Source: Crossiella sp. SN42
GTDB taxonomy: Bacteria; Actinomycetota; Actinomycetes; Mycobacteriales; Pseudonocardiaceae
Direction of reading: 5' to 3'
Assembly (NCBI RefSeq): GCF_023897065.1
Contig: NZ_JAMHIV010000004.1
Span: forward strand, 62,001 to 126,000
Length of the DNA stretch: 64,000 nt
Shown: piece by piece, positions 1 to 64,000 of the stretch
Numbering within the stretch: position 1 is the first letter of the stretch
Layout of the letters: each line of letters begins with the position of its first letter
Program-made: the position numbers and the translations under genes
The notes under the pieces: generated by a model
What the model was told of the DNA's origin: nothing
The model's input: the letters and a program-made list of their open reading frames with translations, nothing else
The model's database searches: none

Positions 1-620
1 AGGGCCTTGGTCAGGCTCTCCTTGTTCTGGTCCAGCTGGGTGACGAACTTGTCCATTGTGGACAGCAGCGCCTTGAGCTGGGTCTCGTTGCCGTCGAAGG
101 CCGAGGCCAGCTCGCGGCTGATGTCCCGCAGCTGCTGCACCCCGCCGCCGTTGAGCAGCAACGACAACGCGCCGAAGACCTCTTCCACCTCGGGGTTGCG
201 GTTGGTCCGACTGACCGGGATCACCGCCCCGTCGGCCAGCATCGCGGTGTCCGCGCCCTGCTCGGCGGGCCGGGCCAGCTCCACGTACTTCTCGCCCAGC
301 AGGCTGGACTGCCGCAGCCTGGCCAGTGCCGCGGCGGGCAGCTTCACCTCTCCGTTGACCGCGACCGTGACGTCCACGGTGCGCCCGTCCTCGGCCAGCT
401 CGATCCGCTCCACCTTGCCCACCGCGACGTCGTTGACCTTCACCGCGGCCTGCGGCACCAGGTCCAGCACGTCCCGGAACTGCGCGGTGACCCGGTAGGG
501 CCGCTCGCCGAGGTCCGCGCCGCCGGGCAGCGGCAGGTTGTACAGCCCGTCGAACCCGCCGACGCCGCACCCGGTGGCCAGCAGCGCCACCGCGCCCAGG
601 GCCAGGATCTGTTTGCGCAT
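1..620 (-). CDS. mceE: MceE-type lipoprotein, C-terminus outside the window
   Basis: Fifth Mce-family protein of the operon, only its first 206 residues visible. The ATG at 620 shares a base with the TGA of the preceding gene (TGATG), so the two are translationally coupled. The N-terminus is a lipoprotein signal: a positive MRKQ, a hydrophobic stretch, then ATGC with the lipidated Cys at residue 18. An MlaD/Mce domain follows (residues about 38-115), then a helical segment. In mycobacterial mce operons the fifth protein is the lipoprotein (MceE/LprK type), which matches position and signal here. Mce proteins are cell-envelope substrate-binding parts of lipid or sterol importers; the substrate cannot be read from sequence. 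Confidence 0.85.
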   Translation of the reverse strand, partial: MRKQILALGAVALLATGCGVGGFDGLYNLPLPGGADLGERPYRVTAQFRDVLDLVPQAAVKVNDVAVGKVERIELAEDGRTVDVTVAVNGEVKLPAAALARLRQSSLLGEKYVELARPAEQGADTAMLADGAVIPVSRTNRNPEVEEVFGALSLLLNGGGVQQLRDISRELASAFDGNETQLKALLSTMDKFVTQLDQNKESLTKA

Positions 621-1708
621 CACCGTTCTCCTGCCGGGAGGGTGTGCAGGTCGCCGACCACCGGCAGCGGCAGCACGGGCAACTTCTTGGCATCCGCGCC
701 CGCACTGACCGGGACCAGCCTGGTCTTGGCCTTCGGCGAGAGCTCCAGCAGGTTGACCCGCCCGTCGATGACCCGCTGCTCCGGGTTGTAGGCGTTGAGC
801 AGGTTGGTCATCGCCAGCGGGGCCACGTCCAGGGCCTCGGCCAGTGCGGAGCGCTGGTCGGCCAGCACCTTGGTGATCCCGGTGAGCTTGTCCACTGTGG
901 ACTTGACGCGACCGCGGTGCTCGCCGATGAACTCGCCGACCTGGCCGAGCGCGGCGGGCAGCTCGGCCAGCGCGGCGCGCAGCGCGTCCCGGTCGGCGGC
1001 CAGGAAGCGGGTGACCTCGGCCAGCTGTTGTTCGGCCGCGACCACCTGGTTGTCGTTGCGGGCCAGCATGCCGGTGAACTTGGCCAGGTTGTCCACGGTG
1101 CCGAACATGTCCTGCTGCGAGCCGTCCAGGGTCTTGGCGGCCTGGCCGAGGTCGCGGAACAGCTTGTTCAGCGCGGCCCCGTTGCCTTCCAGGTTGGCCG
1201 CGCCGGTCTCCAGCAGGCTGGAGAGCGCGCCCTCCTTGTTGGCCCCGTTGGGTCCCAGCGCGGTGGCCAGCTTCTCCATGCTCTCGTAGAGCTGGTCCAG
1301 CTCCACCGGGCTGGCGGTGCGCTCGACCGGGATCACCGCGCCGTCGGCCAGGACCGGCCCGCCGCGGTAGACCGGGGCCAGCTGGAGGTAGCGGTCGGAG
1401 ACCAGGCTGGGCGCGATCGAGACCACCTTGGCCTCGGCCGGCGCTTTCACCCCACTGTCCAAAGTGAACTCGACGCGGACCCGTTGTCCTTGCGGCTCAA
1501 CGGAGTCGATGGTGCCGACCCGCACGCCGAGCATCCGCACGTCGGATCCGGCGTACACGCCGACCGCGGCGGCGAACCAGGCGGTGGCCCGCACCCGCTC
1601 GGCGCCGCCGCGCCACCACCACACCCCGGCCACCCCGGCGACCAGGGCGAGCACCGCCACCCCGATCAGCACCCGGGTTCCCTTGCCACGACTGCGGAAC
1701 CAGCTCAT
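620..1708 (-). CDS. mceD: MceD-type MCE family protein
   Basis: 362-residue Mce protein. I start it at the ATG at 1708, which overlaps the upstream stop (ATGA), rather than at a longer frame reaching 1789. An N-terminal membrane anchor (residues about 12-31, ending GVWWW) is followed by an MlaD/Mce domain with the usual GVRVGTID and SDRYLQL segments, then a long alpha-helical region predicted to form part of the periplasmic tunnel. It lies fourth in the operon. No lipobox is present, unlike the next gene. Function as an Mce transporter subunit is from family knowledge; the cargo is unknown. Confidence 0.85.
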   Translation of the reverse strand: MSWFRSRGKGTRVLIGVAVLALVAGVAGVWWWRGGAERVRATAWFAAAVGVYAGSDVRMLGVRVGTIDSVEPQGQRVRVEFTLDSGVKAPAEAKVVSIAPSLVSDRYLQLAPVYRGGPVLADGAVIPVERTASPVELDQLYESMEKLATALGPNGANKEGALSSLLETGAANLEGNGAALNKLFRDLGQAAKTLDGSQQDMFGTVDNLAKFTGMLARNDNQVVAAEQQLAEVTRFLAADRDALRAALAELPAALGQVGEFIGEHRGRVKSTVDKLTGITKVLADQRSALAEALDVAPLAMTNLLNAYNPEQRVIDGRVNLLELSPKAKTRLVPVSAGADAKKLPVLPLPVVGDLHTLPAGER

Positions 1709-2694
1709 TTGCCGCCTCCCTTGGGTGGCACGCAGCCCTCTTCGCCGGAGACCGGCGCGAGCAGGCCGCACATGTAGCTGTCCACCCACCGGCCGTTGCC
1801 CGCCGCGTTGTTGATCAGCCGGTAGTACGGACCGGACAGCGAGAGCGCCTTGTTCAGGTTGTCCTGGTTGCGCTGCAACACCTCGGCCACCTTGTCCAGC
1901 CGGTCCAGCGCGGGCCCGAACTGGGCCTTGTTGTCCTGCACCAGCCCGGTCAGCTCCCTGGACAGGTCGCGGATGCCGGTGAGCAGCTTGCTGATCGCCT
2001 CCCGCCGGTTGCGCACCTCCGCCAGGAGCTTGTTGCCGTCGGCGAGCAGGGTGGCGATCTGTTCGTTGCGGTCGCTGAGCGTCTGGGTGATCTTGCGGCT
2101 GTTCTCCAGCACCTTGGCCAGCTCCAGGTCCCTGGAGGCGATGGTGGTGGACAGCGCGGACATCCCGTCCAGTGCCTTGCGCACGTGCTCCGGCGAGTCG
2201 CGGAAGGTCTCGGAGAGCACCGTGAAGCTCTGCGCGAGCTGCTGGGTGTCGATCTGGCCGATGGTGTCGGTCAGGCCCTGGAAGGCGTCGCTGATGTCGA
2301 ACGGGGTGCTGGTGCGCTCCTTGGGGATCGGCGTGTCGCCGTCCAGGCTGCCGCCGCCCTGCGGGTCCAGCGCCAGGTACTTCTGGCCGAGCAGCGTCTT
2401 GATCCGGATGGACGCGCCGGTCTTGTCGCCGAGCTCCACGCCGGAGACCTTGAACCGCACCGCGACCCGGTCCCCGGCCAGCTCGACCGCGCTGACCGTG
2501 CCGACCTTGAGCCCGGAGACCCGGACCTCGTCGTCGGGCTTGATCCCGGCCGCCTCGGTGAACTCCGCGGTGTAGGTGGAGCCGCCGATCATCGGCAGGT
2601 CCTCGAAGAAGAAGGTGGCCAGCACCGCGATCCCGATCGTGGTCAGGCCCGCCAGGCCGACGGTGACCGGGTTGCGTTCCCGGAAGGGCTTCAT
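1705..2694 (-). CDS. mceC: MceC-type MCE family protein
   Basis: 329 residues from the ATG at 2694, which overlaps the upstream TGA (ATGA); an in-frame start at 2703 is possible but ignores the coupling. One membrane segment near residues 9-28, an MlaD/Mce domain (VSGLKVGTVS, GQKYLALDP), then helical repeats rich in polar residues. Two cysteines near the C-terminus (SYMCGLL and GEEGCVPP) are spaced so they could form a disulfide outside the membrane. Third of five visible mce genes. Confidence 0.85.
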   Translation of the reverse strand: MKPFRERNPVTVGLAGLTTIGIAVLATFFFEDLPMIGGSTYTAEFTEAAGIKPDDEVRVSGLKVGTVSAVELAGDRVAVRFKVSGVELGDKTGASIRIKTLLGQKYLALDPQGGGSLDGDTPIPKERTSTPFDISDAFQGLTDTIGQIDTQQLAQSFTVLSETFRDSPEHVRKALDGMSALSTTIASRDLELAKVLENSRKITQTLSDRNEQIATLLADGNKLLAEVRNRREAISKLLTGIRDLSRELTGLVQDNKAQFGPALDRLDKVAEVLQRNQDNLNKALSLSGPYYRLINNAAGNGRWVDSYMCGLLAPVSGEEGCVPPKGGGK

Positions 2695-3710
2695 CCCTTG
2701 CACCTTTCGTGGGTGAGCGGGATCCCGACCGGCGGCCCGCCGGGTGCCGGGGGCACCCCTGGTGCGGAGGCCGAGCAGAGGAAGAAGTTGAACCAGGAGC
2801 CGTAGGAGCCGATCCGGCCGATCGCCTCGAACTTGGTGGGCAGCCGGTCCAGGAACTCCGTGAGCAGCTTCGGTTGCTCCATCAGGTTCCCCGACAGCGC
2901 GCCGAGTCCGGCGATGTCGGCCTTGAGCGGGGCGCGCGCCTTGTTCAGCAGGTCCGCGGTGGCCCCGGTCAGCTCGGACATCGAGCCGATCGCCTCGCCG
3001 ATCGGCTTGCGGTCCGCGGCCAGCCCGCTGACCAGCTTCTGCATGGTGCCGATCAGGTTGGCCAGCTGGTCGCCACGGGAGTTGACCGTGCTGAGCACGG
3101 TGTTCAGGTTGTTGATCAGGTCACCGATCACCTTGTCCTTGGCCGCGATGGTCGAGGTGAGCGAGGCGGTGCGGGCGAGCAGGCTGTCCACCGTGCCGCC
3201 TTCCCCTTGCAGCACCTGGACGATCTCGTAGGACAGCTTGTTCACATCATCGGGGTTCAGCGCCTGAAACAGCGGCTTGAACCCGTTGAACAGCAGGGTG
3301 AGATCCAGCGCGGGCGTGGTGCGCTCCAACGGGATCTGCCCCTCCGGCGGCAGGGTCGCGGTGGTGCCCGCACCCTGGTCCAGGGCCAGGTAGCGCTGGC
3401 CGACCAGGTTGCGGTAGCGGATGGCGGCGGTGGCCGAGGCGAAGATCCGCCGCCTGCCCTCGACGGAGAACTGCACCTCGACCACCCCCCGGCCGGCCAG
3501 TCGCAGTCCCTCGACCTTGCCGACCCGGACCCCGGACATGCGCACGTCGTCGCCCTCGTTGAGCGAGGTGACATCGGAGAAGCGCGCGGTGTAGAAGTTC
3601 GCGCCCACCGCGGTGGTGTTGGAGATCGTCACCGCGAGCAGGGCGGTGACCAGCACGGTGAGCACGGCGAAGACGCTGAACTTGAGCAGTGGCGCGGTGA
3701 CTCCCCTCAT
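2691..3710 (-). CDS. mceB: MceB-type MCE family protein
   Basis: 339 residues. The ATG at 3710 overlaps the mceA stop (ATGA). Its N-terminus MRGVTAPLLKFSVFAVLTVL is a typical Mce membrane anchor, followed by an MlaD/Mce domain (MSGVRVGKVEGL, GQRYLALDQG) and a helical tail. A longer frame to 4097 exists only because mceA is open in that frame, and is rejected. Second gene of the mce set. Confidence 0.85.
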   Translation of the reverse strand: MRGVTAPLLKFSVFAVLTVLVTALLAVTISNTTAVGANFYTARFSDVTSLNEGDDVRMSGVRVGKVEGLRLAGRGVVEVQFSVEGRRRIFASATAAIRYRNLVGQRYLALDQGAGTTATLPPEGQIPLERTTPALDLTLLFNGFKPLFQALNPDDVNKLSYEIVQVLQGEGGTVDSLLARTASLTSTIAAKDKVIGDLINNLNTVLSTVNSRGDQLANLIGTMQKLVSGLAADRKPIGEAIGSMSELTGATADLLNKARAPLKADIAGLGALSGNLMEQPKLLTEFLDRLPTKFEAIGRIGSYGSWFNFFLCSASAPGVPPAPGGPPVGIPLTHERCKG

Positions 3711-4957
3711 TTCAGGGTCACCTCCGTTCCCCGGTAGATCGCGCCGAGCAGCACGCCGCTCCAGGACGGCACCGCCTCGGGGGTGCGGCCGAGCGCGGGC
3801 GCGAGCAGCTGGGCGAGCAGTTGGCTCTCCTGTGGCGAGTTGGCCAGGCCGAGGTCGGCGGTGTCCCCGCTGACCGGCAACGCGACCGCCTTGCCGCCGC
3901 TGGGCGGGCTGCCGAAGGGGTAACAGCGCGGACCGCCGCGGGCGTTGTACACCGGATCGTCCTTGCCCGGCTTGTACTCCCCGCGCGAGGGCACCGGGTG
4001 CAGGTGCACCTTCAGGCCCGGCCGGTCGGTGCCCGCGCCGAAGGCGGAGTTCATCACCGACTTGAACTTGGTGAGCGTGTCGGCCATGCACGGCCACGAA
4101 GGCGAGTACCTGGCCATCGTCTCCAGGGTGGCCCTGCTGGCGTCGGAGAGCCGGATCACGTTGTCCTTGTTGGCGCGCAGGAAGCCGCCGAGGTCGTTGG
4201 CGGTGGCGCCCAGGCTGCGGTACAGCAGCTTCAGGTTCTCCCGCTGCTCGACGAAGGTCTTGGTGGTGACGGTGAGGTCGCTGAGCGCGTCCAGGGCGTC
4301 CGGGATCGCGGTGCTGTAGGTGTCGGCCACCTTGACCAGCTCGCGCATGCCCTCGGTGAGCGCGGGCACCTCGGGGTTGATCTCGGTGAGGTAGTGCTCC
4401 AGCCGGACCAGGTTCTGCCCGAGCGCCTTGCCCCGGTTGGCCAGGGCGGCCGACATCGCGCCGAGGGTGACCGAGAGCTTGTGCGGCTGCACCGCCTCCA
4501 GCATCGGCATCAGGTTGGCCAGCAGGCGTTCCAGCTCGATCGCGGTGGCCGAGCGGTCCTGTCCGATCACGTCGCCTGCGTCGAGGGTGTCGCCGGTTCC
4601 GTTGTCCGGCAACATCAGCGCGACGTAGCGCTCACCGAAGAGGGTCTTGGGCAGCAGCCGGGCGGAGACGCCCTTGGGGATGAGCGCCAGCTTGTCCGGC
4701 TGCATGGCCAGCTCCAGCTCGGCGCCCTCGCCGCGGCTGGAGATGCGTTTCACCGAGCCGACCACCAGTCCGCGCACCTTCACGTCGGACTCGGTCATCA
4801 GCTGGTTGCCCACGTGGTCGGTGCGCAGCAGCACGCTGACCGCGGAGCTGAAGTCGCCGCGGTAGACCGCGACGGTCAGGCCGAGCAGCAGCGAGATGAT
4901 CACCAGGAACAGCAGGCCGAGCAGGCGGCCCCTGAGCACGTGCGGGTTCGGCGGCAT
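3707..4957 (-). CDS. mceA: MceA-type MCE family protein
   Basis: 416 residues starting MPPNPHVLRGRLLGLLF; one N-terminal membrane segment (about residues 12-32), an MlaD/Mce domain (VRGLVVGSVKRI, GERYVALML), a long helical middle and a Pro/Gly-rich C-terminal domain with the PSWPCMADTL motif common in MceA proteins. The longest Mce protein and the first in the series, so it is assigned MceA. In known mce operons two YrbE (MlaE-like) permease genes lie directly upstream of mceA. Here the upstream neighbour is a secreted protein only 9 bp away, so the permeases must be encoded elsewhere. Confidence 0.85.
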   Translation of the reverse strand: MPPNPHVLRGRLLGLLFLVIISLLLGLTVAVYRGDFSSAVSVLLRTDHVGNQLMTESDVKVRGLVVGSVKRISSRGEGAELELAMQPDKLALIPKGVSARLLPKTLFGERYVALMLPDNGTGDTLDAGDVIGQDRSATAIELERLLANLMPMLEAVQPHKLSVTLGAMSAALANRGKALGQNLVRLEHYLTEINPEVPALTEGMRELVKVADTYSTAIPDALDALSDLTVTTKTFVEQRENLKLLYRSLGATANDLGGFLRANKDNVIRLSDASRATLETMARYSPSWPCMADTLTKFKSVMNSAFGAGTDRPGLKVHLHPVPSRGEYKPGKDDPVYNARGGPRCYPFGSPPSGGKAVALPVSGDTADLGLANSPQESQLLAQLLAPALGRTPEAVPSWSGVLLGAIYRGTEVTLK

Positions 4958-4966
4958 CGGCGGGCC

Positions 4967-6217
4967 TCACTCATATCCGAGGAAGGTGAGGGTCAGGTTC
5001 AAGGTGTTGCCGGGCCCGGAGATCAGTCCGGTCAGCAGCGAGTCCAGCGGCTCGGTGACACCGCAGTTGCCGAAGGGCGGGATGGTGTAGGTCGCGCTCA
5101 TCGGGGTGGGCCTGGTGGGCAGGAACGGCGGTGGCGGCGGGGCCGAGACCAGGTCGATCACCGCGGGTTCCACGGTCCTGCAGTTCGGTCCCACGTCCAG
5201 GGGCACGCCGCCGACCTTGATGTCGCGCAGCTTGATGAACATCTTCGAGGTCGCCTTCACCTGGCCGCGCTCGATGATGCCCGCCACCTGGCCGACCGAC
5301 TCGAACTCGATCACCGAGTTGTTGGGCACGAACCGGAACAGCACGAAGTAGCCCTTCGACGGCGGCAGGGTGAGGTCGCCCTTGATCTCGCCGACCGGCA
5401 GTTTGATGATCACCTCGGTGAGCATCTCGCCGGGGCCGATCTTGACCTCGGACTCCATCTTCTTGATCCGGGACACCCCTTCGACCTTGTACCGGATCCG
5501 CCGGGCCAACGGCCCCAGCTGCTGGTCCTCGCCCGCGCCCGGTGCGGTCGTTCCGGTGCTGGGCAACGGTTTCCCGCCGGTGGTGGGCACCGGCAGGGTG
5601 CCGCTGGGGGCGGGCACGGTGGTCAGGTTCCGCCCGGTGACCGGGAGCTTGACCAGCTGGGCGTCCTGCCCGTCGTCCTTGGCGCACTTGAGGATCAGCG
5701 GCGGCCCGTCGGCGGTGGCCGAGCCGAGGGTCAGGGTCAGCTCGGTCGCGGTGACGGTCAGGTCGCCGGGTTTGACCGGGGTGAGCGCGGGGGCCTTGCC
5801 GGTGGCGACGACCTTCAGCTCCCCCTTCTCCGGCACCTCGGTGGCCGCGACGCTCAGCTCTTCCGCGGTGACCGCGGTGGAGAGTCCCGCGCCGCCGACG
5901 GCCAGGCCGAGAGCGGCGGTGCCGATCACCGACTTCGCGCCGCCGAGGGCGGGCAGCACCGTCTCCGGCAGGGTCGCGGTGACGGTGAGGGCGGACTGGA
6001 CCGGCGCGCCGACCGAGCCCGAGGCCGGGAACACGCCCGCGACCTCGGTGACCACCTGGGCGGTCAGCTCCGGCGTGGTGCAGGTGTAGGCGATCCGGCG
6101 GGCTGTCGATTCGGCGGCCGCGCTGCCGTCGCCGACAAGGGAGACGCCGAGTGCCGGCACCAGCAGCGCCGCGGCCGCGAGGGCCCCGAGCCGGTGCGCC
6201 GATCCAGTCCGGGTCAT
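4967..6217 (-). CDS. secreted protein of unknown function in mce operon
   Basis: 416 residues with an N-terminal Sec signal (MTRTGSAHRLGALAAAALLVPAL, cleavage likely after a following SAAAES). The mature part begins with an ARRIAYTCTTPELTAQV segment like the YTC opening of the gene just upstream, then several Val/Thr-rich beta segments, a Thr/Pro linker near residue 200 and a second beta-rich half. This looks like the actinobacterial secreted DUF6801-type family, but I hold that name loosely. It sits 3 bp from the upstream gene and 9 bp from mceA, so it is very likely co-transcribed. A role in the Mce envelope complex is inferred from position only. Confidence 0.75.
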   Translation of the reverse strand: MTRTGSAHRLGALAAAALLVPALGVSLVGDGSAAAESTARRIAYTCTTPELTAQVVTEVAGVFPASGSVGAPVQSALTVTATLPETVLPALGGAKSVIGTAALGLAVGGAGLSTAVTAEELSVAATEVPEKGELKVVATGKAPALTPVKPGDLTVTATELTLTLGSATADGPPLILKCAKDDGQDAQLVKLPVTGRNLTTVPAPSGTLPVPTTGGKPLPSTGTTAPGAGEDQQLGPLARRIRYKVEGVSRIKKMESEVKIGPGEMLTEVIIKLPVGEIKGDLTLPPSKGYFVLFRFVPNNSVIEFESVGQVAGIIERGQVKATSKMFIKLRDIKVGGVPLDVGPNCRTVEPAVIDLVSAPPPPPFLPTRPTPMSATYTIPPFGNCGVTEPLDSLLTGLISGPGNTLNLTLTFLGYE

Positions 6218-6220
6218 CTG

Positions 6221-6841
6221 CTACTTCCTCGCCGCGGCGACCGGGATCTCGCCGAGCTTGAGGTCCTGCCCCGGGTTCTCCTTGCAGGGCAGGTCGAAGG
6301 TGCCCAGCTCGGTCGGCGAGCCGTCGGCCTTGCGCGGGGTCAGCTTGGCGTCGAACCCGCCGCTGACGATCGCCTGGGCCTGGCCGGGGTTGTCCACCGT
6401 GGTCGGCGGGACGTCGCCGGTGGCGGGCACGGTCAGGTCACCGGTGTCCGGGATCGGGGTGGACGGCACGGTCATGCCGTTGATGTCGACCGTCTTGCTC
6501 ACCCCGGCCGCGTCCTTGACGTCGAAGTGCGCGACCGCGGAGCCGTCCAGGGTCTTGGCCTCGAACAGGTCGAAGGCCTCCACGATCCGCTCCGGCACCA
6601 GCACGCTGACCTTGAAGTCGGTGGCCTGCGCGGGCTGGCCGACCACGGCCGAGTCCGGCAGGTTCACCGAGATGGTCACCTGGAGCTCGTCGGGGCCGAT
6701 CAGCGGGAACTCGCAGGTGTAGGTCAGGGTCTTGGTGACCGGCACCGCCTGCGCGACCCCGGCGCCGACAGCGGCGAGGGCCAGGCCGGCGAGCACGGCT
6801 GTGGTCCGAGTCAAGATGGTGGTCAAGTGGCGTCGAGCCAT
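6221..6841 (-). CDS. secreted beta-rich protein, first gene of mce operon
   Basis: 206 residues. Signal peptide MARRHLTTILTRTTAVLAG... with probable cleavage after AQA near residue 32; the mature protein starts PVTKTLTYTCEFPLIGPDEL and carries two Cys that could pair (YTC and LPCKENPG). It resembles the first half of the neighbouring secreted protein, so the two are probably paralogues of a DUF6801-like fold. It is the 5'-most gene of the mce operon; the promoter must lie in 6842-7150. No enzymatic motif is seen. Confidence 0.75.
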   Translation of the reverse strand: MARRHLTTILTRTTAVLAGLALAAVGAGVAQAVPVTKTLTYTCEFPLIGPDELQVTISVNLPDSAVVGQPAQATDFKVSVLVPERIVEAFDLFEAKTLDGSAVAHFDVKDAAGVSKTVDINGMTVPSTPIPDTGDLTVPATGDVPPTTVDNPGQAQAIVSGGFDAKLTPRKADGSPTELGTFDLPCKENPGQDLKLGEIPVAAARK

Positions 6842-7271
6842 GTGAACTTCTCCCTCGGTCAGCGAGCGTCATTGTTCGCCGAATTCACTCGAACGACTCG
6901 TTGACAGAAAAAATCCGGGGCAGGGGAGTCGCCGAAAGAAACCCGGAAGGCAGGCGGCAATACGGCAGGTGACCTGCACGAACGGCCTCCTACTAGCCGG
7001 TAGGTTACTGTCGTGTGTCATAGCTAGGCAAGAACCAAACCGAGGAAACTCCCCCAAGAGGCCAACATTTCGGCCGTTTTGTCACCAGCCTGACAATCCA
7101 CTCCGCCGAACGTGCTCACCGGGGCACCAAATTCCCGGGTCAAGTTGTCAGCGCATCAAAATAATGACCCGATGGAGTGATGAGGGCGCACCCATTCCCC
7201 GGCATAGGCGTTTGCGATACCGCCGAAATGTGCCGCCGGTTAGGCCGAACGACCGGCTTCCGCCTGCGACA
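6842..7271. promoter_or_regulatory. upstream region of mce operon with an inverted repeat
   Basis: No gene is supported here. At 6989-7004 there is a perfect inverted repeat with arms CCTAC and GTAGG around a 6-bp centre, about 150 bp upstream of the operon's first ATG. Size and form suit a TetR-type operator, but no matching regulator gene is nearby. Base composition is lower in GC than the flanking genes, as expected for a promoter region. No convincing -35/-10 pair could be fixed. Confidence 0.35.
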
Positions 7272-7682
7272 ACGGCCGCGCTGGCCCCGGCCGAGGCGAA
7301 GAAGAACACCGCGGACCAGGCCAGGGTCAGCCCGGTCGCGGACAGCGCGCCGTTGCCGACAGCGCGGCGGTGCCGATCAGCAGCAGCCCGGAGCCGAGGT
7401 AGCAGACCGAGATCATGAGGTAGAGCACCAGGGTGAGCAGGAACAGCTTCTTGCGACCGAACCGGTCGGTCAGGTAGCCGAAGACCAGCGAGCCGAGCAC
7501 CGCGCCCAGCACGTAGCAGGAGGCGGCGAAGCCGACCTCGAAGTCGGTCAGGCCCAGTCCGTTGCCCGGTTCGGTGAGCCGTTCGGCCAGCGCGCCCACG
7601 GCAGCCGGTCCAGCCGCGCCGGAATGGCCGTCTCCACCTCGCCCGCCGCCCGCCGCGGCCGCTGCTCGTCACCGAGACGCAT
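7272..7682 (-). pseudogene. MFS transporter remnant with internal deletions
   Basis: Reading from an ATG at 7682, the first part encodes an MFS N-terminal tail ending ARLDRLPWARW. It then jumps to VGALAERLTEP, without the first membrane helix expected between them. The following part contains the classic MFS loop motif YLTDRFGRKKLF (in the frame at 7327-7599). Near 7350 it jumps frame again to GNGALSATGLTLAWSAVFFF, a segment that belongs near the end of such transporters, and stops being recognisable at about 7272. A 12-helix transporter of about 450 residues is reduced to roughly 135 codons in two frames. Confidence 0.75.
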
Positions 7683-7763
7683 GAGCGCCGGGATACCCGG
7701 TGGATCACCAACTACTCCCCGCTGGTGACCAGGTCAGCCGGGTAAGGCACGATCGGGGGCACC

Positions 7764-10277
7764 ATGACGCTCACCGAGTACCTGCCGGACGGCCAGGATC
7801 CCGACGCCCTGTTCGACGCCTTCAGCACCTGGGCCGCGGGCCAGGGGATCGAGCTGTACCCGGCGCAGCAGGAAGCGCTGATCGAGATCGTATCCGGCGC
7901 GAACGTGATCCTGTCCACGCCGACCGGCTCCGGCAAGAGCCTGGTCGCCGCGGGGGCGCACTTCGCCGCGCTGGCGAACAAGCAGCGGACCTTCTACACC
8001 GCGCCGATCAAGGCGCTGGTCTCGGAGAAGTTCTTCGCGCTGATCGAGATGTTCGGCGCGGAGAACGTCGGCATGATGACCGGCGACTCCAGCGTCAACG
8101 GCGACGCGCCGATCATCTGCTGCACCGCGGAGATCCTGGCCAACATCGCGCTGCGCGACGGCGCGGACGCCGAGGTCGGCCAGGTCGTCATGGACGAGTT
8201 CCACTTCTACAGCGAGCCCGACCGCGGCTGGGCCTGGCAGGTCCCGCTGATCGAGCTGCCCAAGGCGCAGTTCCTGCTGATGTCGGCCACCCTGGGCGAT
8301 GTCAGCCGGTTCGAGGAGGACCTGACCCGGCGCACCGGCCGCCCCACCTCGGTGGTCAGCTCGGCCGAGCGCCCGGTGCCGCTGTTCCACTCCTACGTCA
8401 CCACGCCGCTGCAGGAGACCATCGAGGAGCTGCTCTCCACCCAGCAGGCCCCGATCTACGTGGTGCACTTCAGCCAGGCCGCCGCACTGGAGCGGGCGCA
8501 GGCGCTGATGAGCATCAACGTCTCCAGCCGGGCGGACAAGGACGCGATCGCCGCGCAGATCGGCAAGTTCCGGTTCACCGCCGGGTTCGGCAAGACGCTG
8601 TCCCGGCTGGTCCGGCACGGCATCGGCGTGCACCACGCGGGCATGCTGCCCAAGTACCGCCGCCTGGTCGAGCAGCTGGCCCAGGCCGGTCTGCTCAAGC
8701 TGATCTGCGGCACGGACACCCTGGGCGTGGGCATCAACGTGCCGATCCGGACCGTGGTGTTCACCGCGCTGAGCAAGTACGACGGGGTGCGCACCCGCAT
8801 CCTCAAGGCGCGCGAGTTCCACCAGATCGCCGGCCGGGCCGGGCGGGCCGGGTACGACACGGTGGGCAACGTGGTGGTCGAGGCGCCCGACCACGTGGTG
8901 GAGAACGAGCGCGCGCTGGCCAAGGCAGGCGATGACCCGAAGAAGCGGCGCAAGGTGGTGCGCAAGAAGCCGCCGGAGGGCTTCGTCTCCTGGGGCGAGC
9001 CGACCTTCAAGCGCCTGGTCGAGGCCGAGCCCGAGCCGCTGACCTCCAGCTTCCAGGTCAGCCACGCCATGCTGCTGAACGTGATCAACCGCCCCGGCGA
9101 CGCCTTCGCCGGGATGCGGCACCTGCTGGAGGACAACCACGAGGACCGCCCGGCGCAGATCAAGCACATCCGCCGCGCGATCGCGATCTACCGCGCCCTG
9201 CTGGCCGCGGGCGTGGTGGAGAAGCTGGACACCCCCGACGAGGACGGCCGCACGGTCCGCCTGACCGTGGACCTCCAGTTCGACTTCGCCCTCAACCAGC
9301 CGCTGTCCCCCCTGGCGCTGGCCACCATCGAGCTGCTGGACCGGGACTCCCCGACCTACGCGCTGGACGTGGTCTCCGTCATCGAGTCCACAGTGGACAA
9401 TCCGAGACCCGTTCTCTCCCAGCAGCAGTTCCGCGCCCGCGGCGAGGCCGTCAACAAGATGAAGGCCGAGGGCATGGAGTACGAGGCGCGGATGGAAGCC
9501 CTGGAGGAGGTGACCTGGCCCAAGCCGTTGCAGGACATCCTGGAGGCGGCCTACAACATGTACCGCCGGGGTCACCCCTGGGTCGCCGACCACGAGCTCT
9601 CACCGAAGTCGGTGGTGCGCGACATGTACGAGCGCGCCATGACCTTCGTCGACTACATCGCCTTCTACCAGCTGGCCCGCTCCGAGGGCCTGGTCCTGCG
9701 CTACCTGGCCGACGTCTACAAGGCCCTGCGCCAGACCGTCCCCGACGACGCGAAAACCGAAGAGCTCACCGACCTCATCGAATGGCTCGGCGAACTGGTC
9801 CGCCAGGTCGACAGCAGCCTGCTGGACGAGTGGGAGCAGCTCCGCAACCCCACCGACGAGGACGACCCCGAACAGTCCACAGTGGACACCGGCCCGCCGC
9901 CGGTCACCGCCAACCCCAGGGCCTTCCGGGTCCTGGTCCGCAACGAGTTGTTCCGCCGCGTGGAACTGGCCGCCCGCCGCGACTACTACACCCTGGGCGA
10001 GCTGGACGCGCACGCCGGCTGGGACGCCGAGCGCTGGCGCGAGGCCCTGGAGCCGTACTTCGAGGAGTACGACGAGATCGGCACCGGCCCCAACGCCCGC
10101 GGCCCAGCCCTGCTGATGATCAACCAAGACGAGCACCCCGGCCAGTGGGTGGTCCGCCAGGCCTTCGACGACCCGGCAGGCGACCACGACTGGGCGATCA
10201 CAGCCGAGGTGGACCTGGCGGCATCGGACGAGGCGGGGAGCGCGGTGGTGCACGTGACCCAGGTCGCCCCGGCCTGA
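7764..10277 (+). CDS. DEAD/DEAH-box helicase with DUF3516 C-terminus
   Basis: 837 residues. Superfamily 2 helicase core: Walker A STPTGSGKS (51-59), Walker B VVMDEFHFY (DEFH, 144-147), motif III LLMSATLG, and motif VI QIAGRAGRAG with the preceding GTDTLGVGINVP. The long C-terminal half matches actinobacterial DUF3516 helicases of the Ski2-like group, thought to act on RNA or DNA. Length is normal for the family and no part seems missing. ATG at 7764 is preceded by a GGGGGC stretch. Single-gene unit; the following Uma2-type gene starts 3 bp downstream. Confidence 0.9.
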   Translation: MTLTEYLPDGQDPDALFDAFSTWAAGQGIELYPAQQEALIEIVSGANVILSTPTGSGKSLVAAGAHFAALANKQRTFYTAPIKALVSEKFFALIEMFGAENVGMMTGDSSVNGDAPIICCTAEILANIALRDGADAEVGQVVMDEFHFYSEPDRGWAWQVPLIELPKAQFLLMSATLGDVSRFEEDLTRRTGRPTSVVSSAERPVPLFHSYVTTPLQETIEELLSTQQAPIYVVHFSQAAALERAQALMSINVSSRADKDAIAAQIGKFRFTAGFGKTLSRLVRHGIGVHHAGMLPKYRRLVEQLAQAGLLKLICGTDTLGVGINVPIRTVVFTALSKYDGVRTRILKAREFHQIAGRAGRAGYDTVGNVVVEAPDHVVENERALAKAGDDPKKRRKVVRKKPPEGFVSWGEPTFKRLVEAEPEPLTSSFQVSHAMLLNVINRPGDAFAGMRHLLEDNHEDRPAQIKHIRRAIAIYRALLAAGVVEKLDTPDEDGRTVRLTVDLQFDFALNQPLSPLALATIELLDRDSPTYALDVVSVIESTVDNPRPVLSQQQFRARGEAVNKMKAEGMEYEARMEALEEVTWPKPLQDILEAAYNMYRRGHPWVADHELSPKSVVRDMYERAMTFVDYIAFYQLARSEGLVLRYLADVYKALRQTVPDDAKTEELTDLIEWLGELVRQVDSSLLDEWEQLRNPTDEDDPEQSTVDTGPPPVTANPRAFRVLVRNELFRRVELAARRDYYTLGELDAHAGWDAERWREALEPYFEEYDEIGTGPNARGPALLMINQDEHPGQWVVRQAFDDPAGDHDWAITAEVDLAASDEAGSAVVHVTQVAPA

Positions 10278-10280
10278 CCG

Positions 10281-10871
10281 ATGCCCGGGACCAACTGGCC
10301 CTACCCGCCACCGAACGGCTGGACCGCCGCCGATCTCGACCAGATCGGCGGCGACGGGCCGTGCGGGGAGCTGGACGCGCTCCAGCACATCGAGCTGGTC
10401 GACGGTGAGCTGATCGTCATGGCGCCGCGGACCGAGTTCCACCGCCGCGTCGTGGAACGTCTGCGGGACGAGCTCCAGCGGCAGGCGCCCCCGCACCTGG
10501 CCGCCACCCGTGAGATGGACGTGGTGCTCGGCCCCCGCCAGCGCCCCTGCCCCGACGTCTCCATCGTCACCGCCACCGCCGCCCGCGACCTGGACCGCAC
10601 CTTCTACCAGCCCGAGGACGTGCTGCTGGTGGTCGAGGTGGTGTCCAAGTCCTCGGAGATCAGGGACCGGGAGACCAAGCCCCGCCGCTACGCCGAGGCG
10701 GGCATCGCGCACTTCTGGCGGGTGGAGAACAACTCCGGCGCTCCGGTCGTCTACGTCTACGAGCTCGACCCGGCGAGCCGCTCCTACGCGCTGACCGGCA
10801 TCTTCCACGACCGCCTGGAATGCCGCGTGCCCTTCCCCGCTGACATCCGCTTGGACACCCTGGTTCGCTAG
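10281..10871 (+). CDS. Uma2 family (DUF820) putative restriction-like endonuclease
   Basis: 196 residues with the Uma2/DUF820 PD-(D/E)XK fold: a glycine-rich start, GELIVMAPRTEFHRRV, the acidic CPDVSIV segment and VEVVSKSS, which would supply the catalytic Asp and Glu, followed by KPRRYAEAGIAHFW. The family is very abundant in actinomycetes and cyanobacteria and its biological substrate is not established. It starts 3 bp after the helicase stop, so it may be co-transcribed. Confidence 0.85.
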   Translation: MPGTNWPYPPPNGWTAADLDQIGGDGPCGELDALQHIELVDGELIVMAPRTEFHRRVVERLRDELQRQAPPHLAATREMDVVLGPRQRPCPDVSIVTATAARDLDRTFYQPEDVLLVVEVVSKSSEIRDRETKPRRYAEAGIAHFWRVENNSGAPVVYVYELDPASRSYALTGIFHDRLECRVPFPADIRLDTLVR

Positions 10872-10881
10872 CTCACACTCC

Positions 10882-10910
10882 TTGGACACTCAGTCCAGCA
10901 GTTGTACATT
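10882..10910 (+). promoter_or_regulatory. candidate promoter for a leaderless ridA-type operon
   Basis: TTGGAC (10882-10887) and TACATT (10905-10910) are spaced 17 bp and resemble -35 and -10 boxes. The ATG at 10917 is only 7 bp after the -10, so the transcript would begin at or next to the start codon. No Shine-Dalgarno sequence precedes the ATG, which agrees with leaderless translation, common in actinomycetes. Position and spacing are seen; use is inferred. Confidence 0.4.
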
Positions 10911-10916
10911 TCGTCC

Positions 10917-11264
10917 ATGACCGACGAGCACCCGTACTCCACCGCCTTCCGCACCGGCGACCTGGTCGCCGTCTCCGGCCGCCTCGGCGTCACCGAACCG
11001 GGCGTCCTGACCCCCGGTGGCTTCCCCGCCGAATGCGCCCAAGCCTTCGCCAACCTCGACGAAGCCCTGGCCGAGGCGGGCGCGCGGCGGAGCGACGTGG
11101 TGCAGGTGACCGCCTACCTCACCGACATCGCCGATCGGGACCGGCTCAACGCCGCCTTCGCCGGGTTCTTCGCCGAGCCGCGGCCCGCGCGCACCTGTGT
11201 CGGGGTGGCCAGCCTGCCCTACGGCGCCTGCGTGGAGATCGACGCGCTCGCCAAGGTGCTCTGA
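10917..11264 (+). CDS. RidA/YjgF family imine deaminase-like protein
   Basis: 115 residues from ATG 10917 (a TTG start at 10902 is also open but lies inside the likely -10 box). RidA fold signatures: VSGRLGV near the N-terminus, AFANLDEALAEAGA in the middle, the arginine in EPRPARTCVGVASLPYGACVEID. RidA proteins hydrolyse reactive enamine/imine products released by PLP-dependent dehydratases. Such a dehydratase is encoded two genes downstream, in the same operon with overlapping codons, so the pairing makes sense. Confidence 0.85.
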   Translation: MTDEHPYSTAFRTGDLVAVSGRLGVTEPGVLTPGGFPAECAQAFANLDEALAEAGARRSDVVQVTAYLTDIADRDRLNAAFAGFFAEPRPARTCVGVASLPYGACVEIDALAKVL

Positions 11265-11902
11265 TGGCGGAGCGGGAGGCGATCCTGGCGGCGCTGGGGC
11301 CGGTGGCCGACGGGATCGTGGCCACCTTCGGCGGGTGTTGCGAGGTGGTGGTGCACGACTTCCGGCGGCCGGCGAACTCGGTGGTGGCCATCGCGGGCGC
11401 GGTGACCGGGCGCGGGGTGGGCGGGTCGATGAGTGAGATCGGCATGGGGCTGCTGGCCAGGGGCGATGACGCGGCGGACCAGCTCAACTACATCACCCGC
11501 ACACCGGACGGGAAAATGGTCAAGTCCTCCACGATGTTGTTGCGGGACAGCGACAACACCGTCTTCGGCGCGCTGTGCGTGAACCTCGACCTCACCGGGC
11601 TCACCCAGGCCCAGCAGCTGCTCGGCGGGCTCGCCGGGGTGGACAACCCGCTGCCCGCGCCGACCACCACCTTCGGCGACGACATCGACGCCGTGATCGA
11701 CTCCATTGTGGACAGACGTCAGCTGGCCGATCCACGCCCCTGGGCCGAACTGGGCCGAGCGGAGCGCCTGGCGCTGTTCCAGGACCTCAACGAGCAGGGT
11801 GTGTTCGCGGTGCGCCGCGCGGTGCCCAGGGTCGCCTCCCGCCTGGGCATCTCCCGGGCCTCCGCCTACAGCTACCTCGCCCAGATCAAGGAGAACTCAT
11901 GA
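11264..11902 (+). CDS. YheO/DauR-like PAS and HTH transcriptional regulator
   Basis: 212 residues; ATG 11264 overlaps the previous stop (TGATG). The N-terminal half is a YheO-type PAS domain (CEVVVHDFRRPANSVVAI, GALCVNLDLT) and the C-terminal 60 residues carry a helix-turn-helix (FAVRRAVPRVASRLGISRAS followed by AYSYL). DauR, the best-known member, represses D-arginine catabolism. The regulator lies between ridA-like and dehydratase genes, so it probably controls this operon, sensing an amino acid or its product. Confidence 0.8.
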   Translation: MAEREAILAALGPVADGIVATFGGCCEVVVHDFRRPANSVVAIAGAVTGRGVGGSMSEIGMGLLARGDDAADQLNYITRTPDGKMVKSSTMLLRDSDNTVFGALCVNLDLTGLTQAQQLLGGLAGVDNPLPAPTTTFGDDIDAVIDSIVDRRQLADPRPWAELGRAERLALFQDLNEQGVFAVRRAVPRVASRLGISRASAYSYLAQIKENS

Positions 11903-12855
11903 CCGCCCTCCCGGTGACCCTGGCCGACGTGCGGGAGGCCGCCGCCCGGCTGGCCGGGGTGGCGCACCGCACCCCGGTGCTGCGCTCCCGCCAGCTCGAC
12001 GACCTCGTCGGCGCGCGGGTGCACCTCAAGTGCGAGAACTTCCAGCGGATCGGCGCGTTCAAGTTCCGCGGCGCCTACAACGCGGTCTCCCGGCTCTCCG
12101 AAGCCCAGCTGCGCAAAGGGATCGCGGCATATTCCTCCGGCAACCACGCCCAGGCCGTGGCGCTGGCCGCCCGCGAACTGGGCAGCAGCGCGGTGATCCT
12201 GGTGCCCGAGGACACGCCACAGTCCAAAAAGGACGCGACCGCGGGCTACGGCGCGGAGCTGGTCACCTACGACCGCTACACCGGCGACCGGGTCGCCATC
12301 GGCAACCAGCTGGCCGCCGACCGCGGTCTCGCGCTGATCCCGCCGTATGAGCACCCGCACGTGATCGCCGGCCAGGGCACCGCCGCGCTCGAGCTCCTGG
12401 CCGAGGTCGACGACCTGGACACGGTGCTCACCCCGGTCGGCGGCGGCGGGCTGATCGCCGGCTCGGCCACCGCGGCCAAGGGCCTCTCCCCCGGCATCCG
12501 GGTCATCGGCGTGGAACCCGAGGCCGGCGACGACACTCGCCGCTCGCTGCTGGCCGGTGAACGGGTCTCGGTCCCGGTGCCGCGCACCATCGCCGACGGC
12601 CAGGCCGCGGAGATCCCCGGCGAGCTGACCTTCTCGATCAACCGGCGCCTGGTGGACGAGGTGGTGCTGGTCAGCGACGAGGAGATCCGGGCGGCCATGC
12701 GCTTCGCCTTCGAGCGGCTCAAGATCGTGCTGGAGCCCAGCGGCGCGACCCCGCTGGCCGCGCTGCTGACCGGCAAGCTGCCCACCGGCGGCCGGATCGG
12801 CGCGATCCTCTCCGGCGGCAACATCTCCCCGGAACGGTTCGCCGAGCTGATCTAG
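11899..12855 (+). CDS. PLP-dependent threonine/serine dehydratase-like enzyme
   Basis: 318 residues; ATG overlaps the regulator stop (ATGA). Fold type II PLP enzyme: Schiff-base Lys55 in IGAFKFRGA, SSGNHAQA phosphate-side loop, glycine loop VGGGGLIAGS and C-terminal SGGNISPER. The length, lacking an ACT domain, fits catabolic threonine dehydratase, threo-3-hydroxyaspartate dehydratase or serine racemase; these cannot be separated by sequence alone. Products are enamines/imines that RidA would clear. Its stop codon overlaps that of the convergent permease gene. Confidence 0.85.
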   Translation: MTALPVTLADVREAAARLAGVAHRTPVLRSRQLDDLVGARVHLKCENFQRIGAFKFRGAYNAVSRLSEAQLRKGIAAYSSGNHAQAVALAARELGSSAVILVPEDTPQSKKDATAGYGAELVTYDRYTGDRVAIGNQLAADRGLALIPPYEHPHVIAGQGTAALELLAEVDDLDTVLTPVGGGGLIAGSATAAKGLSPGIRVIGVEPEAGDDTRRSLLAGERVSVPVPRTIADGQAAEIPGELTFSINRRLVDEVVLVSDEEIRAAMRFAFERLKIVLEPSGATPLAALLTGKLPTGGRIGAILSGGNISPERFAELI

Positions 12856-15599
12856 GTGTGCCTGCGGTCGATGGTCACCCTTCGGCGCACGCAGGCCAGT
12901 GCCACCAGGGCGGCGATCGCGGGCACCACCACCAGCACGAACCCGATCACCGGCCAGGGCAGGACCAGCTCGTAGGGCAGCGCCACCGGCCCGTCCCGCC
13001 ACATCCGGCGCGCGCCCTGGGCGGAGACCACCGCCGCGGGCAGGATGCCGACCAGCACGCCGAGCACGCTGCCCAGGCCGGAGATGATCAGTGACTGGGT
13101 CACCGCCAGCGAGCGCCGGGTGCGCAGCGAGGCGCCGACGGTGGCCAGCATGATCGAGTGCCGCCGGGTGTCGATCAGCGAGAGCACGGTGGCGGTCACC
13201 GCGGCCGTGGTGCTCAGCAGCGCGGTGCAGGCCAGCAACAGCAGCGCGAACAGCGCCGCCTCCCTGGTCGTGCCGCGCTCCACGTAGCCGCTGAGCCCGA
13301 AGGCGCGCACCACCTCGCCGATCCGGTCCTGCTCGAACCGGCTCAGCCGCCGGTCCAGCTCGATGTCCAGGCCGCGCAGGCTCGGCGCCACCCCGGTGCG
13401 CGCCGCGGTCTCCGGCGGCAGCACCATCAGCGCGGAGCCGACCTCGCTGGGCACGGCCAGCGCGGGCAGGGCGAGATCATGGCGGCCCTGCGGGGTGTTC
13501 ACCACCAGCCTGGCCATCCCGTCCTGCACGTACCTCGCGTCCAGCACCACCGCCTCGCCGCGGGCCAGCGCCGCCGCCGCGGCCGGGTCGGTGACCCCGC
13601 TGACCCGGCGCAGCAGCTCGGCGTCGCCCACCAGCACGGTGCCCAGCAGCCGCCGGTGGTGCACACAGTCCGGCCCGCCCGGCGGCAGCCACTGCTCCCT
13701 GGTGGTCCACTCCGGCCCGCACCCGGCGGCCGGGGACATGGCCACCTCCACCGTGTGCGGGCAGCCCCCGCCGCCACAGCGGTCCCAGGTCCCCGGCAGC
13801 GCGGTGACCTCGGCGAAGGACCGCGCGGGCAGCGCGCCGGCCAGGGTGCGCCGCAGCGCCTCCCACTCGGGCGGGCGGGTGGCCGCGTCGGGCACCAGGA
13901 CCGCGGCGTGCCGGTCCGGCAGGGTCGGCCAGTAGCGGCCGGAGGTGTAGGCGTTGCGGGTGACGTCCAGGGTGGCCAGCGCGATGGTGCCGATCACCAC
14001 CGCCATCACCGCGGCGATGGCAGGCGCGCTGCGCGCCCGGTGCCTGCCCAGCTCGCGCAGCGCGATCCGCACGCTCACCGGCAGCGCGGGCGCGAGCGCG
14101 GCGATCCCGCCGACCAGCGCGGGGAAGCAGGCGAACAACCCGACGCTGACCAGCAGCGTGGCCACCGGCACCAGGCCGCGCCAGTCCAGCGCGAAGGCCG
14201 CCGCGGCGGCCACCGCCAGCCCGGTGAGCACCAGCGCCGCGCCCAGCACCGGGGTCACCCTGGACGGCCGCCGCTCGCTGCGCCGGTCGGCCAGCAGCTG
14301 CCCGGCCCTGGTCCGGCCAGCCCGCACCGCCGGCACCACCGCGGCGGCCAGCCCGGCGAAGACGCCCAGCGCGAACGGCAGCACCAGGTCGTCCAGGCCC
14401 ACCTGGAACCGCCAGATCCGCGGCAGGTCGAACCGGTGGAACAGCTCGATCAGCACCCCGGCCCCCACCGTGCCGACCACACTGCCCAGCACCGCGCCGC
14501 CCAGGCCGAGCAGCAGGCCCCACAGCAGCAGCAACAGCACCAGGTGCCCGCCGCCTGCCCCGTTGGCGGCCAGCGCGCCCAGCTGCCGCCGCCCCAGCCG
14601 GATGCCGACGGCGAACATCGCCCCGCCCAGCAGCACCACCTGCACCACCGCGATCCAGACCAGTAGCATGCCCAGCCGCTCGCCGGTGGACTGGCTGCGG
14701 TCCTGCCCGCCGGTCAGGTCGTCGATGAGCAGGTCGTGGAAGCTGCGGTAGACCTCGGTGGGATCGGCGGGCAGCGGCACCCGCTCCGGCGGCGGCGGCT
14801 CGGTCACCGCGCCCCTGGAGTACACCGCCAGCCCGTGCTCGTTCGCCGCCAGCACGGCGGGCCAGTCGAAGTCCTTGTCCACCAACCACATCCGGCCACC
14901 GAGCCGGGGCCGCTCACTCGGCGGCAGGCTCGCGGCCAGCTGCTCGTAGAGCGCGCCGGGCTGGGCGTAGAGCACCAGCTCGCCGTGGTCCCTGGCCGGC
15001 CGGGCCACCCCCACCACCAGGAAGGCGCGGCCGGCCTCGGGCACGGCGACGGTGGCGCCGAGCTCGATCCCGGCCGCGCGCAGGAACTCCGGCGAGGCGG
15101 CGAGCTCATCCGGCCCCTTCGGCGCCCGGCCGCGCACGTGCTCGGTGATGCCCCGGGCCAGCGGATGGAGGTAGTCCAGCTCCTGGAACTGGGCGCTCAA
15201 CCGGGTCTGCCCGGCCTGCGCGGTCAGCAGCGAGCGGGTCATGGTCAGCGTGGTCGCGCCCGGCGGCAGCTCCGGCCAGGTCGCGTGCCGGTGGGCCGGG
15301 GCGCCCTCTCCCGGTGGCGCGGGCCGCACCTGGGAGCCGTCCAGGTTCTGCAGGATCGGCACGTCGCCGTAGCCTGCGTCGGCCACCCTGGCCCCGGCCT
15401 GGCCGATGGTCTGCTCGATGGTGCGGCGCGGGCTGGTGCGCTGGGCGTCGGAGAGCACGTCGCTGAGCAGGGTGGCGGCCACCGGCACCGAGATCATCAC
15501 CGCCAGCGCCAGGCTCGCGCCCCTGGTCACGCTGATCCAGCGCAGCACCAGCCGCAGCACCGCCCGCACGGCGGGCAGGCAGAACACGCCGCGCCGCAT
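12852..15599 (-). CDS. FtsX-like ABC transporter permease
   Basis: 915 residues. An N-terminal membrane helix, a large extracytoplasmic domain (about 55-300), three helices (about 315-420), a second set of helices near 450-510, another external domain (about 530-760) and three C-terminal helices: the doubled FtsX/MacB permease plan. The external part has a Cys cluster (WDRCGGGGCPH). Such permeases normally sit beside an ATP-binding gene; none is visible here, and the neighbour upstream is a PadR regulator 68 bp away. It may borrow an ATPase encoded elsewhere. Role in lipid or peptide export is only a family-based guess. Confidence 0.8.
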   Translation of the reverse strand: MRRGVFCLPAVRAVLRLVLRWISVTRGASLALAVMISVPVAATLLSDVLSDAQRTSPRRTIEQTIGQAGARVADAGYGDVPILQNLDGSQVRPAPPGEGAPAHRHATWPELPPGATTLTMTRSLLTAQAGQTRLSAQFQELDYLHPLARGITEHVRGRAPKGPDELAASPEFLRAAGIELGATVAVPEAGRAFLVVGVARPARDHGELVLYAQPGALYEQLAASLPPSERPRLGGRMWLVDKDFDWPAVLAANEHGLAVYSRGAVTEPPPPERVPLPADPTEVYRSFHDLLIDDLTGGQDRSQSTGERLGMLLVWIAVVQVVLLGGAMFAVGIRLGRRQLGALAANGAGGGHLVLLLLLWGLLLGLGGAVLGSVVGTVGAGVLIELFHRFDLPRIWRFQVGLDDLVLPFALGVFAGLAAAVVPAVRAGRTRAGQLLADRRSERRPSRVTPVLGAALVLTGLAVAAAAAFALDWRGLVPVATLLVSVGLFACFPALVGGIAALAPALPVSVRIALRELGRHRARSAPAIAAVMAVVIGTIALATLDVTRNAYTSGRYWPTLPDRHAAVLVPDAATRPPEWEALRRTLAGALPARSFAEVTALPGTWDRCGGGGCPHTVEVAMSPAAGCGPEWTTREQWLPPGGPDCVHHRRLLGTVLVGDAELLRRVSGVTDPAAAAALARGEAVVLDARYVQDGMARLVVNTPQGRHDLALPALAVPSEVGSALMVLPPETAARTGVAPSLRGLDIELDRRLSRFEQDRIGEVVRAFGLSGYVERGTTREAALFALLLLACTALLSTTAAVTATVLSLIDTRRHSIMLATVGASLRTRRSLAVTQSLIISGLGSVLGVLVGILPAAVVSAQGARRMWRDGPVALPYELVLPWPVIGFVLVVVPAIAALVALACVRRRVTIDRRHT

Positions 15600-15667
15600 C
15601 GACCGTCCCTTCCGGACCGGGTTCCCGCTGTCGTCAGCGGCAGTCTTCCCGGCGGGGACGGCTCAGG

Positions 15668-16258
15668 TCATCCTCCGACTCGCCCGGGTTCGGCCTGTTC
15701 GGCCACGGGCGCGGCGGCCGGGGCCGGTGCGGTCTCCTCGGCCTGGGCGCGGCGGGCCAGCCGCTGTTCGCACTGCTCCAGCCAGCGCACCTCGGCCTCG
15801 GCCTGGAACACCAGCGAGTCCAGCACCAGCAGCCAGGCCAGGTCCTCATCGGCGGAGGCCTGCGCCTTGAGCCGGGTGTAGTTCTGCAGCACCCGCAGCG
15901 TGTGCAGCCGCTGCACCCGGACGATGCCGCGCGCGTCCACCCCGGGTAGCGCGGCGGCCAGGGCGATCTTGATGGCCAGCTCGTCGCGGGCGGGCGCGCC
16001 GCGGTCCACCGGGGACTGCAGCCAGCGCTGCACCTCGCCCCGGCCACCGTGGGTCAGCCGGTAGTAGATGTGGCCCTCGGCGTCCTGCCCGGCCGGTTCG
16101 ACCAGGTCGTCGCGTTCGAGCCGCCCCAGCGTGGTGTAGACCTGCCCGATGTTGAGCGGCCAGGTCGACCCGGTGCGCGACTCGAACTCGGCGCGCAGCT
16201 GGAAGCCGTACTTGGGCCCCTGCTGTAACAGGGCCAACAGGGCCTGGCGGATTGACAT
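15668..16258 (-). CDS. PadR family transcriptional regulator
   Basis: 196 residues. Winged-helix PadR domain at the start (ALLALLQQGPKYGFQLRAEF, NIGQVYTTLGRLERDDLV, IYYRLTHGGR), a helical dimerisation region, and an Ala/Pro-rich tail. PadR repressors commonly control adjacent ABC exporters, which fits the permease gene directly downstream on the same strand. Start at 16258 puts the HTH in the normal N-terminal position. Confidence 0.85.
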   Translation of the reverse strand: MSIRQALLALLQQGPKYGFQLRAEFESRTGSTWPLNIGQVYTTLGRLERDDLVEPAGQDAEGHIYYRLTHGGRGEVQRWLQSPVDRGAPARDELAIKIALAAALPGVDARGIVRVQRLHTLRVLQNYTRLKAQASADEDLAWLLVLDSLVFQAEAEVRWLEQCEQRLARRAQAEETAPAPAAAPVAEQAEPGRVGG

Positions 16259-16446
16259 GACCCCGTAGGTACCATCTCCGACCCCGCTTGTCGCCCCTCC
16301 TGTCGAATCTGGTTTGGACCAGTTACCGCTCCGCGCACCGGCACAAGCAGGCCGAATTGAAAACTCAAAAGAGCATACAGTGCCACTATATCGAGTATGC
16401 TACTCTGCGAAACCCCTGGCGCCGCCCCTGCGTTCCCGAGGTTTCC

Positions 16447-17097
16447 ATGGCCGTCCAAGCAGATGTCCGGGTATTCGTCATTGATCCGCAGCCTATTGTC
16501 ATAGCCACCCTGCGCACCGTGTTCGCCGGCACCGCCGACATCACCCAGGTAGGTGGCGCCACCTCATGGCTTACCGCGTATCCCCAGTTCAACCGGTGTC
16601 CTCCGGATGTCGTACTCCTGGAGCTGGCCAGCCCGCTGGACGACGGCCTCGAACTGATCCGGCACTTCCGCGAATACCACCCCGGCGTCGAGGTCCTGGT
16701 GTTCAGCGGCGAAGGACGCCGGGTGCTGTGCGCATTACGCGCGGGCGCCCGCGGTTTTCTGCTGAAATCCACCGGCCGGACTCAGCTCATCGAGGCGGTG
16801 CGCCGGGCGCGGGCCGGTATCGCCACCGTGTCACCAGAACTGCTGTGCCAACTGGTGGCCGAGGTTCAGCAGGACGGCAGCAGGCCAAAACTGTCAGCCC
16901 GCGAACTGGAAGTGCTCCGGCTGGTCGCCGCGGGCCACCGCAACGCCGACATCGCCCGCGACCTGTTCGTCACCGAGGCCACCGTGAAGAGCCACCTGCA
17001 ACGGGTCTTCGGCAAGCTCAAGGTCAACGACCGGGCCGAGGCGGTGCGGGCCGCGACGGCCGCCGGACTGCTCTGTGCAGAAGGACTGAATCGCTAG
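16447..17097 (+). CDS. NarL/LuxR-type regulator with atypical receiver
   Basis: 216 residues from ATG 16447. Receiver-like domain (1-125) followed by a LuxR HTH ([20 protein letters not shown] to [16 protein letters not shown]). In the receiver the usual acidic pair after strand 1 is reduced (VFVIDPQP), and the phosphoacceptor Asp of LLDL is replaced by Glu ([13 protein letters not shown]); the conserved Lys is kept (GFLLKST). No histidine kinase gene is adjacent. The protein may be permanently active or respond to a ligand, rather than being phosphorylated. It is divergent from the PadR gene. Confidence 0.8.
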
Positions 17098-17180
17098 TTC
17101 AGTAATCGTCGATGGACGCATGCGCACGTGCGCACCCAGACTCAGGCATCGCGTAACCGCTAGTTGTCTGGAGATGCCTG

Positions 17181-18241
17181 GTGAAAGCACTGATCAAGGC
17201 GAAGGACGAGCCCGGCCTGTGGCTGGAGGACGTCCCGATGCCCGCCGTCGGCGCCGACGACGTGCTGGTGCGGGTGCGCCGCACCGGCATCTGCGGCACC
17301 GACCTGCACATCCAGGACTGGGACGACTGGGCCCGGCGCAACGTGCCGGTGCCGCTGGTCACCGGGCACGAGTTCGTCGGCGAGGTGGTCGAGGTCGGCT
17401 CGGCGGTGCGCGAGGTGGCGGTGGGCGACCTGGTCAGCGGCGAGGGCCACCTGGTCTGCGGCAAGTGCCGCAACTGCCTGGCCGGGCGGCGGCACCTGTG
17501 CGCCCGCACCAAGGGCCTGGGCGTGCACCACAACGGGGCCTTCGCCGAGTACGTGGCGCTGCCGGCGACCAACGCCTGGGTGCACCGCAACCCGGTGGAC
17601 CTGGACGTGGCCGCGATCTTCGACCCGTTCGGCAACGCGGTGCACTCCGCGCTCAGCTTCCCGATCATGAACGAGGACGTGCTGATCACCGGCGCGGGCC
17701 CGATCGGCGTGATGGCCGCCGCGGTGGCCAAGCACGCCGGCGCCCGGCACGTGGTGATCACCGACGTCAGCCCGTACCGGCTGGAGCTGGCCGAGCAGGT
17801 CGGCGTCTCGCTGGCGCTGGACGTCAGCAAGCACACCATCGCCGACGCGCAGCGCCAGCTCGGCCTGCGCGAGGGCTTCGACATCGGGCTGGAGATGTCC
17901 GGGCAGCCCTCCGCGCTGCGCGAGATGATCGCGAACATGACCCACGGCGGCCGGATCGCGATGCTCGGCCTGCCCAGCAAGGAGATCCCGGTGGACTTCT
18001 CCACCGTGGTGCTCAACATGCTCACCATCAAGGGCATCTACGGCCGGGAGATGTTCGAGACCTGGTACTCGATGTCGGTGCTGCTGGAAGGCGGCCTCGA
18101 CCTCAGCCCGGTGATCACCCACCGGTTCGGCCACGAGGACTTCGAGGAGGCCTTCGCCACCGCCCGCGAGGGGCGCTGCGGCAAGGTCATCCTCGACTGG
18201 ACCACGAACTCCAGCACCGACCCAGCACGGAAAGGGACCTG

Positions 18242-18242
<1 letters not shown>
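17181..18242 (+). CDS. tdh: L-threonine 3-dehydrogenase
   Basis: 353 residues from GTG 17181. Zinc-dependent medium-chain dehydrogenase: catalytic Zn ligands in [10 protein letters not shown] and GHEFVGEV, structural-zinc cysteines in [15 protein letters not shown], Rossmann glycines in [12 protein letters not shown]. It oxidises L-threonine to 2-amino-3-ketobutyrate with NAD+. Its stop overlaps the start of kbl (TGATG), the enzyme that consumes the unstable product, so the pair forms the classic two-step threonine degradation operon. Confidence 0.93.
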
Positions 18243-19422
<1,180 letters not shown>

Positions 19423-19426
<4 letters not shown>

Positions 19427-20049
19427 GGCTCCACCAGGGCGGGATGCCGAGGATCGTCGACCCGGACAACCAGATCGGCCAGGTTGTCCGGGTCGACCTC
19501 CTCCGCGTACCGCTTGTACGCGGGCAGCGTCCAGTGCAGCTCCGCGGCCGTGCGCCGGGCCAGCGCCGCCTCGGACAGTCGCAAGTGGACGGTCAGCTCC
19601 AGCGGAAGTCCTTGTCCCATCAGCAGTGCGCCGTCCAGCAGCAGCACCCCGCCCGGCGGCAACGGCACCCGCCGCGCCCTGGTCGCCCGGTCCGTGACCG
19701 GGTTCCACAGGCTCGGCAGCACCAGGCCGGATCCCTGTGGCGCCAACGGGTCCAGCACCTCCCGGCGCAGCGCGCCCGCGTCCAGCCAGTTGAGGTAGAA
19801 GGAGTCCGGGTCCCGCCTGCCGTGTTCCAGCCGCAGCGAGGCCGGGCGCAGGAAGTCCCCCGCGGAGACCCGCAGCACCGGCCTGCCCCGCACCCGCAGC
19901 GGCTCGGCCAGCGCGTCGGCCAGCAGGCCCGGCTCGGCCGCGGCGGCCCCGTCCACGGCGACCCTGGCCCACAGTTGCCTGGGCAGGGCGGCGATCCGGT
20001 CGGCGACCTCGGTCACCAGGACGTCGAAGGACACCGGTCGCACCCGCAT
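19423..20049 (-). CDS. uridine kinase-like P-loop protein with degenerate Walker A
   Basis: 208 residues from ATG 20049. Overall pattern of actinobacterial uridine kinase-like proteins (RVAVDGA start, [20 protein letters not shown], a [18 protein letters not shown] block, LLLDGALLM, and a terminal [10 protein letters not shown]). The nucleotide-binding loop reads [12 protein letters not shown] where GxxxxGK(S/T) is expected, so the phosphate-binding Lys is missing. It may be a non-catalytic member. Frames extending to 20361 overlap the divergent membrane protein and are rejected. Confidence 0.65.
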
Positions 20050-20122
20050 CCCCCCATCCTGCCAACCGGTCGCGTTTGGCCGGGAACGCCCCGGGTAGCC
20101 GGGGTCCACGAGGAGGTTTGCG

Positions 20123-20602
20123 ATGAGCGAGCGAGTAAAGCCTGCCCGGTTCCCCTGGCCGCAGATGGTCGCGCTGAGCACCGGCGCCATCTTCTTCCTG
20201 CTGGGCCTCGGCGGCTTCGCCGTGACCGGCTTCACCGACTTCTTCCGGCACGACCCGGTCATCGACGCGCTCGGCTTCACGCTGAACCCGATGCACAACG
20301 TGATCCACTTCGTGCTCGGCCTCGTCGGCGGGATCTGCGCCAGCGGACTGCGCGCCACCATGGCCTACGGCTGGCTCCTGATCGTCGCCTACGGCGCGGT
20401 CCTGGTCTACGGCCTGTTCGTCACCGGCGACCCCGCGCACGACCTGCTCAACCTCAACTGGGCGGACAACGTGCTGCACCTGGCCGCGGTCGGGGTCGGC
20501 GTGCTGATCGTCATCGGCGCCAACCGGATCGGCCGCGAAGACGGCTGGGTGGTGCCCCGGCCGGGCGCCCCGACCCCCGGCCAGTCAGCCAATCGAGGGT
20601 GA
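20123..20602 (+). CDS. DUF4383 membrane protein
   Basis: 159 residues, four membrane segments (about 15-35, 55-75, 80-100, 112-132). Matches the DUF4383 family of small actinobacterial membrane proteins, with the HNVIHFVLGLVGG and NLNWADNVLHLAAVGVG motifs. An AGGAGG-like ribosome site (cgaggagg) lies 8 bp before ATG 20123. Function is not known for the family. Confidence 0.85.
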   Translation: MSERVKPARFPWPQMVALSTGAIFFLLGLGGFAVTGFTDFFRHDPVIDALGFTLNPMHNVIHFVLGLVGGICASGLRATMAYGWLLIVAYGAVLVYGLFVTGDPAHDLLNLNWADNVLHLAAVGVGVLIVIGANRIGREDGWVVPRPGAPTPGQSANRG

Positions 20603-21068
20603 GCTACTGCACGTGCGAGTTCCGGAACAAGAAGGAGTGGTAGACCGTTGAACAAGTTGACTGACGCGTGCCAGATCCGGCGACGAGCATCCCGAGAGTC
20701 GCTGTCGAACCCGGGTGGCATGCGGTGAACCCCCCAGACCACCGCCTCCCCCATCCGGTGGAGATCGCCGCGTCAGTCCACCGCCGTCGGTCGGTAACAC
20801 CCCCCTCGCCGGCCGACGGCCCCCTTCGTTTTGGGGAACAAACGGCAAGTGCGATAAGTTGTACTTGGTGGTCGGCGTGTTACGTGTCCCCCGGGCTCAC
20901 TTTCCGCCTTCATGGAATACCGTTCGGCTGGAGCCATGTCGTGCCTTTCGCCGAGAGGCGACCTAGCGCGTCGACCGCCCCAACTTCCCCGGCAACCGCC
21001 GGGATGCCCCGGGTAGCCACCCGGATGCGCGCAGCCTTCGCCCGCCCCACTGCGGCAGGGTGATGGGC
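20603..21068. other. intergenic region without a supported gene
   Basis: Several short open frames occur, but none has a family signature or a clear ribosome site. The stretch is C-rich, with runs of C around 20725 and 20810. It should contain the promoter for the carboxylate-amine ligase gene; I could not fix it. Confidence 0.4.
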
Positions 21069-22184
21069 ATGAGCGAGTGGACCTTCGGGGTCGAAGAAGA
21101 GTTCATCCTCGTCGACGCGGACACCGGCAGGCTGGCGGCCCAGGCCGCGGCCGTGCGCCGCGGCGCCGACGCCGGCGGGTCCGATGAGCAACTCCAGGAG
21201 GAGCTGACCCGCTTCCAGGTGGAGACCGCCTCGCCGGTCTGCACCACCGCGGAGGAGCTGACCCACCACCTGGCCCGGCTGCGCGGCAGGCTGGCCGACA
21301 GCGCCCGCGAGCTGAACCTGTGGCTGCTGGCCACCGGCACCGCGGTCTTCCCGGAGCCCTGGCCGCCGCCGCTGGCCGGCAAGGACCGCTACCACCTCAT
21401 CGCCGAGCGCTACGGCGGCCTGGTGGACACCCTGTGCGGCTGCCACGTGCACGTGGCCATCCCGGACGCCGAGTTCGGCATCCGGCTGTCCAACCACCTG
21501 CGCCCCTGGCTGCCGCTGCTGCTCGCGCTGAGCGCGAACTCCCCGTTCTCCCGGGGCCAGGACAGCGGCCACGCCAGCTGGCGGCACGTCAGCTGGGCTC
21601 GCTGGCCCTCCGCGGGCCCGCCGCCGTTCTTCGACTCCCCCGCCCACTACGACGCCAGCGTGAGCGCTCTCCTGCGTGCCGGGGCGGCCCTGGACCGCAA
21701 GATGGTCTATTGGGACATCCGCCTGTCGGAGGCCCAGCCGACCCTGGAGGTCCGGGTCTGCGACGTGGCGGCCACGGTCGAGGAGGCAGTGCTGCTGGGC
21801 GTGCTGGTGCGGGCCCTGGCCCAGGCCGCCAGCCACGACATCGAGGCCGGGGTGGCCGCGCCGCGGATCCCGCACGAGGTGTTGCGCGCCGCGCTGTGGC
21901 GGGCCGCGCGGGACGGCCTCGGCGGCCACTGCCCCGATCCGGAGTCCGGCTCGTTGCTGCCGGTCAGCGCGGTGCTGCGGCGTGCCCTGCGGCGGCTGCG
22001 GCCGTTCCTGAGCGCCAACGGCGAGCTGGAGCTGGTCGAGCGGCTGACCGAGCACCTGTTCACCGTGGGCGGCGGCGCGCAGCGGCAGCGGCAGGCGATG
22101 GCCCGCCGCGGCGAGCCGATGGATGTGGTCGAACTGCTCGCCAGGCAGACCACGGTTTCGTCATTACTGGACTCGCCCAGCTAG
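21069..22184 (+). CDS. GCS2-type carboxylate-amine ligase (YbdK-like)
   Basis: 371 residues from ATG 21069, chosen because a GGCAGGG stretch lies at ribosome-site distance; starts at 21060 and 21063 are also open. Signature of the glutamate-cysteine ligase type 2 family: FGVEEEFILVD at the start, ELTRFQVETASPVC, GCHVHVAIPD, and LEVRVCDVAATVEEA. These enzymes join a carboxylate to an amino group using ATP. YbdK makes gamma-glutamylcysteine weakly; the true substrate here is unknown. The next gene (Erm-type) follows after 9 bp. Confidence 0.88.
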   Translation: MSEWTFGVEEEFILVDADTGRLAAQAAAVRRGADAGGSDEQLQEELTRFQVETASPVCTTAEELTHHLARLRGRLADSARELNLWLLATGTAVFPEPWPPPLAGKDRYHLIAERYGGLVDTLCGCHVHVAIPDAEFGIRLSNHLRPWLPLLLALSANSPFSRGQDSGHASWRHVSWARWPSAGPPPFFDSPAHYDASVSALLRAGAALDRKMVYWDIRLSEAQPTLEVRVCDVAATVEEAVLLGVLVRALAQAASHDIEAGVAAPRIPHEVLRAALWRAARDGLGGHCPDPESGSLLPVSAVLRRALRRLRPFLSANGELELVERLTEHLFTVGGGAQRQRQAMARRGEPMDVVELLARQTTVSSLLDSPS

Positions 22185-22193
22185 CGTAGGAGG

Positions 22194-23261
22194 GTGCAAC
22201 CAGGTCGTCCGCCGCGTCAGCGCCAGCCCAACCACTCCAGTGTCCACCTGCTGTCCTCCTCGAAGGTGATCAGCGACCTGGTGGTGAACGCCCGGCTGGG
22301 CCCGGACGACCTGGTCATGGACCTGGGCGCGGGCACCGGTGCGATCACCGCCGAGCTGGTGCGCACCGGGGCCCGCGTGCTCGCGGTGGAGCGGGACGAG
22401 GAGTTCGTCGGCGACCTGGAGCGCCGCTACGGCGAGCACGAGAACCTGCGGGTGGTGCACGCCGACCTGCTGTCGGTGCCGCTGCCGCACCGGGAGTTCG
22501 CGGTGGTGGCCAACATCCCGTTCTCCATCACCACCGCGCTGCTGCGCCGCCTGCTCAACACCCCGAACGGCTCGCTCACCCAGGCTGACCTGCTGGTGGA
22601 GTGGGGCCTGGCCAAGCGCCTGACCGCGGCCTGGCCGAGGGACCTGGAGAACGCCTGGTGGGCGGCCCGGTTCGAGATCGCCATCAAGCACCGGGTCCCG
22701 GCCACCGCGTTCCGCCCGGCCCCCAAGGTCGACGCCGCGCACCTGGTGCTGCAACGCAAGTCCGGCCAGAGCCGCCACCTGCAGGGCGTGATCTGGGCGC
22801 TGCTGAGCACCGCCTACGGGTCGCCGAACACCCCGGCGCGGACCGCGCTGACCTCGTTCATCACCAGGGGCCGGGCGCACCGGATGCTGCACGAGATCGG
22901 CATCGAGTCGCAGGCCGCGGTGGGCACCATCAAGCTCAGCCAGTGGCTGGGCATGGCGGATGAGCTGGCCGCGGACCGCTCGCTGTCCTGGCCGCCGCTG
23001 CCGAAGAACCTGCGCACCGACGGCAGCCGCCGCGAGGAGTCCACCAACCGCGGCCTGCGCGCCCCCCAGGGCAAGGCAGCCGCCCAGGGCCGCTCCAGCC
23101 AGGGCAAGTCGGGCCAGGGGAAGCCGGCGCACGGGAAGTCGGACCAGGGCAAGTTCGGGCACGGCAAGTCCGACCAGGGCAAGTCCGCTTACGGGAAGTC
23201 GGGCCAGGGCCGCGCTACCGGCAAGCCCGACGGTAAACCGCGACGCGCACCGAAGCGCTGA
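22194..23261 (+). CDS. Erm-type 23S rRNA adenine N6-methyltransferase with repeat tail
   Basis: 355 residues from GTG 22194, directly after a TAGGAGG sequence; no other upstream start is possible because the previous stop is in frame. SAM-binding motif MDLGAGTGAITAEL, acidic loop AVERDEEF, and the catalytic NIPFSITTALLRRLL (NxPF/Y type). Erm enzymes dimethylate A2058 and give resistance to macrolide, lincosamide and streptogramin B drugs. The last 80 residues are an unusual basic tail of five-residue repeats (GKSDQ, GKFGH, GKSGQ and so on), comparable in spirit to the Gly/Arg repeat tail of ErmE. Its 3' end overlaps the convergent RlmA-like gene by 47 bp. Confidence 0.85.
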   Translation: MQPGRPPRQRQPNHSSVHLLSSSKVISDLVVNARLGPDDLVMDLGAGTGAITAELVRTGARVLAVERDEEFVGDLERRYGEHENLRVVHADLLSVPLPHREFAVVANIPFSITTALLRRLLNTPNGSLTQADLLVEWGLAKRLTAAWPRDLENAWWAARFEIAIKHRVPATAFRPAPKVDAAHLVLQRKSGQSRHLQGVIWALLSTAYGSPNTPARTALTSFITRGRAHRMLHEIGIESQAAVGTIKLSQWLGMADELAADRSLSWPPLPKNLRTDGSRREESTNRGLRAPQGKAAAQGRSSQGKSGQGKPAHGKSDQGKFGHGKSDQGKSAYGKSGQGRATGKPDGKPRRAPKR

Positions 23262-24216
23262 CCGCACAGGGCTCCGGCAGCACACCGATCCGCCCGGCCA
23301 GCTCGGCCGGATCGGTGTGCCAGGCGCTCGGCCCCATCCCGACCACGGTCGCGATGTCCCGATGCGCCAGAGACAACTCGAACGAGCGAACATCGTCATC
23401 AACCCGGGTGAAATAGGCGCCAAGCTTCTCCTCCACCCGCCGCGCCTTGCCCTCATCCACCCGCAACAGCCCCAGCGCCCCCACCAGCTCACCCAGGTGC
23501 CCAGCCTCCGGCGTCACCACCACCAGCCGCCCGCCAGGGGCCAGGATCCGGGCCAGCTCGGGCCCGTTGCGCGGCGCGAACACGTTGAGCACCACCGAGG
23601 CCACCCCGTCCCGCACCGGCAGCCGCCGCCACGCGTCACACACCACGGCCCCCAGCCGGGGATGTTCCCTGGCCGCCCGCCGCGCCGCGAACTTGGACAG
23701 ATCCAGCGCCAGCCCGACGGCCCCCGGCGCGCCACGGAGCACCTGCCCGAGGTAGTACCCGGTCCCCGCCCCGAGATCGACCACGGCCCCACCGGTCGCC
23801 CCGCCCACCGCCGACGCCTCCCGGGCCGCCGACTCCGCTGCCCCGCCCGCCGCCAGCGCATCTCCGGCCACCATCCCGGCCGTCCCGCCCGCAGCCAGGG
23901 CCTCTCCGGCCGCCGTTCCCGCCGCGCTTGCCGCCCCCACTGCCCCCGCGTCAGCCGCCAGCGCCTCCCCCGCCGCCGCGCACACCGCCTCCGCGACCGG
24001 CCGGAAATGCCCGGCCCCCAAGAACTCCGCCCGAGCCGCCACCATCGCCGCGGTGTCCCCGGTCCCCGCCCCCGCGTCCCCCGCCAGCAAGCTCAGGTAC
24101 CCCTGCCGCGCCACGTCGAAGGAGTGCCCCGCCGCACACCGCACCGCCCGCCCCTCGGCGGCCAGCTCCAGCCCGCAGTGCGGACAGGCCAGCAACGACA
24201 ACACCTCTGAGATCAC
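23215..24216 (-). CDS. RlmA-like 23S rRNA guanine N1-methyltransferase
   Basis: 333 residues. N-terminal zinc site CPHCG...CAAGHSFD followed by VARQGYLSLL, typical of RlmA (G745/G748 methyltransferases; TlrB of the tylosin producer belongs here), then SAM-binding VVDLGAGTGYYLG. Between the two lies an Ala/Gly-rich insert (about residues 84-140) with degenerate repeats around GEALAAGG and GDALAAGG, not usual for the family. Convergent with and overlapping the Erm-type gene; TlrB- and Erm-type methylations act together in tylosin resistance, so the pair may matter jointly. Confidence 0.8.
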   Translation of the reverse strand: MISEVLSLLACPHCGLELAAEGRAVRCAAGHSFDVARQGYLSLLAGDAGAGTGDTAAMVAARAEFLGAGHFRPVAEAVCAAAGEALAADAGAVGAASAAGTAAGEALAAGGTAGMVAGDALAAGGAAESAAREASAVGGATGGAVVDLGAGTGYYLGQVLRGAPGAVGLALDLSKFAARRAAREHPRLGAVVCDAWRRLPVRDGVASVVLNVFAPRNGPELARILAPGGRLVVVTPEAGHLGELVGALGLLRVDEGKARRVEEKLGAYFTRVDDDVRSFELSLAHRDIATVVGMGPSAWHTDPAELAGRIGVLPEPCAVSASVRVAVYRRACR

Positions 24217-24398
24217 CCCGCCACTCCACCACAGGAGCCGCCGCCCAGCTCGCGCAGGTGCCCGGCCACCGGACCGCGCCCCAGGCCCGCTGCGCCTTCC
24301 GGCGGATTTCCCTTACCGGCCACCACATCGACACGTTCGCCCGCCCCGGAGCCTGGCAGGGTGAACGGGATCGTCCCCGAACCCCCCGCGGAGGAACC

Positions 24399-25319
24399 AT
24401 GTCCCGGCGAGCCCACCGCGCGAAACCGTTGCTGGCAACCCTGTTCTGCGCGGCCCTGGCCGTCCTCGGCCTGACCCAGGCCACCCCCGCGCTGGCCGCA
24501 GAGACGCCGGTGATCGGCCCGGCCCGCGGTGACACCCTGCACGTGATGTCGTTCAACCTCCGCTACGCCGCGACCACCCAGCCGAACTCCTGGCCGGTCC
24601 GCCGCCCGGTGCTGGCCGAGCTGCTGCGCCGCGAACAGCCCACCGTGCTCGGCACCCAGGAAGGCCTCTACGGCCAGCTCAAGGACATCGAAGCCGACCT
24701 GCCCGCACACTACGACTGGATCGGCCTCGGTCGCGCGGGCGGCAGCCAGGACGAGTTCATGGCGGTCTACTACGACACCCGCAGGCTGACTCCGCTGGCC
24801 TTCGACCACTACTGGCTCTCCGACACCCCGAACGTGATCGGCTCGAAGTCCTGGGGCAACCGGGTCATCCGCATGGTCACCTGGGTCCGCTTCGCCGACC
24901 GCCGCACCGGCACCGAGTTCGTCACGGTCAACACCCACTTCGACCACGAGTCGGAGAACTCCCGCCAGCGCAGCGCCGAACTGGTCCGCGACCGGATCAA
25001 CGCCCTGTCCCCCGGCCTCCCGGTCATCCTCACCGGCGACTTCAACACCGCCGCCGGCAACACCCCGACCTACGACATCCTCCGCACCGGCGCCACCCTC
25101 ACCGACACCTGGCCCGCCGCCACCGAACGCCGCACCCCCCTGCACGCCACCTTCCACGGCTACCGCCCCCTGGTGCCGAACGGCGACCGCATCGACTGGA
25201 TCCTCACCAGGGGCGCGACGAGCATCCGGGCCGCGGCCATCAACACCTACGCCCGCGACGGCCAGTTCCCCTCCGACCACCTGCCGGTCCAGGCCCTGCT
25301 CACCCTGCCCAAGGGCTAG
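24399..25319 (+). CDS. secreted endonuclease/exonuclease/phosphatase family protein
   Basis: 306 residues; GGAGGAACC precedes ATG 24399. Signal peptide through about residue 36 (ALAAE cleavage). EEP-fold motifs in order: MSFNLRY, GTQEGLYGQL, VNTHFDHESENSR, LTGDFNTAAG, DRIDWILTR, SDHLPVQALL, giving the metal-binding Asn, Glu, Asp and His. Likely a secreted phosphodiesterase or nuclease; substrate unknown. Confidence 0.88.
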   Translation: MSRRAHRAKPLLATLFCAALAVLGLTQATPALAAETPVIGPARGDTLHVMSFNLRYAATTQPNSWPVRRPVLAELLRREQPTVLGTQEGLYGQLKDIEADLPAHYDWIGLGRAGGSQDEFMAVYYDTRRLTPLAFDHYWLSDTPNVIGSKSWGNRVIRMVTWVRFADRRTGTEFVTVNTHFDHESENSRQRSAELVRDRINALSPGLPVILTGDFNTAAGNTPTYDILRTGATLTDTWPAATERRTPLHATFHGYRPLVPNGDRIDWILTRGATSIRAAAINTYARDGQFPSDHLPVQALLTLPKG

Positions 25320-26818
25320 GCCAATGACTCCAGATAGCCGACGATCGGAGCAGGGTCATCGATCGAGCCTGACGCAGCGATGTACGAATCAGGTCGCACC
25401 AGGAGCAACTGACCTGAATAGGGACACTCGTCAGCCCAGTAAAGCCCTGCGCCAGGAGTGTCGTGAACCTGAATTGTCCGCACGAATGGAGGCAGGTCGA
25501 AACCTGGCTCATCATCACCAAAGACAAGAAGCGTGAAGAAGCGGTAGTCGAGCAACGAGTAAACCCGCGTTTGTCCGTCATGACCGCAAACCATGAAGTC
25601 GAAAAGCCGAGAGCCCGCGAGCCCCTGCTCGCCATAGCGGATTCCCATGCCGGTAATGTTGCCCGCCCTCTTCTCGACCGTCTTGACGTAATCCACCGCG
25701 TGCGTCCCGCCCTCCGAATACTTGGTCGATCGCACCAGCACCCCAGAGGTTTCAACGACACTCAGCGCGACCGGCTTGCGCTCTTGCTCGTACGTTCGCA
25801 GGATCTCCGTCGAGGAGTCCGCGTTGACGGCCATACCGATCTTCCACATGAGGTTGAACGCATCCGACAGCCCGGTGTTCAACCCTTGTCCACCATTTAC
25901 GGAATGAATGTGACAGGCGTCGCCGGCCAGATAGACCCGGTCGTCGACAGAAAATTTCTCCGCAACGGACTCCTTGACCGAGAAGCGGGAGAACCATTCC
26001 ACCCGCTTCAAGGTCACCTTGTGCGGACGCATGGCCCGATTGATCTTGGCGACGACTTGTGCCAGGTCAAACTCGGCTACGTCCATTCTTACATAGAAGC
26101 GGTCGATCTCCCCTTCACGTGGGATCCATGCCACGTCCGACGTGTCGGCCTGAAAGACGATGATCTCCGGAACCTTGGGGAAGTCAGTCTCGAAAACTCC
26201 GTCCAAGACAGCCCAAGTCAGCTCCGGCCGAGTTATCTCGAACGGGATCCCAAAGAAACCTCGGACGGATGAGCGAGAGCCGTCCGCGCCGATGACGAAC
26301 TTCGACTCAACCAGTTCTCCGGAGGACAGGTTCGACCGGCAGCCACTCTCAGTGATTTCAACGTGGTCGACCGAGGTGTTTCGTCGCACCGCGCAGTCCA
26401 TTTCACTGACTTTTCGATCGAGCAACCTCTCGACGGATGCCTGACCAAGCATCAGAAAATGCTTGTGAAAGCATCCCTCCAGATTATCCCACCAGGTGGA
26501 CTGACGAGAAAGGAACTTGCCTTCCGCCCACACCGAGCTGGTATTGCAGGTCTTGCCGAGCCGATAAAGATCATCAAAAAGGCCGACAACCTCCAGCAAC
26601 TGCAGCGAACGCGCGTTCAACGCGTCAGCCCGTCCTGTGCGAAGTGGCTCAGAAGATTTGTCAACTATCAGGACGCGCAGATTGTGCAGCCGCCCGAGCA
26701 GAGCGCACAACAGGCCGACCGGACCAGCCCCGACGACCAGAACATCGACCTTCACTTCACCGGCATTGATTCGACCGTTCTCGGTCTGCGCGGGGGCCTC
26801 GTTCGACACTACTGACAT
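25316..26818 (-). CDS. FAD-dependent aromatic monooxygenase
   Basis: 500 residues from ATG 26818. Group A flavin hydroxylase (p-hydroxybenzoate/phenol hydroxylase type): FAD dinucleotide motif VLVVGAGPVGLLCAL, the FVIGADGSRSSVR (DG) motif and YLAGDACHIHSVNGGQGLN (GD) motif, then a C-terminal thioredoxin-like region. GC content is lower than in neighbouring genes, which suggests transfer. It lies 124 bp downstream of an Fe/2OG dioxygenase and a broken isonitrile synthase gene on the same strand, recalling pvcA-pvcB-pvcC order, although PvcC itself is a different flavin enzyme. Probably tailors a phenolic product. Confidence 0.82.
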   Translation of the reverse strand: MSVVSNEAPAQTENGRINAGEVKVDVLVVGAGPVGLLCALLGRLHNLRVLIVDKSSEPLRTGRADALNARSLQLLEVVGLFDDLYRLGKTCNTSSVWAEGKFLSRQSTWWDNLEGCFHKHFLMLGQASVERLLDRKVSEMDCAVRRNTSVDHVEITESGCRSNLSSGELVESKFVIGADGSRSSVRGFFGIPFEITRPELTWAVLDGVFETDFPKVPEIIVFQADTSDVAWIPREGEIDRFYVRMDVAEFDLAQVVAKINRAMRPHKVTLKRVEWFSRFSVKESVAEKFSVDDRVYLAGDACHIHSVNGGQGLNTGLSDAFNLMWKIGMAVNADSSTEILRTYEQERKPVALSVVETSGVLVRSTKYSEGGTHAVDYVKTVEKRAGNITGMGIRYGEQGLAGSRLFDFMVCGHDGQTRVYSLLDYRFFTLLVFGDDEPGFDLPPFVRTIQVHDTPGAGLYWADECPYSGQLLLVRPDSYIAASGSIDDPAPIVGYLESLA

Positions 26819-26942
26819 CTCCGACCATCGACTTGCGGGGAGCGCTATCAACAACACGGGTCAATCCGTGCGCCCATCGTATTCGCATCGCACCGTTACC
26901 TGAGCTCACCCAGGTCCTCGTTGGCAACGGCGGGCTACCCGG

Positions 26943-27782
26943 TCATGAGCGGACCAACGCGGGGTTGTCCAGCGGCGGGTCACCGAGCACGTGCACCCGG
27001 CGCAGATGCCGGGGCGCCCGGCTGGTGAATGCCTCACGTCCGTGCAGCAGCGTGTAGTTGTCGGACACGACCACGTCGCCGTCCTGCCAGGTGTGCGCGT
27101 AGAAATGCCCTGGCGCGTAAAGAGCTTCCCGGAGACTGTGGTGGAACCGCTCCAGCTCCTCCGCGCCGACGCCGGTGAACTCAAGGTCGGGATGGTTGAT
27201 GAAGTCCGGGTCCCCGGCGATCGCGGGCTCGCCGTAGCGCAGCACCGGGAACCCGCCGACGGGATGCGTGGTAACCACCGGGGAGACGGCTTCGCTGTCG
27301 TAGAACTCCATCTTGCGGCGGTAGGTGCCGGTGACCCGCTCCCACAGCTGCCGGGTTCGCGGGTCCGCATCGGCCAGCACCGCGGGGGTGTTCGAGAAGG
27401 TGGTCCGGCCGCCCTGGTGCTCGCCGGGGGCGCTGACACAGTGAAAGATCTGGAACTCCGGCACCTGCGGCCGGTACATGCCGTCCCAGTGCAGCGGAAC
27501 GTAACTGTGGTCGAAGATGTGGTCGTCGGGCTGGTCGTGCTCGACCAGTTCGAGGACCGCGCCGAAGGGCCACATGGCGATCTCGCCCCAACCGCCACAC
27601 CACCCGGTGAGTTCGGCAGGCCCGGCGAAGGTGGAGAAACCCCGCAGCAGCACAAGGTGGTGGGTCCTGGCCAGCTCGCGCAGCCGGTCGACAGGCAGCT
27701 CGGTCACTGCGGCGCCAGGCCGCGCCGGACGCACCACCACCCCGAACGGGCTCAGCTTCTCGACGGCGAAATCGGCGGTCAT
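26943..27782 (-). CDS. TauD/PvcB-like Fe(II)/2-oxoglutarate dioxygenase
   Basis: 279 residues from ATG 27782, preceded by AAGGAGAAGGAC. TauD-family iron site: HxD in PLHWDGMY, distal His in LLHGREAF and the oxoglutarate-binding Arg in HLRRVHV. It follows a gene fragment of the isonitrile synthase family by 27 bp. In known clusters PvcB-type dioxygenases desaturate or decarboxylate the isonitrile amino acid made by PvcA. That role is inferred from context. Confidence 0.85.
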   Translation of the reverse strand: MTADFAVEKLSPFGVVVRPARPGAAVTELPVDRLRELARTHHLVLLRGFSTFAGPAELTGWCGGWGEIAMWPFGAVLELVEHDQPDDHIFDHSYVPLHWDGMYRPQVPEFQIFHCVSAPGEHQGGRTTFSNTPAVLADADPRTRQLWERVTGTYRRKMEFYDSEAVSPVVTTHPVGGFPVLRYGEPAIAGDPDFINHPDLEFTGVGAEELERFHHSLREALYAPGHFYAHTWQDGDVVVSDNYTLLHGREAFTSRAPRHLRRVHVLGDPPLDNPALVRS

Positions 27783-27809
27783 GTCCTTCTCCTTGTCCGG
27801 CAACACGTT

Positions 27810-28166
27810 CTAGGCGACTTCGGCGCGGGACCACGGCAGCGCGAAGTAGCTCAGCCGCCCGTCCCCACTGACCAGTTCGGCCCCCGCGGCTTCGGCCTCA
27901 GCGCGTTTCATGAGCATGACCCGATCGCCCAGATCCGGCACCGTACCGAGCACCTTGGCCTCGTTCGGTGACTTACCGGGAAAGGCGGGCAACACGAACA
28001 CGACCGGCGAACCAGCTTCGACACTGCGTTCCACCTGACCGAGATGAGCGGACAGACACCGCTCGCAGCGCGGTGCACGACACCCCACGGGCCCGCCGAG
28101 CTTGCGCTGGTGGGCAAGCACCAGCTCCATGACGCTCTCGGCGACCCGCCGCGTTTCCTCCGACAT
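27810..28166 (-). pseudogene. isonitrile synthase (PvcA/Dit1 family) with large internal deletion
   Basis: 118 codons. The N-terminal part has the family hallmark VVFVLPAFPGKSPNEAKVLG followed by TVPDLGDR. It then switches directly to LMKRAEAEAAGAELVSGDGR, which reads like the family's C-terminal segment. About 200 central residues, including the region expected to hold much of the active site, are missing although the frame is kept. Family members are about 300 or more residues. They convert the amino group of Tyr or Trp to an isonitrile using ribulose-5-phosphate. This copy is unlikely to be active; the C-terminal match is from memory. Confidence 0.7.
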
Positions 28167-28610
28167 GCCAAGCCTTCCACCCGGTCTTCGCGAACTTCAG
28201 CGTGACCGAGCGGCAAGGCCGTCCATACTGACTTCTCGGTATGACACGGCGTAATGAAAGCGGGTCTCCCCAACGATCGGTTATTCACGATCGAGGGCAG
28301 GATGGACGGCACGCATGACCCGGATCCACGGCCTGACCAGCACCGACCAGGATTCGGCCCGTGACGGGGCCAACGGGCAGCGGTGAGCGGTCAGCGCGGA
28401 GTCCTTGAGTTGCGGGCTGGATCAGACCGTCACGTCATCGGGATCCTTCGCCGCTGCCAGGCGTCTGGCCAGCCAAGCGGAAGACACCGCGGCACGCGGT
28501 ATACCGCCGACTGGCACCGCCCTGGGCGAGATCCACTTCCACCGGTTGGAACGTGTGGGCCACAAGCGAAAATACATCGACGGCGACGCCCGCGATCCCC
28601 ACAACGGCAA
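28167..28610. other. region without a supported gene
   Basis: Short frames exist on both strands but show no family signature and poor codon structure. It separates the isonitrile-type operon from the tRNA-Val gene; the operon promoter should lie near 28200-28320, where AT content rises (around gttattcacgatcg). Confidence 0.35.
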
Positions 28611-28643
28611 ATGGCCTGCCGATGAAGATCATCGACAGGCCAT
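28611..28643 (-). terminator. hairpin downstream of tRNA-Val(CAC)
   Basis: Arms 28611-28625 and 28629-28643 pair in 14 of 15 positions around a 3-base loop. It begins 19 bases past the encoded CCA of the tRNA read on the minus strand. No strong U tract follows, so it could serve as a processing or termination hairpin. Confidence 0.55.
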
Positions 28644-28664
28644 CTGACCAGGTGGAACCCGTGG

Positions 28665-28736
28665 TGGGCGATACTGGGATCGAACCAGTGACCCCTTCGG
28701 TGTGAACGAAGTGCTCTCCCGCTGAGCTAATCGCCC
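28665..28736 (-). tRNA. tRNA-Val (anticodon CAC)
   Basis: 72-nt cloverleaf on the minus strand: acceptor GGGCGAT pairs with ATCGCCC, D arm TAGCTCAGCGGGAGAGCA, anticodon loop TTCACAC with CAC, T arm GGTTCGATCC, discriminator A. CCA is encoded (28662-28664). Its T arm and 3' end closely resemble those of the second tRNA-Val at 31.8 kb, the presumed integration target. Confidence 0.95.
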
Positions 28737-28792
28737 GGGTCTTCCTGCCCTGCCTTCCGGCCGGGCAGGAAGAACATTACACGATCCACTCG

Positions 28793-29200
28793 CTACCGCG
28801 AAAACGGGGTCCCGGCCCACGGAAGGTCCAGGTCAAACCACCCGGCGATCATGCCGAAGACGTTGAGCAGCCACAGGGTCGTCAGCACGACGAGGCCGGT
28901 GAGAGCGAGCACGCCCCAGCGGACCGCCCAGTGCTGGCGGCGCAGCCAGCGGGTCCAGGCGTCGTACTTGGACTTGGCGTAGGCGAGGGCCTTGCCTGCC
29001 CAGGAGAACTCGGTGGCCAGGATGGCCAGGCCGGCGAAGACGACCAGCCAGCCGGGGCCCGGGTACGGGATGAGCACGACGCCCAGGGCCAGCACCAGGC
29101 CGCCGACCACGCCGACCGCGATCCGGAAGGCGAGGCGGAGGGTGGGGCTGTTGCGGATCTTGGCGGCGAAGCCCCAGCGCTCGGCGAGGCGGTCCAGCAC
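28793..29200 (-). CDS. TIGR02611-type small membrane protein
   Basis: 135 residues from GTG 29200. Three membrane segments (about 24-45, 47-67, 92-115) and the PYPGPGW loop that marks actinobacterial TIGR02611 proteins. The frame upstream of 29200 stays open to a stop overlapping the end of the anti-sigma gene and has only a CTG codon that could start it; the true start may be that CTG or the GTG. It lies downstream of the sigma/anti-sigma pair and may share the transcript. Confidence 0.75.
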   Translation of the reverse strand: MLDRLAERWGFAAKIRNSPTLRLAFRIAVGVVGGLVLALGVVLIPYPGPGWLVVFAGLAILATEFSWAGKALAYAKSKYDAWTRWLRRQHWAVRWGVLALTGLVVLTTLWLLNVFGMIAGWFDLDLPWAGTPFSR

Positions 29201-29266
29201 GTGGGGCTGGGCGCCGTCCTTGGTGAAGCCCGCGGGCTCGTGTTGTTCGGAGGTGCTGCTCAGCGC

Positions 29267-30118
29267 CTACTCCAGGTTTCCTTGGCCCACGACGGTCGTC
29301 GGGCTCGCGGGTGCGGCACGCCCGTCCTCCAGGGACACCGCGTACCCGGTGAACTGCGGCGCGTTATCGCCCCAGCTTACGGTCCTGGGCTCGATTTCCG
29401 GGCCCGCCACGTCGAAGGCGCCCAGCGCCCTCGGCGGCTGCCCCGGGCTGGACAGGCCCCACAGCACGTAGATCTGCCGGGACTGGTCGTTGGCCGGCAG
29501 GTCCATCGGCACGATCGCGCCGCGACCGCCAGCGGCGACCATCATCGCCACCGGGTGACCGTCGCTCGCCGCGCCGATGAGGGCACGGCGCATGTTCGGG
29601 TCGCCGACCAGCTGCACCGCCTTGGTCAGCGCGGCGGCGCGGGCGGCCTCGGCGTCGCGTTCGGCACCGAGCTGGAAGACCCGGATGCCCAGTCCGCCGA
29701 TCGTGACCACGGCCAGCACCGCCGCGGCCACCGCCAGCCACCGCCGGTTGCCCGGACGAACAGACTTGCGGGCGGCCCGCCGGTTCGAAAGTTCATCATC
29801 AGGCTGCCGTTCGCCGACCGTTGGCGACACTTCGGCGATACCGCCGGAATGGCTCCCCGAACGGGCGGACACCTGGGGTTCTTGGTCAATTCGGGCGAAC
29901 AGGTTCGCCCGAAGGTGCGGTGGTGGATCCTCTTGCGGCACCGCGGCACCGAGCTCGGCGCCGATCTCCTGGGTGGCCGTGACCACGTCCCGGCACCGTG
30001 TGCAGCCGGCCAGGTGCGCCTCGAACTCGGCCACCTCCGCCGGTTCCAGCACGTGCAGCGCCCAGCCGGTGGCCAGCTCCTCGTGGGGGCAGTCCTGGCC
30101 CCGAAACTCCGTGTTCAC
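29267..30118 (-). CDS. RskA-like anti-sigma factor
   Basis: 283 residues. N-terminal zinc-binding anti-sigma domain (HLAGCTRCRDVV, HxxxCxxC), a disordered linker, one membrane helix (about 125-147, WLAVAAAVLAVVTIGGLGI) and an extracytoplasmic RskA C-terminal domain (YVLWGLSSPGQPPRALGAF). It would hold the sigma factor encoded upstream (ATGA overlap at 30115-30118) at the membrane and release it by regulated proteolysis, as for SigK/RskA. Confidence 0.9.
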   Translation of the reverse strand: MNTEFRGQDCPHEELATGWALHVLEPAEVAEFEAHLAGCTRCRDVVTATQEIGAELGAAVPQEDPPPHLRANLFARIDQEPQVSARSGSHSGGIAEVSPTVGERQPDDELSNRRAARKSVRPGNRRWLAVAAAVLAVVTIGGLGIRVFQLGAERDAEAARAAALTKAVQLVGDPNMRRALIGAASDGHPVAMMVAAGGRGAIVPMDLPANDQSRQIYVLWGLSSPGQPPRALGAFDVAGPEIEPRTVSWGDNAPQFTGYAVSLEDGRAAPASPTTVVGQGNLE

Positions 30119-30804
30119 CGCTGCTCCCCGAGGTCACGGTCCTGGTCGTTGCCACTGGTCAGCAGCGTGCGCAGCCGACGGACCGCGGCGAACATCCGCG
30201 ACTTCACCGTGCCGAGCGGGACACCGGTCATCGTGGCGACCTCGCACTGGGTGTAGCCGCCGTAGTAGGCCAGCACGAGGACTTCCCGCTGGTCCTCGCT
30301 GAGCTCGCCGAGCGCGCCGCGCACCTGCTCGCCCAGCACGCCGGTGATCGCCGCGGCGTCCGCGCCCGGCGCCTCGCGCTCGCTCGTCATGGCCTGTTCG
30401 GCCTGCGCGGCCGAACGTTTGCGCTGGGTGTTCTCCCTGCGCACGGCGTCCACCGCGCGGTGGTGCACCACGGTCAGCAGCCAGGTGCCGACGCTGCCCC
30501 GCTCGGCCTGGTAGCGGCCGGGGTCGCGCCACAGTGTGAGGAAAGCCTCTTGCACGACGTCCTCGGCGAGCTGGGTGTCGACACAGACACGTTTGGCCAA
30601 CGAGTACGCCTGTCGGCAGTACCGGTCGTACAGGCTTGCGAACGCTACGCGGTCACCTTCCGCCAACCGGGTGACGAGCTCGCGGTCGGTCACTCCTCCG
30701 GCGGGCCGCCCGTCTTGTTCGGCGGTGCTAGCGTGGTCGAGCCGTGCAGCCGGGTATCTCGGCCGATCAGCAACCAAGGGGTTCCTCACATCCAGCGTTC
30801 GCAC
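30115..30804 (-). CDS. ECF sigma factor (SigK-like)
   Basis: 229 residues. Sigma region 2 (FASLYDRYCRQAYSLAKRV ... DVVQEAFLTLWRDPGRY) and region 4 HTH (LAYYGGYTQCEVATMTGVPL then GTVKSRMF). It is paired with the RskA-like anti-sigma gene through an ATGA overlap. The first 35 residues are not part of the conserved fold; a GTG at about 30692 (VTDRELVTRLAEGD) is an alternative start. Target genes are unknown. Confidence 0.88.
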   Translation of the reverse strand: MRTLDVRNPLVADRPRYPAARLDHASTAEQDGRPAGGVTDRELVTRLAEGDRVAFASLYDRYCRQAYSLAKRVCVDTQLAEDVVQEAFLTLWRDPGRYQAERGSVGTWLLTVVHHRAVDAVRRENTQRKRSAAQAEQAMTSEREAPGADAAAITGVLGEQVRGALGELSEDQREVLVLAYYGGYTQCEVATMTGVPLGTVKSRMFAAVRRLRTLLTSGNDQDRDLGEQR

Positions 30805-31025
30805 GACGGCGCGGACCGGTTCAGGCTAGACCTCGAAACCAAATCCAGACACGATGACTGACCACTCAGCGCAACGCTCTGGTCGCCCACCGAAGTAGTT
30901 CTGCCCCGGATGGGTGATCTATCGGCCATAGGCGAGCGCAACTGGCCACTCCCACGTCACAAATACAACGCATGGCCGTTCCTAGGGCGGCAGGCAACGG
31001 CAGCAGTGCAGAAAGGCGGGCGACG

Positions 31026-31451
31026 ATGCGCAACGACCATGTGACCCTCCGTTCCACGGCGGTCTTCGACCTCCTGGCCCCGCGGACCCCCGCGGTCCCG
31101 GTCCAGGTCGAGCTTCGCTACGACACCCGCGACCCGTACGCGGTGGTGGCCGCCTTCCGGACCGGGCGCACCGGCTGGGTCGACTGGGTCTTCTCGCGCG
31201 ACCTGCTCGCCGACGGCCTCATCGCCGACGCCGGTGACGGCGACGTGCGCATCCGCCCGGCCGTGGACGACCCCGAGGTGGTCGTGATCGAGCTCAGCTC
31301 CCCGTCCGGCCACGCCATGTTCGAGGCCTCCGCCCAGGAGCTCGCCGACTTCCTGGACCGCACCTACGACCTGGCCGCCCCTGGCAACGAGAACCTGTGG
31401 GTCAACATGGACGAGGCCCTCTCCCAGTTGCTCTCCAACGACCTGAGCTGA
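31026..31451 (+). CDS. ssgB: SsgA-like sporulation/cell division regulator
   Basis: 141 residues from ATG 31026 (purine-rich GAAAGGCGGG upstream). SALP family: VELRYDTRDPYAVVAAFRTG, VDWVFSRDLLADGL, a SPSGHAMFEASAQELADFLDRT-like block and a C-terminal acidic tail. SALPs position FtsZ and septa; SsgB is the member found most widely in sporulating actinomycetes. I use ssgB because this is the compact, conserved type, with moderate certainty. Confidence 0.82.
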   Translation: MRNDHVTLRSTAVFDLLAPRTPAVPVQVELRYDTRDPYAVVAAFRTGRTGWVDWVFSRDLLADGLIADAGDGDVRIRPAVDDPEVVVIELSSPSGHAMFEASAQELADFLDRTYDLAAPGNENLWVNMDEALSQLLSNDLS

Positions 31452-31610
31452 GGAAACGGCGTGCGGTGCGGCGCGCGCCCGCGGTGGGGGACCCCCGATT
31501 TGATCCGGCTCCCCCTCGTCCGATAAGGTTCTCCTCGTTGGACGGCAACAGCGAAAACCCCCGGTAACACAGGGGGAAGCAGCACGGAAACTTCGCCTAG
31601 CCGAACACAT

Positions 31611-31683
31611 GCGGATGTAGCGCAGCTGGTAGCGCATCACCTTGCCAAGGTGAGGGTCGCGGGTTCGAGTCCCGTCATCCGCT
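31611..31683 (+). tRNA. tRNA-Gly (anticodon GCC)
   Basis: Acceptor GCGGATG pairs with CATCCGC, anticodon loop CTTGCCAAG, T arm GGGTTCGAGTCCC, discriminator T; CCA not encoded. First of three tandem tRNA genes. Confidence 0.95.
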
Positions 31684-31754
31684 CTGGGCGGCTCGTTCAC
31701 GGGCCGGACCTCTGTAGGGTCGTGATCTTCGGATCGCGGCTTCCCACAGGGAAC

Positions 31755-31826
31755 GGCGGAGTGGCCGAGTGGCTTAGGCAAGGGCCTGCAAAGCCCTGTA
31801 CGCGGGTTCGATTCCCGCCTCCGCCT
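31755..31826 (+). tRNA. tRNA-Cys (anticodon GCA)
   Basis: Acceptor GGCGGAG pairs with CTCCGCC, anticodon loop CTGCAAA with GCA, T arm GGGTTCGATTCCC, discriminator T. It ends one base before the following tRNA-Val begins. Confidence 0.95.
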
Positions 31827-31827
31827 C

Positions 31828-31899
<72 letters not shown>

Positions 31900-31923
31900 C
31901 CAGTTATATTTGCAGCTCAACGA

Positions 31924-31954
31924 GGGTCTCAGCGGAAACGCTGGGGCCCTTTTT
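31924..31954 (+). terminator. rho-independent terminator after the tRNA cluster
   Basis: Perfect 11-bp stem (two G-U pairs): GGGTCTCAGCG (31924-31934), GAAA tetraloop, CGCTGGGGCCC (31939-31949), then TTTTT. Ends the Gly-Cys-Val tRNA transcript and marks the edge of the inserted DNA. Confidence 0.85.
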
Positions 31955-32052
31955 CATGATCAAGAGGGGCAAAAGAGGGGTTTCAGTCTTGACTGAAGAT
32001 CAAGACAAGCCCTTTCCCAGATCATCTGGCGATCCGGTGAGCTTTGTCACAA

Positions 32053-33333
32053 TTAGGCCAGATGGGGGAACGCTTCGCGGTAGGTGATCAGCTCGCTGCG
32101 GGTGAGACTGGCCAGGCCACGCTCCCACCGTGCTAGCAGAGCGGTCAGGATCATCTCTTCCATCGCGGCGGTGACGTGGGTGTAGATGGCGCCCATGCCG
32201 TGCATTTTCTGCCCCAAGCGGGCGCGCCGGGCGACTTCGGGGATGCCGTCTTCGGTCAGCCAGGTCTCGTGGGTGTGCCGGCACTCGTGGAAGGTGAACC
32301 ACGGAATCACCGCGGGAATGTGATTCGGCGAATCGGGCTCGTCCGGGTCAACGCCATTCCACGCTGGGGTCCAGATGCGGCGATTGAAGTTGCTGCGCCG
32401 CAGCGGGCGGCCCCTGGCGCTGACGAACAGATACGGCTCCTCGTGCAGGGTGAGCAGCCGGTTCACCGACAGCCCGATCGGCTCCGGCAACGTCACCGGC
32501 CGCTCCCCCGCAGGAGTCTTGGCCCGCCCCTTCGCCTTTTTCCTGTCCTTGGGGTTGCGTTTGGCCTGCTTGCTCAGACGCTTCGCCGGAAGCGCAGGCG
32601 CTTGGTCGGCCGAGACTCCCTTCTTGAACAGGTGCCCGTTGACCTCCTGCAGCGGAGCGGTCAGATGAAGCGTCCACGCCGCGGCGTCGTACTCCTTCCG
32701 CAACTGGCCCACCAGCTCACCCCACCGGGCACCGGAGTAGAAGCCCGTCACGGCCAGCGTCGCCAATACCGGGCCCGCTCGGTCATAGACGCGCAGCACT
32801 CCCTGTATCGCTTGCTCCGGGGAGGCGATCGCGTGTTCGGCCTGGTAGTCCGCTCCCCGTTTGATGTGGCGGCACGGGTTGACCGCGATGATCTGTACGA
32901 ACTCCGCGACACCGAGCAGAGATGAGAAGTAGGCCACCAACGAGTCGGCGGTGCTGTCGCTGTATTCGCTGTACAGTTCGGAGGCCCACTTCTGCACCGC
33001 CAGATAGTTGCGGTCCAGTTCCCCGAGGGTGTAGTCCTCCCAGTATTCGGTGAAGTGGACTTTGATGTAGAGCCGGTACTTGGCCTGGGTCGTGAGCGCT
33101 AGGCGCTTCTTGGATGACTCGAACATTTCCCAGGCCCAATCCAGGAAGGGCATCGCGCTCCCGCGTGGGTCGATCCATTTCTTGAGGCGGATGAGTGCTT
33201 CTTGCTCCTCCCCGAAGTCTTTGGCCGCCTTCTCAGAGGTGAACCCTCCCTTGCTGCCGATCGTGCCGTCGGGGCGCTTGTACCGTGCTCGCCACGGCGT
33301 CGTCTTGTAGCCCGTGGATTCAGCCCAGGCCAT
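32053..33333 (-). CDS. int: tyrosine integrase of an actinomycete integrative element
   Basis: 426 residues. An AP2-like/SAM-like N-terminal DNA-binding region (1-150), then the tyrosine recombinase domain: first Arg in SGARWGE, HxxR box HECRHTHETWL, and nucleophile Tyr in AIYTHVTAAM. A Lys/Arg-rich insert (KRLSKQAKRNPKDRKKAKG) sits in the catalytic domain. It is located beside tRNA-Val(GAC) like integrases of pSAM2-type elements. The first 60 residues are clearly homologous to the truncated gene just upstream. Confidence 0.9.
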   Translation of the reverse strand: MAWAESTGYKTTPWRARYKRPDGTIGSKGGFTSEKAAKDFGEEQEALIRLKKWIDPRGSAMPFLDWAWEMFESSKKRLALTTQAKYRLYIKVHFTEYWEDYTLGELDRNYLAVQKWASELYSEYSDSTADSLVAYFSSLLGVAEFVQIIAVNPCRHIKRGADYQAEHAIASPEQAIQGVLRVYDRAGPVLATLAVTGFYSGARWGELVGQLRKEYDAAAWTLHLTAPLQEVNGHLFKKGVSADQAPALPAKRLSKQAKRNPKDRKKAKGRAKTPAGERPVTLPEPIGLSVNRLLTLHEEPYLFVSARGRPLRRSNFNRRIWTPAWNGVDPDEPDSPNHIPAVIPWFTFHECRHTHETWLTEDGIPEVARRARLGQKMHGMGAIYTHVTAAMEEMILTALLARWERGLASLTRSELITYREAFPHLA

Positions 33334-33485
33334 AGATCACCTCACTTCTTGCTGGGGCGCTGAGTGGTCGCGACATTGCTCACCCGTCTGCACAGGCCGG
33401 TCATCGCCGGCGAGACAGCGCGCGGTCCGGGCAGACGGCACCGCCTCGTGTGACGAGCGGGGTCGGGTCGAGGTCACCGACGGTC

Positions 33486-34046
33486 CTACGGCGCGGATTC
33501 CGGGGCGCTCCCGGGCTCGGGCGGAGTCTCGTGTGGTCCGGGCGACCGTCGGCTAGAGATGGGCAGTGTGCAGTGCTGGATAATGCGGTGGCAGGGGTTG
33601 TGCTGGATATGCCCGTCGATCTCAGCCTGGTTCAGCAGGCGCGAGAAGTAGAAGAACACCGCGTTCGCGGTGGCCCTGGTGTACTTCTCACTCAGGCCCT
33701 CCCACCATGTCCCCACCGCACGCTCGTTGCGATCCAGCTGGGCCAGAGTCCAGCCGGCCCAGGCAGAAGCGAAGATGGTGTCGATATAGCGGTGGTATTT
33801 CCCTCGTGTCGCAGGCGCCAGCTTCTTCTCCGCTTCGGTGAAGCACCTCCAGGCCCAGTCCAGAAACAGCATGGGGCTGCCTTGGGGGTCAACCCAGGTT
33901 CCCTGCGCGATGAGGTGCTCCTGGTGTTCGCCGTGAGCTCGGGCTTCCTCAGCTGAGGAGAACCCGGATTCGACGATGTACTGATTGTCAGGCCGTTTGT
34001 AGCGGACCTTCCAGGTGTTGTCGTCGGCACCTTGGATCCAGACCAT
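33486..34046 (-). pseudogene. second integrase, N-terminal part only
   Basis: 186 codons starting MVWIQGADDNTWKVRYKRP, with the same layout as the intact integrase (WVDPQGSPMLFLDWAW compares with WIDPRGSAMPFLDWAW). It covers the arm- and core-binding domains and ends without any catalytic domain, in a Pro/Ser-rich tail. An ATG with an AGAGGTG site is kept, so a DNA-binding fragment could still be made. Best read as a decayed integrase from an earlier element; a regulatory role is possible. Confidence 0.7.
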
Positions 34047-34177
34047 GTGTCACCTCTTCTGCAGGGAATGGTGTCGGCGGCGGTGCCGACGAGGGCTGTC
34101 AACGGTGTGCCGCTGCCGCGTGTGAGGACGCCGCTGCGCCAGCAGGGTGCGTGGACGTCGCTGGGGTCAGCGCAGTC

Positions 34178-34507
34178 CTAGTCGTAGGTTCGGCGCGGCC
34201 TTTTCACACCGCCGCCGACGTGGCACTGCTGCACGATGGCCCGCACGTCGGTGCGGGAAAGGCGGTAGTGCTTGCCCAGGCGCACGTGCGGCCAGATCCC
34301 GGCGGCCAGCTTCTCCTGCAGCGTTCGGGTGGGGATCTGCAGCAGACCGGCCGCCTGTTCCGGGGTGAACAGCGCGTCCGGGTCGGAACTGGCTCCGTCG
34401 ACGGCATCGGTGGCCAGGTAGGCCAAGAACCGGTCGAGCCGCTCCGCGGCCGAGTCCACCGCATCACCCGGCCTGGAGAGCGAGTGCCGCTGGGCGCTCT
34501 CGCTCAT
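34178..34507 (-). CDS. xis: excisionase-like helix-turn-helix protein
   Basis: 109 residues from ATG 34507. C-terminal MerR/excisionase-type HTH: LFTPEQAAGLLQIPTRTLQE, then WPHVRLGKHYRLSRTDV. Such proteins in actinomycete integrative elements direct excision or regulate the integrase. It is divergent from the next gene, with palindromes between them. The symbol follows role and position, not an exact match. Confidence 0.7.
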   Translation of the reverse strand: MSESAQRHSLSRPGDAVDSAAERLDRFLAYLATDAVDGASSDPDALFTPEQAAGLLQIPTRTLQEKLAAGIWPHVRLGKHYRLSRTDVRAIVQQCHVGGGVKRPRRTYD

Positions 34508-34754
34508 GGCCGCCACCGTGCTGCGCAGACGCCGACCGGGCACCGGCGCCCCCCGCGGCCGCTCGCACAGTCCCGCACAAGCCCCCGCCCGGTAGGTGGA
34601 TAGGCCTCGGGCATGTGGTCGCACGCACGGGGCCAGCCACGGCGGGCATACCGGCCTCGAGTACGTCGGACCGGTGCGGATCGGTGTTCTCGCCTGGGCA
34701 TCACGTCTCCCTGTGAGGCCACCCCGCGCCGCTCGTCACGCCTGAGACCGGCAC

Positions 34755-34803
34755 ACAGCTACTACTGGCAGTAGCTGTTCGCGGCGGTTGGTAGGCGACC
34801 TAC
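34755..34803. promoter_or_regulatory. operator-like palindromes between xis and the HTH gene
   Basis: 34755-34778 is a perfect inverted repeat: ACAGCTACT, 6 bp, AGTAGCTGT. Fifteen bases further on, GTAGG CGA CCTAC (34791-34803) forms a second one. Both sit in the divergent promoter region, so they probably bind the element's regulator. Confidence 0.55.
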
Positions 34804-34927
34804 CTCGAACTTTCCTCGTTTGCTTGTGCGAACACTACCTGATATCACTCTAGGTAGCCACTGTGGGCGCTCGGCAACGCGGTGACCTGGCACAGCGCCC
34901 TACCCCGGGGAGCGAGGGAAGCAAACC

Positions 34928-35767
34928 GTGTCTGTCGAGGCGATCGTGTGGGCCCTCAACGACGCACCCCTGCCGCCGGAGGAACCTGGCCAGCCCAGCC
35001 GCTCCGCCCTGGCTTTCACCCTGGTCGCACTGGCCAACCACGCCTCACCAGATGGCACCGCGGCCTTCCCGTCAGTGCGACGGCTGGTCAGCTACACCCA
35101 CCTGTCCGAACGCACCATCCGCGCCTGCATCCGGCGCCTGGAGACCTGCGGGCTGATCACCCCGACCAACCCGGCGATCGTCGCCGCGCACATCGCCCGC
35201 GCTGACCGACGCCCGCAGGGATGGGACCTTGCCCTGCACCGCACCCGTGACCCCGAGCACCTGGATCCACCAGGAAAAACAGACGGGGGGCAGCCACTGC
35301 ACCCCGCTCGCGGGCACGAGGGGCAGCCACTGCCCCCCGTGGAGGGCCACGGGGTGCAGCCACTGCCGCCACGGGGTGCAGCCACTGCCCCCGAACCGTC
35401 CTTGAACCGAACTAGATCTCCGGATGAGTCCCAGCCTCCGCTGCCGGACATGCCCGGCTCCCGCCACGGCGACCGTTGCCCGGCGCACCGGGACAACCGG
35501 GCCGGCTCAGCCCGCTGCCACGCCTGCGCCCAAGCACGAGCGACCGCAGAAGAGCACATCCGCTCGCAGGCCTACGCCGCCGCGCAGGCACGACGGGCCG
35601 CGATCAACCGGTGCGGTCTCTGCGATGACGACGGCTACCGCGGCACGCAGGTCTGCAACCACCGCGACCCCGGAGCCGGAGCCGAAGCGCGACGCCGCGC
35701 GAAGGAGTTCCTGGCCGACCGGCTGCGCGGCGACCCACGACCAGGACAACCCCCATCACCGGACTAG
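34928..35767 (+). CDS. helix-turn-helix protein of the integrative element
   Basis: 279 residues from GTG 34928. N-terminal winged HTH of the HTH_36 type found in plasmid and phage initiators (AFPSVRRLVSYTHLSERTIR then ACIRRLETCGLI). The middle holds three copies of a short GxQPLxP repeat. The C-terminus has a zinc-finger-like pair of motifs (CPAHRDNRAGSARCHAC; CGLCDDDGYRGTQVC). Proteins like this follow xis in many actinomycete elements; whether it starts replication or only regulates is not clear. Confidence 0.65.
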   Translation: MSVEAIVWALNDAPLPPEEPGQPSRSALAFTLVALANHASPDGTAAFPSVRRLVSYTHLSERTIRACIRRLETCGLITPTNPAIVAAHIARADRRPQGWDLALHRTRDPEHLDPPGKTDGGQPLHPARGHEGQPLPPVEGHGVQPLPPRGAATAPEPSLNRTRSPDESQPPLPDMPGSRHGDRCPAHRDNRAGSARCHACAQARATAEEHIRSQAYAAAQARRAAINRCGLCDDDGYRGTQVCNHRDPGAGAEARRRAKEFLADRLRGDPRPGQPPSPD

Positions 35768-35772
35768 CCGAT

Positions 35773-35951
35773 GACCGGCGCCGCCGGGGCGGGTGTGAGG
35801 TCCTGGCGGCTGACCGAAGATTCACCACCTCACCCCCGGGACCGCCCTGCGCTGGAACGGCGCCAACACGCGGCACGCGCGGTCCCGGGGGTGAGGTGGT
35901 TGACTTCGGTGCCGCCGGAACTCCACACCCGCCCCGGCGGCACCGGCTGAA
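35773..35951. repeat. large foldback inverted repeat
   Basis: Left arm 35773-35845 and right arm 35879-35951 are near-complete inverted copies of about 73 bp, with a 33-bp loop. The inner 22 bp (35824-35845 with 35879-35900) match perfectly; the outer part has a few substitutions and small indels. It begins 6 bp after the stop of the HTH gene. It could be a MITE-like foldback element, a replication or transfer origin structure, or a very strong terminator. Confidence 0.8.
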
Positions 35952-37006
35952 TTCACCAACAACGATGACCCACCCGTGCCAGGCGGGTTGCCCACCGCGA
36001 ACATGCAAGACCCTTGTGGCGCAACGGGTTCTGCCACTTCTGGCGGGTCAGAACAGACGGCCACGGGGCAGGCGCGCACCTGGGAGCACCGGGTCCACGC
36101 CTGCGGGCTGCGCTACAGCTGTGCCCACAGCTCACGTTCACGTTCACGGAAGTCTGTGTCGGCGGGCGATGGAAGCGGCCAAGGTGCCGGCGAGCCAGGC
36201 TATCCGGCCGCCGGTCACCAGCTCACCGCGATCGTGGCGTTGCAATGGCGACGACGGTTCGAGCACTTGGGCGAGGGCCCATACCTGCTACGCCCCGGGT
36301 GGCGGTTGTCGCTGGTTCTTTCAAACACTCAGCAACCCGAAGCGGCAAATTTTTCCAGCAAAGATGGCAATAACCCTGTTCTCATAGCACACGCGGTTAG
36401 CTCTCCGACCAGCAAAGACCGAACCTTGTCAAAGTTATGAACAAGGATAATGCCTACGATCTATGGTGCTGAGTTTTGTACTCATGGACGACAAACGAGG
36501 ATGCTCCGATGTCGCGCACGTGACATGTTGACCGAGGGTTGCCCCAGCCCGGTGGCATGCCAGTGAGGTCTGCGAGTGGCACTGACGTGCACTCAGAGCA
36601 CGGATGTGCACTCAGAGCACGGACGTGCGCTCAGTGTGTTTCATGCGTTGGCTCGTCGCCACCTGAGGAGGAAATCACCTCCACTGGAGCGGGCGTTCAC
36701 CCGGAAGTGGCTCCCCCAGTCCACTTTCACGAAGTGGACTGGGCGGAGCGCTCTCGCGATTTTGCTCTTTGACGCTCTGTCTCTATGCTCCCGAGTCAAC
36801 AACCCGCTGTGGCGCGTAGTCGCCCAGGTGGTTCCAGGTGGATTCACGTGGACATTAGGGGTGCCGAATGCTCGTTGCTGGCCGTAAACGATCGGCGCTC
36901 CTTGCCCTTCCCCCTATGACACGACTTTTCGCCAACCCGGCGGCAGCAAGTGTCACCACCTGCGGCTACACGAGGGGCACGGATCGCCGACGAGGAGGAC
37001 AGGCGG
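35952..37006. other. gene-poor stretch with iteron-like and hairpin sequences
   Basis: No gene is supported. GC content is visibly lower from 36330 to 36540. At 36585-36634 a 19-bp unit (ACGTGCACTCAGAGCACGG) repeats 2.6 times, each copy holding a GTGC/GCAC inverted repeat. At 36715-36743 a perfect hairpin has 12-bp arms (CCCAGTCCACTT) and a 5-base loop. Together with the foldback repeat this could be the remains of a replication or transfer origin. Confidence 0.5.
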
Positions 37007-37207
37007 ATGTGGGATTGGCTTTTCGGGGGGTTCTGCGTGGTGCTGATTGTGGTGTCCGCGGCCGCTGGCGGCTTCGCGCTGGTCCCGGGCTGCCGTGAGA
37101 GGAGGGCCGATGGCTACCGGGTGCTCAAGCTGGCGCTGGCCGCGCTCGGTGGAGCGGGCGGCATCCTCGCTCTCGGGTACAAGCTGGTGCAACTAGGTCT
37201 CGTGTAG
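37007..37207 (+). CDS. 66-residue membrane protein (copy 1)
   Basis: 66 residues from ATG 37007 after an AGGAGGACAGGCGG site. Two membrane segments (about 3-24 and 44-63) with a short basic loop CRERRADGYRVLKLALA. A homologue of identical length lies on the opposite strand at 55996-56196; they share RAD.YRVLKL, GAGG and GY.L..LG. Small membrane proteins of this size occur in mobile elements of actinomycetes; function unknown. Confidence 0.65.
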   Translation: MWDWLFGGFCVVLIVVSAAAGGFALVPGCRERRADGYRVLKLALAALGGAGGILALGYKLVQLGLV

Positions 37208-37257
37208 GGGTGCGTCGTGAGGACTCCAAAGCCGCATACAGTGTCCGCGCCAGCAAC

Positions 37258-38634
37258 TTAGTACGACAACGACAGGTTGTGATCTGTCGTCGGGATCTGG
37301 TAGTTGATCTCTGTGTCGGTGGAGTTGGTGGCGGGGTGGTCGGCGGCGTTCGACGCGTTCTTGGGTCGGTTCGCGGGGCGGTTTCCTCGTGTGGAGTCAC
37401 GGCGGCGGATGCGTTGGTATGTCAAGGGTCTGCTCTCCGAGGTGGAGCGGAAGAACGGTTGGACGCTGGCGGAGGCCGCTGGCGACAGCGGCCCGGAGGG
37501 CATGCAGCGCCTGTTGAACTTCTACGCCTGGGACACCGATGGGCTGCGCGATGACGTGAGCGCTGCGGTGGTCGAGGCGATCGGTGACGCCGAGGAGGGT
37601 GTGCTGATCGTGGACGAGACCGGTTTCCTGAAGAAGGGCACCAAATCCGCCGGGGTGGGGCGTCAGTACTCCGGGACAGCAGGACGAATCGAAAACTCGC
37701 AGATCGGCGTGTTCCTGGCCTATGCCTCGCCTCGTGGACGGGCGTTGATCGACCGGGAGTTGTACCTGCCCAAGTCATGGACCGAGGACCGGGATCGTTG
37801 CCGGGCGGCGGGAATCGGTGACGAGGTCGGGTTTGCCACCAAGCAAATACTCGCCCGGCGCATGATCGAACGCGCGCTGGAAGCCGGGGTGCCGTTCGGG
37901 TGGCTGACCGCGGACGAACTCTACGGCAACGACACGATGTTCCGTCTGTGGCTGGAAGGTCTCGAGGTCCCGCATGTGGTGGCGGTGCCGAAGAACGCGA
38001 TGGCGGTGTCGTTCGACCTGCTGAAGGTGCGTGTCCACCGCCTGATCGCCCAGCTGCCCGACACGGCATGGGAAAGGCTTTCCTCCGGCGCGGGGACGAA
38101 AGGAGCGAGGATGTCGGACTGGGCAGCAGTCGACATCCGGCCGCTGCGCAGACCGGGATGGGGCCACTGGCTGTTGGCGAGGCGGAGCATCGCCGATCCG
38201 TCCGATATCGCTTACTACATCTGCTTCAGCCCGGTCGGCACCACGCTGCAACGCCTGGTGGGCGTGGCGGGTGCCCGATGGGCGGTCGAGGAGTGCTTCC
38301 AGACCGCGAAGAACGAGACCGGCCTGGATCACTACCAGGTCCGCGGCTACCAGGCCTGGTACCGGCACATCACACTGTCGATGACCGCCCTGGCCTTTTT
38401 GGTGATCACTCGCGAGATCACCAAAAAAGGGGCTTCGCGGTCGGCGTCGGCCAACCACTGATTCCGTTGTCCATCAACGAGATCCGTCGGCTATGGAACC
38501 GGCTCGCCACCCGGCTTGACCACACTGTCGACCACATCCTGCACTGGTCGACGTGGCGGCGAACAAGCCAAGCCCGTGCCCAGATCAGCCACCACAGAAG
38601 ACGCGCACATCACAACCTGTTGTTGTCGTACTAA
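37258..38634 (+). mobile_element. IS701-like insertion sequence
   Basis: About 1.38 kb bounded by 26-bp terminal inverted repeats that match in 25 positions (37258-37283 and 38609-38634; both begin TTAGTACGACAAC read inwards). The outer 4 bp are CTTA on the left and CTAA on the right, close to but not an exact YTNR-type target duplication. The right end overlaps the stop codon of the flanking ATPase gene. Confidence 0.85.
37304..38634 (+). pseudogene. IS701-type DDE transposase, frameshifted near the 3' end
   Basis: Transposase of the IS701/IS4-like DDE superfamily: catalytic Asp in LIVDETGFLKKG, second Asp in GWLTADELYGND, Glu in RWAVEECFQTAKNETGLDHY. The first frame ends at 38461 in a non-family tail. 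The expected C-terminus (IPLSINEIRRLWNRL, then HILHWSTWRR) continues in the -1 frame to 38634. The switch falls at ACC AAA AAA GGG near 38425. It may be an inactivating indel or a programmed -1 slip; the homopolymer allows either. Confidence 0.8.
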
Positions 38635-39239
38635 CGAGCGAGCCGAGCGGTGACGAAGCTGATCGCCTGGTCGAGGGCGGCATCGTGGCCGTCGGCATGC
38701 AGCAGCTCGTGGGGCAGTTCGAGGTCCCGCACGACTTCGCCGACGTGCTTGTCGGCGAGTATGCGGAACTCGGTGTTGCTGTCGCGGATCTTGTTATTGC
38801 CCAACGGGATCGTGGGGTCCAGTGTGGTGCGGAAGGTCAGGTCGTAGCGGTCGCTGTGGCCTCGGGCGATCTCGTGGAGCTTGGTGAGCTGGACCGGATC
38901 GGCCGTCTCACGACGGTATTCCAGGGCAGCCCTGTAGTAGCCGAGGGCATCCGGAACGGGGCGGTCGACAAGCACGACATCGGAGTGCAGCGAGGCTTCT
39001 ATCTCGTCGCTGATGCCACGGGTCATGATCCACAGGGTGGAGGCCCAAGTATGGTTGAACAGGATCGGCAGCCCGATCCGCTGGGCCTGCTCGCCGAGGT
39101 CAGCGACAGTGCCCACGGAAATGTGCCGACGGCGCAGCTCGTGGGCGAGGCGGGCGAGGAAGGTGGACTTGCCGGTGGAATGAGTGCCGAGCACGGCCAC
39201 GGTGACCGGCTGCTCGACCGGGTTCGCGGGGACGGTCAC
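38631..39239 (-). CDS. P-loop ATPase/kinase-like protein
   Basis: 202 residues from GTG 39239, which overlaps the upstream stop (GTGA). Walker A GTHSTGKSTFLARLA; VVLVDRPVPDALGYY as a Walker B-like strand; the layout recalls AAA_28/NadR-like nucleotide kinases. Third gene of a tightly coupled set with the DEDD exonuclease and radical SAM genes. Its stop codon lies within the terminal inverted repeat of the IS element, so the insertion hit the last codons and the original C-terminus may have differed slightly. Confidence 0.8.
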   Translation of the reverse strand: MTVPANPVEQPVTVAVLGTHSTGKSTFLARLAHELRRRHISVGTVADLGEQAQRIGLPILFNHTWASTLWIMTRGISDEIEASLHSDVVLVDRPVPDALGYYRAALEYRRETADPVQLTKLHEIARGHSDRYDLTFRTTLDPTIPLGNNKIRDSNTEFRILADKHVGEVVRDLELPHELLHADGHDAALDQAISFVTARLAR

Positions 39240-39874
39240 CACAGCCCGCTCTCCGGTTCCTCCGGGGTGACCAACCCGGGCAGAGCGGCGACCTTGACCA
39301 GCCCCATCCAGTCCATTTCGCCGTCCTCGACCAGGCGCAGCAACAGTTGCCAGGCGCACCAGGCGTCGTAGGTGGCCCGGTGATGGCCTGTCGCAGCGAA
39401 CCCGGCGGGGTCGATCCCGGCGTGCGCGACGAGCTTGTCCAGGCCGTAGCCGGGCAAGTCCAGCCACACGTACTTGGCCAGGCGCAGGGTGTCGAGCACC
39501 ATCGGCGGTTGCCAGTCGGGCAGGTGCGCACCGATCACCCGGTGTTCGACCGAGGCGTTGTGCGCCACCAGGATCCGGCCGTCCAGAAGCGCGGTGATCT
39601 CCTCGGCGACCTCGGGCCAGGCCGGGCTGCCTGCCACATCGGCGTTGCGGATGCCATGGACCTTGCGGGTGACCATCGCGGTGATCGGCTTCTGTGGCCG
39701 GATCAGCCAGGTCCGCATGTCGGCCTCGGCGCCGCGGTGGTCGGTGTCGACGGGCAGCCCGGCGAATTCGATGATCTCCGGCGGCTGGCGGCCGTTGCCT
39801 TCGACATCGGCCACGATCAGGCGCTGGCCGTGCAGGGCGGCGGGCAGTTCGCCGGTGGTTGGGGCCGGGGTCAT
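39236..39874 (-). CDS. DEDD-type 3'-5' exonuclease
   Basis: 212 residues from ATG 39874 (ATGA overlap with the radical SAM gene). DnaQ-like motifs: IVADVEGNG (Exo I, D and E), LVAHNASVEHRV (Exo II, Glu where Asp is usual), HHRATYDAW (Exo III, H and D). The substituted Exo II residue may tune or weaken activity. Its placement between a radical SAM enzyme and a kinase-like ATPase suggests processing of a nucleic acid or nucleotide product. Confidence 0.8.
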   Translation of the reverse strand: MTPAPTTGELPAALHGQRLIVADVEGNGRQPPEIIEFAGLPVDTDHRGAEADMRTWLIRPQKPITAMVTRKVHGIRNADVAGSPAWPEVAEEITALLDGRILVAHNASVEHRVIGAHLPDWQPPMVLDTLRLAKYVWLDLPGYGLDKLVAHAGIDPAGFAATGHHRATYDAWCAWQLLLRLVEDGEMDWMGLVKVAALPGLVTPEEPESGLW

Positions 39875-41082
39875 CGGGACTCCTCCGGGTTCATGGTGGT
39901 GGCGGGCCAACCGGTGTCGGCGCGGCCGTGCTGGTGGCGGCGGTGTGGCTTGGCGACGTCGTGGACCTGGTAGCCGAGGCTGTGCTGGATCAGGTAGCGG
40001 GGCTGCTCATCCAGGCCGGCGACGACGACTGCGCGGTCGTTGATCTCGACCAGGGTGCCGCCCAGGCGCCTGGCTGTCTCGGCGACCCGCCGTTCATCTG
40101 GACGGGTCCACGCCTGCTGGCAGCGCAGCACCTGCCGGGTCGGGCAGATGTCGCACAGCTCGCGGATGCCGACGTGGCCGTTGTAGTCGGCTAGCCGGTG
40201 GGCGTAGGCGACCCCGCAGGAGGTCTTGCGGAACAGCGGCGACCCCGCCGTGCGCGTACCGGCCGCGGCGAGGATCCGCTCCTCCAGATCCTGAGGGAAG
40301 AACTTGCGGCGGGCACCGTCCTCATACGGTTCGGGCAGGCCGTGAGCCTGGTAGTAGTCGCGGATCTGGTCTTTGAAGAACAGCCCGGTGAACACGGTGG
40401 CGTGGGCGTGCTGGCTCAGCTCGATCGCGCGGGCGATGTGCTCGTCGGTGTCGTTGAGACCGGCAACGATCGGCCGCCAGTACAAGACCACTCGGTAGTT
40501 CTCGGCGAGGTCGTAGGCGGTGCGCAGCGAGGCCGCGGCGATCGCGGAGTCGACCGGCTCAATCCGGGCATCATCGATGCCGGAGTGCGTGATGAGGATC
40601 GTGAGTTTGATGTTGGCGAACGAGTTCAGGACCGCGCAGTCCTCGGGCTCGATCCGCCAACGGGTGATCACCAGGACGTGGTTGGTCAGGCCACGGTCGT
40701 CGAGCTCGCGCAGCATCGCGAAGGTGTGCGGCTTGACCTGGGGCAGCATGGGGTCGGTGGCCCGGTTCAGCAGTTGGATCGGGGTCACGTGCGGCACAAA
40801 GTACTGGTGCCCGGTCAGCAGTTCCGCCGCCTGGTCCTCGCGCAGCAGCGCCCGGGGAATCGTCATCTCGAAGTTGTCGAACAGGTGCCGCACGCAGTAG
40901 CCGCAGTCCAGAGGGCAGCCGATGATCCAGTTCACACTCAGCCCGGACTTGCGGTACTCGATCACCTCCAACAGCTCCGGCCGCACCTTGTCCCTCTGTG
41001 CCAGGGACAGCAGCGGCAGCGGCCGCCTGGCCGGACCGAGCGAAGACGGTGTCGCGGCCAGTCCGTCCGCCGTTGTTGCCAC
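39871..41082 (-). CDS. radical SAM protein (spore-photoproduct-lyase-like) with extra Cys cluster
   Basis: 403 residues. The 4Fe-4S binding motif is CPLDCGYC (CxxxCxxC) near residue 56, as in SPL-like radical SAM enzymes. A second set of cysteines near the C-terminus (CDICPTRQVLRC) and KTSCGVAYAH could bind an auxiliary cluster. It heads the minus-strand operon, divergent from an XRE regulator 143 bp away. No substrate can be named. Confidence 0.82.
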   Translation of the reverse strand: MATTADGLAATPSSLGPARRPLPLLSLAQRDKVRPELLEVIEYRKSGLSVNWIIGCPLDCGYCVRHLFDNFEMTIPRALLREDQAAELLTGHQYFVPHVTPIQLLNRATDPMLPQVKPHTFAMLRELDDRGLTNHVLVITRWRIEPEDCAVLNSFANIKLTILITHSGIDDARIEPVDSAIAAASLRTAYDLAENYRVVLYWRPIVAGLNDTDEHIARAIELSQHAHATVFTGLFFKDQIRDYYQAHGLPEPYEDGARRKFFPQDLEERILAAAGTRTAGSPLFRKTSCGVAYAHRLADYNGHVGIRELCDICPTRQVLRCQQAWTRPDERRVAETARRLGGTLVEINDRAVVVAGLDEQPRYLIQHSLGYQVHDVAKPHRRHQHGRADTGWPATTMNPEESR

Positions 41083-41225
41083 GGATCCTCCCGATCGTGA
41101 GCGGGTCGGTGTTTCCCGTGATCAGAGGACCAGGACCCGCTACGATCGCGGAACGAGGCAAGTCGGCTACACCCCGTATTTGCCTCCCTGCCCGTTCCGC
41201 AGGCCCAAGGTGAGCGGGAGCCACC

Positions 41226-42728
41226 GTGACCGAGCACAACCCCGCCAGCAGCGACATCTCCGACGGCGCCGCCGTCACGCTGGCCACCGAGATCCGGCGG
41301 CTGCGCAACCACGCCGGGCTCAGCCAGAAGCAGCTCGCCGCACAAGTCGGCTACACCCGCCAGTACGTCGCGCTGGCCGAACGCGTCGGCGGCAACCTCC
41401 CGTCGCTAGAGCTGACCCTGGCCCTGGACGCCCGGCTCGCCGCGGGCGGACGCCTGCTCGCCCTGCGCGAGCAGGCGCGAGCCGAACAACGCTCACTACG
41501 GCACGCCCTGCCGCCCGCCCCAACTGGGGCGCAACAGCTGGGATTTGCCTCCCCGCTCAGCCTTGCCTTCCCACCTGCGGACCAGATAGGTGGGAGCCAG
41601 TTCGGGATCTCGGCCCCGGCGGGCCGCTTTTTCGCTGGATCGACGATCACCGCGACCAGCTACCCCGCGGTCGAGGACGGCCGGGTCCTCGTGCACGTAC
41701 CCACCGGCCTCGCCAACGACCCGGTACTGCGCCGCCCCGGCCGCAGCTTGGTCATCGGGGCCGCCGAGGGACCGACCGGGCCGCGACTGTTCGGACTGGA
41801 CAGCCGCGCAGCCCGCACCCGGCTGACCAAGGCCGTAAACGGTGCTCCACTGTTGATTCCGGACGCCTACGAACTCGACGACCTCACCCTGGCCGTGTTG
41901 TGGTCGGTGGCCAACCTCGACGACGCCCTGCTCGACGACGACAACGCCCTAGCCGCCGCTGAGGAGCACCTGCGCGGGGTCGACAGCACCACCCGTTGCG
42001 CCGGCGGCGGCGACCTCGCCGCCGACCTCACCGCCGTGTCGCGGATGTGGCTGGGCTCAGACTTCTGCGCCCGCCACATCCTGCGCCACGCCGACACCCT
42101 GCACGAGGTACCCGCCTTCTGGACCCGTGAACAGCGCGGCGAGGAGTCCAGCACGTGGGTGCTGTTCGCCCACAAGTACGACTACCTCGCCCGCACCGCG
42201 GCCACCTTCGCCACCACCGGTGTGAACCCCACTCGCACCTTCTGCATCCCACCCCAGACCGTGACCGACTCCCGGCGCCCTGAGCGGATCCTGCTGCTGC
42301 TCGCGGTCGCGCTGATGGAGTCCTTCGACATCACTGTGCAGGTGTGCGCCGAACCCGAGTACAGCTCCGTCACCGGGTTCGCCCTCGACCAGCGCCGCCG
42401 CGCGATCGTGGCGAACTGGGTCGGCCACGACGGCATCTGGCAGGTCGATGTCACCGACGACCGCCCGGCGCTGCGTGAGTTCGCCGACGCCTGCGGCTAC
42501 GCCGCGGCCCACTCCGTGATCGCCGGACCAACCCCGCCGGCCCGGCTGCGGGCGCTGGCCGACTACCTCGACCTGGACTGGGCCTGGCTCACCCGCCGCT
42601 GCGCCGACCTCGGCGACTACGGCACCGCAGGCCTGGCCCGACCACGCAGCAGGCTGCTCTCCACTGCCGGACTGGACAACGCCTGCCGATTCCTCGGCGG
42701 CCTCAGCGAGCGCAACGCTGAGCAGTAG
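41226..42728 (+). CDS. XRE-family regulator with large C-terminal domain
   Basis: 500 residues. HTH_XRE at residues 16-75 ([20 protein letters not shown] followed by [10 protein letters not shown]), then about 420 residues of helical sequence with no catalytic motif, as in large Streptomyces XRE proteins. Divergent from the radical SAM operon and followed by asparaginase-like and PPC genes; it probably controls both sides. The 16-bp sequence CAAGTCGGCTACACCC occurs both in its HTH coding region (41343) and 185 bp upstream in the divergent promoter (41159). Confidence 0.82.
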
Positions 42729-42768
42729 GCTGCCGATCATTGTCCGCACATGGCCCGAGGGAGCCCGG

Positions 42769-43830
42769 GTGCCTGAGGCCCAGCAAGCCAGCCGCCGTGT
42801 CGTCGTGTTCGGCCTCGGTGGCACCATCGCCATGACCAGCAGCGACATCGGCGGAGTCGTTCCTGCCCTGTCGGCTGAACAACTCGTTGCCGCAGTTCCC
42901 GGCCTCGCTCAGGCCGGCATCGCCGTTGACGTCGTTGACTTCCGCCGCAAGCCGGGCGCGTCGCTGACCGTCGACGACCTGACTGAGCTGGCCGAGGCGA
43001 TCACCACCCGGTTCGCCGACGGCAACCTGGACGGCGCGGTCATCACCCAGGGGACGGACACGATCGAGGAGACCGCCTACCTGCTCGACTTGCTCCACCA
43101 GGGCGAGCAGCCGCTGGTGGTGACCGGCGCGATGCGCAACCCGACGCTGGCCGGGGCCGACGGCCCGGCGAACATCCTCGCCGCCATCCAGACCGCCGCC
43201 AGCCCCGAGCTGCGTGGGCAGGGTTGCCTGGTCGTGTTCGCCGATGAGATCCACGCCGCTCGCCGCGTCCGCAAGACCCACGCCACCAGCGGCGCCACCT
43301 TCCAATCACCCAACGGCGGCCCGCTCGGCGCGGTCGTGGAAGGCAAACCCCGGCTGCACAACCGGCTCACCCACCGGACCACCCTCCCTACCGGACAACG
43401 GCTGCCCGGCCGCCGTGTCGCGCTGGCCACCATCTGCCTCGGAGACGACGGCACCCTCATCGACGCCGCCGCCGACCGGCTCGACGGGCTCGTCGTAGCC
43501 GCATTCGGTGTCGGTCACGTCCCTGCGGACCTCGTGCCGCTGCTGGCGAGGATCGCCGATCGGATCCCCGTGGTACTGGCCTCCCGCACCGGCTCCGGGT
43601 CCACACTCCGCTCGACCTACGCATTCCCCGGCAGCGAACACGACCTACTCGGCCACGGTCTCATCGGCGCCGGGTTCCTCGACCCGCTCAAGGCCCGCAT
43701 ACTCCTGCACGCTCTGCTCACCGCCGACGCCGACCGCGCCACCATCGAGGCGGCATTCGACGCCGCAGGCGGTCACGCCCACCCCAGCACGTGGCCCTGG
43801 AACACCCCCGAACCGCGCCAGGAGCCCTGA
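42769..43830 (+). CDS. L-asparaginase-like amidohydrolase
   Basis: 353 residues from GTG 42769. Both asparaginase threonine motifs are present: [11 protein letters not shown] near the N-terminus and [15 protein letters not shown], followed by VVTGAMRNP. So catalytic residues are intact. Bacterial type I/II asparaginases hydrolyse asparagine; here the setting beside XRE, PPC and radical SAM genes suggests a specialised amide substrate. Three bases separate it from the PPC gene. Confidence 0.85.
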
Positions 43831-43833
43831 CCC

Positions 43834-44307
43834 GTGCGCAGCCATGACCTCACACTGGGACGCACCTTCGGCGTCACCTTCGACCACGGCGAGGACTTCT
43901 TCACCGCACTGGCCGAATTCTGCCGCACCAACAACGTCCGCCACGGCTACATCCCCTCGTTCATCGCCGGGTTCGCCGAAGTCGACATCGCGGGCACCTG
44001 CGACAAACTCGACGACCCAGCCGCACCCGTCTGGACCAAGGTGCACTTGACCAACGTGGAAGCCTTCGGCGGCGGCACGCTCGCCCACGACCCCGACACC
44101 GACCAGGTCCTCCCACACATCCACGTCGCCGTCGGTCTGAAGGAACAAGCCGCCGCCGGCTACACCAGCCACCTCCTGCGGGCACAGGTCCTGTTCCTCA
44201 CCGAGATGCTTGTCATCGAGGTCACCGACCCGGTCATGCGCCGCGAACGCCAGCCCGACCTCTACGACGTTCCCCTCCTGCGGTTCGGCCCTGGCGCCAG
44301 CGAGTGA
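43834..44307 (+). CDS. PPC (DUF296) domain protein
   Basis: 157 residues from GTG 43834. PPC/DUF296 fold: FTALAEFCRTNNVRHGYIPS and the metal-binding LPHIHVAVG with its His pair. Free-standing bacterial PPC proteins form trimers that bind metal; their biochemical role is not established. Last gene of the XRE-asparaginase-PPC unit. Confidence 0.85.
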   Translation: MRSHDLTLGRTFGVTFDHGEDFFTALAEFCRTNNVRHGYIPSFIAGFAEVDIAGTCDKLDDPAAPVWTKVHLTNVEAFGGGTLAHDPDTDQVLPHIHVAVGLKEQAAAGYTSHLLRAQVLFLTEMLVIEVTDPVMRRERQPDLYDVPLLRFGPGASE

Positions 44308-44748
44308 GCTGAGGCAGGCGATGACGCCTTCGTGCCCGTTGCAGCAGGCCGGGCCCGTCCAGTTCGACCACTCATCCGCTTCGCTGGCCGCCCAGCGGGC
44401 ATCTTGTTCGCCCTGTTCGTTGAGGATGTTGTAGCTGCCATGTCGCCTATGCAGCGACTGGACAGCATCCTCTGGGAGCAGATGCTTAACGGGGTCGCTC
44501 CGTTCATCGCCGCAGAAAACCAGCGCATGATCTGCTGTCGGAGAGCCCGCCGGACCACCTGCACTGGCTGAACAAGAACCGTGCCTGGCCGCTCTGGGGG
44601 CTGTTCTTCCCCCTGCAAGTCCACGTCGTTATCACCACTGTTCATCACCACTTTGGCGCGCCAGAGCCACATCGGCGACGGCCACGAGACCGCCCGAAGG
44701 ACCTGTGCTGTCGTTGCACCGCAACACGCTTGGGGCGACGGTGAGCAG
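44308..44748. other. region between PPC gene and CRISPR array, no supported gene
   Basis: Open frames on both strands lack family signatures. The stretch follows the trailer (oldest) end of the CRISPR array, whose repeats degenerate from 44854 downwards; I found no further repeat copies to the left of 44749. Confidence 0.4.
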
Positions 44749-45789
44749 GTTGTGATCCTCACGGGCCCACAGGGCCGGTGCTGTCTTGGTCGGGGTCGTC
44801 ACTCTCGACCGTCACGGTGTTGCGATCCTCACCGGTCCCGAGGGCCGGTGCTGTCACGAGCTGCTGCACCCCCGTGACGCTCCTAGGCACGTTGCGATCC
44901 TCACCGGCCTGGGAAGGCCGGTGCTGTCCTCATCGGCGGGGAGGTTCTTGCAGCCGTTGAGGCTGTTGCGATCCTCACCGGCCCGGGAAGGCCGGTGCTG
45001 TGCCCGCGCCACCGCCACCAGGGTGCTCAACGAACTGTTGCGATCCTCACTGGCAGGGAAGGCCGGTGCTGTGGTGGTGCTCGGCATCAGGCAACAGGTC
45101 CCAGTTGTTGCGATCCTCACCGGCCCGGGAAGGCCGGTGCTGTCTGCTGGCGGCATCTTCCAGGCCGACGTAGAACCGGTTGCGATCCTCACCGGCCAGG
45201 GAAGGCCGGTGCTGTACTGGCTGCCCAGCGTCTCGGACGCGGCGCGCATGTTGCGATCCTCACCGGCCTGGGAAGGCCAGTGCTGTCGGGCCGAGCTGGC
45301 GCAGGCCGTGGCCGCGTTCGAGTTGCGATCCTCACCGGTCTGGGAAGGCCGGTGCTGTTTGCAGCGCCAGGGCGTTACCGCCGACTTCATGATGTTGCGA
45401 TCCTCACCGGCCTGGGAAGGCCGGTGCTGTCTGGTCGCCGTGCCCGATCTGCCCGCAGACCGGGAGTTGCGATCCTCACCGGTCTGGGAAGGCCGGTGCT
45501 GTTGCGGTGGCCAGCCGCGGTCAGGCCCGCGCCCGGAAGTTGCGATCCTCACCGGTCTGGGAAGGCCGGTGCTGTCCGCGGAGGCAGTGGCCAGCGCGGG
45601 CCCGGCGGTGTTGCGATCCTCACCGGTCTGGGAAGGCCGGTGCTGTTGGCCGGGCAGGTCGCGAACCCGAGTAGCTACAAGTTGCGATCCTCACCGGCCC
45701 GGGAAGGCCGGTGCTGTCTCGCGACCCTGGTCGCGGCCGAGCAGATGCTCAAGTTGCGATCCTCACCGGCCCGCGAAGGCCGGTGCTGT
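44749..45789 (-). CRISPR. type I-C CRISPR array, 15 repeats and 14 spacers
   Basis: Repeats of 37 bp, plus-strand form starting GTTGCGATCCTCACCGG and ending GGCCGGTGCTGT; repeat starts at 44749, 44819, 44891, 44965, 45037, 45107, 45179, 45250, 45322, 45394, 45466, 45539, 45610, 45681 and 45753. Spacers are 34-37 bp. Read on the minus strand the repeat has a 9-bp hairpin (CACCGGCCT/AGGCCGGTG, loop TCCC) and an 11-nt 3' part AGGATCGCAAC, as in type I-C where Cas5 cuts at the hairpin base. The first two copies on the low-coordinate side are 36 bp and mutated, so that is the trailer; the cas-proximal side is the leader side. Variation in the hairpin (TCT, CCT, CCC) is mostly in the loop. Confidence 0.97.
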
Positions 45790-45939
45790 GCGATGATGCG
45801 GATGCTGCGTGCGCGAGATCGCCGCGCACGGTGTCCACAGTGGACTCGAAGTAGCCTTCTTGGTGGATCAGAACAGCCTGCCGGGGCAGTAGGCGTGGTG
45901 CTCGATCGCCGAGATCGGGATGCTGAGCTCGGCAGGCAT
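45790..45939 (-). pseudogene. cas4: cas4 remnant, frameshifted and cut off by the CRISPR array
   Basis: From ATG 45939 the frame reads ISAIEHHAYCP, the start of a Cas4 nuclease with its first cluster Cys. One base is missing in a C run at about 45886; the next frame continues QAVLIHQEGYFESTVDTVRG, then DLAH. The sequence stops being Cas4 exactly where the first CRISPR repeat begins (45789). Cas4 is normally about 200 residues and is followed by cas1 and cas2; all of these, and the usual leader, are absent. Its start lies 16 bp after the cas7 stop, the normal I-C position. Confidence 0.82.
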
Positions 45940-45955
45940 GTCCCGCGTTTCCGGT

Positions 45956-46846
45956 TCAAACACCAAGGCGGGTGAGAGTGATGCCGTGGGGCATAGCGTT
46001 TTCGTTAACGTCAACCTGGTAGTCGGTGAACGCGCGCGGTGGGGTGCGTGGGTCGTTGCGCCGGACTTCGACGCGATCGAAGAGCTTGTGTGCTGGGGCG
46101 GAACCGAAGGCGTCGGCGTGGCTGAAGATGTAGATGCCGCGAGTGGTCATCTGGCCTCGGGTGGCGGAGCGGTCGTGGTCAAACATCATCTCCAGCGTGC
46201 GGAAGAGCAGTTCGAGGTCGCGGGAGCCGACCCCGGTTTGCTTGCCGCGGTTGGCGGAGTAGGCGATGGTGGTCTTGTACAGTCCATAGGGGACGGTCCA
46301 TTTTCCGCCCATCTCGGTGCTTTCGCCCTTGTCGATGTCCTCTTGTTTGGTCTGGGTGACCCGGGTGATCGCGTGGTCCATCGGCAGGATCGGGTCGATG
46401 CTGCGCGCGATGCCGACTTGGAGGGGGCCGTGGATTTGACCGAGTGCGCTGGTCTTGCCGACCGAGAGCACTCCGCCGAACAAGCGGATGTCGACGTAGC
46501 GTTCGCACAGCCAGGCCCGTGCGGGTTCGGCGGCTTTCCTGGTGACGGACTTGTCCAGCTTGAGGCCGTGGGCGGCGTAGGAGGCTTCCAGGCGCGTGTT
46601 GAGTGCGTGGCCGGCCTCAACGAATATCCCGTACCCTTCCTCGCCTTCCGCGGCCAGCGCGAGGGTGTCGCGGATCTTGCGTTTGATCGCCACGTCGCTG
46701 ACCAGGCCCTGGTTGGATTCATCGTCCATGCGGGGCCGGTTGCCGGCGTCGGGATCACCGTTGGGGTTGCCGTCGATGACGTCGAAGAGCAGGACGATGT
46801 CATGGCGGACGGTGGGGTCGAGGTGGGTGGCGATGCTGCTGGTCAT
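45956..46846 (-). CDS. cas7: type I-C Cascade backbone protein Cas7 (Csd2)
   Basis: 296 residues from ATG 46846. Cas7c features: HDIVLLFDVIDGNPNGDPDA start, MDDESNQGLVSDVAIKRKIR, VRLFGG-type block (DIRLFGGVLSV) and GLYKTTIAYSAN. Seven copies normally line the crRNA in the I-C complex. Last intact gene of the cas5-cas8c-cas7 operon. Confidence 0.93.
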   Translation of the reverse strand: MTSSIATHLDPTVRHDIVLLFDVIDGNPNGDPDAGNRPRMDDESNQGLVSDVAIKRKIRDTLALAAEGEEGYGIFVEAGHALNTRLEASYAAHGLKLDKSVTRKAAEPARAWLCERYVDIRLFGGVLSVGKTSALGQIHGPLQVGIARSIDPILPMDHAITRVTQTKQEDIDKGESTEMGGKWTVPYGLYKTTIAYSANRGKQTGVGSRDLELLFRTLEMMFDHDRSATRGQMTTRGIYIFSHADAFGSAPAHKLFDRVEVRRNDPRTPPRAFTDYQVDVNENAMPHGITLTRLGV

Positions 46847-46918
46847 CGGAGCGGTGTCTCCTTGTGCGGGAGGTCTGGTCGAGGTGTCGTCCGGGCGAAT
46901 GCCCGGAGGTCGTGCCAC

Positions 46919-48715
46919 TCAGGCCGGGTCGGCGTCGGTGAGCGGGTCTTTGGCCTCTGTGCGACGGGCCCGCTGGTGGTGGTAGCCGAGCATGAACAGG
47001 GCCTGCTGTTCCAGGTTGGCGGTGAGCAGGATGTTGTCGTTGACGTCGTAGAGCTCGAACAGTTCGTTGAGTTTCTTGTCGTAGAAGCTCGCCAGGGCTG
47101 GTTTGGTGCGACGAAGTTTGCGCAGCCATGCCACGGCATCGCGGCGTCCGGCTACCAAGGCGGCGCGCGGGTTGGCTGAAGCGCTGGCGAAGAACCGGTC
47201 GCCGTAGGTGGTGTTCACCTGGCCGCTGGTCTTCTTCTCCCCCGCGGCCGCACGATCGGTTTGCTGAGGTGTGCGGGGGCGGTGGGCCTCGTACTGGATT
47301 CGTTCGAGCAGGGCGAAGGTTCGGCCGGCCAGGTAGCCGGGTTGGGTGTTGGTCTCGTCGAGTCCAGGCATGGGGATGCCTTCCAAGTAGGGCAGGCGGT
47401 TCAGAGACAGGCGGATCAGCGCGGCGCGGGTCTCATCGAGGTGTCCGTCAGTGCGAATGCGGTGGAGTAGGTGCACCAAGAGCGAGCCGGGCACGGGCGT
47501 GCCGTGGATGGCCGCGCGCAGCAGGTCCCGTTGCACCGTATGGGGTCGGGCTGCGTTCTTGGCGTCGAACTCGGCATACCGCTTGGTCTTGGTGATCCAG
47601 CGCCCTGTGGCCAGAGCGAGGGTGCGGATACTCGGCCGCGGTAGGTCGGAGTCCCAGCGGCTGGTGATTTCCAGGTCGGTGAACCAGCGGCTGATCCGCT
47701 CGTCCAGGTCGGCCAGGGGCATGTCGATCCAGTCACGCACCATGACGCGGGCGATGTTGCCGCCGACGGTCAGGGAGTAGAACTTCTCGGTGTTGACACG
47801 GCGGTCAGGTTTTTGTCCTGCGTGGACGGATTGGATCAGCTTGGTGATCCGTGCGGGGTCGGGTTTGAGCAGGAGTCGCGCAGAGACCTCTGTGTCGGGG
47901 TTGGTGGCCCACCAGGCGATGCGGCTGTCCTGTCCGCCATAGCTGGCGCTGTCCGGGGAGGAGAGCACACCGAGCAGGCCGGAGTTGAGCGCATCGCCAC
48001 AGCTCATGCAGATCGGGGTGTGGCCGAGTCCGGTGGTCAGGTCGTAGCCGAAGACTCGTTCGTTGACCGAGATCAGCGCGGCGTCATTGGTGGCGCCGGG
48101 GATCCAGCGGGCGGGGATCTTGCCGGGCACGGTGTCCAGCAGCGGCCCATGTTGGCCGCACACCAGGCACAGGCCGGTGTGGCCGCCGCCTTTGCGGCGC
48201 CCGACCTCCTCGGTCCAGAACGGCACGACCGAGGGTGCCTGGTAGGCCGGCTCGCCCGCGACGGTGATCAGGATTCCGTCCTTGGCCGCGACCGGTTCCT
48301 CCGGCAGGACCTGGTTGATCTGGCCGCGCTGGAAGAAGGCCGCGATCGCGGCGGGGACGGGATCGTGCTGTGCGTGCGGGCTGTGCGCCCAGCGCTGGGT
48401 CAGCTCGACGAAGGCGTGGTGGCACTTGGCCACTCGCTCCGGTTTGGTGGTCTCGTCACCGTGGCCCAGGACGTACTGGGCGTCGTCGGCGGCCAGGTTC
48501 GCGGCCACCCCGACGGTGCGCACCGCGGTGGGCACGGTGTGCAGCTGCCCGCGGTTGCCGCGAGTGTCATCGGCGGATTGCAACGGCAGCAACGGTGCGG
48601 CGGCCTGTCCGTCGAGAGTGAGTTCCAGGCGCCACCGGAACTCCCGGCCGCGGTGGAACGGGCGTGCGGCCGGTGAGCGGCGCTGGGCATACTCGACCAG
48701 TCGTTGGATGAGCAT
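46919..48715 (-). CDS. cas8c: type I-C large subunit Cas8c (Csd1)
   Basis: 598 residues from ATG 48715, overlapping the cas5 stop (TAATG). N-terminus MLIQRLVEYAQRR is typical of Csd1/Cas8c; two CxxC pairs (CLVCGQHG, CMSCGDALN) could bind zinc. Cas8c recognises the PAM and, through an internal start in other systems, also yields the Cas11c small subunit; a similar internal start here cannot be verified. Length is normal. Confidence 0.93.
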   Translation of the reverse strand: MLIQRLVEYAQRRSPAARPFHRGREFRWRLELTLDGQAAAPLLPLQSADDTRGNRGQLHTVPTAVRTVGVAANLAADDAQYVLGHGDETTKPERVAKCHHAFVELTQRWAHSPHAQHDPVPAAIAAFFQRGQINQVLPEEPVAAKDGILITVAGEPAYQAPSVVPFWTEEVGRRKGGGHTGLCLVCGQHGPLLDTVPGKIPARWIPGATNDAALISVNERVFGYDLTTGLGHTPICMSCGDALNSGLLGVLSSPDSASYGGQDSRIAWWATNPDTEVSARLLLKPDPARITKLIQSVHAGQKPDRRVNTEKFYSLTVGGNIARVMVRDWIDMPLADLDERISRWFTDLEITSRWDSDLPRPSIRTLALATGRWITKTKRYAEFDAKNAARPHTVQRDLLRAAIHGTPVPGSLLVHLLHRIRTDGHLDETRAALIRLSLNRLPYLEGIPMPGLDETNTQPGYLAGRTFALLERIQYEAHRPRTPQQTDRAAAGEKKTSGQVNTTYGDRFFASASANPRAALVAGRRDAVAWLRKLRRTKPALASFYDKKLNELFELYDVNDNILLTANLEQQALFMLGYHHQRARRTEAKDPLTDADPA

Positions 48716-49395
48716 TAAACCGCTCCGACGGGTTGCGGTTGCACGGGAATGCCTTCGAGCGGGATGTCGATCACGCCGTTGCTCATGCGGGCGTGAAACC
48801 AGGTGAAGGACAACGGCTCGGTGGAGCGGTCCACGGTGTGCAGCATCAGGCCGAGGTCGGCGCTGAGGTCGATCGGCGGGTCCGGGGTGGGGTCGCCGAA
48901 ATAGGCGGTGAACTCCTTGGTGCCCAGGTAGGGCTGGGAGAAGCACCTTCCGGCGGTGACGCGGCGGCGGAACTGATCACGGTAGGCCGCGACCGGTTTG
49001 GTGGCGCGGTCGCGGAGTTCGACCTGGGCGTGGATGCGGTAGGCCACGTCCTTGAGGCAGACCGCGTTGCGCTGGACGCGGTGGGCGGCGGTGTCGATTT
49101 TCCTGCGCCCGGTGACGGCGTCGGCCAGGCTGGGCAGGTCGATGGTTTCGTTGCGGCGGAAGGTGAACTGGCGGATCGGTTTGAGCATCTCGATGCAGCT
49201 GACGCGCCAGGCCATCTCGGGCTTCCAGAAGATCGATTCCAGGATGCCGGCGGCAGCTGACGGCGTGGGCACGTCGTAGCTCATCCGTTCGACCTTCAAT
49301 TCCGGGCGGGTGAACAGCGCCCCCTCGCCCCATACCTGCACCACGACCGGTGGCAGGCCCCCTGGCCTGGCCGCACCAGTGAACTCTGATCTCAT
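48715..49395 (-). CDS. cas5c: type I-C Cas5 (Cas5c), crRNA-processing nuclease
   Basis: 226 residues from ATG 49395. RAMP-type fold: VQVWGEGALFTRPELKVER, SYDVPTPSAAAGILESIFWK, CFSQPYLGTKEF. In type I-C, which lacks Cas6, Cas5c cuts the repeat RNA. First gene of the effector operon. A TTC-flanked target for the repeat-like RNA at 49522-49624 lies just upstream of the ATG. Confidence 0.93.
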   Translation of the reverse strand: MRSEFTGAARPGGLPPVVVQVWGEGALFTRPELKVERMSYDVPTPSAAAGILESIFWKPEMAWRVSCIEMLKPIRQFTFRRNETIDLPSLADAVTGRRKIDTAAHRVQRNAVCLKDVAYRIHAQVELRDRATKPVAAYRDQFRRRVTAGRCFSQPYLGTKEFTAYFGDPTPDPPIDLSADLGLMLHTVDRSTEPLSFTWFHARMSNGVIDIPLEGIPVQPQPVGAV

Positions 49396-49404
49396 GAGTC
49401 CATG

Positions 49405-49424
49405 TTCATCTGATTGGTAGTTGT
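49405..49424 (+). promoter_or_regulatory. PAM-flanked partial target site upstream of cas5
   Basis: TTC at 49405-49407 is the type I-C PAM. The next 17 bases, ATCTGATTGGTAGTTGT (49408-49424), match the pseudo-spacer ATCTGTGTGGTCGTTGT in 14 positions, with mismatches at 6, 7 and 12. Every sixth base is flipped out in type I R-loops, so two of the three differences are harmless. Pairing ends at position 17, which favours binding without full R-loop and Cas3 cutting. The site ends 10 bp before the cas5 start codon (49395). Confidence 0.7.
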
Positions 49425-49521
49425 TTCGAAGCTGATCGGCGTGGTTTCACTCGACCGAGAGGCTGGGCTACCTGAACGGCCTAGTGGGGCGTGAGCGGGC
49501 TTCGCGGCGAGCAGATCGCCC

Positions 49522-49624
49522 AGCCGGGAGCGGACGTCGAACCGCCCCCGGCTGACCTGCGGTGATCTCTACAACGACCACACAGATGTTGCGATCCTCG
49601 GCAGGCATGACTGCCAGCGCTGCG
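49522..49624 (-). ncRNA. crRNA-like guide (CreR-like), single degenerate repeat and pseudo-spacer
   Basis: On the minus strand 49624-49588 resembles the array repeat: CAGC near the 5' side, a changed but still self-complementary stem (GGCAG/CTGCC) and an identical 12-base 3' end GAGGATCGCAAC. A 34-base pseudo-spacer (49587-49554) follows, the same length as array spacers, then a strong hairpin (arms 49553-49542 and 49533-49522, 11 of 12 pairs) in place of a second repeat. It lies between the cas3 stop and cas5 start. Its 5' part pairs with the TTC-flanked site before cas5, so I infer a Cascade-bound repressor RNA. A promoter was not identified. Confidence 0.65.
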
Positions 49625-49700
49625 GACATCTTGACTGCCGCAGCTCGTGTCGGCCACGTCAGTGCCTGACACCTCACACCTACTGGCCTTTTGCCCATCG

Positions 49701-51971
49701 CTAGATCACAAAACCCTCGCCGAAGCTTTCCTCGTCCAGGCCAAGGTCTGGGTCGTAGGCGCCACGCCACTCGTAGAGGTCACCGATGACGGGGCTCAGC
49801 AGCGGGACGATGTCCGCGCGGCTGGCCAGGTCGGCGCGAAGGGACACAGTCCAGGGCTGAAGCTGGCGGAGGGTGTCCCGCTGGGGACGGCCGGGGTCGC
49901 GAAGGTCATCGAGGCGTTGTCTCACAGTCTCGCTGGACTTCCAGCTGGTGATGGCGACGCTGATGCTGTCGTCGTCGATCATGCGGAAGGCCAGGGATCG
50001 ATCTCGGCGCGCACTCCGGCCGGCGTCCTTCTCCGGGCCATCGGCGACTGCGAGGAAGTCCAAGTGCCTTCGGTTGCGCTGGATGACCTGTCCGCGGGGT
50101 GCGGCAGACCAGTCAGCTCCGGCTTCGTTGTCCAACCCCAGGGTGAGGTAGAGGTCCTCGAAGTAGCGCTGGAGGGCCTCCAAGTTGTCCGGATCGGCCA
50201 GCGGCGCCCTTCCGAAATGGAGCCGGGTGCTGCCGGTTGCGGTCCGGTAGTCCCGGGGCTGCCCTCCCTCGACAGGGTCGAAGATCACTACCCGCCCGCG
50301 GCGGAGATGCCCTTCCCGGTTGGCGCGGCCGGCGGCCTGCAACAGGGACTCAGCCGGTGCCAACGCCCGGAACACCACCGGGAAATCGACGTCTACTCCT
50401 GCTTCCACGAGCGGTGTGGCCACCACGGTCACCGGCTTTCCCGTCTTCAGGCGCCGGGTCGTCTTCGCCAACACCTCCAGCCGGTGGCGTGGGCACATCC
50501 GGGTCGACAGGTGCAGCGGTGTCTGGCCGGTGGCTTTGTGGAGCATGTGGAAGACGGTGCGGGCGTCGCGGACGGTGTTGACCACGACCAGGGACTGCTG
50601 CTCGACCGCGACGGCGGCGACCACGTCGGCCCAGGACGGCTTGGGATCCAGCCACCACCGGAAGTCCACCCGCTGCGTCTGGGCGAACATCCGGGCCGGT
50701 TCCCGGACCACCTCGTGGATCTGTAGATCGTCCCAGACGGAGAGGCGTTCGAAGGTCGGCTGGGTTGCCGAGGTGAGCAGCACGGTGAGGCCGAAGTGCT
50801 CGACCAAGGTGCGCAGCGCGCTCAGGATCGGCAGCAGCAACGGCTTCGGCAGGGCTTGGACCTCGTCGAGCACCAGCACGGCGTTGCTCAGCCGGTGCAG
50901 CTTGCGCATCCGAGAGGGTTTGCGGGCGAACAGGGAGTCGAACAACTGCACGGTGGTGGTCACCACGAACGGGGCGTCCCAGTTCTCCGCAGCCAGCTTG
51001 GCCCACCGCTCGCCCGCATCGGCCTGTTCGGCCGTCAGTTCCTTGCCGCTCTTCTCGAAGGACACCGAGGAGTGGTGCTCCAGCACGACCGGGTCGTCCT
51101 CGTCGTCGAGCAGGGATCGGTAGACCGCCGCGTTCTGCTCGGTGACCGTCATGAAGGGCACCGCGACGATCACCCGGGACTTGCCGTGCCGGGCCGCATG
51201 GTGCAGGGCGAAGGCCCCGCTGGCGAGGGTCTTGCCCGAACCGGTGGGAGCAGCCATCCGGTAGACACCGGGTTTCCCTTGTGCTGCCGCGACTGCGGCG
51301 TCGTAGAGCTCGGCGCGCACCCCTGCCACCGGCGAGGCGGCCTGGCCCGCGATCATCTCCGCACGGTTGCGGTCGAAGCGCTCCAGCAGCACCTTCCAGT
51401 CCGCTGACGGAGCGATCTGCGGGCCGCCCAGACCGCGCCGGTACGCGCCGGTGTCGAGATGATCGGCATCGACCAGCGCGGAGAACACCATCCGGATGCC
51501 CATCTCCAGCAACAGCTCCGCACCAGGGGCCAACCACGGCTCGGGGATCAGGAACGGGCCGTTGAGGACCTTGGCTGCTTCGGGCACCTCGGCGAGGAAC
51601 CGCCGCGTGGTCTCGGGTTCATCCGGCTGCTCGGCCCGCTCAACCTTGTCCTGGATAGTGGTGCAGTCGCGGAGACCACCGTGGTGACCCAGAACCGCCA
51701 TCGCGCACACGTCCGCGGTTTGGGCCAGCAGCCGGGCACCGAGTTCCTTATGGTCGATGCCCACCGGCCTGGACGTGCCGGCCACCAAAGCCAGCTTGGC
51801 CTGCCACGCCCGCCCAGCCTTGCCCGCGTCATGGAACAGCCCCAGCGCGTAGGCCAGGTCGCCTGCGCAGAAGCCCTCAGCGAAGCACCTGGCCCACCGC
51901 GCGGTTGAACGGAGATGGTCGGCCAGGCCATGCCAGCCACTACCCGGACTATCCGGGCTATGCGCCCACAT
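49701..51971 (-). CDS. cas3: Cas3 nuclease-helicase, type I-C
   Basis: 756 residues; TAGGAGAAG precedes ATG 51971. N-terminal HD nuclease (LFHDAGKAGRAW; GHHGGLRD), then SF2 helicase: Walker A APTGSGKTLASGAF, LVLDEVQALPKPLLLP (DEVQ box), LLTSATQPTF, and QAAGRANREG. Complete length for Cas3. It is transcribed apart from cas5-8-7: 305 bp separate its stop from the cas5 start, and that gap holds the crRNA-like element. Confidence 0.93.
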   Translation of the reverse strand: MWAHSPDSPGSGWHGLADHLRSTARWARCFAEGFCAGDLAYALGLFHDAGKAGRAWQAKLALVAGTSRPVGIDHKELGARLLAQTADVCAMAVLGHHGGLRDCTTIQDKVERAEQPDEPETTRRFLAEVPEAAKVLNGPFLIPEPWLAPGAELLLEMGIRMVFSALVDADHLDTGAYRRGLGGPQIAPSADWKVLLERFDRNRAEMIAGQAASPVAGVRAELYDAAVAAAQGKPGVYRMAAPTGSGKTLASGAFALHHAARHGKSRVIVAVPFMTVTEQNAAVYRSLLDDEDDPVVLEHHSSVSFEKSGKELTAEQADAGERWAKLAAENWDAPFVVTTTVQLFDSLFARKPSRMRKLHRLSNAVLVLDEVQALPKPLLLPILSALRTLVEHFGLTVLLTSATQPTFERLSVWDDLQIHEVVREPARMFAQTQRVDFRWWLDPKPSWADVVAAVAVEQQSLVVVNTVRDARTVFHMLHKATGQTPLHLSTRMCPRHRLEVLAKTTRRLKTGKPVTVVATPLVEAGVDVDFPVVFRALAPAESLLQAAGRANREGHLRRGRVVIFDPVEGGQPRDYRTATGSTRLHFGRAPLADPDNLEALQRYFEDLYLTLGLDNEAGADWSAAPRGQVIQRNRRHLDFLAVADGPEKDAGRSARRDRSLAFRMIDDDSISVAITSWKSSETVRQRLDDLRDPGRPQRDTLRQLQPWTVSLRADLASRADIVPLLSPVIGDLYEWRGAYDPDLGLDEESFGEGFVI

Positions 51972-52054
51972 CCGCTGCTTCTCCTACAGCTCGACCACTC
52001 TCGACGCCGGGACCGTAGAGCCAGCCCCTGACAAATCTGGATAGCTCCAGGTCA

Positions 52055-52237
52055 GCTGCCATCTCACCAGTCCTGGACGGCCGGTGCTTGTCCGGGAGTC
52101 TGATGGTCCGGAGGGATCGGATCTGGAGTTGCGATCCGCACCGGTTCTGGAGAGCCGGTGCTGTGACTGGCACGCGGTCGCCTCGCGGCGCTGGCTGGAC
52201 GTTGCGATCCTCACTAGTTCCGAAGGGCCGGTGCGGG
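52055..52237 (-). CRISPR. degenerate CRISPR mini-array upstream of cas3
   Basis: Three repeat-like 37-bp blocks at 52055-52091, 52128-52164 and 52201-52237, separated by two 36-bp spacers. The middle one keeps GTTGCGATCC and the GCCGGTGCTGT end; the outer two are more mutated. Orientation equals that of the main array. It begins 83 bp upstream of the cas3 ATG. Either a relic of an older array on the other flank or a second set of regulatory guides; no TTC-flanked match to its spacers was found near cas3 or cas5. Confidence 0.75.
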
Positions 52238-52969
52238 CCTGCGGTCGGCTGGTGATCGCAAGCCCACTCGGTGGAGAAGGGCGTCGTGGTGGCCGATGCA
52301 GCGCTGGTGGCGCAGCGGGAATCTGTGCCCACGTGTCGCTGCGGAACCCGGGCCGGGATCGCGGTCTGGCAGCTGTCACGGTCAGCGCAGTCAGACCGTG
52401 ACGGATCGTCGCGGCGGCGTCCGTGACGATCTTTAGCGCCGACGCCCGCAGGCTGTGCTCCCGAGCGGCGGGCCAACGGCCGGCAGTAGGGCGCACTGAG
52501 CCATCTGACCTGGGGGCCGGTTCCCGCCTTGATCCCGCGGCCGCTGGGGGCAGCCGTGGTGCATCAGGGCGCTGGGATGTTTCGCTCGGGTGAGCGAAGA
52601 GCAGCGCAGGCAGTTGGCGTCGGCCGCGCCCGTCTGCTGGAAGAACGCGAGGGCGCTTGTGCCGTGGCTATGTCCGTCGGCATCGAGCAGGACATCGAGG
52701 TGCTCACGGTGTTCGTCGACGACGGGGTGTACCGGTCCTGACGGTGTCCGCCGCGGCCCGCCGGGACTGCGGGCGTGGCTGGTGCGGCACCGGGCGGCCG
52801 AGGCCCGGCAGTCCCGGTCCCTGCCTCCCGGCCTGACCGAAGGTGTGTCCGCCGTTGGGGACGCTGATGTGCACCTGTTCGGTAGATGAGGTATAGGTGC
52901 GCCCGTTCTGAACGCAACACCTGCTCCGCTGTGGTACCTCTTCGGGCCTTCGAGGAAGGTAAGGCGGGC
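52238..52969. other. region without a supported gene
   Basis: Open frames on both strands have no recognisable domains. One plus-strand frame (52590-52741) contains VGIEQDIEVLTVFVDDGVY, which looks protein-like but stops early; it may be gene debris. Confidence 0.3.
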
Positions 52970-53494
52970 GTGAACGAAAAGAAGCTGCCAAGCCAGGAGA
53001 TCATGCGACGCGCGCGAGTTCAGCGTGCGCCACTCGTCGTGCGAGGCATGCCCATCCAATGCTGGCGCTGCAAAAGCGACGACATGGCGGTCGTGGTCAT
53101 CCACCATGACTGCTACATCGGCACCCCAGGCTACGGGTTGGTGATCACCGACGAGGAGCTCTCCCTCGCCTATGCCCGGGAGTTGTTGCAGATCGCAGCG
53201 CATCCACAGGCTGAGACGATCAAGGTCCGGTTCAGCCGAACAGCGAGCGATAGCTACCTGTCCAACGGCTGTACCGCCTGCGACTCCCTGTTCGGGGCGT
53301 CCTTCGTTTCCGCGGACCTGAACACGCTGCTCCATGAGGACGCGATCGGCACGCTTCCTGTACTGGCGACGGTGGAACGGGAGGCCCTCGAGTGGTACGT
53401 CCTTGAAGGGCTGGCTGGGACATCAGGCAGTCTCGCCCGGTGCTTTGAGGACGATGCCTTCACCAAGGTGGCTACCGACATCTCCGCAGACTGA
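52970..53494 (+). CDS. hypothetical zinc-ribbon-like protein
   Basis: 174 residues from GTG 52970 with a GAGGAAGG site. Two cysteine pairs, CWRCKSDD near residue 31 and CTACDSLFG near residue 104, could form one zinc ribbon interrupted by a 70-residue beta-rich region. The C-terminal third is acidic. No family is recognised with certainty. It stands alone, with decayed genes downstream. Confidence 0.6.
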   Translation: MNEKKLPSQEIMRRARVQRAPLVVRGMPIQCWRCKSDDMAVVVIHHDCYIGTPGYGLVITDEELSLAYARELLQIAAHPQAETIKVRFSRTASDSYLSNGCTACDSLFGASFVSADLNTLLHEDAIGTLPVLATVEREALEWYVLEGLAGTSGSLARCFEDDAFTKVATDISAD

Positions 53495-53589
53495 CCTGCG
53501 CCAGCCCGAACGCGGCAGCGGTCAGCACAACAAGGTCAGCGTCGTCGAGACATCCTGCCGAGTGTGAAGCCCGAGACCTGCGTGTTGTA

Positions 53590-54040
53590 CCGACTGTGGT
53601 CGCTGCCAAGGTCTACGTCGCCTTCGTCAACGACGAACCGGTTGCCCACCTCAGGGTTCCACCAAGAGCATGGCCATCGGCCCGCACGGCAACCGCACCT
53701 ACGCCATGGAGGCCCGCGGCTCCCGACTGGTCGTCATGCCCGAATGGCAAGGTGCTGGTCTGAGCGTGCGCTTCCTCGACCACATCGCCCAGCTGCACCG
53801 GCGGCGGCGTGCTGCCCGGGGCGACGGATCACCACCCTGTTCCACAGCTCCCATCCCCAGCTGTGCACAGCGCTGCGCCGCGACCGCCGCTGGCGGCAGA
53901 TCTCCGCCTCCCTCTACGGCGGCGACAAGTCGCGCAGTAACCAGACCCTGGACGACCGCGGCACCGGCCTTCGCACCGGCTACGGCGGCCACTTCCGCGC
54001 CGTACAAAGATTTCGCTACTACGGAGAGGCGGCCTGCTGA
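53590..54040 (+). pseudogene. GNAT acetyltransferase-like gene, multiply frameshifted
   Basis: Pieces of one protein appear in three frames: KVYVAFVNDEPVAHLRVP (about 53605), then SRLVVMPEWQGAGLSVRFLD (about 53725), then TLFHSSHPQLCTALRRDRRW and GTGLRTGYGGHFRAVQRFRY ending at the TGA at 54040. The VMPEWQGAG block is the acetyl-CoA loop of GNAT enzymes. At least two frameshifts. The stop codon overlaps the start of the following formyltransferase remnant, so the two were once coupled. Confidence 0.65.
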
Positions 54041-54706
54041 ACATCTACCTCTCCGGCCGCGGCGTGTTCGGCGTCAGGGCGAAAGCAGCGGCCGCCGCCG
54101 GCCACCGCATCCCCGGCACCGCCTCACCCAACCCGCAAGCCCGGCCAGGACCCGGATAACCCGTTGCATCGGGACCGGCTGCGGTCCTGGTCCTACCCCC
54201 GCCACACCCCGTGGACACCGGCAGCCGAGCTGCGGGCCCGCCACGTTCCCGAGGACACCGCGGTCATCGTGGCCGCGCACTCCCACGCCTTCATCGGCCG
54301 CGCCACCCGGGCCCGCGCCCAGGTGGCCGCGATCCGCTACCACCCCAGCCTGCCGCCACTGCACCGCGGCCGCGACGCCATCCGCTGGACCATCCGCGAC
54401 GGCGAAAAAGTCACCGGCGGCACCGTCTACCACCTCACCGACCGGGTCGACGCCGGACCGGTTGCCGCCCAGGAACACGTCTTCGTCCCGCCGGGTGCGA
54501 CTGCGGAGAACCTTTGGCGCGAACAGCTGGCCTCGCTCGGGGTGGAGCTGCTGCTGCGCGTGCTGCACGATCTGGCGGCCGGGCACCGGGTTGAGGTTCC
54601 GCAGTCGGAACAGCTGGCGACGTGGGAACCCGCACTGGACGCAGCTCCACTGCTCAAACCCGAGCTACCGGAGCTACCAGCAGGCCCGCCTACTGCAAGC
54701 TCGTGA
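54037..54706 (+). pseudogene. formyltransferase-like gene, lost start codon and frameshift
   Basis: The C-terminal frame (54164-54706) is clearly a formyl transferase N-terminal-type domain: VIVAAHSHAFIGRATRARA, RYHPSLPPLHRGRDAIRWTI (HPSLLPxxRG-like), VTGGTVYHLTDRVDAGP. The expected N-terminus NIYLSGRGVFGVRAKAAAAA is in another frame from 54040, preceded by CTG (54037) where ATG would give the usual ATGA overlap with the GNAT gene. A +1 frameshift lies between about 54100 and 54160. Confidence 0.7.
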
Positions 54707-54725
54707 TCGTCCCGCAAGAAGCCGT

Positions 54726-54941
54726 CTACTGCCACAGGACCTCGAGCGTCAGGACGACCCCCGCGATCGTTCCCGCAATCAACATCGCCCACTTGCAGAA
54801 GAGCCGAATGGCCGTATCCAGCTCCTTGGCCCGCTTACTGGTTCTGGCTGTCCAGGACAGCGACTCAGCCGGAGCAGGCTCAGCGCGCTCGGCCGACACC
54901 AGCCTGGCGGATGGCTTTTTTCGGGCACGACGGGATGCCAT
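54726..54941 (-). CDS. small single-membrane-span protein
   Basis: 71 residues from ATG 54941, preceded by GAAGGAG. Basic N-terminus (ASRRARKKPSARLV) and one C-terminal membrane helix (about 48-68, LFCKWAMLIAGTIAGVVLTL). Unrecognised. Convergent with the formyltransferase remnant. Confidence 0.5.
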   Translation of the reverse strand: MASRRARKKPSARLVSAERAEPAPAESLSWTARTSKRAKELDTAIRLFCKWAMLIAGTIAGVVLTLEVLWQ

Positions 54942-55638
54942 CCCGCTTACTCCTTCGCCTCGCATGAACCGCAGCTGCCACCTTGGTGGGGCACTGTTGG
55001 AGGGGGAGGGTAGAGCACGCCACTAGATGTTGTCTAATCCAGTGCATCTCAGGTTTCCAGAAGTTCGCCCCCCTCTTCCGAGTGCCTGAACGCCTCCAAT
55101 CCTGAGTAACTTCGTCGACGCAAGGGCCTGGCTCACGAATGAGTCAACCGCGATCTTCAGCTGCCGGGACATGTGTACAGAAATACGTAAAGATGTATTT
55201 CGAGGTCGGTCACGACAAAGCCAATTCCGGAAAGGTTAGTAATCAGTTTTGCCGCGTAGTACCTGGTCAACTTAGCGAACAAGGTTTTCGAGGGGCGAGG
55301 GGCGCATGCCGCCTGTTCGACACTTCGCCAACCAAGGGCGTCCCCGAACTGCCCGGATGCGTTGACGTTTAAGTGACAAGTTGGCTGGGTTAAGTTTGTC
55401 CACTGGACTCACGTTCGCCCATCGAGACTCATCGGGGATGACATCGGCGCAGGTGTTGAGTTGTCAAAAACGCCCGTTTTGACGCCAGAAACTCATGGCC
55501 CATAGTGAACACTGCGTCAGGGGCTATCCGGTTTCTGTCATGTCAGAAACAGAAAGAATCATGACAGACACCAGGAAGACACTCTCACCTGCATTCGCTG
55601 ATAGAGGGGCAAGTCGCCGGTAATTCTGCCGCCGGGGC
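54942..55638. promoter_or_regulatory. AT-richer intergenic region with palindromes
   Basis: No gene supported in about 700 bp. 55463-55483 holds a near-perfect inverted repeat (GTCAAAAACG against CGTTTTGAC). At 55531-55550 GTTTCTG and CAGAAAC form an inverted repeat, overlapping CTGTCATG/CATGACAG arms at 55535-55567. They look like operators of mobile-element regulators. GC content is clearly below the window average. Confidence 0.4.
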
Positions 55639-55857
55639 GTGGCGAGTGTCTGCACGGAACGCTCGGCGCCACCCGATTGGCGCAGGCGGCGTGCGGCCGT
55701 GCTGGCTCGTGACCTCGTCTGCCGGATCTGCGCCAGCGCCCGAGCAACCGAGGTCGACCACGTTCAACCCGGCGACAACCATCAAGGGGTGTGTGCAACC
55801 TGCCATGGAGTCAAGTCGGCGACAGAGGGTGCGGCGGCGAGGGCCGTCGGCGGCTAA
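55639..55857 (+). CDS. small HNH endonuclease-like protein
   Basis: 72 residues from GTG 55639. HNH core: VLARDLVCRICASARATEVD followed by HVQPGD, then GVCATCHGVKSATEG, giving two CxxC pairs and the His metal ligands. The loop between DH and the second CxxC is shorter than usual (the NLQALC-type part is trimmed). Small HNH proteins are frequent next to terminase genes in actinophages, and a terminase small subunit gene lies 520 bp downstream on the same strand. Confidence 0.65.
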   Translation: MASVCTERSAPPDWRRRRAAVLARDLVCRICASARATEVDHVQPGDNHQGVCATCHGVKSATEGAAARAVGG

Positions 55858-55995
55858 CGCCAGCTCACGCCGCCCGCTGCCCCACACCCCGGCCTGACTG
55901 GTTGAACGCCTGCCGGTGGGGGTGACTCCCCTTCCCGGTGCATCGCTACCGGATAGTTGCTGGCGCTCGGGCCGTGTACGGGTCTGGGTTCTCGG

Positions 55996-56196
55996 CTACA
56001 GAACGCCCAGTTCGGCTAGCCGGTATCCGACCGCGAACACACCGCCCGCCCCGGTGGCGGTGGCCAGCATCAGCTTGAGGACGCGGTAGGCGTCGGCCCG
56101 CTTCTCCTTATCGGGGCAGAGCACCGCTACACCAGCCGCGGCACCAACCGCCGCGATCACGACCACGGCGAAGCCGCCGAGCAGCCAAGCCAACAT
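55996..56196 (-). CDS. 66-residue membrane protein (copy 2)
   Basis: 66 residues, two membrane segments (about 3-25 and 44-62) with loop CPDKEKRADAYRVLKLMLA. Homologous and equal in length to the protein at 37007-37207 on the other strand. A 32-bp palindrome lies 72 bp upstream of its start. Confidence 0.65.
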   Translation of the reverse strand: MLAWLLGGFAVVVIAAVGAAAGVAVLCPDKEKRADAYRVLKLMLATATGAGGVFAVGYRLAELGVL

Positions 56197-56268
56197 CAGC
56201 TATCCCCTTCAACCCGAGCATCAGGTGGAGGGGGAAGGAACCCAGGAACGACAGGCAACCTGCCCGGC

Positions 56269-56300
56269 AGCCGTAACGTTTACGCGTAAAGTTTACGGCT
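56269..56300. promoter_or_regulatory. 32-bp nested palindrome
   Basis: Outer arms AGCCGTAA and TTACGGCT are perfect; the centre TTTACGCGTAAA is itself palindromic, with only the two 2-bp joints breaking symmetry. It lies between the divergent membrane-protein and terminase genes. A GCCGTAAACG half-site also occurs at about 36881, upstream of the other membrane-protein copy. Confidence 0.55.
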
Positions 56301-56375
56301 CCGCTGTGTCCCCTTTCCCGATGCTGCCAGCTCATACGCACCAGCACCAGCGACCTGAGCAGTCACAGGTGGGAG

Positions 56376-56840
56376 GTGGTTCGTGGCCGGGATGGGTCTG
56401 CCGCCAAGCACCCCAGCAAGCGTCGTCGGCGCAACGCCACTGTGTCGATGACCCGCCTACCCGCCAGCGGCCGAACCGGGCAGGCGCCTGCCTGGCCCCT
56501 GCCGGTCAACGACGACCCCGCCTTCGCTGAGCGTGAATCCGCGCTGTGGACCACGCTCTGGCGGACCCCGCAGGCCGTGGCCTGGGAACGGTTGGACTGG
56601 CTGGTCGAGCCCGCGCTGTACGTGCGCCTGGTCGCCGCCGCCGAAGCAAAGCACCTCAAGTCCGCCGCCGAGGCCCGCCAGTGGTCCGACCGGCTCGGCC
56701 TGAGCCCGCTCGCCCTGCTCCGTCTGCGCTGGGAGATCACCGAGGACGAACCCGGCGACACCGAGCCCAGCGGGAGGGAGGCGGCGGACAGCACCGTGAC
56801 CGTGATGGAGGAGCACCGCCGGATGCTTGGCGAAAGCTGA
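56376..56840 (+). CDS. phage terminase small subunit-like protein
   Basis: 154 residues from GTG 56376. N-terminus with KHPSKRRRRNATVSMTRLP, then LWRTPQAVAWERLDWLVEP and DRLGLSPLALLRLRWEI, all typical of actinophage/integrative-element terminase small subunits. In phages the large subunit follows; here the next 2.5 kb encode an AfsR-type regulator instead, so this gene marks a broken prophage or element edge. Its last 14 bp overlap the regulator's open frame. Confidence 0.75.
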   Translation: MVRGRDGSAAKHPSKRRRRNATVSMTRLPASGRTGQAPAWPLPVNDDPAFAERESALWTTLWRTPQAVAWERLDWLVEPALYVRLVAAAEAKHLKSAAEARQWSDRLGLSPLALLRLRWEITEDEPGDTEPSGREAADSTVTVMEEHRRMLGES

Positions 56841-59367
56841 CCGCGTCGCCGCTTTCCTGACCCTGCCGCGCGACCTGCCTGAGCGCACCCTCGGCTGGGC
56901 CGACGGTGACCACACCGCCGCCGAGCACGCCGCCGAGGCCGCGCTACAGCTGTGGCGCGGGCGGCCCTTGCCCGGCCTGGACAGCCCGTACTTTCACTCC
57001 CAGCGTCAGCGCTGGCTCCACAACCGCCTGCTCGCGCTGGAACTGCGCGCCGAAGCCGCGATCAACCACGGCCGTGACGCCGAGATGGTGGCCGAGCTGA
57101 CCGGCCTGGTCGCCGAACATCCGCTGCGGGAACGCCTGCGTGAACTGCTCATGCTCGCCCTCTACCGCAGCGGCCGGCAGGCCGAGGCGCTGCAGCACTA
57201 CCAGCAGACCCGCTCCGAGCTCATCACCCAGCTCGGGGTGGAACCGGGCCCGGGGCTGCGCACCCTGCACGAGCGCATCCTCAGCTCCGATGCCGCACTC
57301 ACCACCCCCGCCCGCCCGGCGGTGCCGCCCAGCCAACTGCCCCTGCCGGTGCGCGGGTTCACCGGTCGCGGGCAGGAACTGGCCCGGCTCAGCGAGCTGG
57401 CGGGCCGCGGCGCGGTCGTGGCGGTCTGCGGGCCGGGTGGGATCGGCAAGACCTCCCTGGTCTTGCAGTGGGCCCAAGCCCACCTGCAGCAGTTCCCGGA
57501 CGGGCAGTTGTATGTGGATCTGCGCGGCTACAGCCCGCTGGTTCCGCCGTTGCCTCCTGCGGCCGCGGTCACCGGGTTTCTGGCCGCACTCGGCGTGCCG
57601 CCCTCGGCGTTGCCACCGCGCGAGCAGGACCAGGCGGCGTTGCTGCGCAGCCTGCTGGCGAGGCGGCGCATGCTGCTGGTGCTCGACAACGCCCGCGACA
57701 GCGATCAGGTCGCCCCGCTGCTGCCCGGCACTCCGCACTGCACCGTCCTGATCACCAGCCGGCACAGGCTGGACGGGCTGCTGGCCACCTCCGGCGCGCA
57801 GCCCCTCGTGCTGGAGGTCTTCACCCGGGCCGAGGCGCGGGAGTTTCTGGCACTGCACGCCGGAACCGACCGCGCCCGAGCCGAAACAGAAGCCCTCGAG
57901 GCGATCGTCACCCGGTGCGCCCGGTGGCCGCTGGCTTTGGCGATCGTGGCCGCCCGCGCCGCGACCCACCCCCAGTTCTCCCTCACCGCGCTGGCCGGGG
58001 AACTCCGCGAGGACGCCGACCGGCTCGACGTGCTCGACACCGGCGAGATCACCACCAGCCTGCGCACCGTCGTGGCCGCCACCTACCAGACGCTGAGCCC
58101 AGAGGCCGCCCGCCTGGCCGGACTGCTCGCCCTCGCCCCGGGCCCGGACATCGGCCTGCCCGCCGCCGCGGTGCTCGCCGGTGCGCCCCCGCGCGCCACC
58201 CGCCACGTTCTGGGCCAGCTCAGCCGGGTGCACCTGGTCCAGGAACACCAGCCTGGCCGCTACCGGGTGCACGACCTCGTCCGCCTCGACGCCGTCGAAC
58301 GCGCCGGCACCGAGCACCCGGGCGCCGACCTCGCGGCCGTGCTCCGGCAGCTGTGTGAGCACTATCTGCGCGAGGTCACCGAGAAGACGGCCACCGGTGA
58401 GGCACTGGCTTGGATGGACGCCGAGCGCTCCACCCTTATCGCGGCAGCCGAGATGGCCATCAGCCGAGGCTGGTCACCACCAGCGGCAGGGCTGGCCATC
58501 GCCATCCAGCAATACCTCGACGACCGCGGGCACTACGAACAAGCACTGGCCCTGGGCCGCAAAGCCCTGACCCTCGCAGAGTCCACGGTGGACGCGCCGG
58601 TGCTCACCCTGCTCGCCCTGAGTCTGTGGCGGCAAGGAAACTTCGCCGGCTCCATCCCCATCTACCGACGTGCCCTCCACGCCGCAGGGGAGATCGGTGA
58701 TAACCGCAGCCTCGGCCGCGCCCACAACGGGCTGGGCTTCGCCTACTGGCGGCTACGCGATTTCGAGCAGGCGCTGCGGTGCTTCGAGGCAGGGCTGGAT
58801 GTCGGCACGCGGATCGGGGATCACTCGATCCAGGCCTACGCCCGCACCGGCATCGGCTACATCGCCCACTGGCGCCGCCAGCCCCACAGCGGACTGGCCC
58901 ACCACGAGGAAGCCGTGCTGCTGGCGCGGCTGGCCAAGGATCAGGAGGTGGAATGCCACGCGCTCAACGGAATCGGCCTGGGCGCACTCGCGGTGGGGCG
59001 AGCGGAGCAGGCCCTGGAGTACTGGCAGCGGGCACTGCATCTGGCTCGCCACACCGGCAGCCCGTTCAGCGAAGCGCGAGCCCTGGTTGGCTTGGGCTGG
59101 GGCCACCAGCACCACGGCAAGCTGGACACCGCGCTGCGCTACCACCGCGCGGGGCTGGAGGTGGCCCAGACCATCGGCGACCGCTACCAGCAGGCCCGTG
59201 CCTGCATCAGCCTCGCCGACATCCACACCACCAGCGGTGACGCCGAGGCCGCCCAGCAGTGCCACAGGCAGGCCCAGCAACACGCCGAGGCGGTCGGGGT
59301 CTCCGAGGTCGAAGTCGGACTCCGCTGGATCACCACGCCAGATGTGCCGCACGACGAGCAGGGCTGA
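56827..59367 (+). CDS. AfsR/SARP-type regulator lacking its DNA-binding domain
   Basis: 846 residues from TTG 56827. BTAD domain (about 30-155: AALQLWRGRPLPGLDSPYF, GVEPGPGLRTLHERIL), NB-ARC ATPase (P-loop CGPGGIGKTSLV near 196, RRRMLLVLDNARD, ITSRHRLDG), then TPR repeats (about 580-820). The OmpR-like winged helix that should come before the BTAD domain is absent: the frame begins in the middle of the linker, right at the end of the terminase gene. Probably truncated by recombination; it might survive as an NTPase-TPR signalling protein. Confidence 0.82.
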   Translation: MAKADRVAAFLTLPRDLPERTLGWADGDHTAAEHAAEAALQLWRGRPLPGLDSPYFHSQRQRWLHNRLLALELRAEAAINHGRDAEMVAELTGLVAEHPLRERLRELLMLALYRSGRQAEALQHYQQTRSELITQLGVEPGPGLRTLHERILSSDAALTTPARPAVPPSQLPLPVRGFTGRGQELARLSELAGRGAVVAVCGPGGIGKTSLVLQWAQAHLQQFPDGQLYVDLRGYSPLVPPLPPAAAVTGFLAALGVPPSALPPREQDQAALLRSLLARRRMLLVLDNARDSDQVAPLLPGTPHCTVLITSRHRLDGLLATSGAQPLVLEVFTRAEAREFLALHAGTDRARAETEALEAIVTRCARWPLALAIVAARAATHPQFSLTALAGELREDADRLDVLDTGEITTSLRTVVAATYQTLSPEAARLAGLLALAPGPDIGLPAAAVLAGAPPRATRHVLGQLSRVHLVQEHQPGRYRVHDLVRLDAVERAGTEHPGADLAAVLRQLCEHYLREVTEKTATGEALAWMDAERSTLIAAAEMAISRGWSPPAAGLAIAIQQYLDDRGHYEQALALGRKALTLAESTVDAPVLTLLALSLWRQGNFAGSIPIYRRALHAAGEIGDNRSLGRAHNGLGFAYWRLRDFEQALRCFEAGLDVGTRIGDHSIQAYARTGIGYIAHWRRQPHSGLAHHEEAVLLARLAKDQEVECHALNGIGLGALAVGRAEQALEYWQRALHLARHTGSPFSEARALVGLGWGHQHHGKLDTALRYHRAGLEVAQTIGDRYQQARACISLADIHTTSGDAEAAQQCHRQAQQHAEAVGVSEVEVGLRWITTPDVPHDEQG

Positions 59368-59424
59368 CCGTGGACCGAGCGCGGCGTGCAGCCGCAGCCA
59401 GCCGGGGCCGCAGTGGTGCTGGCG

Positions 59425-60048
59425 CTACTGCCTCGCTGTGGCGGCCCACATGGCCTCGACGCCGTTGTCCGGTCGGCAGTCGGCGGGGAAACGCTGTGCG
59501 GCCTCGCATCGGCCCTGCTGCTGCGTGGCCTCGGTCGCGGCGTGCAGCCGCGTCAGCACCACCGCAGGCGGATCGAGGGTGAGGGGCTGGATCACCGCGG
59601 TGCTGCGGGCGAGCTCCCGCTCAGCCACCGCCTCAGCCATGCGCAGCAGGATCAGGCTTTCGGCGCAGGGCACCGGCGCGGTGACCGCAGGTGGGCTGGA
59701 GAGCAGCCGCTCGCGCAGCTGCTGTGCCAGGTGATATCCGGTCCACAGTCGATGGGAGTCCTAGCTGGCGGTCAGCGGCGAGTACTCCAGCACCAGCGGC
59801 ACCGCCGCCATCCAGTCGGCGTGTGCTGCGTGCACCAGGACGCGGTTCACGTGCAGCCGTCGTAGACGAGCCACGTCCCAGTAGCGGCGCAGCTCGTTCA
59901 TGTCCAGCCGGCGGCAGTGCCCGCACAGCCGTCGGCCCGTTTCGGCCGCAGATTCCGGCGGCGTCCACGACCGACAGCTACGCACCAGCGACTGAGCGCA
60001 GCCGTCACACACCAATCCCGACGGGATGGTGCCGACCGCCGCGGTCAC
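59425..60048 (-). pseudogene. hypothetical Cys-rich gene split by an in-frame stop
   Basis: From GTG 60048 a 95-residue frame with CDGC and CGHC pairs (zinc ribbon-like) ends at TAG 59761-59763. The same frame continues directly (RLWTGYHLAQQLRERLLSSP) for another 111 codons to 59425 with good codon structure. Together they would make a 207-codon gene interrupted by one nonsense codon. The following 60060 gene ends 11 bp upstream. Family unknown. Confidence 0.55.
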
Positions 60049-60059
60049 GCCGAGCTTCG

Positions 60060-61001
60060 CTACGACGACGCCACCGGACGCGGCATCTCGCGCAGGTCGT
60101 TGAGCCTTTCGGCCAGGGCGTGGATTTCGCTGATGATGCGGCCGCGGTGTGGGCCACCAGGATGCAGGTAGGCCCGCCCGTCGACACGGTACTGCTGGAG
60201 CACCTCTGGGATCCCGCGCAGCAGAGCCACGAGCAGGCACCGCCCCATCAGCTGTTCCACCTCCGGTTCAGACAGTGGCTCAGCGGGGCTCGACACCAGT
60301 GGCACCCGCCGTCCCTGATCCATGTTCTTGGAGGCCGACGTCGTGGTCCGGAAAGGTGGTGCCGCGGGATCGGCGTCGAAAGCCAGGTGGTAAGTGGCGC
60401 GGCTCGCCGCTACGTCGAACGGGCTCAGGCGCACCACGGTGGCGGGGCTGCAGTCGGCATCGTGACCTTCAGCGCGGTGATCGCGTGCACGTGACCGGGG
60501 GCTGGAAAGCGTGCCCAGGGTTTGAGCGCACTGTTCGACCGCGTCGAGGACGTCCTGCCGCATACCGCCGTGCTCGTCGTGCGGGTCGAGATAGGGGCGG
60601 CCGTCCAGCTTGAGGAACTCCAGGACTTCGTGGACGAAGTCCTGGAGAACCATGGACAAGAAGTGTGCGAACCACTCCTCCACCGATGCGGTGGGCGGCA
60701 GGCCGGGCTGCCACCAATCCGAGATGGTCATGTGCTCGCCCGTAGGATCGTAGGCGCAGGGCATCTCAGGACCGGTGAGGCAGTCCGGCAGGAACTGCCG
60801 CTCGGTGTAGTGGGTCAGGCGGAGGCGGTACTCGGCACGATCGGCTACAGCGTCGGGGATCAGCTCCTCGATGTGCTGCGGCTGGATTGCCGTGTCAGCC
60901 AGCTCGTTCGCATCGTGGGCGGTGTGGCTGTGAGGTTGCTGGGCGGCGTCCCCGTCATGGTGACTCAGTGAGGAGGCGGGCTGTTCTCCGGTGGCGGTCA
61001 T
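60060..61001 (-). CDS. hypothetical protein with two tandem homologous domains
   Basis: 313 residues. Two similar halves: FVHEVLEFLKLDGRPYLDPH (about 125) and IPEVLQQYRVDGRAYLHPGG (about 270), each preceded by a Tyr-His-rich stretch and followed by a helix (DVLDAVEQC; EIHALAERL). This points to an internal duplication. No known family recognised. Acidic, soluble. It may be co-transcribed with the split Cys-rich gene downstream. Confidence 0.65.
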   Translation of the reverse strand: MTATGEQPASSLSHHDGDAAQQPHSHTAHDANELADTAIQPQHIEELIPDAVADRAEYRLRLTHYTERQFLPDCLTGPEMPCAYDPTGEHMTISDWWQPGLPPTASVEEWFAHFLSMVLQDFVHEVLEFLKLDGRPYLDPHDEHGGMRQDVLDAVEQCAQTLGTLSSPRSRARDHRAEGHDADCSPATVVRLSPFDVAASRATYHLAFDADPAAPPFRTTTSASKNMDQGRRVPLVSSPAEPLSEPEVEQLMGRCLLVALLRGIPEVLQQYRVDGRAYLHPGGPHRGRIISEIHALAERLNDLREMPRPVASS

Positions 61002-61372
61002 GGATTCTCGATGGCGGTCAGCGTCGGGCGAAGCCAGGTTGATCCGCAGCGTATCGGTGCGGCGATCCGCAAAGCCCGTGTGGGCCGACGACTGGTATCT
61101 GTTGGCCGCCTCGCGATAGCCATGGCCGGCCGCGCCTTCGGGTCACTGCTGCTCGCCCTGGCCGCGCTGGCAACCCGGGCCCGCATCAAGTGGCAGACAC
61201 CGCTGCTCGGGGACATCACCGGTGACCTGCAGCTCTGCGCACCACCCGCACACCCTCCGTATCACCAGATTCGGGCAGCCCGGTGACCTCGAGCGTCTAG
61301 CGAGCTCACGGCATCGACCACCGCCAGCAGCGTCGTCGCGGCGTTGCTCGAGGTGACCGGCGGCCTGGTTGG
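61002..61372. other. region without a clear gene
   Basis: A plus-strand frame (61011-61286) contains RIGAAIRKARVGRRLVSVGR, like the start of an XRE helix-turn-helix, but the rest is not family-like. It may be a regulator remnant. Confidence 0.3.
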
Positions 61373-62617
61373 TCAGGTCACTTTCGGAATGACCAGAGTC
61401 TCTGGGTAGGCGACCGCGGCGGTGCCAGGCAGGCTCGTCCGCTCCGCGGTTAGCAGCGCTTTGTCGGCGAGCAACATGTCGACGCTGGGCATCGTGGTGA
61501 GGACGAGCCGGGTGCCGCCAGTTCGGCTCTTTTCCACTTCGGGATACATCATCGCGTACCCCCGACTGTCGAACTGCCAGCCCAGCTTCCCGGAACGGTC
61601 CTTCTTGTAGTTGAACAACCACTCGTACGCGAACGCACCACTTTCATCGCGCATCCGAAGGACCATTCCAGTGACGCCGGACGTCGGCGGTGTAGCAAGG
61701 TCAACGCTGACCTGGAAAACGTCGCCACCCAACAAGGCACAAACCTTTGACACAGCGGCTTCAACCTGTCCACCGCAGGCCTCTCGGGAGCCAGCCTTTG
61801 AAGCCTTGGAAAGCTTCGAATAGCGGCTCCGAAGCTCGTCCAGCTCACCAGTTCGGACCGCCGGTATCTCGAACACCTCATCGATCTTGCGGGCATTCTC
61901 TGCGATGCACTCCATCTCCTCCACCGGAGCAGTCGACAGGTTGGTCAGCCCCTCGCCCGCCTCTGTTACAACCGCCGCGGTACCGACTGGAAGAACCTTG
62001 CCATCATCCCGCACGAGCTCGACATCGCCGACGATGAGCCACGGTGTCGAGTTCGACGCCGCCTGCAATGACGGGCCGATCGTGAGGGCGAAGCGATCAA
62101 CAGTTCCGCCACGCACCTCGAACCTGATGTCCTTCCTCATCTCGAACGGAACGGACGGCACATCTTCACCCGACACCGGTTCCGGCAGTCTGATCGTGTA
62201 CGCGGCGGAGATCCTCGCCTCGCCGCCCATCATGCGGCAGTCCTGCAGCGTGTCGGCGTGCTTCACCTTGACGATCACGGCGGTCAGCAAGGCGGGTGCG
62301 GTGCCGTTGTTCTTCAAGGTGACGTCGATCGCCGTGGCGTCGACTTCCTTCCCCGGCGTGACCTCGCCAGTGGCCACGTTCACGCTGTCGGCGGCGACCT
62401 TGCTCGGTTTCTGGACAGCGAAGGCGGACAGTTCGAGGTCCGGGCGCGCGATGGTGCGGTTGATCAGGACGATCACACCGACAAGAACGAGAACCGTGCA
62501 GACAGCGATGATCACGAACCACTTGCGCTTGCGCGGGTCCGCGAAGAAAACCTGGAGGTTGTCGTCGCCGACCTGCACGCCGGTGGAGTTGCTGACAACC
62601 GCCCTCTCGCGTTCCAT
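61373..62617 (-). CDS. membrane protein with N-terminal RHIM-like motif
   Basis: 414 residues from ATG 62617, chosen for its GAGGGGCG site (ATG 62650 has none). Residues 14-22 read VQVGDDNLQ after NSTG, the RHIM-like amyloid core (VQxGxxN). One membrane helix (about 33-54, WFVIIAVCTVLVLVGVIVLI) follows, then a 350-residue outer domain of beta-rich sequence with four Cys. The motif would face the cytoplasm. Divergent from a second RHIM-type gene 186 bp away. Function unknown; the shared motif suggests interaction. Confidence 0.7.
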   Translation of the reverse strand: MERERAVVSNSTGVQVGDDNLQVFFADPRKRKWFVIIAVCTVLVLVGVIVLINRTIARPDLELSAFAVQKPSKVAADSVNVATGEVTPGKEVDATAIDVTLKNNGTAPALLTAVIVKVKHADTLQDCRMMGGEARISAAYTIRLPEPVSGEDVPSVPFEMRKDIRFEVRGGTVDRFALTIGPSLQAASNSTPWLIVGDVELVRDDGKVLPVGTAAVVTEAGEGLTNLSTAPVEEMECIAENARKIDEVFEIPAVRTGELDELRSRYSKLSKASKAGSREACGGQVEAAVSKVCALLGGDVFQVSVDLATPPTSGVTGMVLRMRDESGAFAYEWLFNYKKDRSGKLGWQFDSRGYAMMYPEVEKSRTGGTRLVLTTMPSVDMLLADKALLTAERTSLPGTAAVAYPETLVIPKVT

Positions 62618-62802
62618 CGGATCGCCCCTCGGCAGTTGCAGAATCGACATTTCTGTTCGCTGGTCGCCACCCTCGTCGCACGATCGGCGCCTTACGTTAC
62701 AACTAACGGCCTGCGTTCACCCTTCTGGCCGATCCGTGTTGGCGCCAGCGGTTTTTCTGCGTTAAACATGATGCAAATCCGCAGAGCGAAGGGCGGCACT
62801 TA

Positions 62803-63192
62803 ATGATCGAATCTGCCGATTTGGTGATGGCGGCTCTTGCCGCCGGAGCCGCAGCAGGGGTGTCGGAAACCGCGACCACGGCGGTCAAAGACTCCTACAG
62901 CGGGCTCAAGTCATTGGCAGGAAAGGTGCTGCGGCGACACCAGCCGGACAGTGACCAAGCCACGGTCGAGGGCCAGCTGGCAGATCCGGAGACCCACCGT
63001 CACGAGCTTCTGGCCGCATTGACCGAAGCCGGCGTGGCGACGCACCCGGAGTTGCTCAACGCGGCCCGACAGGTGCTGGGACTGGTCGATCCCACGGGCA
63101 CGGCGATGGGCAAATACGACGTCACTGTCACGAACTGCACCGGAGTGCAGGTCGGCGGACACAACAACATGACCATCCACGTGCCGAAGTGA
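62803..63192 (+). CDS. small protein with C-terminal RHIM-like motif
   Basis: 129 residues. Helical N-terminal domain (LVMAALAAGAAAGVSETATT then AVKDSYSGLKSLAG) of the kind that precedes amyloid motifs in actinobacterial signalling proteins, then a C-terminal YDVTVTNCTGVQVGGHNNMT motif (VQVGGHN, residues 115-121). Such RHIM-like ends form amyloid contacts between effector and sensor proteins in bacteria and fungi. The neighbour on the other strand carries the same TGVQVG core. Confidence 0.7.
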   Translation: MIESADLVMAALAAGAAAGVSETATTAVKDSYSGLKSLAGKVLRRHQPDSDQATVEGQLADPETHRHELLAALTEAGVATHPELLNAARQVLGLVDPTGTAMGKYDVTVTNCTGVQVGGHNNMTIHVPK

Positions 63193-63655
63193 TCCGGCCA
63201 GGCTCAGACGAGCACGGCCGCCCGGCTCAAACGACACCGTCACGGCGATGAGGCGTTCGCCGTCGGTGTAGGTCGCGGACGGCTGCCGTAGTACCGACCC
63301 GCTTCCCGTCCACAGTGGAGTGAACGACCCGAGCATGTCAAGGATCTGCGTACGGTTGAAGTCGCGTCCGAGTTCGCTCATTAACGCGAGCGCCTGTTCG
63401 AGATGTGCTCGGGCAGCGTCCAAGGTCACGAAGCGACTTCGTGCGGCTCCTAGGCGAAGAACACCCGCACACCGTGGTAGCGGCTGATGCGTTACCAGCG
63501 TGGCGAACCGAAGCCGAGTTTGATCCCGGAATGTGACTGCCAGCAACCCTGGCTGGTGATCTTCCCCAGTACCCGCAGAGCACAGGACAGAACAGGTGCT
63601 CGAGTCAAAGAAGCGATGGTCCGCTACCCCGAGGTGCGCCCACGATCACGGCGGA
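63193..63655. other. region with only a weak minus-strand frame
   Basis: A minus frame over about 63200-63435 gives protein-like sequence (ARAHLEQALALMSELGRDFN, later TYTDGERLIAVTVSFEPGG) but runs on antisense through the RHIM gene before stopping, so it may be a remnant or a small gene with a lost stop. No family recognised. Confidence 0.3.
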
Positions 63656-64000
63656 CTAGGGACAAGCGCCCCCCCCCGCGGGGATCACGGCCAGGGCGGT
63701 GGCGTTGTCAGCGTCCTCGCCGCTCAGCCGCACAGCCTCGGCTACGAGCTGCTCGGCGCACGCCTGCGGGTCCCGGCCATACTCGGTGAACATCCCGGCG
63801 ATCATCCTGTCCTCAAGTACCTTGCCGACACCGTCGGAGACCAGCAGCAACCCGAGGAAGCCCGCGTCGGTGATGGTGATGCTGAATCCGTCGCGGCGGG
63901 CAGTGGCCACGGTCGTGGTGACGATGTGGTCGTACTTGCCGGCTTCGGCGGCCTGAACGGGGCCTCCGCTGCTGCGCATGTGCTGGCCGACCGTGTGGTC
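63656..64000 (-). CDS. PP2C-type Ser/Thr phosphatase, 5' end outside the window
   Basis: 115 codons visible, continuing past 64000. C-terminal half of a PPM/PP2C phosphatase: DHTVGQHMRSS, HIVTTTVATARRDGF, LLLVSDGVGKVLEDR (metal-binding Asp-Gly) and SGEDADNATALAVI with the final metal Asp. Bacterial PP2C enzymes reverse Ser/Thr kinase signalling; the partner kinase is not in view. Confidence 0.8.
   Translation of the reverse strand, partial: DHTVGQHMRSSGGPVQAAEAGKYDHIVTTTVATARRDGFSITITDAGFLGLLLVSDGVGKVLEDRMIAGMFTEYGRDPQACAEQLVAEAVRLSGEDADNATALAVIPAGGGACP

Follow-up and report, generated by a model that had tools for sequence, protein, structure and literature searches.

The type I-C CRISPR locus described here raises the question of why a single repeat-like block lies between cas3 and cas5, within the 305 bases that separate the cas3 stop from the cas5 ATG. 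A sequence-only reading of the window (the whole 64-kb stretch of DNA that was analysed) proposed that this block begins a crRNA-like RNA, whose guide would direct Cascade to a partly matching site before cas5 and thereby repress its own operon. The current analysis favours this answer: a CreR-type guide that makes the I-C Cascade repress cas5-cas8-cas7 is the best explanation found, at a probability of roughly 0.8.

The window encodes a type I-C effector set (cas3, cas5d, cas8c and cas7), with all genes on the minus strand and a CRISPR array that starts 166 nt past cas7 (Table 1). The crRNA strand of the array was assigned from the handle and is the cas strand. No cas4-cas1-cas2 block was found between cas7 and the array (45790-45955), unlike annotated type I-C plasmid loci (e.g. 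L246 and L247), in which these genes follow cas7. The sole Cas1 match of the genome is in a separate type III-like CRISPR locus outside the window (L274, G000:C23:36000-54000). This locus also encodes a 340-aa Cas10-like protein, a 760-aa TIGR03986 RAMP protein and a 1316-aa multi-RAMP fusion with matches to Csx7, Cmr4, Csm3, Csx10 and Cmr6, all below cut-off, and is possibly an unusual type III variant. Upstream of cas3 in the window, three degenerate repeats on the minus strand (52063-52237) look like a decayed array stub.

Table 1. Positions of the cas genes, the array, the crRNA-like element and its target in the window.
Feature	Position	Strand	Remarks
cas3	49701..51971	-	Cas3_HD, DEAD, Cas3-like_C_2
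cas5	48715..49395	-	PF09704; Cas5d, predicted processing nuclease
cas8c (Csd1)	46919..48721	-	PF09709; start codon provisional
cas7 (Csd2)	45956..46849	-	PF05107; start codon provisional
CRISPR array	44748..45789	-	slightly varied 37-nt repeats
Lone repeat-like block of the crRNA-like gene	49588..49624	-	exact handle; stem 49616-49611 with 49604-49599
crRNA 5' handle GAGGATCGCAAC	49588..49599	-	identical to array handle
Pseudo-spacer (guide)	49555..49587	-	target match limited to first 17 nt
3' hairpin, 13 bp	49521..49554	-	where the next repeat would start; fold z -3.7 for 49515-49630
PAM TTC	49405..49407	+	
Partial protospacer	49408..49424	+	14/17 matches; 13-29 bp upstream of the cas5 ATG (A at 49395)

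The lone block, which reads CGCAGCGCTGGCAGTCATGCCTGCCGAGGATCGCAAC on the minus strand, had been described as keeping the exact 12-base handle of the array repeat together with a compensated hairpin, and sequence comparison bears out both points: the 6-bp stem (TGGCAG/CTGCCG) is retained, with a sequence unlike that of the array stem. A scan of the whole 9.7-Mb genome found 16 copies of the exact handle, namely 14 in the array, one in the decayed stub and one in the lone repeat. The exact handle is confined to the type I-C CRISPR locus, and the scan gave no standalone copy elsewhere in the genome besides the stub upstream of cas3. The second hairpin that was said to follow the pseudo-spacer is present, while the pseudo-spacer itself is about 33 nt long and not 34 nt, because that hairpin begins at 49554. 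The hairpin is probably either the 3' end of the RNA or a repeat mimic. At gathering thresholds, Rfam recognised only four tRNAs within the 64-kb window. In a free RNA fold the pseudo-spacer is partly self-paired, which is a point against its use as a guide.

The match of this guide to the DNA before cas5 was found exactly as first described, including the mismatches at positions 6, 7 and 12, the preceding TTC and the distance to the cas5 start. TTC is given as a type I-C PAM in the extracts of PMC8406640. The window has 1388 TTC sites, and the target gives the best match of them all, the runner-up having 11/17. When positions 6 and 12 were excluded, leaving 15 positions, none of 20,000 shuffled spacers reached the observed score of 14 (shuffle maximum 13), and neither did any of 5,000 dinucleotide-shuffled gaps (maximum 11). 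Across the 9.7-Mb genome, a mismatch-free copy of the pattern of 14 matched bases is present only in the target and in the element itself, and 33 places fit with up to two mismatches.

For the comparison with relatives, actinomycete I-C loci were collected by Cas5 searches, and removal of 6 duplicates from 93 left 87 loci, among which near relatives are mutually non-independent. Genomes G061, G745 and G319, with a weak or split cas5 match, were left out; L028, with a misplaced cas3 match, was kept in the shuffle and PAM tests and dropped from the pairing profile and from the hairpin and stem tests. Four genomes listed as the same genus or species gave no cas5 match, and the sample therefore holds no within-genus comparison locus. 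By their cas3-cas5 gap, 48 loci have a short one (14-62 nt) and 37, including L028, a large one of at least 134 nt; two loci have another gene order.

Co-variation was scored on the cas strand by a scan anchored on the handle, with p values from shuffled spacers, and 27 elements in the 87 loci were obtained at p <= 0.001. This level was reached by 26 of the 36 handles outside array context, despite spacers that differ from locus to locus. The ten lone handles above it comprise weak matches in the sibling loci L071, L196 and L199 (p 0.05-0.11) and those of L031, L069 (two), L168, L191, L205 and L208 (p 0.23-0.87). Handles in array context, which served as an inside control, gave one value at p <= 0.001 (L177) and otherwise values of 0.046 to 1. 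A seed-anchored scan of both strands, in which matches with at least five handle mismatches (mostly array repeats) were set aside, added L023, L107, L168, L179, L185 and L205.

With both scans, a pair was found in the gap of 25 of the 37 large-gap loci, four of them weak (L071, L196, L199 and L205), and none was found in the other 12 (L018, L027, L028, L100, L172, L180, L187, L188, L189, L200, L207 and L209). Among the 48 short-gap loci, 11 carry a TTC pair upstream of cas3 (L068, L102, L105, L169, L173, L177, L178, L201, L212, L215 and L217), L208 carries a pair with TTT instead of TTC, and neither scan detected a pair in 36. Where it is present, the element comes first in the effector unit whichever the layout, since the pairs sit in the large gaps, upstream of cas5, or else upstream of cas3 in some gap-less loci.

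The sequence-only reading had called for such a comparison of the cas3-cas5 gap, and had named relatives with a repeat-like block and no conserved TTC-flanked match as an outcome that would speak against it. The outcome favours the reading, as the TTC-flanked match co-varies with the lone repeat in the majority of cases given above. Because many relatives keep the arrangement with different yet matching sequences, the element very likely serves the immune system as a switch by which it regulates itself.

The PAM was examined separately by taking the best match of each handle with any PAM allowed. The score cut was reached by 29 of 40 lone handles, 25 of these 29 with TTC, as against 19 of 160 array-context handles, only one of the 19 with TTC. 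This PAM specificity, like the shuffle tests and the co-variation, is contrary to what would be expected of a repeat that merely decayed from a former array and matches the DNA before cas5 by chance. Other degenerate repeats do occur in this locus (the stub and the slightly varied array) and would suit such an origin. Two handles of the stub were scanned as a contrast, and their spacers had no TTC-flanked match nearby (p 0.28 and 0.98). A chance match and a functionless decayed repeat were both rejected on the basis of the shuffles, the genome scan and the co-variation, and an origin by decay alone is considered highly improbable.

The pattern of pairing was compiled for 28 pairs, whose targets had been chosen on positions 1-5 and 7-11 behind TTC (L028 omitted). 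Matches were found in 27-28 pairs at positions 1-5, in 6 at position 6, in 20-27 at positions 7-11, in 7 at position 12, in 13-19 at positions 13-17, in 7 at position 18 and in 3-11 at positions 19-35, so that little more than background remains at positions 6, 12 and 18-35. An odd feature, which counts against the reading, is position 36, matched in 15 of the 28 pairs. When targets were chosen on positions 7-11 and 13-17 instead (22 pairs), positions 1-5 matched in 20-22 and position 6 in 3. Cascade holds its guide in 5-nt segments and leaves each sixth base unpaired. The profile is the 5+1 periodicity of Cascade over three 5-nt segments, and plain antisense pairing is disfavoured because every sixth base is left free as in Cascade.

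The 3' hairpin is also common in the relatives, with a mean z of -3.3 and values below -2 in 20 of 28 elements, compared with 7 of 62 controls. The repeat stem gave a mean score of 5.9 versus 3.5 at random places, a weak test because 12% of the control values reach the observed median.

The position of the target is less uniform. In the window it is found directly before cas5, some 130 nt downstream of the guide, but in most actinomycete pairs it lies upstream of the element, often beside a -10-like box and not at cas5, which speaks against the simple reading. A TANNNT box is present within 22 nt after the PAM in 15 of 21 opposite-strand targets, compared with 7 of 126 other TTC sites, and in 14 of the 15 boxed targets the start of the repeat follows the PAM at a distance of 14-49 nt. 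In the boxed loci, to judge from this spacing, Cascade would cover the -35 region of the promoter that makes the guide, and of the cas genes as well if there is read-through. The target is downstream of the element in the window, L167 and L023, and no TANNNT box is present within 22 nt after the PAM of the window, nor in L167. This variation in pair geometry among relatives is a further point against the reading, as are the many loci in which neither scan detected a pair, the ten lone handles with p above 0.001 and the want of a comparison locus in the genus.

These boxed targets, and the strong hairpin that follows the guide in most elements, would also agree with an RNA that limits itself by repressing its own promoter, any effect on the cas genes being secondary and due to read-through. 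The target of the window, downstream of the guide and at cas5, is not where such an RNA would need it, and a purely self-directed RNA would have no need to lead the effector unit, as the elements do in both layouts. An RNA of this kind is therefore regarded as quite unlikely, and repression of the effector genes remains the preferred reading.

Some further features of the pairs were observed. Two tandem TTC-flanked matches to one guide, like paired operators, are present in L169, L102, L167 and L201. An inverted repeat surrounds the target in L025 and L196, e.g. GGGTGCTTGAGCCG...CGGCTCAAGCACCC in L196. The element is on the strand opposite to cas in L107, L179, L185, L039, L043, L045, L050, L051 and L220, and the guide gene can therefore be transcribed away from the operon.

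In six gaps of Micromonosporaceae, a small ORF that appears membrane-like by eye diverges from the target. Such ORFs antisense to cas measure 67-73 aa in L073 (67 aa), L210 and L030, and lie inside longer ORFs in L196, L199 and L204. They raise the question of whether the guide acts like the antitoxin CreA, i.e. mainly represses a nearby toxin or cargo gene and so makes the cell dependent on Cascade, for which CreTA and CrePA are published precedents (PMC12737573, as far as the extracts go). The search for toxin ORFs covered up to four small ORFs per gap, in gaps of 240-1300 nt, and an RNA toxin that has no ORF would escape it. Between target and element in the window, none of the small ORFs listed was a convincing toxin; the gap holds no ORF of the kind seen in Micromonosporaceae, and the target stands directly before cas5 rather than at a toxin promoter, as it would in CreTA or CrePA. 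Moreover, L203 has a 13/15 match without a small ORF, the PAM-repeat distance is only 31-37 nt in seven Micromonosporaceae loci, which leaves little room for a toxin gene, and none of the three small ORFs tested had a Pfam family above cut-off (one desaturase match, E 0.21). An antitoxin function of the guide is thus unlikely as a general explanation, while in Micromonosporaceae the membrane-like ORF that diverges from the target makes such a role conceivable.

More distant relatives were represented by 60 I-C loci outside the class of the window, scanned with handle motifs that partly follow a general consensus of I-C repeats. They comprise 26 of the 27 loci of one distant set (L058 omitted), 22 of a second set (omitted were L244, L245 and, as repeats of the window and G103, L236 and L239) and 12 of 52 plasmid records. 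A pair was found in 8 of the 60, compared with 0.65 pairs expected from shuffled spacers. Five of the eight (L039, L045, L050, L051 and L220) resemble the window in having their target 3-24 nt upstream of where cas5 is estimated to start. By eye, the sequence just upstream of the target in L039 and L045 shows a promoter-like TTGACA together with a -10-like box.

A consensus scan of 49300-49760 in the window found no sigma-70-like promoter or terminator. The target there has no promoter consensus, and the guide could derive from the cas3 transcript; both points would allow Cascade to activate or only time transcription, or to act as a roadblock to read-through from cas3, without repressing a cas5 promoter. 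Published guides of this kind repress, and the promoter-like sequences of L039 and L045 are in line with repression, so that a role of this other kind seems improbable.

The preferred reading, that the guide represses the effector genes, draws its support from the co-variation and the pairing pattern; repression itself belongs to the proposed part of the circuit. Alongside the observed parts, the non-random match, the cross-species co-variation and the Cascade-like pairing, the transcription, processing and binding of the RNA, the sign of regulation and the absence of cleavage are proposed to be as follows. A CreR-type RNA gene, located between cas3 and cas5 and encoded on the same strand as the cas genes, would give a transcript that folds the repeat stem. 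Cas5d would cut at the base of this stem and leave a handle of 11-12 nt, a guide of about 33 nt and the 3' hairpin; Cas5 is named as the processing enzyme of type I-C in the extracts of PMC10651486. Type I-C Cascade loaded with this guide would use the three 5-nt segments 1-5, 7-11 (with one mismatch) and 13-17 to bind the TTC-flanked site 49405-49424, where the cas5-cas8-cas7 unit has its 5' end. As pairing ends at position 17, Cascade would block transcription without licensing Cas3; this last step rests on pairing of at most 17 nt, by analogy with CreA and CreR. Effector synthesis would in this way depend on the effector level already reached, and the block would be lifted by abundant crRNA or by anti-CRISPR proteins.

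A wider scheme can be put forward tentatively, and is more doubtful than the reading for the window. In it, an RNA-guided loop would be common to type I-C systems of several phyla, the guide would form the head of the effector transcript, and guide-loaded Cascade would shut the promoter of both guide and effector. In Micromonosporaceae the operator would also control the divergent small membrane protein, which would then be a CRISPR-repressed effector gene.

Among CRISPR subtypes, type I-C is common and its effector minimal. If the proposal is correct, a self-repressing natural guide would explain how type I-C is kept low and re-armed, and I-C Cascade could act as a natural repressor with 10-15 paired bases. 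The 27 elements obtained by the shuffle test offer natural seed/target pairs for probing the threshold between binding and Cas3 attack, and engineering with native actinomycete I-C loci would have to allow for the guide.

Related systems are known from other CRISPR types. The tracr-L of type II-A (Workman 2021) is reportedly a natural guide that autoregulates cas expression, acting with Cas9 and tracrRNA in class 2, and Shmakov et al. 2023 are said to have described isolated repeats, mostly of type I, that partly match cas promoters. No cas-regulating RNA of type I-C was found among the top hits of a literature search that left aside the contents of Shmakov 2023 and Liu 2023.

According to the extracts of PMC10651486, viruses and plasmids carry Racrs, which mimic a repeat and inhibit Cas proteins. 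The RNA anti-CRISPRs of phages, including RacrIC1, resemble the present element as solitary type I-C repeat mimics. They differ in that a Racr is a virus- or plasmid-encoded repeat that needs no target, whereas the element of the window is flanked by cas3 and cas5 and its guide matches a target site. The CreA of type I-B requires positions 1-5 and 7-11 and has a TTC PAM, with positions 6 and 12 free, as described in the sections available of PMC8501985. The same sections show that CreA of the Haloarcula CreTA system (type I-B) shares with the element the TTC PAM, the pairing at 1-5 and 7-11 and the free positions 6 and 12. In H. hispanica, CreA has one degenerate repeat and a T-rich terminator at its 3' end (PMC8501985), counted here as a likeness; unlike CreTA, the target in the window has no visible toxin gene.

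The closest resemblance is to CreR, the cas-regulating RNAs published for types I-B, I-E and V-A (PMC13131331, PMC12737573), whose autorepression is lifted by anti-CRISPR proteins or by the crRNA supply according to the extracts of PMC12737573, PMC13131331 and PMC12948488. On the terms of these extracts, both are crRNA-like RNAs of a cas system with a partial match to the promoter region of their own operon and, in the present case, predicted autorepression. The sequence traits that mark a CreR were found here: a repeat-like sequence that carries the handle of the system itself and lies in the cas locus but apart from the array; a PAM-flanked match shortly before cas5, in a stretch whose identity as a promoter is putative, the consensus scan being negative; pairing that is confined to segments near the PAM and leaves positions 6 and 12 free, both in the 28 pairs and in the window; and guide-target co-variation among relatives. 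In contrast to the CreR of those extracts, the element belongs to type I-C and its processing is predicted to be by Cas5d instead of Cas6, the pairing in I-C often extends to position 17, and many actinomycete targets are a promoter-like site just upstream of the RNA. The CreR kind of regulator is already known, and its breadth in type I-C and the predicted processing by Cas5d are possibly the new points.
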